Virus record (IMG/VR): IMGVR_UViG_3300036670_000191
Span: 1-29,417 of that record
Strand: one strand, 5' to 3'
Length of the DNA: 29,417 bases
Source of the DNA: a virus
The position numbers and the translations under genes are program-made. This document shows positions 1-29,417 of the stretch, piece after piece. The notes under the pieces are model-generated. The model made no database searches. It was given only the letters and a program-made list of their open reading frames with translations, and was not told where the DNA came from. How positions within the stretch are numbered: position 1 is the first letter of the stretch; every line of letters starts with the position of its first letter.

Positions 1-342
1 CTGATTCGCCATTATGGGGACAGTCTGGCATTGGCTACCCCAGATGGGATTAGCCTCTCGCACAACCGCATTTCAGAGGTCAAAACCACCGGCAAAGATT
101 GGGGTTCTGTTGACAAAATCCCGATTGCGTACAAGCGGCAGGTTCAGTGGCAACTGTATGTGACCGGCGCGGATGAATGTGTGTTCGCGTGGATGCTGAG
201 GGCTGAGGTTGATGGGCGGATGGTGCCCGGCTGGTTTGAACCCAAATCAGACATTATTGGCAGGGATGAAGTGATGATTACCGATCTCAAGCTGGCGGCA
301 ACCATGCTGTGGGCTGAAATACAAGCACAGGGGGAAAACTAA
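1..342 (+). CDS. YqaJ-like recombination exonuclease, 3' part (5' end outside window)
   Basis: The reading frame is open from base 1, so the N terminus lies upstream; 113 residues are visible. It belongs to the YqaJ / lambda-exonuclease type of PD-(D/E)XK nucleases, which resect double-stranded DNA ends for phage recombination. Visible catalytic signature: a TPDG turn (Asp at visible residue 15) followed by Glu26-Val-Lys28 (the ExK pair), then the family-typical Tyr-x-x-Gln-Val-Gln-Trp-Gln stretch before a helical C terminus. Its stop shares one base with the start of the ERF annealing gene, giving the usual exonuclease plus annealase pair of a Red-like system. Family assignment is by motif recognition; the fold was not computed. 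Confidence 0.88.
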   Translation: MIRHYGDSLALATPDGISLSHNRISEVKTTGKDWGSVDKIPIAYKRQVQWQLYVTGADECVFAWMLRAEVDGRMVPGWFEPKSDIIGRDEVMITDLKLAATMLWAEIQAQGEN

Positions 343-989
343 TGGCTACGAGCGCAGAAATTGTGACCGCAGTAATGACCGCGGTGAGAGCTGTGGGCAA
401 GGATGGGGTCAACAAACACCAGAATTTCAATTTTCGTGGCATTGATGCTGTGGTGAACGCTGTGGGGCCGGCGTTGAGAAGTGCTGGCGGGTTCATTGTG
501 CCCAGCGTTTTGGGTTGTGAATACTCTCAGGGCCGTTCAACGGCTGGCGGGGTTCTCAACACAGTCCACCTTGAGGTCATGTTCTCAATTTATGGGAGCG
601 AGGGGGAGCCAATCAGTGGGACTGTGAGGGCTGAAGCGTTTGATTCTGGCGATAAGGCTACGGCCAAGTGCATGAGTGTGGCGTTCAGAACTTTCATGTT
701 GCAAGTGTTTTGTCTGCCAACTAGCGAACCTGATCCTGACGCTGACACCTACAAATTGGGGGATGCTAACCAGGTAGCGGCAGGCACCCCGGTTGTGGCA
801 GAGATTCCGGCAGGGTTCATTAAATCCCTGGAAGCTTGTGTGTATGTGGAGGACATGATGCCGATGTGGGCTACCGCTATGAAGGGCGGTTTCTCGGAGG
901 CGGTCCAGGGCCATTTTGCGGCCAGAAAAAAGCGGTTTGTCGATGAAGAATTGCCTATCCCTGAGAGTGTGCCTGTTGTTGAGCCGTGA
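342..989 (+). CDS. erf: ERF-family single-strand annealing protein
   Basis: This 215-residue protein matches the ERF (essential recombination function) superfamily, which anneals complementary single strands during phage recombination and concatemer or circle formation. Recognisable features are an N-terminal helix, the conserved FNFRGIDAVVNAVGPAL segment near residues 22-40, and the block around residues 98-115 (SGDKATAKCMSVAFRT) typical of ERF proteins. The C-terminal ~70 residues are acidic and proline-containing. It starts at the ATG sharing one base with the exonuclease stop, preceded by AGGGGGAAA. Length agrees with ERF proteins of actinophages. The cytoplasmic partner is the upstream nuclease. 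Confidence 0.9.
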   Translation: MATSAEIVTAVMTAVRAVGKDGVNKHQNFNFRGIDAVVNAVGPALRSAGGFIVPSVLGCEYSQGRSTAGGVLNTVHLEVMFSIYGSEGEPISGTVRAEAFDSGDKATAKCMSVAFRTFMLQVFCLPTSEPDPDADTYKLGDANQVAAGTPVVAEIPAGFIKSLEACVYVEDMMPMWATAMKGGFSEAVQGHFAARKKRFVDEELPIPESVPVVEP

Positions 990-1110
990 TAGGCGGGTGT
1001 TGGCGTTGGTTAGTCATTATCACGCGGTTTTGGTGATGGGGATGCGTGGGGAGCCTTGGCGGTTGTTCGCTAACGATATGACCATGTTGTTCCAGAGAGG
1101 TGGGGAGTGA
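967..1110 (+). CDS. small hypothetical protein
   Basis: A 47-residue frame beginning at GTG inside the end of the ERF gene. The sequence is basic and hydrophobic in the middle (VLALVSHYHAVLVMGM) and ends in RGGE. It has no family I recognise. Its stop overlaps the next ATG by one base (TGATG), and its end carries AGAGAGGTGGGGAG, a ribosome binding site for that gene. These spacings match the tight packing of the operon and support a real gene. The exact start is uncertain: TTG codons at 976 and 979 and a GTG at 997 are alternatives. Confidence 0.5.
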   Translation: MCLLLSRDRRVLALVSHYHAVLVMGMRGEPWRLFANDMTMLFQRGGE

Positions 1111-1448
1111 TGGCGGCTAAAGAGTTTGTGAGTAACGTTTTTACGGGGGTCAACTGGGCTGACCGCCAGAACGGGGCGGCAGGTCAAACAAAAAGAAAAG
1201 GAGAAAATGGAATGGGCAAACGTGAGGCACAGTTGAATGAGGCTGAGGCGTTGCTGATTCAGTCAGTGGATCCGCTGGTGGTGCCAAGGGAGAACAACGA
1301 GTGGGCCGCGCTGGTGTTGCGTGGGTTGATGGCTCAGGGCTGGCGTTGCCCCTCGGATGCGTTCGCCGTGAAGTTTCAGGTGTTTGAGCAGGGCCGTGGT
1401 GCTGGCCGTAAAGGGGTGAACCCGTATCGGGGGTGGGTTGATGACTGA
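1110..1448 (+). CDS. hypothetical protein
   Basis: 112 residues from ATG 1110, which is one base into the previous stop and follows a purine-rich AGAGAGGTGGGGAG. A second in-frame ATG at 1212 has an excellent ribosome binding site (AAGGAGAAAA), so the product may instead be a 78-residue form beginning MGKREAQLNEAE. The stretch before 1212 is rich in Lys, Gly and Asn and could be untranslated leader or a genuine N-terminal extension. The body contains an amphipathic helix (EWAALVLRGLMAQGW) and a basic C terminus. I recognise no domain. Confidence 0.65.
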   Translation: MAAKEFVSNVFTGVNWADRQNGAAGQTKRKGENGMGKREAQLNEAEALLIQSVDPLVVPRENNEWAALVLRGLMAQGWRCPSDAFAVKFQVFEQGRGAGRKGVNPYRGWVDD

Positions 1449-1611
1449 CCAAAATTACATAAAAATACTAAGCAATGAGGATGTGCGCATGAGTTACGCC
1501 GTGGGAGGCGGTGCGGTGAGGGTTGCTGAGTTCAATCGGTGGCTTAAGTCTGTCCAGGAGGAAGCTTACGATGAAGGTTACGCCGAGTGTGCAAAGACGG
1601 ATGGTTACTGA
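1441..1611 (+). CDS. small hypothetical protein
   Basis: A 56-residue protein starting at ATG, overlapping the preceding stop by eight bases (ATGACTGA). The C-terminal half (VAEFNRWLKSVQEEAYDEGY) is an amphipathic acidic helix of a kind seen in many small actinophage early proteins. The end of the gene at 1900-2094 has a similar helix (KAFDAWLESVKREAG), so the two may be related small-protein paralogues. No function is recognised. Gene overlap on both sides supports translation. Confidence 0.65.
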   Translation: MTDQNYIKILSNEDVRMSYAVGGGAVRVAEFNRWLKSVQEEAYDEGYAECAKTDGY

Positions 1612-1907
1612 TGGTAAACATGATTGGTTTTCACCACAAGGAACCGGAATATAACACGGCAGGGTTTGGGCAGCCCGGTTTTTATATGCACATGCGGGCT
1701 AAACCTACTGAGCAGTTCCCGTTACGCGCGGTTCTAAGGTTCCCTTGTGGTCGTGCCACTTTTTACTCTGTTGAGCATGCGCGAGAGTTTTTGCATCACC
1801 CAGGGGACGTGAAACATGCGGCGGCACATTATCTTGATTCACTTCTTGGTGGCACTAGTAATGCGCGGGTCGCTTGCATGGACGAGGAAGGGGCAGAAGA
1901 TGAGTGA
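1611..1907 (+). CDS. hypothetical protein
   Basis: 98 residues from an ATG that shares one base with the preceding TGA. Near the N terminus is a His/Tyr/Phe-rich segment (MVNMIGFHHKEPEYNTAGFG), followed by a segment resembling a small beta barrel (PLRAVLRFPCGRATFYSVEHAREFL) and an acidic C-terminal tail. No known family or catalytic motif is recognised. It overlaps the next gene by eight bases (ATGAGTGA), typical of translational coupling here. Confidence 0.65.
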   Translation: MVNMIGFHHKEPEYNTAGFGQPGFYMHMRAKPTEQFPLRAVLRFPCGRATFYSVEHAREFLHHPGDVKHAAAHYLDSLLGGTSNARVACMDEEGAEDE

Positions 1908-2094
1908 AAACGATAGGGATTTTATGCATGTTGTGACTTCGGTGATGGTTCGGGAAAGCTTTATGTTTGCGCAACTCAGCGCGACAGGGCGAGACACTAA
2001 CGAGGCTGGGACTGCTTTTACTGTAGCAAAAAGTAAAGCCTTTGACGCATGGCTTGAATCTGTGAAGCGGGAAGCTGGTAATGAAAATCGCTAG
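1900..2094 (+). CDS. small hypothetical protein
   Basis: 64 residues starting at ATG 1900, with GAGGAAGGGG as ribosome binding site inside the previous gene. The product is predicted helical and soluble, ending in an amphipathic helix (KAFDAWLESVKREAGNENR) that resembles the C terminus of the 56-residue protein two genes upstream. No characterised family is recognised. The start is chosen from the ribosome binding site and the eight-base overlap; the longer frame upstream would run through the neighbouring gene. Confidence 0.65.
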   Translation: MSENDRDFMHVVTSVMVRESFMFAQLSATGRDTNEAGTAFTVAKSKAFDAWLESVKREAGNENR

Positions 2095-2118
2095 GGATTC
2101 TACGACAAGGGGGAACAG

Positions 2119-2469
2119 ATGACTGACCAGGTGAGCGAGCTAACCCCTCTTTCCATAATGAAAACACTGTCCAAAATTTCCAAAGAAATTGATGCCCAGA
2201 CCACTGAGATTGCGCGGTGTGATGTGGCGGCGGTGAAGGCGCGGGTGGCGTATAAGAAAGCTTATGCACGCGAGTTTTTGACGTGTGCGGGGTCGATGGA
2301 TATTCGGCGGTATACGGCTGAGCTTGAAACGGCGGATGCTCACTTAGCCTCAGAAATTTCGGATCAGGAATTGCGGGCGGCGGTGGGTGCTATCAAGGCT
2401 TTGCGCGATCGGCTCGAAGTAGGGCGCTCGCTGGGACCTCTCATTAGGCTTGAGTGGACAAACGCATGA
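2119..2469 (+). CDS. conserved actinophage hypothetical protein (helical)
   Basis: 116 residues, ribosome binding site AAGGGGGAA. The sequence is almost entirely helical and heptad-like, with a conserved core (VAYKKAYAREFL, then GSMDIRRYTAELE, then LRDRLEVGRSLG) that I recognise as a widespread small actinophage protein often found near recombination genes. Its molecular role is unknown; a coiled-coil assembly or DNA-replication accessory is only a guess from position. It overlaps the next gene by ATGA. Confidence 0.75.
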   Translation: MTDQVSELTPLSIMKTLSKISKEIDAQTTEIARCDVAAVKARVAYKKAYAREFLTCAGSMDIRRYTAELETADAHLASEISDQELRAAVGAIKALRDRLEVGRSLGPLIRLEWTNA

Positions 2470-2603
2470 CTGAGAGTGAAAAAGATTTTAATTGCTGTGC
2501 CGAGAATGGTTGTGGTGGGGAGGCTGACCCGGATCAGATGATTGCTGATTTTAGGGCAGTTTTTGATAGGGCTGAGCGCAAAGCAAAGGAAGGCCAGGCA
2601 TGA
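2466..2603 (+). CDS. small Cys-containing acidic protein
   Basis: 45 residues, starting at the ATG of an ATGA overlap and ending in another ATGA overlap with the nuclease gene. The N-terminal half has three cysteines (Cys10, Cys11, Cys16) in a Gly/Glu/Asp-rich stretch, and the C-terminal half is a charged helix (MIADFRAVFDRAERKAKEG). No family is recognised. The paired four-base overlaps are the main evidence that it is translated. Confidence 0.65.
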   Translation: MTESEKDFNCCAENGCGGEADPDQMIADFRAVFDRAERKAKEGQA

Positions 2604-2929
2604 ATGGGGCTACCGCGCGGCGTAAAGGTAACCTGGCAGAGGTCGCTGTGTGTAAGGCGCTACAACGTGCCGGCTGGGATGCTGTGACCTCTAGGGCGGC
2701 CCGTGGAGGCTTTCAGGCAGGCGAGGATATCGTGACCAACTTTCCTGCCGCTATCGAGGTCAAAAATCATGCCAAAATGGATTTGGCTGGCTGGTGGGGA
2801 CAAGCTGTGGAGCAAGCTGTGGACAAACCCCCAGTGGTTGTGCATAAACGTGTGGGTAAGTCTGAGCCTGAACACTGGTGGGTAACGATGGATCTCGCAA
2901 CATTGTTGCGGCTGGTGGGCGAAAAGTGA
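2600..2929 (+). CDS. Holliday-junction-resolvase-like PD-(D/E)XK nuclease
   Basis: 109 residues. The order of motifs is that of small Hjc/RecU-like resolvases of actinophages: an N-terminal RRKGNLAE helix with Glu14, a GEDIV strand with Asp43, the Glu53-Val-Lys55 pair, and a WWGQAVEQA helix (Trp65 to Ala73) bearing the conserved Gln. It presumably cuts branched DNA made during replication or recombination before packaging, acting with the exonuclease/ERF pair upstream. The start is the ATG in the ATGA overlap. Other PD-(D/E)XK functions cannot be excluded by sequence alone. Confidence 0.8.
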   Translation: MNGATARRKGNLAEVAVCKALQRAGWDAVTSRAARGGFQAGEDIVTNFPAAIEVKNHAKMDLAGWWGQAVEQAVDKPPVVVHKRVGKSEPEHWWVTMDLATLLRLVGEK

Positions 2930-3114
2930 GTGTGGCGCAGGAGGCTTACGACATTGCGGCAACTAATTTTTCCGAGGCCAATCAAAGGTACTGTGCTACT
3001 GGGCAGACTGATGATGGCAAAGTTTTGGTGCGGGCGGCCATGAGGGAGTTGGAGGCGGCAGAAACCGCTTTGGCTTTTGCTTTGAAATCGGTCAACCGTG
3101 TGGGGGAACCGTGA
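2926..3114 (+). CDS. small hypothetical protein
   Basis: 62 residues from a GTG start that forms a GTGA overlap with the nuclease stop; the end forms another GTGA overlap with the HNH gene. The product is alanine-rich and helical (VSVAQEAYDIAATNFSEAN, then RAAMRELEAAETALAFALK) and is probably a small helical bundle or coiled coil. No family is recognised. Alternative upstream starts would run through the nuclease gene and are less likely. Confidence 0.65.
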   Translation: MSVAQEAYDIAATNFSEANQRYCATGQTDDGKVLVRAAMRELEAAETALAFALKSVNRVGEP

Positions 3115-3524
3115 GCCTGGGAAAACAGTCACGCAAACAGGTGGAGCAGGCCCGCGCTGGCGTGTATGAGCGTGACGGCGGTGTATGTATCTCTAAAGGT
3201 GTCCAGAGCGCCTGTGGCGGACCCAGAACGCTACAGCACCGGGTTGGCCGCGGAATGGGGGGAAGCGCACTCTACGACAAAGATCCGGCGTACCTGTTGA
3301 CAATGTGCAATGACCACAACGGTTTGGAAACGTCTGACGCGGATTATCACAGACTGTGCCAAGATTTGGGGTGGTCTGTGCCTCGCTGGGTGGTGGAGCG
3401 CCGTTCGATAACTGAAATTCCGGTCTGGTATGGGGATGGTTGGTTCTACCTGACCGGCTTTGATAGAGTGCCCACAACGGAGGGTTTGGCAAGGGGGAGG
3501 ATGGATGAAATTTACGGGCCTTGA
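3111..3524 (+). CDS. HNH-type endonuclease
   Basis: 137 residues, GTG start in a GTGA overlap. The core resembles small phage HNH proteins: VYERDGGVC, Cys in SACGG, QHRVGRGMGGS carrying the first His, and LLTMCNDHNGLE carrying the Asn and last His, so a beta-beta-alpha-metal nuclease site is plausible. The C-terminal ~60 residues (WYGDGWFYLTGFDR) form an extra domain I do not recognise. It may be a recombination or packaging nuclease, or a free-standing homing enzyme. It ends an uninterrupted coupled gene block; the next gene follows only after 127 bases. Confidence 0.75.
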   Translation: MSLGKQSRKQVEQARAGVYERDGGVCISKGVQSACGGPRTLQHRVGRGMGGSALYDKDPAYLLTMCNDHNGLETSDADYHRLCQDLGWSVPRWVVERRSITEIPVWYGDGWFYLTGFDRVPTTEGLARGRMDEIYGP

Positions 3525-3651
3525 GAGGGTGATGGTGGCCGGTGAGGTGGTAAGATGAAAGCAGGGCCAGAGCGATGAAACTCTGACCCTGCTATAAACC
3601 CGATGATAGAAGCATCGGCTACTTAAAGTGTAGCTGATAGAGAGGCTACAC
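3525..3651 (+). promoter_or_regulatory. structured leader of the replication initiator gene
   Basis: This non-coding stretch holds three inverted repeats. The first (3560-3593) is a 13-base-pair stem with one mismatch and an 8-base loop. The second (3600-3618) pairs CCGATG with CATCGG. The third (3628-3651) pairs GTGTAGC with GCTACAC and abuts the ATG; the purine-rich AGAGAGG lies at its loop and 3' arm. An alternative pairing, GCTAC 3618-3622 with GTAGC 3630-3634, would exclude the third. GATGAAA occurs at 3554 and 3574, and TATAAA at 3593 could be a -10, but no good -35 is seen. Control of initiator synthesis, or an origin, is inference. Confidence 0.5.
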
Positions 3652-4479
3652 ATGGCACTTATTCGAGGGCATCACAGCTTTGATGACCATTTTTCGCAGA
3701 TACCTAACGCCTGGTTACGGGATGGGCGGGTGAGCTTGGAAGCTCGCGGGCTACTTGCTCAAATCATGTCGCACAGGCCCGGCTGGAACCTGTCTATAAA
3801 CTCCATTTCTCACCAGAACGCGGTGGGCCGGGATAAGGTGCGGCGCATACTCGATGAGCTTATCGAGGCAGGATATTTGGAGCGATCTGAGAACCAGGCA
3901 CACAATGATAAGGGGCATCTTGCAGGGTATGACTATGTGACTTGTGACCCGTCAGCATTGGCCCAGGAACCTTCCAAGGCTGAGCCTCACAAGGCTGAAC
4001 CTACCAAGGCTACTGAGCCACCAAAGAAGACTAATCTTAAAGAACACTATAAAAAACAAGAAGACGATAGAGAGAGAAAGTCGAAAGTTATGAGAGCGGA
4101 ACTTGATTCTCAGTCTTTGGATGTTTTTGAAACCTGGTGGGAGGCATACCCCAAAAAGGCTGACAAACGGGTGGCAGAACAGGCGTTTTTCAAAGCTCTC
4201 AAGAGGACAAACCTTGACACGCTCATGGCAGGGGTGTTGCAATACTCGCTGGATCCGGCCCGCAAACCTGAGTTTACCAAGAATCCTGCAACGTGGCTGA
4301 ATGCGGATGCGTGGGCGAACGCGCCCCTGGTGGCTCCTGAGCCGTTGAATGATTGGGGCAAGCCGTTTGGGAAGCCGGCTGAGTCCCCTGGGCAGAGGGA
4401 GTGGGTGAGGGCTAGCCATGACCGTGGTGAGCATTGGGAGTGCCGCCCTGGTGAGTTTGATTGCTCTGAGGGTGTATAG
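3652..4479 (+). CDS. winged-helix replication initiator / replisome organiser
   Basis: 275 residues. Residues 1-100 form a winged helix-turn-helix typical of phage replication proteins (FSQIPNAWLRD, LEARGLLAQIMSHRPGW, then VGRDKVRRILDELIEAGYL with the recognition helix). A Lys/Glu/Pro-rich linker follows, with three tandem KAEP-like units near residues 105-125. The C-terminal domain has the signature of replisome organisers: FETWWEAYPKKADKRVAEQAFFKAL and KNPATWLNADAWAN. It likely binds the origin and loads helicase, probably from the host since no helicase is visible in this window. The start follows directly after the leader hairpin. Confidence 0.8.
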   Translation: MALIRGHHSFDDHFSQIPNAWLRDGRVSLEARGLLAQIMSHRPGWNLSINSISHQNAVGRDKVRRILDELIEAGYLERSENQAHNDKGHLAGYDYVTCDPSALAQEPSKAEPHKAEPTKATEPPKKTNLKEHYKKQEDDRERKSKVMRAELDSQSLDVFETWWEAYPKKADKRVAEQAFFKALKRTNLDTLMAGVLQYSLDPARKPEFTKNPATWLNADAWANAPLVAPEPLNDWGKPFGKPAESPGQREWVRASHDRGEHWECRPGEFDCSEGV

Positions 4480-4512
4480 TGGACAACACATTATCTAGGA
4501 AAGGAAAGTGTG

Positions 4513-4695
4513 ATGGAAGAAAACAAACTATTGGAAGATGCCAAAGACGCGGTGTTGCGAGAAGGCTTGAGAGCTATTCATGCGTGGGAAGCCGCCAAGT
4601 GGAGTGGGTACAGGGGTGACTTGGTTCACGCCGCGGATAGTGCAGACGAAAAAGTGAGGCAGGCGTGGGAACACTTCGCATTGGTGGCAAGATGA
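4513..4695 (+). CDS. small hypothetical protein
   Basis: 60 residues from the ATG preceded by AGGAAAGGAAAG, a strong ribosome binding site; the GTG one codon upstream is less likely. It is predicted helical and soluble (EENKLLEDAKDAVLREGLRA, then ADSADEKVRQAWEHF). The 33-base gap to the upstream gene is larger than usual here and contains no clear promoter. It overlaps the next gene by ATGA. No family is recognised. Confidence 0.65.
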   Translation: MEENKLLEDAKDAVLREGLRAIHAWEAAKWSGYRGDLVHAADSADEKVRQAWEHFALVAR

Positions 4696-4868
4696 GAAAC
4701 CCAAACCTGGCCATTTCGCTCAGTCTGATTGGGCTGGCCGCGGGAGCTTTTCTCGCTGTGGAGGTATTTCACCCAGCACATTCTCCCAATGGGTGGATCC
4801 TTGCAGGGATTATTTTTGGCGCTTATGGGCTTATGGTGTTTGTTTTTGAGGCTTTTTCCCATGAGTAG
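4692..4868 (+). CDS. small membrane protein, two transmembrane segments
   Basis: 58 residues with two hydrophobic helices, about residues 7-26 and 35-54, separated by a short loop containing HPAHSPNG. It is therefore probably a small inner-membrane protein; the N terminus has one Arg and few other charges. It starts in an ATGA overlap and ends inside the next gene's first codons. It is far from the lysis region, so a holin role is unlikely; the function is unknown. Confidence 0.65.
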   Translation: MRNPNLAISLSLIGLAAGAFLAVEVFHPAHSPNGWILAGIIFGAYGLMVFVFEAFSHE

Positions 4869-5184
4869 CAAGGGCAGAGGGCTGATTGCTTTGAAAGAAA
4901 TTACGCCAGAAAAACTTGAGCAAAAGGCTAAAGAACGGGAAGCTGGCCGGCTGGCAAGACTGAACAGGCTCAGCGCAGAGCGTTTGGGGCAAGAGCGTGT
5001 TGAGGCTGAAGCTGATTTGCGTAACGTGAACACTCGGTGCCAGTTGCGTGCTATGGAGTTGCGGTGGGCGCGGGGGATGGGTGTGGCGGGGATTGCTGAG
5101 TGGTTGAAGGTGTCTGAGGGGACTGTTTTGGGTTGGCTTGAGGCACCTGTTGAGGTTGAGCTAACAGGAGGGTTGAGAAAATGA
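4861..5184 (+). CDS. helix-turn-helix DNA-binding protein
   Basis: 107 residues starting at the ATG overlapping the upstream stop by eight bases. Residues 15-70 are a long charged helix with coiled-coil character (EKLEQKAKEREAGRLARLN). Residues 72-94 (GMGVAGIAEWLKVSEGTVLGWL) form a resolvase/MerR-like helix-turn-helix. This suggests a dimeric DNA-binding regulator of early genes. The target is unknown. The C-terminal tail overlaps the next ATG. Confidence 0.7.
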   Translation: MSSKGRGLIALKEITPEKLEQKAKEREAGRLARLNRLSAERLGQERVEAEADLRNVNTRCQLRAMELRWARGMGVAGIAEWLKVSEGTVLGWLEAPVEVELTGGLRK

Positions 5185-5459
5185 CAGTCAAAACAGGCAC
5201 GTTTTATTGGGTTGTGTGTAGTTGTTGCGGCGAGGTAGCTGATGATGAGAATATGCTCAGTCACAGTAAAAGTGAAGCAATCGAAGCAAGCGAAAACTTT
5301 GATTTCATGCCCGTGGTGGTGAGTGCAGAGGCTCAACAACTTTGCTCTGATTGCTGGGAGTGGCCTGAAGATGTGCCTGGTTACGATGAGGCAACCAGCA
5401 CAAGTCATGATCCTGTGCGGGCGCATGACCAGCACCCTGTGAAAGCGGTGGTGCCGTGA
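5181..5459 (+). CDS. Cys-rich (zinc-ribbon-like) small protein
   Basis: 92 residues. Cys13, Cys15 and Cys16 (VVCSCCGE) and Cys55-x-x-Cys58 (CSDC) could bind one zinc ion in a ribbon. Between them lies an acidic helical stretch, and the C terminus is His/Pro-rich and probably disordered. It is the first of three consecutive small Cys-rich genes. ATGA overlap at the start, GTGA overlap at the end. The role is unknown; such proteins may inhibit or recruit host factors, but nothing here shows that. Confidence 0.65.
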   Translation: MTVKTGTFYWVVCSCCGEVADDENMLSHSKSEAIEASENFDFMPVVVSAEAQQLCSDCWEWPEDVPGYDEATSTSHDPVRAHDQHPVKAVVP

Positions 5460-5653
5460 ACGCGGCGCACCCTCTTTGCCAAGGCGCTGAAGGGCACGTC
5501 TGCCAGAAACCTAGCGGGCGGGCCTGTGACGCGAAACCTTGTGATCAGCCGGCGGGAACTTATTGGGGTCCACATTTTTGTCCTGAGCATGATGAGGCCC
5601 GGCTGGTGAGTATTGACCGGGAATTGCGGGCGCTCAATGGCTTGTTTCGGTAA
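5456..5653 (+). CDS. Cys-rich small protein
   Basis: 65 residues, GTG start in a GTGA overlap. Potential metal ligands are Cys8, Cys16, Cys24, Cys29, Cys42 and His45; the segment CDQPAG...FCPEHDEAR resembles zinc-knuckle proteins common in actinophages. The C-terminal helix (VSIDRELRALNGLF) is amphipathic. Function unknown. It lies second in a run of three Cys-rich proteins. Confidence 0.65.
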   Translation: MNAAHPLCQGAEGHVCQKPSGRACDAKPCDQPAGTYWGPHFCPEHDEARLVSIDRELRALNGLFR

Positions 5654-5672
5654 GACCAACAAACGGAGCGAG

Positions 5673-5849
5673 ATGGTTCAGAAGTGTGATGTGTGCGCCC
5701 GTGAGCGTACTGTGCAAGACGTTCTGGAATACGCGCCTGTGCAGGCGGTCACGTTTCAGCCTTTGGGTTGGTACAGCGCCGGGGGTAGCCAAATGTGTTC
5801 TGAGTGTGTAACTTTGATGATTAGGGGGACCAAAAGTGAACAACGATAA
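5673..5849 (+). CDS. CxxC/CxxC zinc-ribbon protein
   Basis: 58 residues from the ATG preceded by ACGGAGCGAG. Cys5-x-x-Cys8 and Cys42-x-x-Cys45 are spaced as in a classic four-cysteine zinc ribbon, with a beta-rich middle (AVTFQPLGWYSAGG). A longer in-frame version would start inside the preceding gene and lacks a ribosome binding site, so it was not used. The last of the Cys-rich trio. Function unknown; such ribbons often bind nucleic acid or polymerase subunits. Confidence 0.65.
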   Translation: MVQKCDVCARERTVQDVLEYAPVQAVTFQPLGWYSAGGSQMCSECVTLMIRGTKSEQR

Positions 5850-5859
5850 AGGGGAAGAA

Positions 5860-6291
5860 ATGGACACAACACAAAGCGAAAATGAAAAGTGGGATAAGCC
5901 AAACCTGGTCAAAGACAATCAGGGGGTGTGGGTTCCCAAAACTGATTACGCACACCCCATCAGCAACGGCGGGCAGTGGGCACGCGAGGCTTTTAGCGAG
6001 TCAAGTTCTGTGGGTCAAGACAAACCACTGAACCTGCCGCTGGATTTCACGGTGGTGGGCCTGAGCCAGGCGTTGTACTCGGTACGTCACCACTTGGAAA
6101 TGTTGCGAACTAAAAAAGTTGAGAGCCAGGACCGTATGGGCAGGGCGGCTCTCATTGTGAGTAATGAACAGGCCATAAACCAAGCGATTTGGCGGGAAAT
6201 GACCAACGCGACTGTGGCCATTGACAAAATCAAAAAGGTTCAAAAAATTGTTACTGACATGACTTTGGCAGAGGGCGAGGCGCAAAAGTGA
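5860..6291 (+). CDS. hypothetical protein
   Basis: 143 residues from the ATG preceded by AAAGGGGAAG. An in-frame GTG at 5836, preceded by AGGGGGACC and overlapping the upstream stop, would add eight residues and is nearly as credible. The N-terminal 60 residues are polar and Trp/Asn-rich and probably disordered. From about residue 65 the protein is a helical bundle (VVGLSQALYSVRHHLEMLRTKK, then a long helix to the C terminus). No known family is recognised. It ends in a GTGA overlap. Confidence 0.65.
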   Translation: MDTTQSENEKWDKPNLVKDNQGVWVPKTDYAHPISNGGQWAREAFSESSSVGQDKPLNLPLDFTVVGLSQALYSVRHHLEMLRTKKVESQDRMGRAALIVSNEQAINQAIWREMTNATVAIDKIKKVQKIVTDMTLAEGEAQK

Positions 6292-6416
6292 GCAATCCAG
6301 GGGTGTTGGTAATCCTGGACTGGATTCTCATTGTTGTGTTTGGCGGGGCACTATTCTGGGCTGTTGTCTGTTTCATTGCGTACATTGTTGACGTCTTGAG
6401 GTGGAACCGGGGATGA
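6288..6416 (+). CDS. single-span small membrane protein
   Basis: 42 residues from a GTG in a GTGA overlap. About residues 7-37 are hydrophobic (VLVILDWILIVVFGGALFWA and onward), followed by a basic LRWNRG end, so a single transmembrane helix with a cytoplasmic positive C terminus is likely. It ends in an ATGA overlap with the next gene. The function is not recognisable. Confidence 0.6.
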   Translation: MSNPGVLVILDWILIVVFGGALFWAVVCFIAYIVDVLRWNRG

Positions 6417-6604
6417 TCAATGAAGAAAAAAAGGCAGAGCTGGAACGCCTACTCAATGACGGTGGCAAGAGGGTGCAAGAGTTTTTTGACAACGCGCCAG
6501 GCAGTGATGATGATGACCTTGAACAGGTAGTTGAGAAAGCCCGGTTTGAGGCGGCGGTGAGGTATGACCCTAGTTTGGGCGAGCTGTTCGAGGGCACACA
6601 ATGA
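6413..6604 (+). CDS. small acidic hypothetical protein
   Basis: 63 residues starting at the ATG of an ATGA overlap. It is highly charged, with an acidic patch (GSDDDDLEQVVEKARFEAAVR) and helical ends. It could be a small acidic DNA mimic or regulator, but nothing specific supports that. It ends in an ATGA overlap with the following gene. No family is recognised. Confidence 0.6.
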   Translation: MINEEKKAELERLLNDGGKRVQEFFDNAPGSDDDDLEQVVEKARFEAAVRYDPSLGELFEGTQ

Positions 6605-6786
6605 CTGACGTGAATTGGGCGCGTGAGCTGGGCATTGATGTGCAGGCATTGGAGGGGGAGCGCCCTTTGAGTGTTGGCCAGTTGAGGGCGGCGGTGGAGC
6701 ATGGGCGGCGGGCTGACCGTCTGTGGGAGGCGGCGCGGGCGCGTGAACCAGATCCACCCAGTGGTAGAATTGTGACAAGCGCCTAA
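6601..6786 (+). CDS. small helical hypothetical protein
   Basis: 61 residues, ATGA overlap with the upstream gene. The sequence is helical (WARELGIDVQALEGE, then LSVGQLRAAVEHGRRADRLWE), with a proline-rich tail. The 28 bases after its stop contain the SSB ribosome binding site. A TAGAAT in the last codons (6765-6770) could be a -10 element for the SSB gene, but the -35 region is poor. No function is recognised. Confidence 0.6.
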   Translation: MTDVNWARELGIDVQALEGERPLSVGQLRAAVEHGRRADRLWEAARAREPDPPSGRIVTSA

Positions 6787-6814
6787 TACAAGATAAAACA
6801 GGAACGGTGGACTC

Positions 6815-7279
6815 ATGGCCCAGGTGAAACTAGACAACGTTGAGGTTAGCGGCATCTTTTGGGAGGGTAAAGGGCTGAGAGTCAAAGACATGATTACGGT
6901 CAGTGGCAACACGTTCCCCCAAATCTTTTCCATCTTTTTTGACACCCCGCATGACTACAAAGTGGGGGACATTTTGAGCATGGTTGGCGAGCTACGTGCC
7001 AGTCCTAAAGGGTTTGAGAAACAGGATGGCACACAGGGGTTTGCGGCGAACTTGAGCGTGAACAAGATGATGTTGACGGCTGAGCCGATTAGGGCACCAC
7101 AACAGGATCCGTGGGCGAACCAGGGCGATCAGTGGCAGGCACCCCCACTGGCACAAGACCCACAGTATGCTCAGCCGCCACAAGGCGCACCCGTGAAAAC
7201 TCAAGAGGCCGCCATTATGGAGCAATGGCCTGGCGCACAGGTCGGGGAAGCTACAGCGGCCAATGATGCACCTTTCTAA
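6815..7279 (+). CDS. ssb: single-stranded DNA-binding protein
   Basis: 154 residues, ribosome binding site CAGGAACGG. Residues 1-90 look like a small OB-fold (VKLDNVEVSGIFWEGKGLRV, then KVGDILSMVGELRAS). Residues 95-145 are Gln/Pro-rich and disordered. The protein ends in Asp-Ala-Pro-Phe, the acidic/hydrophobic tail (compare DDxPF) by which SSB proteins recruit partners. It coats single-stranded DNA during replication and recombination, so it fits beside the initiator and ERF genes. The tail motif is the strongest evidence. Confidence 0.8.
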   Translation: MAQVKLDNVEVSGIFWEGKGLRVKDMITVSGNTFPQIFSIFFDTPHDYKVGDILSMVGELRASPKGFEKQDGTQGFAANLSVNKMMLTAEPIRAPQQDPWANQGDQWQAPPLAQDPQYAQPPQGAPVKTQEAAIMEQWPGAQVGEATAANDAPF

Positions 7280-8030
7280 CCCTGACACGGTAACAGACGA
7301 TTTGCTCACTATGGTGGACAAGTTGACGATGCCACACCAATCCTCTTTCACCGTTGATGAGTTGACAATGATTGTCACCCATGACCCCCTGTTGCACCAA
7401 CTGAGGGCGGCTGTGAGGTCTACCACCGGCGCTCACGCGGTAGGCGGCGGCCTAGCGTCAGAGCGTAACGTCATTGATTCTGAGGCGTTGGAGCAATACG
7501 AGAAGGCCAAATTGCAGATTGTGTGCCTCTATCAGGAGGTCACTGATGCGAGGCCATTCCCTGACCCTGTGGTGAACCTCAGACAGTGGTACATAGTTTT
7601 TGCGAACTTGGCACGATCTGGCAAGGTTTCGCGTGATGTGGTCCAGAAAAAGTATCGGATCTTGTACAAGCTGGCGAGTTCTATCGAGGGCCGCCTGAAT
7701 CCGCCCACCACCCTAGAAATTACTAGCCCATGCCCTCGCTGTGGAGTGTCCCACGGGGCAGACGATAAAGGGGCGTACAGGCACGCGGTCATCGTGGAGT
7801 CACGCATTGAGGTGTATCGATCACTTGAACACACTCGCGCCACCTGTGTGGTGTGTAAGGCAACCTGGGTTCATGGTCAGGGGATGCGTCAGTTGCGGTA
7901 TGAGATTGATGTGGCTGAGGGGACACGCCCAGACGATGGTGAAGGGGTTGACCAAATGTTCTCTAATTCTGATACAGTTGTAGGTGCAGGTGTTCACCCA
8001 TCCCATTTTCAGGGTTTGGGGCACCGCTAG
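7263..8030 (+). CDS. hypothetical protein with zinc-binding CxxC pairs
   Basis: 255 residues from ATG 7263 (ATG 7266 equally possible), overlapping the SSB gene by 17 bases and lacking its own clear ribosome binding site; ATG 7311 is another option. The N-terminal FTVDELTMIVTHDPLLHQLRAA and the C-terminal zinc ribbon (Cys157-x-x-Cys160 and Cys195-x-x-Cys198) are characteristic of a conserved actinophage family of unknown function. The middle is helical and basic. DNA binding is plausible from the ribbon and from its place next to the SSB, but this is inference. Confidence 0.75.
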   Translation: MMHLSNPDTVTDDLLTMVDKLTMPHQSSFTVDELTMIVTHDPLLHQLRAAVRSTTGAHAVGGGLASERNVIDSEALEQYEKAKLQIVCLYQEVTDARPFPDPVVNLRQWYIVFANLARSGKVSRDVVQKKYRILYKLASSIEGRLNPPTTLEITSPCPRCGVSHGADDKGAYRHAVIVESRIEVYRSLEHTRATCVVCKATWVHGQGMRQLRYEIDVAEGTRPDDGEGVDQMFSNSDTVVGAGVHPSHFQGLGHR

Positions 8031-8043
8031 ATTTCCTTCCAGC

Positions 8044-8157
8044 GTGACAGTCACAACGCCAGGACTATACACAACGGCCACCTACGGGATGGTTGAGGCT
8101 AAAGCCATTAGACATGAGAGCGATACCTGTCACGGCGATGGAGGGATTTTAGAGTGA
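8044..8157 (+). CDS. small hypothetical protein (possible)
   Basis: A 37-residue frame from a GTG start (VTVTTPGLYTTATYGMVEAK and onward) that ends in a GTGA overlap with the next gene, the usual coupling signal in this operon. No ribosome binding site is visible in the 13 bases between it and the upstream stop, so translation may depend on reinitiation. Otherwise the 123 bases between 8030 and 8154 would be a non-coding gap. No family recognised. Confidence 0.4.
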   Translation: MTVTTPGLYTTATYGMVEAKAIRHESDTCHGDGGILE

Positions 8158-8387
8158 GTAAAGCAACGTTAGAGGCTTTGCAAAAGGCAGTGTCAAACCA
8201 TGTGTTGGAAGAATCGCCGGGCGCTGACATTGTGCGCGACTGGGTGCTGGTTGCCTGTGCCATGTCAATGGATGACGATGGTGATGAAGTGGAAATCCTG
8301 GTGGAGAGTTCAACCAACACCACGCCTTACACCACAACTGGCCTGCTAGAGTGGGGCAAAACAGTCTGTAGAGAGGTGGAGTCATGA
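8154..8387 (+). CDS. hypothetical protein
   Basis: 77 residues, GTG start preceded by GGAGGG. Acidic (MSMDDDGDEVEILVE) with N-terminal helices and a short C-terminal helix. It is coupled to its neighbours by a GTGA overlap upstream and an ATGA overlap downstream. I recognise no domain. Confidence 0.65.
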   Translation: MSKATLEALQKAVSNHVLEESPGADIVRDWVLVACAMSMDDDGDEVEILVESSTNTTPYTTTGLLEWGKTVCREVES

Positions 8388-8584
8388 GTCCCTGGGAGTT
8401 CATTGGTTGGCTAATAGCCATTCCTTTGGCAACGTTCACCGTTGTTTTTGTGCTGGCGTTGATCGTTACCATGTACAAGTTGGCGGTCAAGCGGATCCGC
8501 GCGGCGAGGTCGAAGCGACAGTTTCAGGCGGACCATCCAGCATATGGGCGGTCCCATCTGAGAGTTGTCCCTGACCGCTACTGA
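8384..8584 (+). CDS. single-span membrane protein
   Basis: 66 residues starting at the ATG of an ATGA overlap, with AGAGAGGTGGAG as ribosome binding site. Residues 8-33 are strongly hydrophobic, followed by a very basic segment (KLAVKRIRAARSKRQ) that should remain cytoplasmic. The C terminus is polar. It is the last gene of the left-hand operon before the hairpin terminator. The function is unknown. Confidence 0.65.
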   Translation: MSPWEFIGWLIAIPLATFTVVFVLALIVTMYKLAVKRIRAARSKRQFQADHPAYGRSHLRVVPDRY

Positions 8585-8621
8585 TAGAATTGAAGCGAGG
8601 CACCCAAGTGTGCCATGCGTT

Positions 8622-8657
8622 AGCCCCCCAGACTGTTGAAGGTACGGGGGGCTTTCG
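8622..8657 (+). terminator. intrinsic terminator closing the early operon
   Basis: AGCCCCCC pairs perfectly with GGGGGGCT across a 16-base loop, followed by a short TTTCGTG tail. A smaller hairpin, GGCAC/GTGCC, lies just upstream around 8600-8613. It sits 38 bases after the last gene of the left operon, and the next gene starts about 30 bases later. Confidence 0.75.
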
Positions 8658-8683
8658 TGTTCCTGGCGTGATACCGTGGGCGC

Positions 8684-8785
8684 ATGAACAGTAAAGACAC
8701 ATACACATACACATTGACTTCACCGGCTGTGTTGAAATGGTGCGTGGACTGTCAAGCGTACTACCAGGTGGCAGACAATGGCTGA
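8684..8785 (+). CDS. small hypothetical protein
   Basis: 33 residues (starts MNSKDTYTYTLTS) with two cysteines in WCVDCQAYY, a possible metal or redox pair. No ribosome binding site is visible; instead TACCGT ends six bases before the ATG, resembling the leaderless arrangement of two other genes here, although no -35 is clear because the upstream terminator occupies that position. It overlaps the next gene by eight bases. A three-fold ACACAT run encodes the Thr-Tyr repeat. Function unknown. Confidence 0.5.
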   Translation: MNSKDTYTYTLTSPAVLKWCVDCQAYYQVADNG

Positions 8786-8924
8786 TGCTGACCTACGGGC
8801 AGAGCTGTTTGAGACAGTTCACCGCAAACGGGCAGTGTTGACGTGGCTTGAGTGGGAGAAGCAAGTGACTGATGACCTGCTAGCGGTTGTCCAAAGACGT
8901 ATAGATGAAGCCCCCCTGCCATGA
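8778..8924 (+). CDS. small helical hypothetical protein
   Basis: 48 residues. It starts at the ATG overlapping the previous stop and ends in an ATGA overlap with the HNH gene. The sequence is a single amphipathic helical hairpin (ADLRAELFETVHRKRAVLTW, then EKQVTDDLLAVVQRRIDEA). No family is recognised. Tight overlaps on both sides support translation. Confidence 0.6.
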   Translation: MADADLRAELFETVHRKRAVLTWLEWEKQVTDDLLAVVQRRIDEAPLP

Positions 8925-9274
8925 CCCATAACTGGGACAGTAGTAAGCGCCGGCCTGATCCCCCCTACTGGCCTGCCCTACGCAAACAAATCATTGCCAG
9001 AGCCAAAGGCTTATGTGAACACAGTGACGGATGTACCTACACCGGGCAAGACGTTGACCATATCTTGAACCTGGCTAAAGGTGGCACAGATGCCGCAGAG
9101 AACTTGCAACTGTTATGCCCTTGGCACCACAAACGTAAGACAGCGAAAGAAGCGAGTGATGCTAGAGGCCCACGGGTATCCATGTATCGGAAGCGCGAAC
9201 AACACCCCGGCTATGTGACCCCAGGGGGACCACCCCCCCCCACCCCCCTGCATCCTGCCGGAGAGGTGCTGTAG
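8921..9274 (+). CDS. HNH endonuclease, packaging-associated type
   Basis: 117 residues. The core shows the HNH arrangement: a Trp/Arg-rich start (PYWPALRKQIIARAKGLCEH), Cys in SDGCTYTG, the Asp-His of DVDHILNLAKGGTD, the Asn of ENLQLLC and the His pair of CPWHHKRKTAKEA. Small HNH proteins beside terminase genes in many phages stimulate terminase cleavage at packaging; position here fits that. The C terminus is proline-rich and encoded by C-rich tracts (9233-9241 and 9243-9248). ATGA overlap at the start. Confidence 0.85.
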   Translation: MTHNWDSSKRRPDPPYWPALRKQIIARAKGLCEHSDGCTYTGQDVDHILNLAKGGTDAAENLQLLCPWHHKRKTAKEASDARGPRVSMYRKREQHPGYVTPGGPPPPTPLHPAGEVL

Positions 9275-9345
9275 TTCGCTGTGTGTGCAATTTCTGGACC
9301 TTTGACCCCATATAAACACTGGGTTGTTGGGATGCAGGTTGGGGA

Positions 9346-9374
9346 TTGACCTCAGCATGATGTAACGATAAACT
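9346..9374 (+). promoter_or_regulatory. sigma70-type promoter, predicted leaderless transcript
   Basis: TTGACC, 17 bases, TAAACT: a good match to the vegetative consensus. The -10 ends six bases before the ATG of the primase-polymerase gene, so transcription should begin at or within a base or two of the start codon. No ribosome binding site is present, as expected for a leaderless message. It lies in the 106-base gap after the HNH gene and is the best-formed promoter in the window. Confidence 0.7.
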
Positions 9375-9380
9375 TTTAGC

Positions 9381-9938
9381 ATGACCGTTTGTGAAGTATG
9401 CAAGACCCCCATTGCGCCTGGTGCGCGTGGCAGGAAGCCCCGCTTTTGTGGCTCGAATTGTCGAGTGCGTTCGCACCGTGGAGAACATATCCCGCGTGAG
9501 TTGAGGATGCTGGCCCGGTGGATCCGCCACCGCAATAAGGTGCCTTTGACAATCACGGGCAGGCCGGCGAGTTCGACCAACCCGTTGACTTGGAGTTCTT
9601 ACTCTGATGCCAGGCGCTCTGTGAAGGGTGACGGTTTGGGCTTTGTCCTGAATGGTGACGGAATCGTTTGCATTGATCTTGATCATTGCTTTGACGGCGT
9701 TCCCTCAGTTCAGGCTCAGGCTGTTCTAGATTTGTTCCCTGACACTTATGTGGAGGTCAGCCCTAGTGGGACCGGGTTGCACATTTGGGGTTTTGCGCCT
9801 TTGCTGAAGGGCCGCCGTTTCACGTTGAATGGTTTGAGCGTGGAGGTTTACCCTAGTGGCCGCTATATGACTGTGACTGGCAACGCTGTGAATAGTTCCA
9901 GCTTTGCGGATTTAGACTTATCACAAATTCTGCCCTAG
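9381..9938 (+). CDS. primase-polymerase-like protein with N-terminal zinc motif
   Basis: 185 residues. A four-cysteine motif at residues 4, 7, 23 and 27 (CxxC, FCGSNC) resembles small DNA-binding zinc ribbons. The rest carries the three AEP/prim-pol motifs: IDLDH with Asp99 and Asp101, SPSGTGLHIWG with His134, and VEVYPSGRYMTVTGN with Glu155. This suggests an archaeo-eukaryotic-type primase/polymerase catalytic core, but the protein is short and has no helicase domain. It lies between the HNH and small terminase genes rather than with the replication genes. The start is chosen from the leaderless promoter. Confidence 0.7.
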   Translation: MTVCEVCKTPIAPGARGRKPRFCGSNCRVRSHRGEHIPRELRMLARWIRHRNKVPLTITGRPASSTNPLTWSSYSDARRSVKGDGLGFVLNGDGIVCIDLDHCFDGVPSVQAQAVLDLFPDTYVEVSPSGTGLHIWGFAPLLKGRRFTLNGLSVEVYPSGRYMTVTGNAVNSSSFADLDLSQILP

Positions 9939-9976
9939 CGAAACGCCGGGGGGATGACTCGAAACGAGGACACAAA
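9938..9976 (+). promoter_or_regulatory. paired CGAAACG hairpin leader of the small terminase gene
   Basis: Two mini-inverted repeats with an AAA centre: GCG-AAA-CGC (9938-9946) and CTCG-AAA-CGAG (9958-9968). The CGAAACG cores are 21 bases apart. The second hairpin contains part of the GAGGA ribosome binding site (9966-9970), five bases before the ATG. Bases 9957-9976 (ACTCGAAACGAGGACACAAA) are identical to bases 10720-10739 before the large terminase gene. Confidence 0.7.
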
Positions 9977-10434
9977 TGGTGATGCCAGGAAAAAAGCCCA
10001 CTAACGGGCCTACAGTAACAAGACACAAGCCCACGGTGGATTGGGTTGACGTCATTGATGTGCCCTTCACGGGCGAGTGTCCTGAGTTGCCTGATGTGAG
10101 AATGGTGGCAACCGGCCAGGGCGATATTTACCACGTTCCCATTCCCAACGGCACTTATGTGTGGTGGCGGTCTTTGCGGCGGATGCCTCATTGTGTTTTG
10201 TGGCAGGACTCTGATTGGTCTTACGCTTTGGACACGGCCATGGTTCATGCTCAAGCGTCTTTGGGCCAGATTGGTGCAATGGCTGAGCTACGGATGAGGG
10301 AGAAAACTTTGGGCACTACGGTGGATGCGCGGCGTGACTTGAGGTTGCGTTATGTGGATCCGGTTGTTGAGGCGGTTGTGTTGGCCCCGGTGGCTGATAT
10401 TAGTGACCGCCGTCAACGGTTGCTTGACGATTAG
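9976..10434 (+). CDS. terS: terminase small subunit
   Basis: 152 residues. The sequence follows the actinophage small terminase pattern: ELPDVRMV, GQGDIYHVPIPNGTYVWW, then helices around AMVHAQASLGQ and MREKTLGTTVDARRDLRLRY. The small subunit recognises the packaging site and regulates the large subunit. It starts at the ATG after the CGAAACG leader with GAGGA as ribosome binding site. The large terminase gene is separated from it by 307 bases that contain a gene on the other strand. Confidence 0.75.
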   Translation: MVMPGKKPTNGPTVTRHKPTVDWVDVIDVPFTGECPELPDVRMVATGQGDIYHVPIPNGTYVWWRSLRRMPHCVLWQDSDWSYALDTAMVHAQASLGQIGAMAELRMREKTLGTTVDARRDLRLRYVDPVVEAVVLAPVADISDRRQRLLDD

Positions 10435-10440
10435 TTGGTG

Positions 10441-10470
10441 AAAAGAAAAAGCCCCCGCCTGAGCGAGGGC
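10441..10470 (-). terminator. intrinsic terminator of the leftward 46-residue gene
   Basis: Read leftward, GCCCTCGC, loop, GCGGGGGC (one mismatch) is followed directly by TTTTTCTTTT, a strong rho-independent terminator. It lies 17 bases beyond the stop of the leftward gene. Read rightward, the same hairpin has only CGTTTCTG after it and should be weak. Confidence 0.8.
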
Positions 10471-10486
10471 CGTTTCTGTGTCAGGC

Positions 10487-10627
10487 TTACTCTTTTAGCC
10501 ACCAGTCAATGATTTGCCCAGATTCCATCATTTCGTTATAGCCATTTTCCATGACCTCTTTTTGTTGTTGAGGCCAAATCTGGGTTCTGACAAGTCCTTC
10601 AGAGAACTTAATGTTTGCAATGAGCAT
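10487..10627 (-). CDS. leftward 46-residue protein between the terminase genes (moron-like)
   Basis: 46 residues beginning MLIANIKFSEGLVRTQIWPQ and ending IIDWWLKE. The ribosome binding site GGAAAGGA lies five bases before the ATG. Downstream is a strong leftward terminator; upstream is a leftward TTGACA (10697-10692). This is a self-contained transcription unit opposite in direction to all surrounding genes, the hallmark of a moron. The protein is probably helical and acidic at the end with three tryptophans; I recognise no family. Roles such as host modification or exclusion are typical of morons, but nothing here shows one. Confidence 0.7.
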   Translation of the reverse strand: MLIANIKFSEGLVRTQIWPQQQKEVMENGYNEMMESGQIIDWWLKE

Positions 10628-10652
10628 GGGGTTCCTTTCCAGTGGAGGCGTG

Positions 10653-10697
10653 CTGATTACTCAAAAGTAACACACTTTACACTTTGCGCAATGTCAA
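10653..10697 (-). promoter_or_regulatory. leftward promoter and operator-like repeats
   Basis: Read leftward: a perfect -35 TTGACA (10697-10692), then two tandem AAAGTGT repeats (10685-10672), then the inverted repeat TTACT-TTTG-AGTAA (10670-10657). A -10 at 17-base spacing would be TGTGTT, a poor match, so the -10 is uncertain. The repeats lie where a repressor or activator would bind. The only clear rightward signal in the same stretch begins downstream with the leader of the large terminase gene. Confidence 0.5.
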
Positions 10698-10698
10698 C

Positions 10699-10739
10699 GG
10701 GCGAAACGCCCCACGACTCACTCGAAACGAGGACACAAA
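10699..10739 (+). promoter_or_regulatory. paired CGAAACG hairpin leader of the large terminase gene
   Basis: GGGCG-AAA-CGCCC (10699-10711) and CTCG-AAA-CGAG (10721-10731); the CGAAACG cores are 21 bases apart, exactly as before the small terminase gene. The second hairpin overlaps the GAGGA ribosome binding site (10729-10733). The final 20 bases repeat the small terminase leader without change. This fixes the start of the large terminase at the ATG of base 10742. Confidence 0.7.
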
Positions 10740-10741
10740 AA

Positions 10742-12403
10742 ATGCGAGAGCTAGTTAAGGCTGATGCCCATAACAGGCACCTAAGCCTGGGCTGGTTTGC
10801 CATTTGGTGGATGGAAACATTTTGTGTGCATGGCCCTGGTGACGTTCAGGGCCAAGACGTTGAACTGGATGATGAATGGGCCAAGTTCATTATTGATTGT
10901 TACGCGCTGGGCGAGGATGGCCGGCGTCTTTATGATTCCGTTTTTCTTTCCCGCGCTAAGGGCCGCGCCAAGTCTGAACTTGCCGGGTTCATTGTTCTCT
11001 TTGAGGCGCTGGGACCGGCAAGGTTCTCCCATTTCTCGGATGGGACAGACCTCTATGAGCGTGACGGCTTTTCCTACCAGTACGCGGTGGGGGAAGTTGT
11101 GGGGAGAAACGTCACAGCGCCCGTGATTCGTTGCCTAGCGACTGAGGAAGGGCAGGCGGGCAACACATACGACAACGTATATTTCAACCTCACTGAGGGG
11201 CCACTAGCGGCTGGACTCCCACGGGATGCCGCGGGACTGACACGCATTTTCCTGCCAGGCAATGGCGAGATTATTCCGTCAACTGCCAGCAACAGCGCCA
11301 AAGATGGCGGCAAGGAAACCATGGTGGTGTTTGACGAAACCCACCTGTACACCCGGCCAGAGCTAAAACGTATGTATCAGACCGTTAGACGAAATCTTGC
11401 CAAACGAAAAATGGCTGAACCGTGGTCCCTCGAAACCAGCACCATGTACTTGCCGGGGGAAGAAAGTGTGGCTGAGGCTACCCACAAACTGGCCCAAAAA
11501 ATTGTGGAGGGCAAGACGTCACGCCAGCGGTTGTTGTTTGACCACCGCCAGGCAGATCCAGACATTGACTTAGGTGATGAAGCCCAGGTTATTGCGGGAT
11601 TGCGTGAGGCGTATGGGCCGTTTGCTGAAGTCATGGATTTGGACCGCATTGTGTCTGAGATTTATGACCCACGGAATGAGCCAGAGGATTCCCGCCGCTA
11701 CTATTTCAACCAGCCCACCAGCGCCAAAGATGCGTTTTTGTCTGCCCCTGAGTGGACCGCCCGCTATAAGCCGCTGGAAATTGCCAACGGTGAAGAAATC
11801 ACTTTGGGCTTTGACGGCTCACGCAAACGTTCTAAGGGCGTGACAGACGCCACAGCTCTTGTGGCGTGCCGTGTTTCAGATGGTCATGTTTTTGAGATTC
11901 GCATTTGGGAGCAACCAGACGGCCCTCGCGGCGAGGACTGGGAAGTGCCTGTTGCTGAAGTTGACTTTGAGGTTCGCAAAGCCCATGAAACGTACAAGGT
12001 TGTGGGAATGTTTGCGGATCCTGCCAAGTGGGAGTCATACATTGCCCAGTGGGAATCAGACTTTGGCCGCAAATATAAAGTGAAGGCGAGCCTTTCCCAC
12101 CCTATTGAGTGGTGGATGACTGGCAACAGGTCACATTTGGTGGTGCGGGCGGTGCAACAGTTCCAAGACGCTGTGATTGATGGGGAGCTATCCCATGATG
12201 GGTCACTGGCGTTGACCCGGCACATCTTAAACGCCCGCAGACGTGTTGGCCGTTCTGGTATGAGCATTTCCAAAGAACACCCTGATTCCAGGAACAAGAT
12301 TGACGGCGCGGTGAGCGCAGTTCTGGCGTTCCAGGCGAGGTTGCAAGCTTTGTCTAAAGGGGAGGCCACCAAAAACACATTTGTTCCCCGCCGTATTCGT
12401 TAG
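10742..12403 (+). CDS. terL: terminase large subunit
   Basis: 553 residues, the usual size. The packaging motor ATPase has a deviant Walker A at residues 70-79 (SRAKGRAKSE) and Walker B MVVFDET with Asp198 and Glu199, followed by a coupling-motif region near ETSTMY. The C-terminal RNase H-like nuclease shows Asp358 (LGFDGS), Asp426 (FADPAKW) and Asp521 (NKIDGAVSA), which cut concatemers into headfuls or at a site. The start is the ATG after the duplicated leader; a longer frame running back to 10514 passes through the leftward gene and has no terminase similarity. It acts with the small subunit and portal. Confidence 0.92.
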   Translation: MRELVKADAHNRHLSLGWFAIWWMETFCVHGPGDVQGQDVELDDEWAKFIIDCYALGEDGRRLYDSVFLSRAKGRAKSELAGFIVLFEALGPARFSHFSDGTDLYERDGFSYQYAVGEVVGRNVTAPVIRCLATEEGQAGNTYDNVYFNLTEGPLAAGLPRDAAGLTRIFLPGNGEIIPSTASNSAKDGGKETMVVFDETHLYTRPELKRMYQTVRRNLAKRKMAEPWSLETSTMYLPGEESVAEATHKLAQKIVEGKTSRQRLLFDHRQADPDIDLGDEAQVIAGLREAYGPFAEVMDLDRIVSEIYDPRNEPEDSRRYYFNQPTSAKDAFLSAPEWTARYKPLEIANGEEITLGFDGSRKRSKGVTDATALVACRVSDGHVFEIRIWEQPDGPRGEDWEVPVAEVDFEVRKAHETYKVVGMFADPAKWESYIAQWESDFGRKYKVKASLSHPIEWWMTGNRSHLVVRAVQQFQDAVIDGELSHDGSLALTRHILNARRRVGRSGMSISKEHPDSRNKIDGAVSAVLAFQARLQALSKGEATKNTFVPRRIR

Positions 12404-12411
12404 GAGACTCT

Positions 12412-13740
12412 ATGGCATCCCAATTTAGTGCCGATCAGATCAAACTATTCAAAGGTTTAGCGGGCCGCCAGGGTGAACTGAACCGTCTAGAACGCTATTA
12501 CAGTGGTGACGCCCCGTTGCCTGAAGGCGCTGAAGGGCAGTCGAAGGCTTACCAAAAGTTCCAGCGCAAATCACGGCTGAACATGGCTGAAATGGTTGTC
12601 TCTGCTATCCAGGAACGGATGCGCATTGGCGGGTTCAGAACTGGCGCTGATGATGATGAAAATGGTGACGTTGAGGCCCGCCGTCTGTGGAAGGCCAGCA
12701 ACCTGACAGTTGGTTCAGCGGATCTTCACACCATCCTGTTGAAGTTTGGGACCGCATACGCGATTGTGGGCAAACCAGAGGGTGAAGAATATCCTGTGGT
12801 CACTGTTGAGGATCCACGGCAGGTGTTCGCGGCCACCAGCGCAACCAACGGCAACAAGGTCATTGCGGCGGTCAAGGTGTTCACTGAGGGCGATTTCCAC
12901 TACGCATATTTCTACTACCCTGACACGATTGAGGTTTTCAAGAAACAGTCACAGTCAAGCATCTACAAAGATGACGGCTGGGATCTACTCGCAGACGGGC
13001 GTAGGGTGAACACTCTGGGCCAGGTGCCCGTGGTGAAGTTCACCAATAAGGATTCCGCTGGGGAGTACGAAAGCCACACCGATTTGCTGGACCGTATCAA
13101 CCACATGATTCTGCAACGGCTGGTCATTGTGACCACCCAGGCTTTCAGGCAACGTGTCCTCAAGGGCGATTTTCCCACCCATGATTCTGAAGGCAATGAA
13201 ATTGACTATGAAGGCGTGTTCCAATCGTCTGCAGGTTCTCTGTGGATGATCCCAGAGGGCGCTGAGGTTTCTGAGCTGGGCCAGGCTGACATTGCAGGCA
13301 TTTTGTCTGGCGTGCGGGCTGACATTCAGGATCTTGCAGGCGTAACGCGAACACCCATGCACTACCTGATGCCAGAGGGCGCAAATGGGAGTGCTGAAGG
13401 GGCGGCGTTGGCGCGAGAAGGGTTGGTGTTCAAAACCCAAAACCGTATGGACCGGGCAACACCGGGCTGGGCCAAAGTCATGTCCCTGATGTTCCTGTGG
13501 ATGGATGACGTTGAGAGGGCCAAACTCATTGAGCTTGAGCCGATCTGGTACGCCCCAGAGCGTTACAGTCTCGCAGAACGCGCAGATGCCAACTCGAAAT
13601 TCCAAGATATGCCGTTCAGATCCAGAATGGGGATACTGGGGCAGTTTTCGCCCACTGAGGTGGCTGACATGGAAATTCAACGCGCTGGTGAAGCGATTTT
13701 CGCACAATCATTGACTGGGGGAAATGGTGACGGAGCTTGA
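12412..13740 (+). CDS. portal protein
   Basis: 442 residues, ribosome binding site AGGAG eight bases after the terminase stop. It matches SPP1 Gp6-like portals: an N-terminal helix (LNRLERYYSGDAPLP), the wing strands (SRLNMAEMVVSAIQERMRIGG), the stem region with AVKVFTEGDFHYAYFYYPD, and the crown-side helix after GVTRTPMHYLMPEGANGSAEG. Twelve copies form the channel through which the terminase packages DNA. It overlaps the MuF gene by 17 bases, the usual portal-MuF arrangement. Confidence 0.9.
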   Translation: MASQFSADQIKLFKGLAGRQGELNRLERYYSGDAPLPEGAEGQSKAYQKFQRKSRLNMAEMVVSAIQERMRIGGFRTGADDDENGDVEARRLWKASNLTVGSADLHTILLKFGTAYAIVGKPEGEEYPVVTVEDPRQVFAATSATNGNKVIAAVKVFTEGDFHYAYFYYPDTIEVFKKQSQSSIYKDDGWDLLADGRRVNTLGQVPVVKFTNKDSAGEYESHTDLLDRINHMILQRLVIVTTQAFRQRVLKGDFPTHDSEGNEIDYEGVFQSSAGSLWMIPEGAEVSELGQADIAGILSGVRADIQDLAGVTRTPMHYLMPEGANGSAEGAALAREGLVFKTQNRMDRATPGWAKVMSLMFLWMDDVERAKLIELEPIWYAPERYSLAERADANSKFQDMPFRSRMGILGQFSPTEVADMEIQRAGEAIFAQSLTGGNGDGA

Positions 13741-15772
13741 GCAAATTACAGATGGCTACAACCAGGTTTCGTCATTGCTTTTGGATGACGCTGGCCGTCT
13801 AGCTCACAATTCTTTCACGGGCTTAGGCTCATGGCGTGATGGTGACATTGACCGTTTTGTTGACACTCTGGCCCCGGCGCTCATGGGCGTCAAGGCCCAG
13901 TCAGCCCAGGTTTCTATTGCCTACGCTCAAAAGGTGGCGGCGCTCTCTGGCAAAAAATATGTGGCCCCCACTGTGGGAGCCCTGGATCTGTCAACGAAAG
14001 CCCTACGCAATGGGGCCAACACGCTTGACGTATATTCGAGGCCGTTTGTGCAAATGCGGATGGCGTTAGCCAAAGGTGAGTCATTCACTGACGCGCTAAA
14101 CACTGGCGCAACCAATTCACGGCAGTTGGCGAGAACAGAAATTCAGTTGTCGAGGCGCGAGGCGTCTTTATATTCTCGCAATGCCAATGACAACGTGGTG
14201 GGCTACCTGAGAACCTTGACGGGATCTGAGAATTGCGCCCTTTGCTATACGGCATCCACCCAGCGTTACAACAAGGGCGATTTGATGCCTATTCATCCCG
14301 GCTGTGATTGTGGAGAAATGCCCATTTATGGGGATACTGACACGGGGCAGGTCATTGACCAACAGTTGCTCGACAAGTCCCACGAGGCTGTTGGTGACCG
14401 CTTTGGTTTCAGTGATGTTTCTGGGAAAACAGATTTAGATTATCGCAAAATCATGGTGAGGGACCACGGCGAGATTGGCCCTATGTTGACGGTGAAGGGC
14501 CACAAGTTTATTGGGCCTAACAACCTGGACTTGGTGGGCAAGAAAATGCCTTTGCCGTCTGTGTTGCCGCCTGTGTCTGAACGGGTCCAGAAAATCAAGG
14601 ACAAGGCTGGCCACATTTTTGGGGCTGATATAGCGAGCGATATTGTCGAAGAATTCAAACAGAATAATGAGCCGGCCAAGCGGGTCCCCGCGCGTAACGT
14701 TCTAGGGCGTTCGCTAGTGCCCGCCGGCGTCAAGGCTGAAAAAGCCCTGGATGATGTTGTGGCGCTTGGCAAAGAGGTTGACGATGAGTTGTCAATCAGG
14801 GTCAAGGCTCGCATTGACGAGGTGGGCCAAAAGTACCAGGTCGAGAAAGTCAAGACTGAAATCAAGGTGGCCAAGGTCGAGCTTGAAAAGCTGAACGCTG
14901 ACGTAGTTGGTTTCAACTCCCAGATGGAGGGTTTCATTGAAGCCCACTATCGGAAACGCATTGGGACGTTCTACACAGATGAAGGCTTGGCGGCCTACAA
15001 ACTGACAGATGAATACACCAGAAATCTCGACAAGATGATTGCTCAAAATCAGGACTATTTGAAGGGCCGCATTAGAGCCAAAGACGCAATGGCCACAAAG
15101 GTCAAGGCTTTTGAGGACACTCTGAATGACCAGATAACGCCTGGTTCTGTCGCTTACGACACCATCCAGCGGGAAGAATTCAGAAAGCTCTTGGCTGAAG
15201 TGAGGGAAACGGGGGGTGGCACCAGGCCAGCGGTCACGTCCAAAATCAAAAAAGACGTGGCGGTATTAGAACAGGCGTTCGATGAATACCCCACCGCCTG
15301 GGTGAACACTTTCCAGGCGGCCTTTCCAGACATTGCCCTTAAGAAAACCTCTCGCGGGCGCTGGACCAAGCGCGGGCCGGGGGGACGCCCAGAGTTACGG
15401 CTCAGCGGTGGCCGGGGGCGTCTAGGTGACGTGGACACATACGACACAGCGGTGCATGAATTGGGCCACGGCTTTGAAGATTCCATTCCGGGCCTGAAGC
15501 CACTGGAATATGCAATGTATATGCGCCGGGCCAAGTCCGACAATTATGAATATACTCGCTGGGCCAAGGGCGAGTATGGGAGCAAAGACGAGTGGCGCGA
15601 ACCTTACAGTGGCAAGGACTACGGGGCAACGCCCACAGACAATTTTGAAATCTTCACCACAGGGGTCGAGTCCCTTTTGGGGGGCAGTGGCTACTTTGGT
15701 GACGTCATAAAGAATCAGACTGTTGACACAGAATTTCGCAGATTCATTTTGGGGGTGCTAGTTGGTCTATAA
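13724..15772 (+). CDS. MuF-like minor head protein fused to a C-terminal zinc metallopeptidase
   Basis: 682 residues, GTG at 13715 region avoided; the ATG overlaps the portal stop. Residues 1-210 are the MuF head-morphogenesis domain, with the signature Cys171-x-x-Cys174 and PIHPGCDC (His191, Cys194, Cys196). Residues 330-500 are largely helical with coiled-coil segments. Residues 575-682 contain HELGH (His578, Glu579, His582), a gluzincin-type zinc site, with FEIFTTGVES (Glu642, Glu649) offering the third ligand. MuF proteins sit inside the capsid near the portal, and many carry C-terminal effector enzymes. The peptidase may process head proteins or be injected into the host; the target is unknown. 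Confidence 0.85.
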   Translation: MVTELEQITDGYNQVSSLLLDDAGRLAHNSFTGLGSWRDGDIDRFVDTLAPALMGVKAQSAQVSIAYAQKVAALSGKKYVAPTVGALDLSTKALRNGANTLDVYSRPFVQMRMALAKGESFTDALNTGATNSRQLARTEIQLSRREASLYSRNANDNVVGYLRTLTGSENCALCYTASTQRYNKGDLMPIHPGCDCGEMPIYGDTDTGQVIDQQLLDKSHEAVGDRFGFSDVSGKTDLDYRKIMVRDHGEIGPMLTVKGHKFIGPNNLDLVGKKMPLPSVLPPVSERVQKIKDKAGHIFGADIASDIVEEFKQNNEPAKRVPARNVLGRSLVPAGVKAEKALDDVVALGKEVDDELSIRVKARIDEVGQKYQVEKVKTEIKVAKVELEKLNADVVGFNSQMEGFIEAHYRKRIGTFYTDEGLAAYKLTDEYTRNLDKMIAQNQDYLKGRIRAKDAMATKVKAFEDTLNDQITPGSVAYDTIQREEFRKLLAEVRETGGGTRPAVTSKIKKDVAVLEQAFDEYPTAWVNTFQAAFPDIALKKTSRGRWTKRGPGGRPELRLSGGRGRLGDVDTYDTAVHELGHGFEDSIPGLKPLEYAMYMRRAKSDNYEYTRWAKGEYGSKDEWREPYSGKDYGATPTDNFEIFTTGVESLLGGSGYFGDVIKNQTVDTEFRRFILGVLVGL

Positions 15773-16037
15773 CTGTGACACACCAGAGGGCAACATCCGA
15801 TGGTACGAAAAGCATGGGGTCATGGGGCCACCTGTGGCGTGCCTGAAAATTTATGGGTTCCTGACCGGCAAGACCGTGGGACTTTTCGGCAACCAGCCAC
15901 AGATACGGCTGGTCATGTCGGACCCCTACGCGGTGCGCTACGCCGTCCAGACTCTTTTCCCAGACGCCACGTTCGCCGGTGGCTGGCCCCCTCTCACAGA
16001 CCTGTATGAAGATGGGCCTGTGGGCACCATATATTAG
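15762..16037 (+). CDS. hypothetical protein downstream of the MuF-metallopeptidase
   Basis: 91 residues from a TTG start overlapping the MuF stop, with GGGGGTG as ribosome binding site. The protein is mixed alpha/beta, Gly/Pro-rich and Tyr-rich (PEGNIRWYEKHGVMGPPVAC, then FPDATFAGGWPPLTDLY). No family is recognised. Its immediate placement after an enzyme-bearing MuF protein is where immunity or accessory proteins are found in MuF polymorphic-toxin systems, but head-assembly roles are equally possible. A 70-base gap with the scaffold leader follows. Confidence 0.65.
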   Translation: MVYNCDTPEGNIRWYEKHGVMGPPVACLKIYGFLTGKTVGLFGNQPQIRLVMSDPYAVRYAVQTLFPDATFAGGWPPLTDLYEDGPVGTIY

Positions 16038-16061
16038 ATTTTCACCTTGACTGGTGAGAAG

Positions 16062-16097
16062 GCGCGAAACGCGCAAACCGTAAACGAAACGTGGAGG
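16062..16097 (+). promoter_or_regulatory. paired CGAAACG hairpin leader of the scaffold gene
   Basis: GCGCG-AAA-CGCGC (16062-16074) and ACG-AAA-CGT (16084-16092); the CGAAACG cores are 20 bases apart, nearly the spacing before both terminase genes. The ribosome binding site GGAGG (16093-16097) directly follows the second hairpin. The flanking bases differ from the terminase leaders but remain complementary. Confidence 0.65.
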
Positions 16098-16107
16098 TAA
16101 CAACCTA

Positions 16108-16710
16108 ATGACCGCAGAAAACACACCAGAACCCGATGGCGTCACAACACCTGAAGGTGAAGCGCCTGGGGGAGAGAGCCAAGATGGCGGGGAGAACGCT
16201 GAACCTACAGTTGCCGATTTACAGGCAGAGGTAGCCAAGTGGAAGTCTCTCAGCCAGAAAACTGAGAAGCAGGCGAAAGCCAATGATCAGGCTGTGAAGG
16301 ACTTGGAACAACTGAAAAGAACGCAACTAACAGATCAGGAACGGCTGGTTGAGTCTGCCAAAGATGAAACCCGCCTAGCTGTTCGCGTTGAGTTTGCCGG
16401 AAAGATTGTTGATGCAGAGTTCAAATCAAGCCTGGCTGGTCGCTCTCTAGACGGTAGTGCTTTGCTGGATTTCGATAAAGGTTCATTCATCACTGACAGT
16501 GGCGAGGTGGATTCTGAAGCAATCACGGCATGGGTTGACGCTCATAGCACAAAAACGGCACTCACCAGCCCTGACATGGGGCAAGGAACTAGAGGCGCAA
16601 ACTCTGATCTTTCACAGATCAGTTCGCGTGATGAGTTCAAGAATATGTCACCTGAACAAATCCTTGAGGCCCACAACAGTGGCCGCCTTGACAAAATGAT
16701 GGGGAAGTAA
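16108..16710 (+). CDS. capsid scaffolding protein
   Basis: 200 residues. The N-terminal 35 residues are acidic and disordered (PEGEAPGGESQDGGENAEP), residues 35-95 form a coiled coil (VADLQAEVAKWKSLSQKTEK), and the C terminus ends in a basic helix (PEQILEAHNSGRLDKMMGK) like the coat-binding end of phage scaffolds. It lies directly before the coat gene with 24 bases between. It guides coat assembly inside the prohead and is then expelled or degraded. The start follows GGAGG. Confidence 0.85.
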   Translation: MTAENTPEPDGVTTPEGEAPGGESQDGGENAEPTVADLQAEVAKWKSLSQKTEKQAKANDQAVKDLEQLKRTQLTDQERLVESAKDETRLAVRVEFAGKIVDAEFKSSLAGRSLDGSALLDFDKGSFITDSGEVDSEAITAWVDAHSTKTALTSPDMGQGTRGANSDLSQISSRDEFKNMSPEQILEAHNSGRLDKMMGK

Positions 16711-16734
16711 GAACCCCCAAAGGAAGGTACGAAA

Positions 16735-17553
16735 ATGGCTATTTCCAATTTCATCCCAGAGGTTTGGGCGGCTGGTGTAACCCAGTCTTTCATTGCAAAC
16801 CAGGTTGTAATCCCCACGTTGCGTACACAGTACACTGACGCGGTTGCTCCTGGTAACAAGGTCCACATTATCAACGCAACCACGCCCACCATCACGGACT
16901 ACGCCGCGGCAAACCGGGTCATAACAGCTGAAGCGTTGGCGGATACTGAAGTCAACCTGCTCATTGACCAAGAAAAAGCGTTCTCTGTCAAGGTTGATGA
17001 CGTTGACAAAGTTCAGACCGGCAACGGGTTCCAGGCATGGGTCGATTCCGCTGGAAAGGCTCTCGCGGAAGATGCAGAAAACTACCTGGTGGACCTCATG
17101 GTTTCTGGTGGGACTGATGGCAACCCTGATGATGTTGAGGTTGACACGGCGGCCAAAGCTAAGACCGCGGTGCGCGACATTCGCAAACTGATGGCAAACG
17201 CAAAGGTTCCCACGGGAAGCCGTTTTCTGATTGTCAACCCTGATTTCACTGACCTGCTCATCCAGAGCTTAGATGACGCCAGCATTGCTGGGTCGGATGA
17301 CACGTTGCGCAATGGAGTCATTGGGCGTCTCTACGGGTTCACCGTAATTGAGTCTCCACTGCTCTCTGCCGCGGGCACCCCTGCCGCTGTGGGCTACCAC
17401 TCGGACATGGTTGCCTATGTCAACCAGATCCAGTCACTTGAGGCGCTTAGAGGCGAAACCTCTTTCGCAGATATTGTGCGCGGATTGAACGTCTACGGGG
17501 CCAAAGTGATCAAGTCTGCCGCAGTGGTGCAATACGTGTCGGTGGCCGCTTAG
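16735..17553 (+). CDS. major capsid (coat) protein, P22 Gp5-like
   Basis: 272 residues, ribosome binding site AAAGGAAGG. The N terminus (MAISNFIPEVWAAGVTQSF) and the following VIPTLRTQYTDAVAPGNKV are typical of the short P22-coat-like HK97-fold proteins of actinophages. The E-loop region is around residues 45-75 and the P-domain helices follow DAENYLVDLMVSGG. It builds the icosahedral shell with the scaffold. The end carries a coding hairpin (AGAGG/CCTCT at 17449-17463), probably chance. Confidence 0.9.
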   Translation: MAISNFIPEVWAAGVTQSFIANQVVIPTLRTQYTDAVAPGNKVHIINATTPTITDYAAANRVITAEALADTEVNLLIDQEKAFSVKVDDVDKVQTGNGFQAWVDSAGKALAEDAENYLVDLMVSGGTDGNPDDVEVDTAAKAKTAVRDIRKLMANAKVPTGSRFLIVNPDFTDLLIQSLDDASIAGSDDTLRNGVIGRLYGFTVIESPLLSAAGTPAAVGYHSDMVAYVNQIQSLEALRGETSFADIVRGLNVYGAKVIKSAAVVQYVSVAA

Positions 17554-17572
17554 TCACACCCATGTTTGGAGG

Positions 17573-17597
17573 GGGGTTGGTTTCGGCCAACCCCTTT
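17573..17597 (+). terminator. hairpin after the coat gene
   Basis: GGGGTTGG pairs perfectly with CCAACCCC across a TTTCGG loop, followed by TTT. It lies 20 bases after the coat stop. The T-run is short, so it probably attenuates transcription or protects the abundant coat message from 3' decay, and does not act as a full stop, because the connector genes follow with no visible promoter. Confidence 0.65.
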
Positions 17598-17639
17598 CCA
17601 GCATCCAGCCGCAAACTTTGACACAGGGAGGCCACAAAA

Positions 17640-18242
17640 ATGGCATTAGCTACCGTTGCAGACGTCACGGCCCGCCTGGGCAGGGATCTAACAGCGTCAG
17701 AAACAACCAAAGCCACAGCATGGCTCACAGACGCCTCAGCCATGTTCATACAGCGGGCCACTCAAAAGTTTGAGGTTTCTGAGTCCACTGTGCGCCTTTT
17801 TCCCCTCAGCGGGGTTGTGCGCCTGGTTCAGCGGCCCGTCATTAGTGTTGTGACGGTCAAAGACCTTGACGGCGTAGACATTAGTTTCACATTCGATGAC
17901 CACCAGGCAATATATGACCTGAACACGCCTTTGCCAGTAATCGTGAACTATACGCATGGATCTGCAACGATCCCAGACGATGTGGTGGCGGTTGTTGCCG
18001 GCATGGTGGTGAGAACGTTACAGATCCCGGCTGATGCCGCGGCTGGTGTTCAACAGCAATCTGTTGGCCCGTTCTCGCAGTCATATGCAAACTGGGCTGT
18101 GGGCGCTCAGGTGTTGCTCTCGCCGTCTGACACTCAGGTGGCTAATTCTTACAGGGACAAAACGTTCAGATCCGCGTCAACGATTGGAAATGCCAACTAT
18201 GGAGGAAATTACCCAAGTCAGACGAAGTTCGGCGTCAACTGA
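17640..18242 (+). CDS. head-to-tail connector protein (adaptor)
   Basis: 200 residues, ribosome binding site AGGGAGG. It looks like an all-helical gp6/gp15-type adaptor: DVTARLGRDLTASETTKATA followed by WLTDASAMFIQR helices, a middle beta section (VKDLDGVDISFTFDD), and a helix (VVAVVAGMVVRTLQ). Adaptors form a ring below the portal. Position right after the coat gene supports this. The C-terminal ~40 residues are Asn/Gly/Tyr-rich and flexible. Confidence 0.75.
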   Translation: MALATVADVTARLGRDLTASETTKATAWLTDASAMFIQRATQKFEVSESTVRLFPLSGVVRLVQRPVISVVTVKDLDGVDISFTFDDHQAIYDLNTPLPVIVNYTHGSATIPDDVVAVVAGMVVRTLQIPADAAAGVQQQSVGPFSQSYANWAVGAQVLLSPSDTQVANSYRDKTFRSASTIGNANYGGNYPSQTKFGVN

Positions 18243-18522
18243 TTCATTCGGTGAACCTGTTTACACCACCGTTTCAACCACTGTGATGGGCATGGTTTCT
18301 GCCCGTGTTTCTAGCACCAATTTTGACCCGGCTCAGGTGACAGTTTCGGATGGTTTGACTGTGTACTTTGCCACTGGTTTTGACATTGAGGATGATGACA
18401 GGTTTATTGTTCGCGGCAAAACTTATGAGCTTGACGGGGAGGCGTTTGACTGGCGGGCCGGCTTAGGGTCATGGACCCCTGGCACCGTGGCGAACCTGCA
18501 ACGTGAGGCAGACCGTGGCTAG
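18190..18522 (+). CDS. head-tail stopper (head closure) protein
   Basis: 110 residues from ATG 18190; an ATG three codons later is an alternative. Neither has a clear ribosome binding site, and both lie inside the preceding gene, so translation is probably coupled. The sequence is a beta barrel (TDSFGEPVYTTVSTTVMG, VSDGLTVYFATGF, DRFIVRGKTYELDG), with the order and size of SPP1 gp16-like stoppers. It seals the head after packaging. It overlaps the next gene by eight bases. Confidence 0.7.
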   Translation: MPTMEEITQVRRSSASTDSFGEPVYTTVSTTVMGMVSARVSSTNFDPAQVTVSDGLTVYFATGFDIEDDDRFIVRGKTYELDGEAFDWRAGLGSWTPGTVANLQREADRG

Positions 18523-18814
18523 CAAAATCCCTGGTGGTGGCGGTGAGGTGAAACTGAACTATAAGGGCATGGGCGAAATGATGCGTTCCAAAGAAATTGC
18601 TAGTGAATTGGAGTCGAGAATGAGGCGGGTTCAATCTGCCATTCCTGGATCCACCCTCGAAGTGACCACCAAAGGGAAGCGTGCCAGGGCGAAAGTTATC
18701 AACGGCTCAGATTTTGATGAAGCCAACACTGGGGAGCTGTCTAGAGCTTTGGACCTCGCCGGGGGTAAGCGCGGCAACAAAGTAAAAACCAACAAGCCAC
18801 GTTCTGGGAGGTAG
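18515..18814 (+). CDS. tail completion / HK97 gp10-like protein
   Basis: 99 residues from a GTG overlapping the upstream stop, with GAGG six bases upstream. Two helices (YKGMGEMMRSKEIASELESR) precede strands and a long basic tail (RARAKVINGSD, GGKRGNKVKTNKPRSGR), which is common in gp10-like neck proteins. Gene order between stopper and tail terminator is the main support; motif evidence is modest. A longer start 12 bases upstream is possible but lacks a better site. Confidence 0.65.
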   Translation: MASKIPGGGGEVKLNYKGMGEMMRSKEIASELESRMRRVQSAIPGSTLEVTTKGKRARAKVINGSDFDEANTGELSRALDLAGGKRGNKVKTNKPRSGR

Positions 18815-18816
18815 GC

Positions 18817-19200
18817 ATGACAGATGCAGTAATTTTCTCAGACATAATTTCCCACCTGGTTGGCAGGCTCAAAACAGGGCTAACAGCCAACGGGTTCACC
18901 ACCACGCGCGTGGGTGTTCTCGCGGACACAACCGTGTCACAGGTAATTCTTAGATATGACGGCGGCAACAGGAAGTCCAAAACCGTTTCAACCACCAGTG
19001 TGGGCGTTAACATTTACGCCAGCACCTACGGCAACGCCAACGATTTGGCGCTCATGGTCACAGCCCTTTTTGATGACCTACCAAATGGCACACCAATCAC
19101 AGACACCAGCCCTGAGTCGTTGATCCAAGACGTTTCAGATCTAAGTGGCGAACGCAGATTCATGCGTTTCGCTGTGGACCACAGAGGAACAAACCTCTAA
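18817..19200 (+). CDS. tail terminator protein
   Basis: 127 residues, ribosome binding site GGGAGG. An N-terminal helix (VIFSDIISHLVGRLKTGLTANGF) is followed by a beta sheet (QVILRYDGGN, VGVNIYASTY), a helix (ANDLALMVTALFDDLPN) and a terminal strand (RRFMRFAVDH), the fold order of lambda gpU/SPP1 gp17 terminators. It caps the tail tube. Position before the major tail protein agrees. Confidence 0.75.
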   Translation: MTDAVIFSDIISHLVGRLKTGLTANGFTTTRVGVLADTTVSQVILRYDGGNRKSKTVSTTSVGVNIYASTYGNANDLALMVTALFDDLPNGTPITDTSPESLIQDVSDLSGERRFMRFAVDHRGTNL

Positions 19201-19221
19201 ACCGATCAGTAAGGAAAAATC

Positions 19222-19755
19222 ATGGCATTAGATTCCGACAACGTTAGAGTTGGCACCACGGGGGCAGTATATGTGGCCCCCACAGGCACAGCGGCACCCA
19301 CAGATTCAGACGGCACGCTTGACGCGGGCTTTATTGACCTGGGGTATTGCTCACCCGATGGGGTGAAAGAAACCACAGACAAAACCACCAGCCAGATCCG
19401 CGCGTGGCAGAATGGCGCTTTGGTGCGCGAGGTCGTTTCTGAAGGAACGTTCTCAGTGGACACCACATTCATTGAAACCAATGAGGCTGTGCTGGAACTT
19501 TACTACGGCGTGACAAACAGCGGCGGCCAGTTTGATATTGACCCCCGCAAAACTGGTGGCCGTCAGTCATTCGTCATTGACGTAATAGACGGGGCATCTA
19601 TTGAAAGAACCTACATTCCTGCAGGGGAAATCACGTCTGTGGGAGAGCGCACCCAGGCATCTGGGGATGCCGTCATGTATGCGGTCACAATCACCGCTTA
19701 TGCGGATTCAACGTCAGTCGTTGCCACCAAATGGTTCTCTGATCTAGAGTCCTAA
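19222..19755 (+). CDS. major tail protein
   Basis: 177 residues, ribosome binding site AAGGAAAAA. The beta-rich sequence (VRVGTTGAVYVAPTG, DAGFIDLGYCSPDGVKETT) with the IRAWQNGALVREVVSEGTF segment is typical of actinophage tube proteins. Its size, the two downstream transcription hairpins and position before the chaperone and tape measure genes fit. Hexameric rings stack to form the tail tube. Confidence 0.9.
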   Translation: MALDSDNVRVGTTGAVYVAPTGTAAPTDSDGTLDAGFIDLGYCSPDGVKETTDKTTSQIRAWQNGALVREVVSEGTFSVDTTFIETNEAVLELYYGVTNSGGQFDIDPRKTGGRQSFVIDVIDGASIERTYIPAGEITSVGERTQASGDAVMYAVTITAYADSTSVVATKWFSDLES

Positions 19756-19762
19756 CATTCTG

Positions 19763-19797
19763 CCCCAGGCGTTCCATGCGGCGGCGTCTGGGGTTTT
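19763..19797 (+). terminator. intrinsic terminator after the major tail gene
   Basis: CCCCAGGCG pairs with CGTCTGGGG (nine pairs including one G-T) around a 13-base loop, followed by TTTT. It starts seven bases after the tail-protein stop. It should lower transcription into the chaperone and tape-measure genes relative to the abundant tube protein. Confidence 0.7.
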
Positions 19798-19801
19798 GAC
19801 T

Positions 19802-19833
19802 GGGTGGGGGGCCACCCCTTTTTGGCCCCCCAC
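19802..19833 (+). terminator. second hairpin with two mutually exclusive folds
   Basis: One fold pairs GGGTGG (19802-19807) with CCACCC (19812-19817), and C plus five T follow, giving a terminator. The other pairs GTGGGGGGCC (19804-19813) with GGCCCCCCAC (19824-19833) perfectly over ten pairs, placing the T-run in its loop. The two cannot form together because they share bases 19804-19813. It follows the preceding terminator by four bases. Confidence 0.65.
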
Positions 19834-19874
19834 TCTCAGCCGCGCAAACACAAACAAAAGATGGAGCCGCAAAA

Positions 19875-20108
19875 ATGACCTACAAAGTTGAGTATGAAGG
19901 CCAGACAGTAACGTTGCCCAATTTCGCAGATATTCCGGTGGGGTTGGTACGAAAAGCCCGCCACGAAAATGAGGGCAGTCAACTGTTCGCAGTCTTGGAG
20001 GGGATTCTCTCGGATAAAGAACTTGAAGTCATGGATTCTTTGCCTATGGGCGAGTTCAACAGGACCACGCGGGAATGGGCTGGCGGTGTAAGCCTGGGGG
20101 AAGCCTGA
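19875..20108 (+). CDS. tail assembly chaperone, short (G-type) form
   Basis: 77 residues, ribosome binding site AGATGGAG. A beta start (YKVEYEGQTVTLPNFADIP) and a helical rest (GLVRKARHENEGSQLFAVLEG) match the first chaperone of siphovirus tails. It binds the tape measure and helps tube assembly but is not in the virion. The slippery sequence GGGGGAA lies just before its stop and directs some ribosomes into the next frame. Confidence 0.8.
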   Translation: MTYKVEYEGQTVTLPNFADIPVGLVRKARHENEGSQLFAVLEGILSDKELEVMDSLPMGEFNRTTREWAGGVSLGEA

Positions 20109-20500
20109 CGGTTCTTGAAGTTATCAGGGACCATGAACGCGCCCTGGTTTACGATTTCAGGAGCCGTTTTGGGCTGGGCCTGGCAGACATTGGCACAACT
20201 GTGCCGTGGCGAGAGGTTGTGCATTTAGTGGGCGTTTTGGCCCGTGATCCATCCTCATGGCTACAAACGTCAATGGCTGACTGGGCGCACCCGATCAGCT
20301 ATGACTGGCCGGTGCTGGCGTCAATTTATGACTTGCACGCTCAGGTGAATAGCAAAACCAAACCAAAACCTTTCCCACGCCCCTGGGCGAACAAACCCAG
20401 TGGAGCAAATCGCCCGGTGCCCCGCGCTGATGCCAGAGAAATTCTGAGACGCGCTAGAAATGGAGAAATCAAGTGGCAGAACAAGCTTATGCCTATGTAA
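19875..20500 (+). CDS. tail assembly chaperone, frameshifted long (GT-type) form
   Basis: Join of bases 19875-20102 and 20102-20500, about 208 residues. After the shift the sequence continues SLTVLEVIRDHERALVYDFR, contains WREVVHLVGVLARDPSSWLQ and ends in a basic region (ADAREILRRARNGEIKWQN). The second frame has no ribosome binding site of its own start, supporting translation only by shifting. The T-like extension recruits tube subunits to the tape measure complex. It overlaps the tape measure gene by 28 bases. Confidence 0.8.
20096..20102 (+). promoter_or_regulatory. -1 programmed frameshift site GGGGGAA
   Basis: In the zero frame the bases read CTG GGG GAA GCC TGA. A one-base backward slip on G-GGG-GAA leads into the second chaperone frame (next codons AGC CTG ACG) just before the zero-frame stop. 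The heptamer lies six bases before the stop codon. Conserved -1 shifting at this gene position is well known for lambda G/GT and actinophages. Confidence 0.75.
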
Positions 20501-22299
20501 CGCTGATCCCGGTTGCCAAAGGTTTTCAGAACGCTGTGGCAAAGGAAATGGGCGGCGTTAATAACGTTGGCAAAAAGGCTGGCGGGAAGGCCGGCAAGGG
20601 CTTTGCTGGTGGTTTCGGCGGTGCCATGAAGGGGCTGGGCGGGATTATTGCTGGCGGGTTGGCCGCCGCGGGCATTGGAAGCTTTGTCAAGGATTCGATC
20701 AAGCAGGCCAGCGCGTTTGGCGAGTCTGTCAACGCCCTTGAGGTTACTTTTTCGGACTTGAGCAAATCGGCAGTGAATGAGCTGAAGGCCATATCTGATG
20801 GCGCGGCCACAAACTTTGGGTTGTCAAAAACAGAGTTCAATGGCCTGGCGGTCCAGTTCTCTAGCTTTGCCACCAAAATTGCTGGGCCTGGCGGTGATGT
20901 TGTTGACATTATGGGCACACTGGCGGGCCGTGGCGCTGACTTTGCATCTGTCATGGATCTTGAAGTGGCTGACGCTATGGCTATGTTCCAGAGTGGTTTG
21001 GCTGGGGAGGCTGAACCTCTCAAAAAGTTTGGTATTGACATAAGCGCCGCGTCAATCGAGGCTTATGCCCTGGCGAACGGTATTGGTGAGGCCGGCAGGC
21101 AACTCACTGAGTCTGAAAAGGTCCAGGCCCGTTATGGGGCCATCATGGAACAGACAGACAAAACCCAGGGCGATTTCGCTAACACGTCTGACAGTTTGGC
21201 GAACGCGCAGAGGATCCTGGGCGCACAGTTTGACAACATGAAGTCTGAGGTTGGCGGCCCGTTGCTGGGAGCGTTCGCAGACCTCACCGCGGGGCTGATG
21301 CCTGTTGTGGCAATCATGGGGCCGATGTTGGTTGGCGTGATGGAAGAACTGGCCCCTGTAATCACAGACCTGGCTGGAATGATCCCAGAGTTGCTAACAG
21401 GGTTCCTGCCTTTGTTGCCCGTCATTGGTTCTCTCGCCGGCATATTCTTGGATCTGGCCGCAGACCTGTTGCCCGTATTCGTCACCCTCATGGAAACGCT
21501 CATGCCGGTGATTGCAGACCTCATGCCGGTAATTGCGTCACTCATTTCAGACGCTATGGCGTTGCTGGTGCCTATCCTGTTGCAACTCATTGACGCGCTC
21601 ATGCCTATGGTGGAAGCGTTGTTGCCAATTTTCATGGAGCTGTTTGAGGCGCTGGCCCCTGTGGTTCTGTCTTTGCTTGAGGCGTTCATCCCTTTGATTC
21701 AAATGGTTTTGCCGTTGCTCATTGGTTTCTTGGAGTTCCTGACCCCCATTCTCATATTTGTTGCTGAAGTTATTGGGGTGGTTTTGGTGGCTATGGTTCA
21801 AGTGTTCACAGAGAAATTGGCAGAAATGGGGGATGACGTTTTGGCTTTCAAAAAGTTCTTTGCAGAGCTTTGGGATGGGGTCAAAGATATGTTTGGGGAG
21901 CAAATCAACGGAATGATTGGCGTGTTTGAGGGTTTTGTCAACTTCCTGATTGGTGGAGTCAACCTAATTGTGAGTGCCTTGAACAGCATAAAGTTTGATG
22001 TTCCTGACTGGGTGCCAGAAATTGGCGGGGCAAGTATTGGTTTCAACCTGCCCAAACTGTCTGAAATAAGCCTGGGGCGCGTTGCACTAGCTGAAGGGGG
22101 GCTGGTCACGGGGCCAACAAACGCTCTCATTGGCGAGGCCGGCCCAGAGGTGGTCATGCCGCTGAACCGTTTTGAAAAGAACATGGGGCTGGGCGAGGGT
22201 AGCGGCGAAACGTTCAACTACTATGCGGCACCAAACAAAAGCTTTGACGCTGAACAAGAATTGCGTCTGGCTATGCAAAGAAGGGGGGTGTTCGCGTGA
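20473..22299 (+). CDS. tape measure protein
   Basis: 608 residues from a GTG preceded by GGAGAAA. Residues 20-70 are Gly/Ala-rich with hydrophobic segments (FAGGFGGAMKGLGGIIAGGL). Residues 275-430 contain proline-punctuated hydrophobic repeats of about 11 residues, as in LLPVFVTLMET, LLPIFMELFEA and LAPVVLSLLEA. The C terminus has the motif GLVTGPTNALIGEAGPEVVM, typical of actinophage tape measures. The protein sets tail length and may span the host membrane at infection; 608 residues implies a relatively short tail (about 0.15 nm per residue by the general rule). Confidence 0.92.
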   Translation: MAEQAYAYVTLIPVAKGFQNAVAKEMGGVNNVGKKAGGKAGKGFAGGFGGAMKGLGGIIAGGLAAAGIGSFVKDSIKQASAFGESVNALEVTFSDLSKSAVNELKAISDGAATNFGLSKTEFNGLAVQFSSFATKIAGPGGDVVDIMGTLAGRGADFASVMDLEVADAMAMFQSGLAGEAEPLKKFGIDISAASIEAYALANGIGEAGRQLTESEKVQARYGAIMEQTDKTQGDFANTSDSLANAQRILGAQFDNMKSEVGGPLLGAFADLTAGLMPVVAIMGPMLVGVMEELAPVITDLAGMIPELLTGFLPLLPVIGSLAGIFLDLAADLLPVFVTLMETLMPVIADLMPVIASLISDAMALLVPILLQLIDALMPMVEALLPIFMELFEALAPVVLSLLEAFIPLIQMVLPLLIGFLEFLTPILIFVAEVIGVVLVAMVQVFTEKLAEMGDDVLAFKKFFAELWDGVKDMFGEQINGMIGVFEGFVNFLIGGVNLIVSALNSIKFDVPDWVPEIGGASIGFNLPKLSEISLGRVALAEGGLVTGPTNALIGEAGPEVVMPLNRFEKNMGLGEGSGETFNYYAAPNKSFDAEQELRLAMQRRGVFA

Positions 22300-23147
22300 G
22301 TGGGTACAAGTTGACCGGGGCGAACGCTGACGAAATCATTTTCGACAATGACACATATGTGTTGAACCCTTCCCTGCTAGGTTTGGGGATCCCGCCTACG
22401 TCTGTGCGCATTGATGAGTCCAGCCGGGCTGGTGGGGTGTGGCGTAACACGCGGCGGGCGGTCAGAAACATTGACCTGCCTGTGACAGTTTTTGGTGCTA
22501 ATGCTCTGGCGGTGGAAACCAATGTGCGCCGGTTGTCACGGCTCACCCAGGACACTCTGGGGCCAACAATTCTTACCGTGTTGCGTGATGCTGGTGACTT
22601 GACTATGAAGTTGCATTACACGGGTGGCGCTGAACTAAAATATGGTGGCGCTGATGGTGGGGATCAGTGGGCGAGGCTAATTCTTTCATTTCAGGCTCCA
22701 CAACCTTTTTGGGAGTCTGCCGCACAAGAGTCTTTCAGTGTGACCTCGGGGGCTACCGGGCGGGGGCTGTTGCCTCAATTGTCTAAGTTGCGCATTTCAT
22801 CTTCACAATCTCTTGGCACAATTGATGTGGATAACACGTCTGATGTGTCAGTTTTTCCCATCTACGAAATTGCGGGGCCGGTCACAGGGTTGACCGTATC
22901 CAATGGGGTAGATGAGTGGAGTTTCAGCACGACAATTCTTGAGGGCGATTTGGTGGAGGTGGACACTGGGGAGGGTACTGTGACCGGGGCTGGTGGCACA
23001 AACTTGTACGCCATTTTGAACTCTGCCCCCAAATTGTTTTCTTTCCCCCCCGGCGAAACTACCATTACTATTGAGGGGACAAGCGCGAACGCGAACACTC
23101 GCGTGACTTGCCGCTATAACCTACGATATGAGGTGATTCACGGATGA
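22296..23147 (+). CDS. distal tail (Dit-like) protein
   Basis: 283 residues, GTG start in a GTGA overlap. The N-terminal half (VRIDESSRAGGVWRNTRRAV, LPVTVFGANALAVETNVRRL) is the phage tail Dit-type beta barrel, and the C-terminal half is a galectin-like or carbohydrate-binding beta sandwich (DVSVFPIYEIAGPVTGL, TITIEGTSANANTRV). Dit hexamers connect the tube to the tail tip. Location directly after the tape measure agrees. It overlaps the next gene by four bases. Confidence 0.8.
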   Translation: MSGYKLTGANADEIIFDNDTYVLNPSLLGLGIPPTSVRIDESSRAGGVWRNTRRAVRNIDLPVTVFGANALAVETNVRRLSRLTQDTLGPTILTVLRDAGDLTMKLHYTGGAELKYGGADGGDQWARLILSFQAPQPFWESAAQESFSVTSGATGRGLLPQLSKLRISSSQSLGTIDVDNTSDVSVFPIYEIAGPVTGLTVSNGVDEWSFSTTILEGDLVEVDTGEGTVTGAGGTNLYAILNSAPKLFSFPPGETTITIEGTSANANTRVTCRYNLRYEVIHG

Positions 23148-24304
23148 TCACCAATGACTTGACTGTTGAGGTTAGGGACCAGAACAAAACTCGCGTGGGC
23201 CAGCTTTTAGGTGCTGACCTGGTGGGGGCAAAACTGATTTTGCGGTATAACACTGTGGGTTCCTGGTTCATGCAGATTGCGGCTACGGCCCCTTTGGTGG
23301 ATTTGTTGCGTACCCCAGGGTATGGGCTGGTGGTGACTGGTCCTGGTGGCGTCATTTTGTCTGGGCCTACACTGAAGGCCAATCTTGTTCAGACGCAGGA
23401 TGATTTGGCCGGGGTGTGGTTTATTTCGGGCAGTGACGATTCTGTAGTTTTGGAAGAACGTTTGGCTTACCCTGAGCCGGGCAACGCTGATGTGGATTCT
23501 CAAACGGTGAGCTTTGATGTTCGGACTGGTGCGGCTGAAACGGTGATGAAAGCTTATGTGGATGCCAACCTGGTTTCAGGGCCGGCTGTGCGTGTTGTGG
23601 CCTCTCTGACAGTGGCTACAGACGGCGGGCTGGGCGCAACGGTGAACGGCAACCCAAGGTTTACTAACCTGCAAGAGCTAATCTACAATTTGGCGCAGTC
23701 TGGCGGGCTGGGGTACACGGTGGCACAGGTAGGTTCTGCCCTGGTGTTTGACGTGTATGCCCCTGTGGATCGTAGCGCCACGGTGCGCCTTGACGTGGAG
23801 AACGGCAAACTTTCATCCTCACAATATGCGTATGAGGCACCAGCCCTCACCAGAGCGATTGTGGGCGGTTCTGGTACGGCAGTGGACCGTGTGTTCATTG
23901 AGGCTACTACCAGCGATTCTGTGGCGTCTGAAACGGCGTGGGGCAGGCGCATTGAGTCTTTTGTTGATGAACGTGGCACCGATAGTGCTGGACAGTTGAA
24001 CCAGGCAGGGTTTGAGGCTCTGGTGGATGACGGCAAAACGCGGGTGACTATGCAAGTCACCCCTTCAGACACCAACACGATGCTCTATGGATCCGATTGG
24101 GGTTTGGGTGACACCATCACGGTTGTGGCAAACAATGTGGAGGCTACGGCGGTTGTGTACGAAATTGGGTTATCTATTCAGGCTGATGGGGTTTACCTGT
24201 TGGCAACGGTGGGGAATCCTACCCCTCAACAGTTTGAGTCCCAGTTGGTGGCTACTCAGGCCGCCCATGAAACCAGAATTAGTAACCTTGAGCGCAACCA
24301 ATAA
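23144..24304 (+). CDS. minor tail protein, ReqiPepy6 Gp37-like (hub-like)
   Basis: 386 residues, ATGA overlap. The opening (LTVEVRDQNKTRVGQLLGAD) and the middle block (QTVSFDVRTGAAETVMKAYV, NLQELIYNLAQSGGLGYTV) are those of the siphovirus ReqiPepy6 Gp37-like family found in actinophage tail tips, functionally like Tal/hub proteins. The last residues (HETRISNLERN) form a short coiled coil. No peptidase motif is seen in it, unlike many Tal proteins; peptidoglycan cleavage may be supplied by the M23 protein downstream. Confidence 0.8.
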   Translation: MITNDLTVEVRDQNKTRVGQLLGADLVGAKLILRYNTVGSWFMQIAATAPLVDLLRTPGYGLVVTGPGGVILSGPTLKANLVQTQDDLAGVWFISGSDDSVVLEERLAYPEPGNADVDSQTVSFDVRTGAAETVMKAYVDANLVSGPAVRVVASLTVATDGGLGATVNGNPRFTNLQELIYNLAQSGGLGYTVAQVGSALVFDVYAPVDRSATVRLDVENGKLSSSQYAYEAPALTRAIVGGSGTAVDRVFIEATTSDSVASETAWGRRIESFVDERGTDSAGQLNQAGFEALVDDGKTRVTMQVTPSDTNTMLYGSDWGLGDTITVVANNVEATAVVYEIGLSIQADGVYLLATVGNPTPQQFESQLVATQAAHETRISNLERNQ

Positions 24305-24321
24305 CAGAAAGAGGTGTGGGC

Positions 24322-24942
24322 ATGGCACAATCCAGTTTTCCCTTTGAGGGGATTGATACGACAGAAACCCAGTTCAGCCAGTGGGCGAGGCATTTTAACT
24401 CAGGAGTGAACGATGCTCCCACAGGGACCGCTTTGAGCGTGGCGGCTGGCACCGGGCTGGCGGTTGATGTGACGGCAGGCCAGGCAATGATTCGCGGCCA
24501 CTATTACGCTTCTACAGCGGTGGAGGCTTTGAGTTTGACCACAGCGGATGCGACTAACCCGCGCCTGGATTCGGTGGTGTTGAGGCTTGACCCGGTAGCT
24601 AACAGTGTCACGTTGGTGGTGAAGGCTGGAACGCCGGCAGGTTCTCCTACTGCCCCGGCGGTGGTGCAAACTGATGCAGGCATTTTTGAGCAAGCTTTGG
24701 CAACCGTTTTGGTGCCGGCAAACTCTGGTGTGCCAACCACAATCACTGACGCGCGGGCCTTTATGGGCACCCGTTTGGGGTCTTGGTCTACGGCTGGCCG
24801 GCCTGATACTGACGGCAAAGTGCAATTTGGTTTTAACACGTCAACCGGCTTGGTTGAGGTGTATAGCACAAACGTTTCTGACTGGGTGCCTGTGGGCGGC
24901 GGCGGCGGTCTTGAAAACACGTTTCTACTGATGGGAGCTTAG
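24322..24942 (+). CDS. minor tail protein (upper baseplate/fibre)
   Basis: 206 residues from ATG 24322, ribosome binding site AGAGGTG; a GTG two codons upstream is less likely. The sequence (FEGIDTTETQFSQWARHFNS, then VDVTAGQAMIRGHYY and DARAFMG) is a common actinophage tail protein of beta sandwiches with Ala/Thr-rich loops, ending in a Gly5 hinge. It probably joins the hub to the receptor-binding proteins. Function by family and position. Confidence 0.75.
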   Translation: MAQSSFPFEGIDTTETQFSQWARHFNSGVNDAPTGTALSVAAGTGLAVDVTAGQAMIRGHYYASTAVEALSLTTADATNPRLDSVVLRLDPVANSVTLVVKAGTPAGSPTAPAVVQTDAGIFEQALATVLVPANSGVPTTITDARAFMGTRLGSWSTAGRPDTDGKVQFGFNTSTGLVEVYSTNVSDWVPVGGGGGLENTFLLMGA

Positions 24943-24945
24943 ACA

Positions 24946-25275
24946 ATGGCAACAACGGGCAAGATTTTGGGGCAGTTGGCCCCTAGCGCAGACACAAACA
25001 CAAACCTGTACACAGTACCGGCTGATACTTACACGGTTTCTTCCACGCTGATTATTGCGAACAGGGCGGGCACGGCTGGGACAATGCTTATCTGGTTAAG
25101 AGTCGCGGGCGCGGCGGTGGAGGACAAACAGGTGATTATGCCTACGGTCCCCGTGGCGGCCAATGATTCCACCACGCTGACATTGGGTATCACTTTGGGT
25201 GCTGGTGACATTGTGACGGTCAAAGCTTCAACTGATGATTTTTCTGTCAATCTTTCCGGTTTAGAGATTTCCTAG
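24946..25275 (+). CDS. small minor tail protein
   Basis: 109 residues. The sequence is beta-rich (LAPSADTNTNLYTVPADTYT, then STLIIANRAGTAGT and LTLGITLGAGDIVTVKAS), resembling the jelly-roll proteins often found between baseplate and fibre genes of actinophages. The ribosome binding site GGGAG lies in the end of the upstream gene. It may be a receptor-binding or accessory tip subunit; exact role unknown. Confidence 0.7.
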   Translation: MATTGKILGQLAPSADTNTNLYTVPADTYTVSSTLIIANRAGTAGTMLIWLRVAGAAVEDKQVIMPTVPVAANDSTTLTLGITLGAGDIVTVKASTDDFSVNLSGLEIS

Positions 25276-25287
25276 AAGGGGGTTGTT

Positions 25288-26151
25288 GTGGCTGTAACAA
25301 GTATGGCAAACAGTTCCATAAGGGACTTTGTGAAATACAACAGAATGTCAAGTTTTTTCGGTGCGCCCCCCTTCGTACTCCAATCTGTAGTAGTTGCTGG
25401 TGGTGGCCGTGGCGCATCGAGAACCAATAGAGGTTGTGGTGGTGGAGGGGCTGGTGGTTATCGCTCGTCAGTAATAGGCGAATCTTCTGGCGGTGGAGCA
25501 TCAGCAGAAACGCCTTTGTATGTAAGGTCTGGCGATGTTCTTGCGCTTGTTGTCGGGGCGGCAAACGGCACTTCGAGCCTTGGCCCCATAATATCTGCGG
25601 CTGGCGGTGACGGGAGCAACTACGGCACCGGAGCCGGTGGTGGTTCCGGTGGTGGTGGTGGCCACACTTCAACTTCTGGCGGGGGGGGTACAGCAGGCCA
25701 AGGTTACGCGGGAGGGCGCGGGCAGGACACCGGCAGCGTTTTCAACGGCGGTGGCGGCGGTGGTGCTAGTGAGGTTGGGCAGAGCGCCAACAGCACCGGG
25801 AGAAACGGCGGGGATGGGATCCAAACAAATATCACTGGGACCGCAACTTATTACGCTGGCGGCGGCGGTGGCGGTCCTTCAGGTTACGGGACTGGCGGGC
25901 TTGGTGGTGGCGGTAACGGTGGGTACAGTTCTCAAGCCGGTGAGGTAAATACGGGTGGCGGCTCTGGTGCGGGCGACCAGTATGGTACTGTGCCTCTTGG
26001 TGGTTCTGGAATTGTTATTTTTTCCCTACCAATACAAGCGCCCACGGTCACTTTTTCTGCTGGCGTGACTCAGACTTCTCTGGCAAATGGGTTCAGCCGT
26101 GTTTACACGGTGACGGCGGCTGGCCCCACAGACACCATGACGATTGGATAA
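25288..26151 (+). CDS. glycine-rich tail tip / receptor-binding protein
   Basis: 287 residues, GTG start with AGAAGGGGG upstream. Residues 35-245 are strongly glycine-rich with long Gly runs (GGGRGASRTNRGCGGGGAGG; GGGGGGPSGYGTGG), the signature of polyglycine-II tip proteins such as adhesins of T-even-like phages. The C-terminal ~45 residues are a beta domain (VTFSAGVTQTSLANGFSRVY). Such proteins bind host surface receptors and change quickly. The low-complexity DNA there is coding and not a repeat array. Confidence 0.75.
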   Translation: MAVTSMANSSIRDFVKYNRMSSFFGAPPFVLQSVVVAGGGRGASRTNRGCGGGGAGGYRSSVIGESSGGGASAETPLYVRSGDVLALVVGAANGTSSLGPIISAAGGDGSNYGTGAGGGSGGGGGHTSTSGGGGTAGQGYAGGRGQDTGSVFNGGGGGGASEVGQSANSTGRNGGDGIQTNITGTATYYAGGGGGGPSGYGTGGLGGGGNGGYSSQAGEVNTGGGSGAGDQYGTVPLGGSGIVIFSLPIQAPTVTFSAGVTQTSLANGFSRVYTVTAAGPTDTMTIG

Positions 26152-26155
26152 CCAG

Positions 26156-27526
26156 ATGGCTAACTACGCAAAACTCAGTCCTGAAAATATAGTTTTATCA
26201 GTTTTCGTGGGCCGTGACGAAAACGATTTACCGGAAGGTGTTGCCGATTGGGAATTGTACTACGCACCTATCGGCTTTACCGTCAAGCGCACAAGCCGTA
26301 ACACTTTCGGCGGGGAACATCTTGGTGGCGGGGAACCCTTCAGGTTCAACTATGCGGGTATCGGTTTCACTTACGATGCGACCCGTGACGCTTTTATTTC
26401 TCCCACGCCTTACCCTTCATGGGTACTCGATGAGGCAACCTGTCTTTGGGTGGCACCGATAGATTATCCTGCCGATGGTGGGCAGTATGTGTGGGATGAA
26501 GAAACAACTGACTGGTACAGGATCACACCTACCAGAGGGTTTGGCATGGTGTGGCACCCGGTCTACAAAGCAATGCGTTTTCACCACGGTGTTGACGTTC
26601 GAGGCACTTTCCCCCTACTGGTGCCCCATGACGGTGTGGTAAAACACGTTAGCGAGGACTGGGACACCTTGACCCCCAAAGAACAGGCCAGACAGGGTGG
26701 CGGGAACGTGGTCCTGATTAGCCATGAAGGGGTCCAAACTATCCCTGGTGCCCCTGTAGGACCAACCTCAATCGTGACCGTGTTTTATCACGGGCGGGAC
26801 AAAACCAGTCTGGTGGAGGGCCAATCTGTGAGCCGTGGGGAACTGGTCTACATTTCAGGGTCCACCGGGTTGTCCACCGGGGACCACTGCCATATGGAGG
26901 TTCGCCGCGGGCCAAACGGCACCTGGGGCGATACGCTTAACCCAGAACATTATCTAAACGGAAAAGAGGCTATAGCTGTGGGGGAAACAATGAACAACAC
27001 GGATCCAGTTTTAGAAATCAATGGTGAACTTGACTATGCTACTTGGTGGCATTGGCAGACCGCGCTGAAGGGCTTTGGACTGTACACCGGGCCAATTGAT
27101 GGGTTGCCGGGCCGGTTGACTTACACAGCTATCCAGATGTGGGCTGAGGTCACTGTCACGGGGAACCAGGGGCCGCGGATGATGCGAGCTGTTCAGAGGC
27201 GTCTGGGTGTCGAGGTTGACGCCATTTGGGGGCCAATCACAATCAGTGAGTTGCAGAAAGAGTTGTTGCAGGGTTTGGCGGGAATTCCAAAGGATGAGCC
27301 GATTGTGACCCCTGTTATTGTCCCTGTGGTTGTCCCTGAGCCGGTCCCTGAGCCTACGCCAGAGCCAGAACCCACACCTGAGCCAGAACCGGCCCCTGAG
27401 CCTGTAGAACCGGCACCTGTGGAGCCTGAGCCGGTCATGACGTGTCAAGAGGTGGAAGCTATACGCAAACAAAACCAGTTTGATGCTATGAAAGCCAAGC
27501 CCAAACCACGCAAAAGCTCACAGTGA
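26156..27526 (+). CDS. M23 endopeptidase with tail-fibre-like N terminus (lysin)
   Basis: 456 residues. Residues 1-130 resemble a tail-fibre tip module (PYPSWVLDEATCLWVAPIDY, then DGGQYVWDEETTDWY). Residues 131-270 are an M23/LytM peptidase: HHGVD (His143, Asp147) and HCH (His244, His246) are the zinc and catalytic residues. Residues 285-375 look like peptidoglycan-binding repeats (WWHWQTALKGFGLYTGPIDG, MMRAVQRRLGVEVDAIWGP). Residues 382-427 are a Pro-Glu repeat spacer, followed by a basic tail. Holin-like genes follow, so it is probably the endolysin, a virion lysin, or both. The start at ATG 26156 is coupled to the previous stop. Confidence 0.8.
   Translation: MANYAKLSPENIVLSVFVGRDENDLPEGVADWELYYAPIGFTVKRTSRNTFGGEHLGGGEPFRFNYAGIGFTYDATRDAFISPTPYPSWVLDEATCLWVAPIDYPADGGQYVWDEETTDWYRITPTRGFGMVWHPVYKAMRFHHGVDVRGTFPLLVPHDGVVKHVSEDWDTLTPKEQARQGGGNVVLISHEGVQTIPGAPVGPTSIVTVFYHGRDKTSLVEGQSVSRGELVYISGSTGLSTGDHCHMEVRRGPNGTWGDTLNPEHYLNGKEAIAVGETMNNTDPVLEINGELDYATWWHWQTALKGFGLYTGPIDGLPGRLTYTAIQMWAEVTVTGNQGPRMMRAVQRRLGVEVDAIWGPITISELQKELLQGLAGIPKDEPIVTPVIVPVVVPEPVPEPTPEPEPTPEPEPAPEPVEPAPVEPEPVMTCQEVEAIRKQNQFDAMKAKPKPRKSSQ
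26534..26548 (+). promoter_or_regulatory. possible internal translation start for a free lysin
   Basis: AGAGGGT ends five bases before an in-frame ATG (26546) at residue 131, exactly at the boundary between the fibre-like module and the M23 domain. The product would begin MVWHPVYKAM and keep all catalytic residues. A second product from the same gene is inferred from position and spacing only. Confidence 0.4.
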
Positions 27527-27759
27527 CTGAGCAAAGAGAGGCCACGGTGAGGGTGACAATGGGTGATATGTATAAAGAGCTTCAGCGACAGGGCAAGGTG
27601 AATGATCAACTTGCTCAGGCGCTACCAGGAATTTTAGCAAAATTAGATGACCATGAAAAACAAATCCGCTGGTTGCGAGAACGTGCTGGCTGGGCGTTTG
27701 GCGCTGTGGGCGTTGTGGTTGCTGTGATGCCCTGGATCCAAAACCTAGTTTTGGCGTAA
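27523..27759 (+). CDS. holin-like membrane protein with coiled-coil N terminus
   Basis: 78 residues, GTG start in a GTGA overlap. Residues 10-55 form an amphipathic/coiled coil (MYKELQRQGKVNDQLAQALP), and residues 56-77 are one transmembrane helix (WAFGAVGVVVAVMPWIQNLV). The layout resembles XhlA/hemolysin-type proteins next to holins. It probably helps the lysin reach the cell wall, together with the following holin. Confidence 0.7.
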   Translation: MTEQREATVRVTMGDMYKELQRQGKVNDQLAQALPGILAKLDDHEKQIRWLRERAGWAFGAVGVVVAVMPWIQNLVLA

Positions 27760-27796
27760 CCTATACACAAATGGACACCTATCGAGGGAGAAAAAC

Positions 27797-27997
27797 ATGA
27801 ACAAATTTGAACAGTATTGGACTATGGCCCGCCGCCGCTGGCTGTACCGGGTTTCATTGTCCCTGTTGCCTATCGTGGTGGCGTGGGGTTTCATTGCACA
27901 GGACATGGCTTCACTCATTGGGGTGGCTATTGCCGCGTTGCTCAGCGTGGGAGGACACACGGGCGCTTTGCGTAACATGAAGCCTGACGCAGAGTGA
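27797..27997 (+). CDS. holin
   Basis: 66 residues, ribosome binding site GAGGGAG. A basic N terminus (YWTMARRRWLYR) is followed by two transmembrane helices (about 19-33 and 38-53) and a short polar tail. Size, topology and place after the lysin fit a class II-like holin forming membrane lesions at lysis time. It is separated from the upstream gene by 37 bases. Confidence 0.75.
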   Translation: MNKFEQYWTMARRRWLYRVSLSLLPIVVAWGFIAQDMASLIGVAIAALLSVGGHTGALRNMKPDAE

Positions 27998-28074
27998 GTG
28001 CGGCAGAAACGGTGGATGGCGTTGTGTGTCCTACAGATCCCGCTGACGAAACAGTTTGCGAGTCTTGCGAGTAG
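27994..28074 (+). CDS. possible 26-residue Cys-containing peptide
   Basis: GTG start in a GTGA overlap with the holin stop, sequence ending ETVCESCE. The overlap is the usual sign of coupling in this phage, but the frame is very short and its end runs into the 19-bp tandem repeat. It may be a chance frame. No function can be given. Confidence 0.3.
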   Translation: MSAAETVDGVVCPTDPADETVCESCE

Positions 28075-28096
28075 TTGCGAGTCTTGCGTGTAGAAT
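28056..28096 (+). promoter_or_regulatory. tandem 19-bp repeat with TAGAAT -10 before the GIY-YIG gene
   Basis: TTGCGAGTCTTGCGAGTAG (28056-28074) is followed at once by TTGCGAGTCTTGCGTGTAG (28075-28093), one mismatch. Each copy is itself two TTGCG half-units. The end of copy two merges into TAGAAT (28091-28096), which ends six bases before the ATG. TTGCGA at 28065 could be a -35 at 20-base spacing, which is long. The repeat is probably an operator for the leaderless GIY-YIG message. Confidence 0.6.
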
Positions 28097-28102
28097 CGTT
28101 GC

Positions 28103-28579
28103 ATGAACAACAACATGGAACGCACGAAAGTCATTTATGCTCTTGTGGATCCTGAAGGGAACATAGGTTATGTGGGGTCCACAAGCGTAAACGCAAAAAC
28201 TCGTTATTGGGAACATCGTTCACGCGCTAGAGAAATGCACGCCGCGCCTGTGTACGATTGGATTAGAAAAGTTGGCATTGACACGTTTAGCTTTATTGAG
28301 CTGGAAAATTTAGGGATCAATCAAGACCTGGCTTTGGTTGAGGCTAATTGGATCAAAAAATTGATTGAGGCAGGACACCCTTTACAGAATCAGATTGCAA
28401 GAGATGGTGTGCCTTATTCAAACGGGCAAAGAATGAAAGATATGTTATCGGAAAACCGGCGCGGAAAACCCACCTGGATTAAAGGGAAAAGAGGGGTAGC
28501 GGCTGGGTGGACTGATGAAAGAAAAGCCTTAGTAACTATAAGATTTGCTGAAAAAAGGGAAAGTCAGCACTCGCAATAA
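28103..28579 (+). CDS. GIY-YIG homing endonuclease
   Basis: 158 residues. The N-terminal nuclease has the GIY-YIG form YALVDPEGNIGYVGST (Tyr and Gly/Tyr pair), Arg in YWEHRSRAREM and the following TFSFIELENLG with Glu, then DLALVEANWIKKL. The C terminus has a RRGKPTWIKGKRG segment matching the NUMOD3 DNA-binding motif. It lies outside any intron, so it is a free-standing mobile gene, inserted after the holin and before a terminator. No ribosome binding site precedes the ATG; see the promoter with the tandem repeat. Upstream and downstream sequence shows no coding disruption. Confidence 0.85.
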   Translation: MNNNMERTKVIYALVDPEGNIGYVGSTSVNAKTRYWEHRSRAREMHAAPVYDWIRKVGIDTFSFIELENLGINQDLALVEANWIKKLIEAGHPLQNQIARDGVPYSNGQRMKDMLSENRRGKPTWIKGKRGVAAGWTDERKALVTIRFAEKRESQHSQ

Positions 28580-28587
28580 AAAACAAA

Positions 28588-28621
28588 TGCCCCTCAGTTA
28601 AAGCTGGGGGGCACTTTTTTT
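28588..28621 (+). terminator. strong intrinsic terminator of the late operon
   Basis: TGCCCCTCAG pairs with CTGGGGGGCA (ten pairs, one G-T) around TTAAAG, followed by C and seven T. It stands eight bases after the GIY-YIG stop and should end rightward late transcription before the leftward regulator. Confidence 0.9.
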
Positions 28622-28699
28622 GTGCCCAAATGGGGCAGGTACTTGAAAAGTATCCACTGGCGATACATTCCAAGCTTATTTCTGGAAGGGGAAAGACAA

Positions 28700-28726
28700 A
28701 ACCCCCGGCTACTAGGACCGGGGGTT
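28700..28726 (-). terminator. intrinsic terminator for the leftward HTH gene
   Basis: AACCCCCGG pairs with CCGGGGGTT (nine perfect pairs) across CTACTAGGA. Read leftward the stem is followed by TTGTCTTTCC, a T-rich tail; rightward the tail is not T-rich. It lies about 88 bases past the stop of the leftward regulator. The bases between it and 28813 hold no supported gene. Confidence 0.6.
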
Positions 28727-28813
28727 CTGCCTATCAACAGAAAGGAAAGGATGAAACAAGTAACCATGTGAATGACTACCTACTCTGGAATGGTATCACA
28801 GCCCAGCCGCAGA

Positions 28814-29065
28814 TTATTTTTCTCGGAGCCATTTGTAGATGGTAGGGCGTGCCACCCCGGCAGTTTCGGCCAGCTTTGTGATGTTCATCCCGTTAGCTTT
28901 TTCTTTGATCACAGCGAGTTTCATTTCAGCGGTGAGTTCATCTACAGCGTTCAGGGCTGTGACTCTGGCGTAGGCCAATGCTTCTAGGCTCATGCCCTCA
29001 TATGCTGAACCAAAAAAAGGATATGGGGATCGGGCCGAGGTGTCTGTTTCATCGTTGTCTATCAT
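28814..29065 (-). CDS. helix-turn-helix regulator, leftward
   Basis: 83 residues on the minus strand, ribosome binding site AAGGTGAT five bases before the ATG. Residues 58-82 (NGMNITKLAETAGVARPTIY and KWLREK) form a resolvase-type helix-turn-helix; residues 25-57 are a helical dimer segment. The acidic N terminus is probably flexible. It is divergent from the rightward genes at 29092 and convergent with the late operon, so it may control the early genes. Two TGATAG repeats ten bases apart lie at its start and upstream. It is the only clear regulator in this end of the window. Confidence 0.75.
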   Translation of the reverse strand: MIDNDETDTSARSPYPFFGSAYEGMSLEALAYARVTALNAVDELTAEMKLAVIKEKANGMNITKLAETAGVARPTIYKWLREK

Positions 29066-29091
29066 TGGCTATCACCTTACACCATGCGCGG

Positions 29092-29217
29092 GTGTGTCCT
29101 AATCGTTACTTTGTGGGGTTGCCGTGGGCGGGGCGGGTGTGCCATTGTGAGTTTTGTAAAGAACTATCCAAGTCATATCGAACAGATGTTCAAGGAAAAG
29201 GGCAAAGCAATGAGTGA
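29092..29217 (+). CDS. small Cys-rich protein
   Basis: 41 residues from a GTG start: VCPNRYFVGLPWAGRVCHCE and onward, with cysteines at 2, 17, 19 and 22 that may bind a metal ion. It ends in an ATGAGTGA overlap with the next gene. No ribosome binding site is seen; weak promoter elements TTGTCT (29055-29060) and TACACC (29078-29083) lie upstream, in the gap shared with the divergent regulator. Function unknown. Confidence 0.55.
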   Translation: MCPNRYFVGLPWAGRVCHCEFCKELSKSYRTDVQGKGQSNE

Positions 29218-29417
29218 AACAAAAACGCCAATGGGGCAACATGACGTTGACCGGGTAGCAGAATGGTGGAGGCAAAACAAGAGCCACTACCCTGACAATC
29301 AGCTCACCCATATTCTGAGTAATGAAAGGGTTTTGTGGGCAGTAATCAATGAGTGGGAGCGCCGCGAGGGTCTTAGCGTAGCTTTCCAAGGGAAACCAAA
29401 GCGGCCAGCGCACCGGG
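29210..29417 (+). CDS. hypothetical protein, cut by window end
   Basis: At least 69 residues from an ATG preceded by AAGGAAAAGGG; the reading frame runs off the window. The visible part has charged helices (VDRVAEWWRQNKSHYPDNQ, then SNERVLWAVINEWERREG) followed by a basic segment (KPKRPAHR). No family is recognised. Eight-base overlap with the previous gene indicates a coupled rightward early operon. Confidence 0.65.
   Translation, partial: MSETKTPMGQHDVDRVAEWWRQNKSHYPDNQLTHILSNERVLWAVINEWERREGLSVAFQGKPKRPAHR

Follow-up and report, generated by a model that had tools for sequence, protein, structure and literature searches.

A probable cargo site for small leftward genes at the terS-terL junction of one clade of actinobacterial phages, and a repeated tandem-hairpin leader across their group

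In the virus record IMGVR_UViG_3300036670_000191, a 46-codon open reading frame (p46) runs leftward between the rightward genes for the small and large terminase subunits, and a 20-nucleotide sequence is repeated in its neighbourhood. This raises the questions of whether p46 is a gene, how it came to lie within a packaging operon, and what the repeated sequence represents. The whole stretch of 29,417 nucleotides (positions 1 to 29,417 of the record), referred to here as the window, belongs to a siphovirus-like actinobacterial phage, as judged from its gene content. Its rightward gene run encodes ERF, replication, HNH, prim-pol, TerS, TerL, SPP1-type portal, MuF-like, scaffold-like and capsid proteins. 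Among relatives whose host is named, the nearest is a prophage of Aurantimicrobium minutum (Microbacteriaceae), with a TerL that is 73% identical.

The small subunit gene, terS (9976-10434, plus strand), matched the Terminase_7 profile (PF25673, E=3e-14), and the large subunit gene, terL (10742-12403, plus strand), matched phrog_9 (E=5e-78). PHROG 226 labels the product of 9976-10434 a minor tail protein, a label that looks wrong; the gene is taken as the small terminase because of the Pfam match and the gene order. Between the terS stop at 10434 and the terL start at 10742 there are 307 bp, with a single leftward ORF inside.

That ORF, p46, occupies 10487-10627 on the minus strand, and a Shine-Dalgarno (SD) sequence, AAAGGA (10633-10638, minus strand), lies 5 nt ahead of its ATG. 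The preliminary description of this DNA, which had reported an opposite-strand 46-codon gene with a good ribosome binding site between the two terminase genes, was thus accurate on these points. The length of the ORF alone is no evidence for a gene, because an ATG-initiated ORF of at least 46 codons was present in 37% of dinucleotide-shuffled cassettes; an ORF together with an SD was present in just 5%. In a codon model trained on the window's own genes, p46 scored 0.255 bits per codon, the highest value among 73 minus-strand ORFs of 40-70 aa (median -0.26) and inside the range of the window's own genes, most of which scored 0.14-0.39, with two below. The remaining five readings of the same DNA scored below -0.15. 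Codon score and SD therefore favour a truly coding ORF. It was found in the window and in one relative, L002, only, with zero differences across the ORF between the two.

The leftward unit ends in a predicted intrinsic terminator just past the terS stop codon (10440-10471, minus strand; stem 10471-10450 plus T-tail). Its stem is 9 bp long and its fold z-score is -4.65, with none of 200 shuffles as good, so that the strong T-tailed terminator described earlier was confirmed. A further leftward terminator-like hairpin lies within the start of terS (9994-10011, minus strand). The perfect TTGACA noted in the preliminary description is present (10692-10697, minus strand), at the edge of the conserved block of the terL leader described below, but its proposed promoter role did not hold up. 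No -10 partner was found at 16-18 nt (the scan gave 0 promoters, with 1.0 expected), and TTGAC(A/G) is kept in relatives with other cargo or none, including an allele without p46; TTGACA is therefore probably not the cargo promoter. The scan found no sigma-70-like promoter belonging to p46, and the most plausible candidate, a weak one, is TTGCGC-N16-TACTTT (10664-10691, minus strand). The repeats reported earlier as operator-like exist, namely the inverted repeat TTACT-CAAA-AGTAA (10657-10670) and the tandem AAAGTGT repeat, AAAGTGTAAAGTGT (10672-10685, minus strand), and both are putative operators as judged from their sequences.

The preliminary description had likened the unit to a moron and had suggested a comparison with relatives lacking it. 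Besides the window, 50 relatives were inspected at the terS-terL junction. An exact 8-nt overlap of terS and terL was found in 39 of the relatives, an overlap of just several bases, counted from where the match begins, in five more, and a 7-nt gap in one. The junction is open in six genomes only (the window, L002, L004, L005, L006 and L007), which form one clade in the TerL tree with a support of 100/99. Four alleles were distinguished: 307 bp with the p46 gene in the window and L002; 587 bp with two unrelated leftward ORFs of 56 and 59 aa in L005 and L006; 327 bp with low-complexity A/T runs in L007; and 62 bp, consisting of the leader only, in L004. Leftward small genes are thus present in two of the four alleles, with a terminator abutting terS, and the terminator of L005 is a different one at the same left edge as that of the window. 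The leftward unit of L005 is preceded by a promoter-like TTGCAA-N17-TACAGT. The change starts at the terS stop codon, and both terS and terL are intact.

L004 and L005 are 95.4% identical in terS and 96.3% in terL, and their last 48 bp ahead of terL agree at 48 of 48 positions, yet their gaps differ by 525 bp (62 vs 587 bp). The junction of L004 could have lost its cargo later, instead of having been empty from the start. In L007, the terS-terL interval (1899-2225) holds A/T low-complexity runs and no plausible gene; apparently it is either decayed cargo or an assembly artefact.

Both cargo genes of L005 recur elsewhere. The 56-aa gene (p56) has a counterpart in a related phage, L125, where it lies among early genes that run rightward (91% protein and 88% DNA identity), and the 59-aa gene (p59) has one in an unrelated phage lineage, L128-L130 (97% protein and about 88-89% DNA identity), where the homologue in L129 is likewise antisense to head-tail genes. 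In L129 an antisense unit of two genes (54 aa and 59 aa; 4811-5180) is situated between a glycosyltransferase gene and the head-tail genes, and its 59-aa product is the one 97% identical to the L005 cargo. The window and L002 share a 3-kb block (window 9371-12370) of about 98% identity with far more divergent flanks, covering prim-pol, terS, the cargo and terL; its longest identical run, 268 bp, is the cassette. From the alignment, this block is read as a recombination block. The DNA around the cargo is thus swapped between phages, which supports exchange of this DNA and not of p46 by itself.

Morons are self-contained transcription units (PMC3029335, PMC6316719). Like them, the p46 ORF is missing from close relatives and lies between genes that are adjacent in relatives, and its cassette has a lower GC content (46% vs 53%), its own terminator and an orientation opposite to its neighbours; its promoter, in contrast, is only putative, the site is reused by different cargo, and an extra late-gene leader is provided for the downstream gene. 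The moron-like organisation claimed earlier is therefore supported: very close relatives are without the segment or carry other leftward genes at the same point, and the two alternative genes also occur in other phages. On the comparative evidence, the terS-terL junction is quite likely a cargo site of the moron type.

The nature of the p46 product was examined by sequence and fold searches. No homologue was found in Pfam, PHROGs, NCBIfam, PDB sequences, phages, plasmids or GTDB genomes, and among the viral contigs searched L002 was the sole match. The homology search suggested earlier thus showed p46 to be an ORFan with one identical copy, and the statement that the protein has no recognised family stands, with no significant homologue or fold match. 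A match to a UmuD-like PHROG (E=0.3) and one to a Bradyrhizobium plasmid (E=7) were rejected. The fold predicted from the single sequence is beta-beta-alpha-beta (pLDDT 73), in a small acidic protein, and a fold search with this model returned nothing significant. At low confidence, it may be guessed that p46 acts on a component of the host or of a competitor phage.

Two other interpretations of p46 were considered. One is that the protein is an inhibitor of host RNA polymerase similar to Gp2 of phage T7, which inhibits RNA polymerase. The two best fold matches in the PDB are chains of T7 Gp2 (TM 0.63), and the predicted fold, small size and acidity agree with this idea, but the matches have E=1.6, a probability of 0.47 and 14% identity, the model was built from one sequence at modest pLDDT, and no significant sequence or fold match places p46 among Gp2-like proteins; this identification is extremely improbable. 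The other interpretation is that the ORF is spurious and that the interval is a non-coding spacer or specifies a leftward antisense or structural RNA, as might be thought from the frequency of equally long ORFs in shuffled cassettes, the ORFan status of p46, the want of a good promoter and the gene-free interval of L007. This is rather unlikely, given the top codon score among the 73 minus-strand ORFs, the well-placed SD and the rarity of an ORF with SD in shuffles. The pair of leftward ORFs at the same site in L005 and L006, whose counterparts in other phages retain the frames with 91-97% protein identity, and the terminator z-score also speak against it.

The 20-nucleotide sequence ACTCGAAACGAGGACACAAA occurs exactly twice in the window, at 9957 and 10720 (0 expected). 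It is the end of a longer element of two hairpins with AAA-type (GNRA-like) loops, in which the second hairpin has the SD in or beside its 3' arm and its loop is 9-19 nt from the start codon. A covariance model identified three copies on the plus strand of the window, ahead of terS (9934-9970), ahead of terL (10697-10733; hairpins 10699-10711 and 10721-10731, SD GAGGA at 10729-10733) and ahead of a scaffold-like gene (16060-16095). All three scored E=3.5e-6 to 2.5e-5, and the next match had an E-value of 3.3. The scaffold-like gene (16108-16710, plus strand) directly precedes the gene for the major head protein, encodes an acidic coiled sequence and has homologues behind leaders in relatives; its name is inferred.

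The leader pattern fits 33 of 34 distinct sequences directly ahead of terS, the exception being L062. In the stems, 93.5% of cells are paired, compared with 74.6% in shuffles and 21-44% when the pattern is slid, and both sides are changed in 62 vs 20 cells, figures to be read with the fact that the search pattern itself included the two inner pairs of hairpin 2 and that hairpin 1 was chosen by best stem. The unbiased covariation is that of the two outer pairs of hairpin 2 (CG 18/UA 9/other 2 and CG 14/UA 14/AU 1). Trained almost exclusively on terS copies, the covariance model recovered the scaffold copies in relatives as well. Among 15 records, three matches were obtained in each of four genomes of the open-junction clade and two in 10 of the 11 others, with one in L011; in the A. 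minutum genome the only matches were the two of its prophage. More distant loci, from Nocardia, Streptomyces and others and 335 kb in total, gave no match below E=0.5, so the leader is confined to this phage group within the loci searched. A search of Rfam with the leader gave no family, only a single chance-level match on the other strand (E=0.98), and the literature searched, with partial coverage, yielded no description of the leader and none of Aurantimicrobium phages. By these comparisons, the leader is a conserved, covarying tandem hairpin ahead of terS and the scaffold gene across the phage group, normally in two copies per genome. The terL leader is, on the same grounds, an added copy, since open-junction genomes have three matches and relatives mostly two; it most resembles the terS copy and occurs only in the clade in which terS and terL are apart.

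These results bear on the preliminary suggestion that leaders duplicated on both sides of p46 mark the boundary of an insertion. The copies bracket terS plus the cassette rather than the gene, and the same hairpins precede terS and the scaffold gene in relatives with no insertion, so that neither part of the suggestion was upheld. Insertion scars, whether from target duplication or from recombination ends, would account for an exact 20-bp repeat with cargo between two copies, but they are very improbable in view of a left copy placed before terS, about 500 bp from the cargo, a leader ahead of terS in nearly all distinct aligned relatives, none with an insertion, and a third copy before the scaffold gene. 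Recombination between leader copies is possible, though the element did not originate from an insertion. The palindromes might also be operators, that is, double-stranded protein sites, rather than RNA hairpins; they are short, as is typical of operators, and the distance between their centres is often 19-21 bp, close to two turns of the helix. A DNA site would be expected to keep its stem letters, whereas here these change in compensating pairs (CG/UA/AU in the outer pairs of hairpin 2) and the loop is kept, the spacing varies from 13 to 25, and the location follows that of the SD and start codon, which makes operators an improbable explanation.

In one clade, the ancestral 8-nt overlap of terS and terL has been opened exactly at the terS stop codon, and the DNA that fills the interval is interchangeable. 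The most economical course of events to propose is a single placement of a copy of the terS leader together with foreign DNA at the junction, in the clade's ancestor. The extra leader probably maintains the translation of terL, making up for the translational coupling between terS and terL that ended with their separation, and for this reason the junction may be a permissive docking point. Small leftward units could since then have been gained, lost and exchanged in the interval, the cargo changing by recombination between phages. We infer that a promoter at about 10664-10691 drives leftward transcription of p46, with translation from 10627 and termination at 10450-10440, so that late rightward transcription would hardly be disturbed.

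Whereas the cargo gene p46 belongs to a known kind, the leader, earlier interpreted as marking a boundary, is the more surprising of the two. It may tentatively be regarded as a cis-acting RNA of a new class, which in actinobacterial phages governs how translation of terS and of the scaffold gene is initiated and whose duplication onto terL made the junction a docking site for exchangeable cargo, an interpretation that we hold at somewhat less than even confidence. The junction alleles offer a nearly clean natural experiment: at a single site, relatives that are 95-96% identical in both terminase genes are empty, carry different cargo or hold DNA that seems to have decayed. They show how foreign genes can be accommodated by a phage within a packaging operon whose genes are tightly coupled. 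The conserved pair of covarying hairpins upstream of terS and of the scaffold gene is a testable candidate for a translational control element of late genes.

The boxB element of lambdoid phages has short stems with GNRA-type loops and follows a promoter. The leader shares the short stems and GNRA-type loops but, unlike boxB, overlaps the SD and has tandem copies. In cluster K mycobacteriophages, SAS/ESAS elements, of unknown function, recur beside the translation starts of some of the genes and are accompanied upstream by inverted-repeat features (PMC3203893). The leader resembles them in being repeated and tied to start codons; the 13-bp SAS, GGGATAGGAGCCC, found near start codons, was absent from the leader sequences, and no sequence relation was seen. 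The SAS is a fixed 13-bp asymmetric sequence present in 11-19 copies in the non-structural half of the genome (PMC3203893), whereas the leader consists of covarying tandem hairpins, occurs two or three times and precedes structural and packaging genes.
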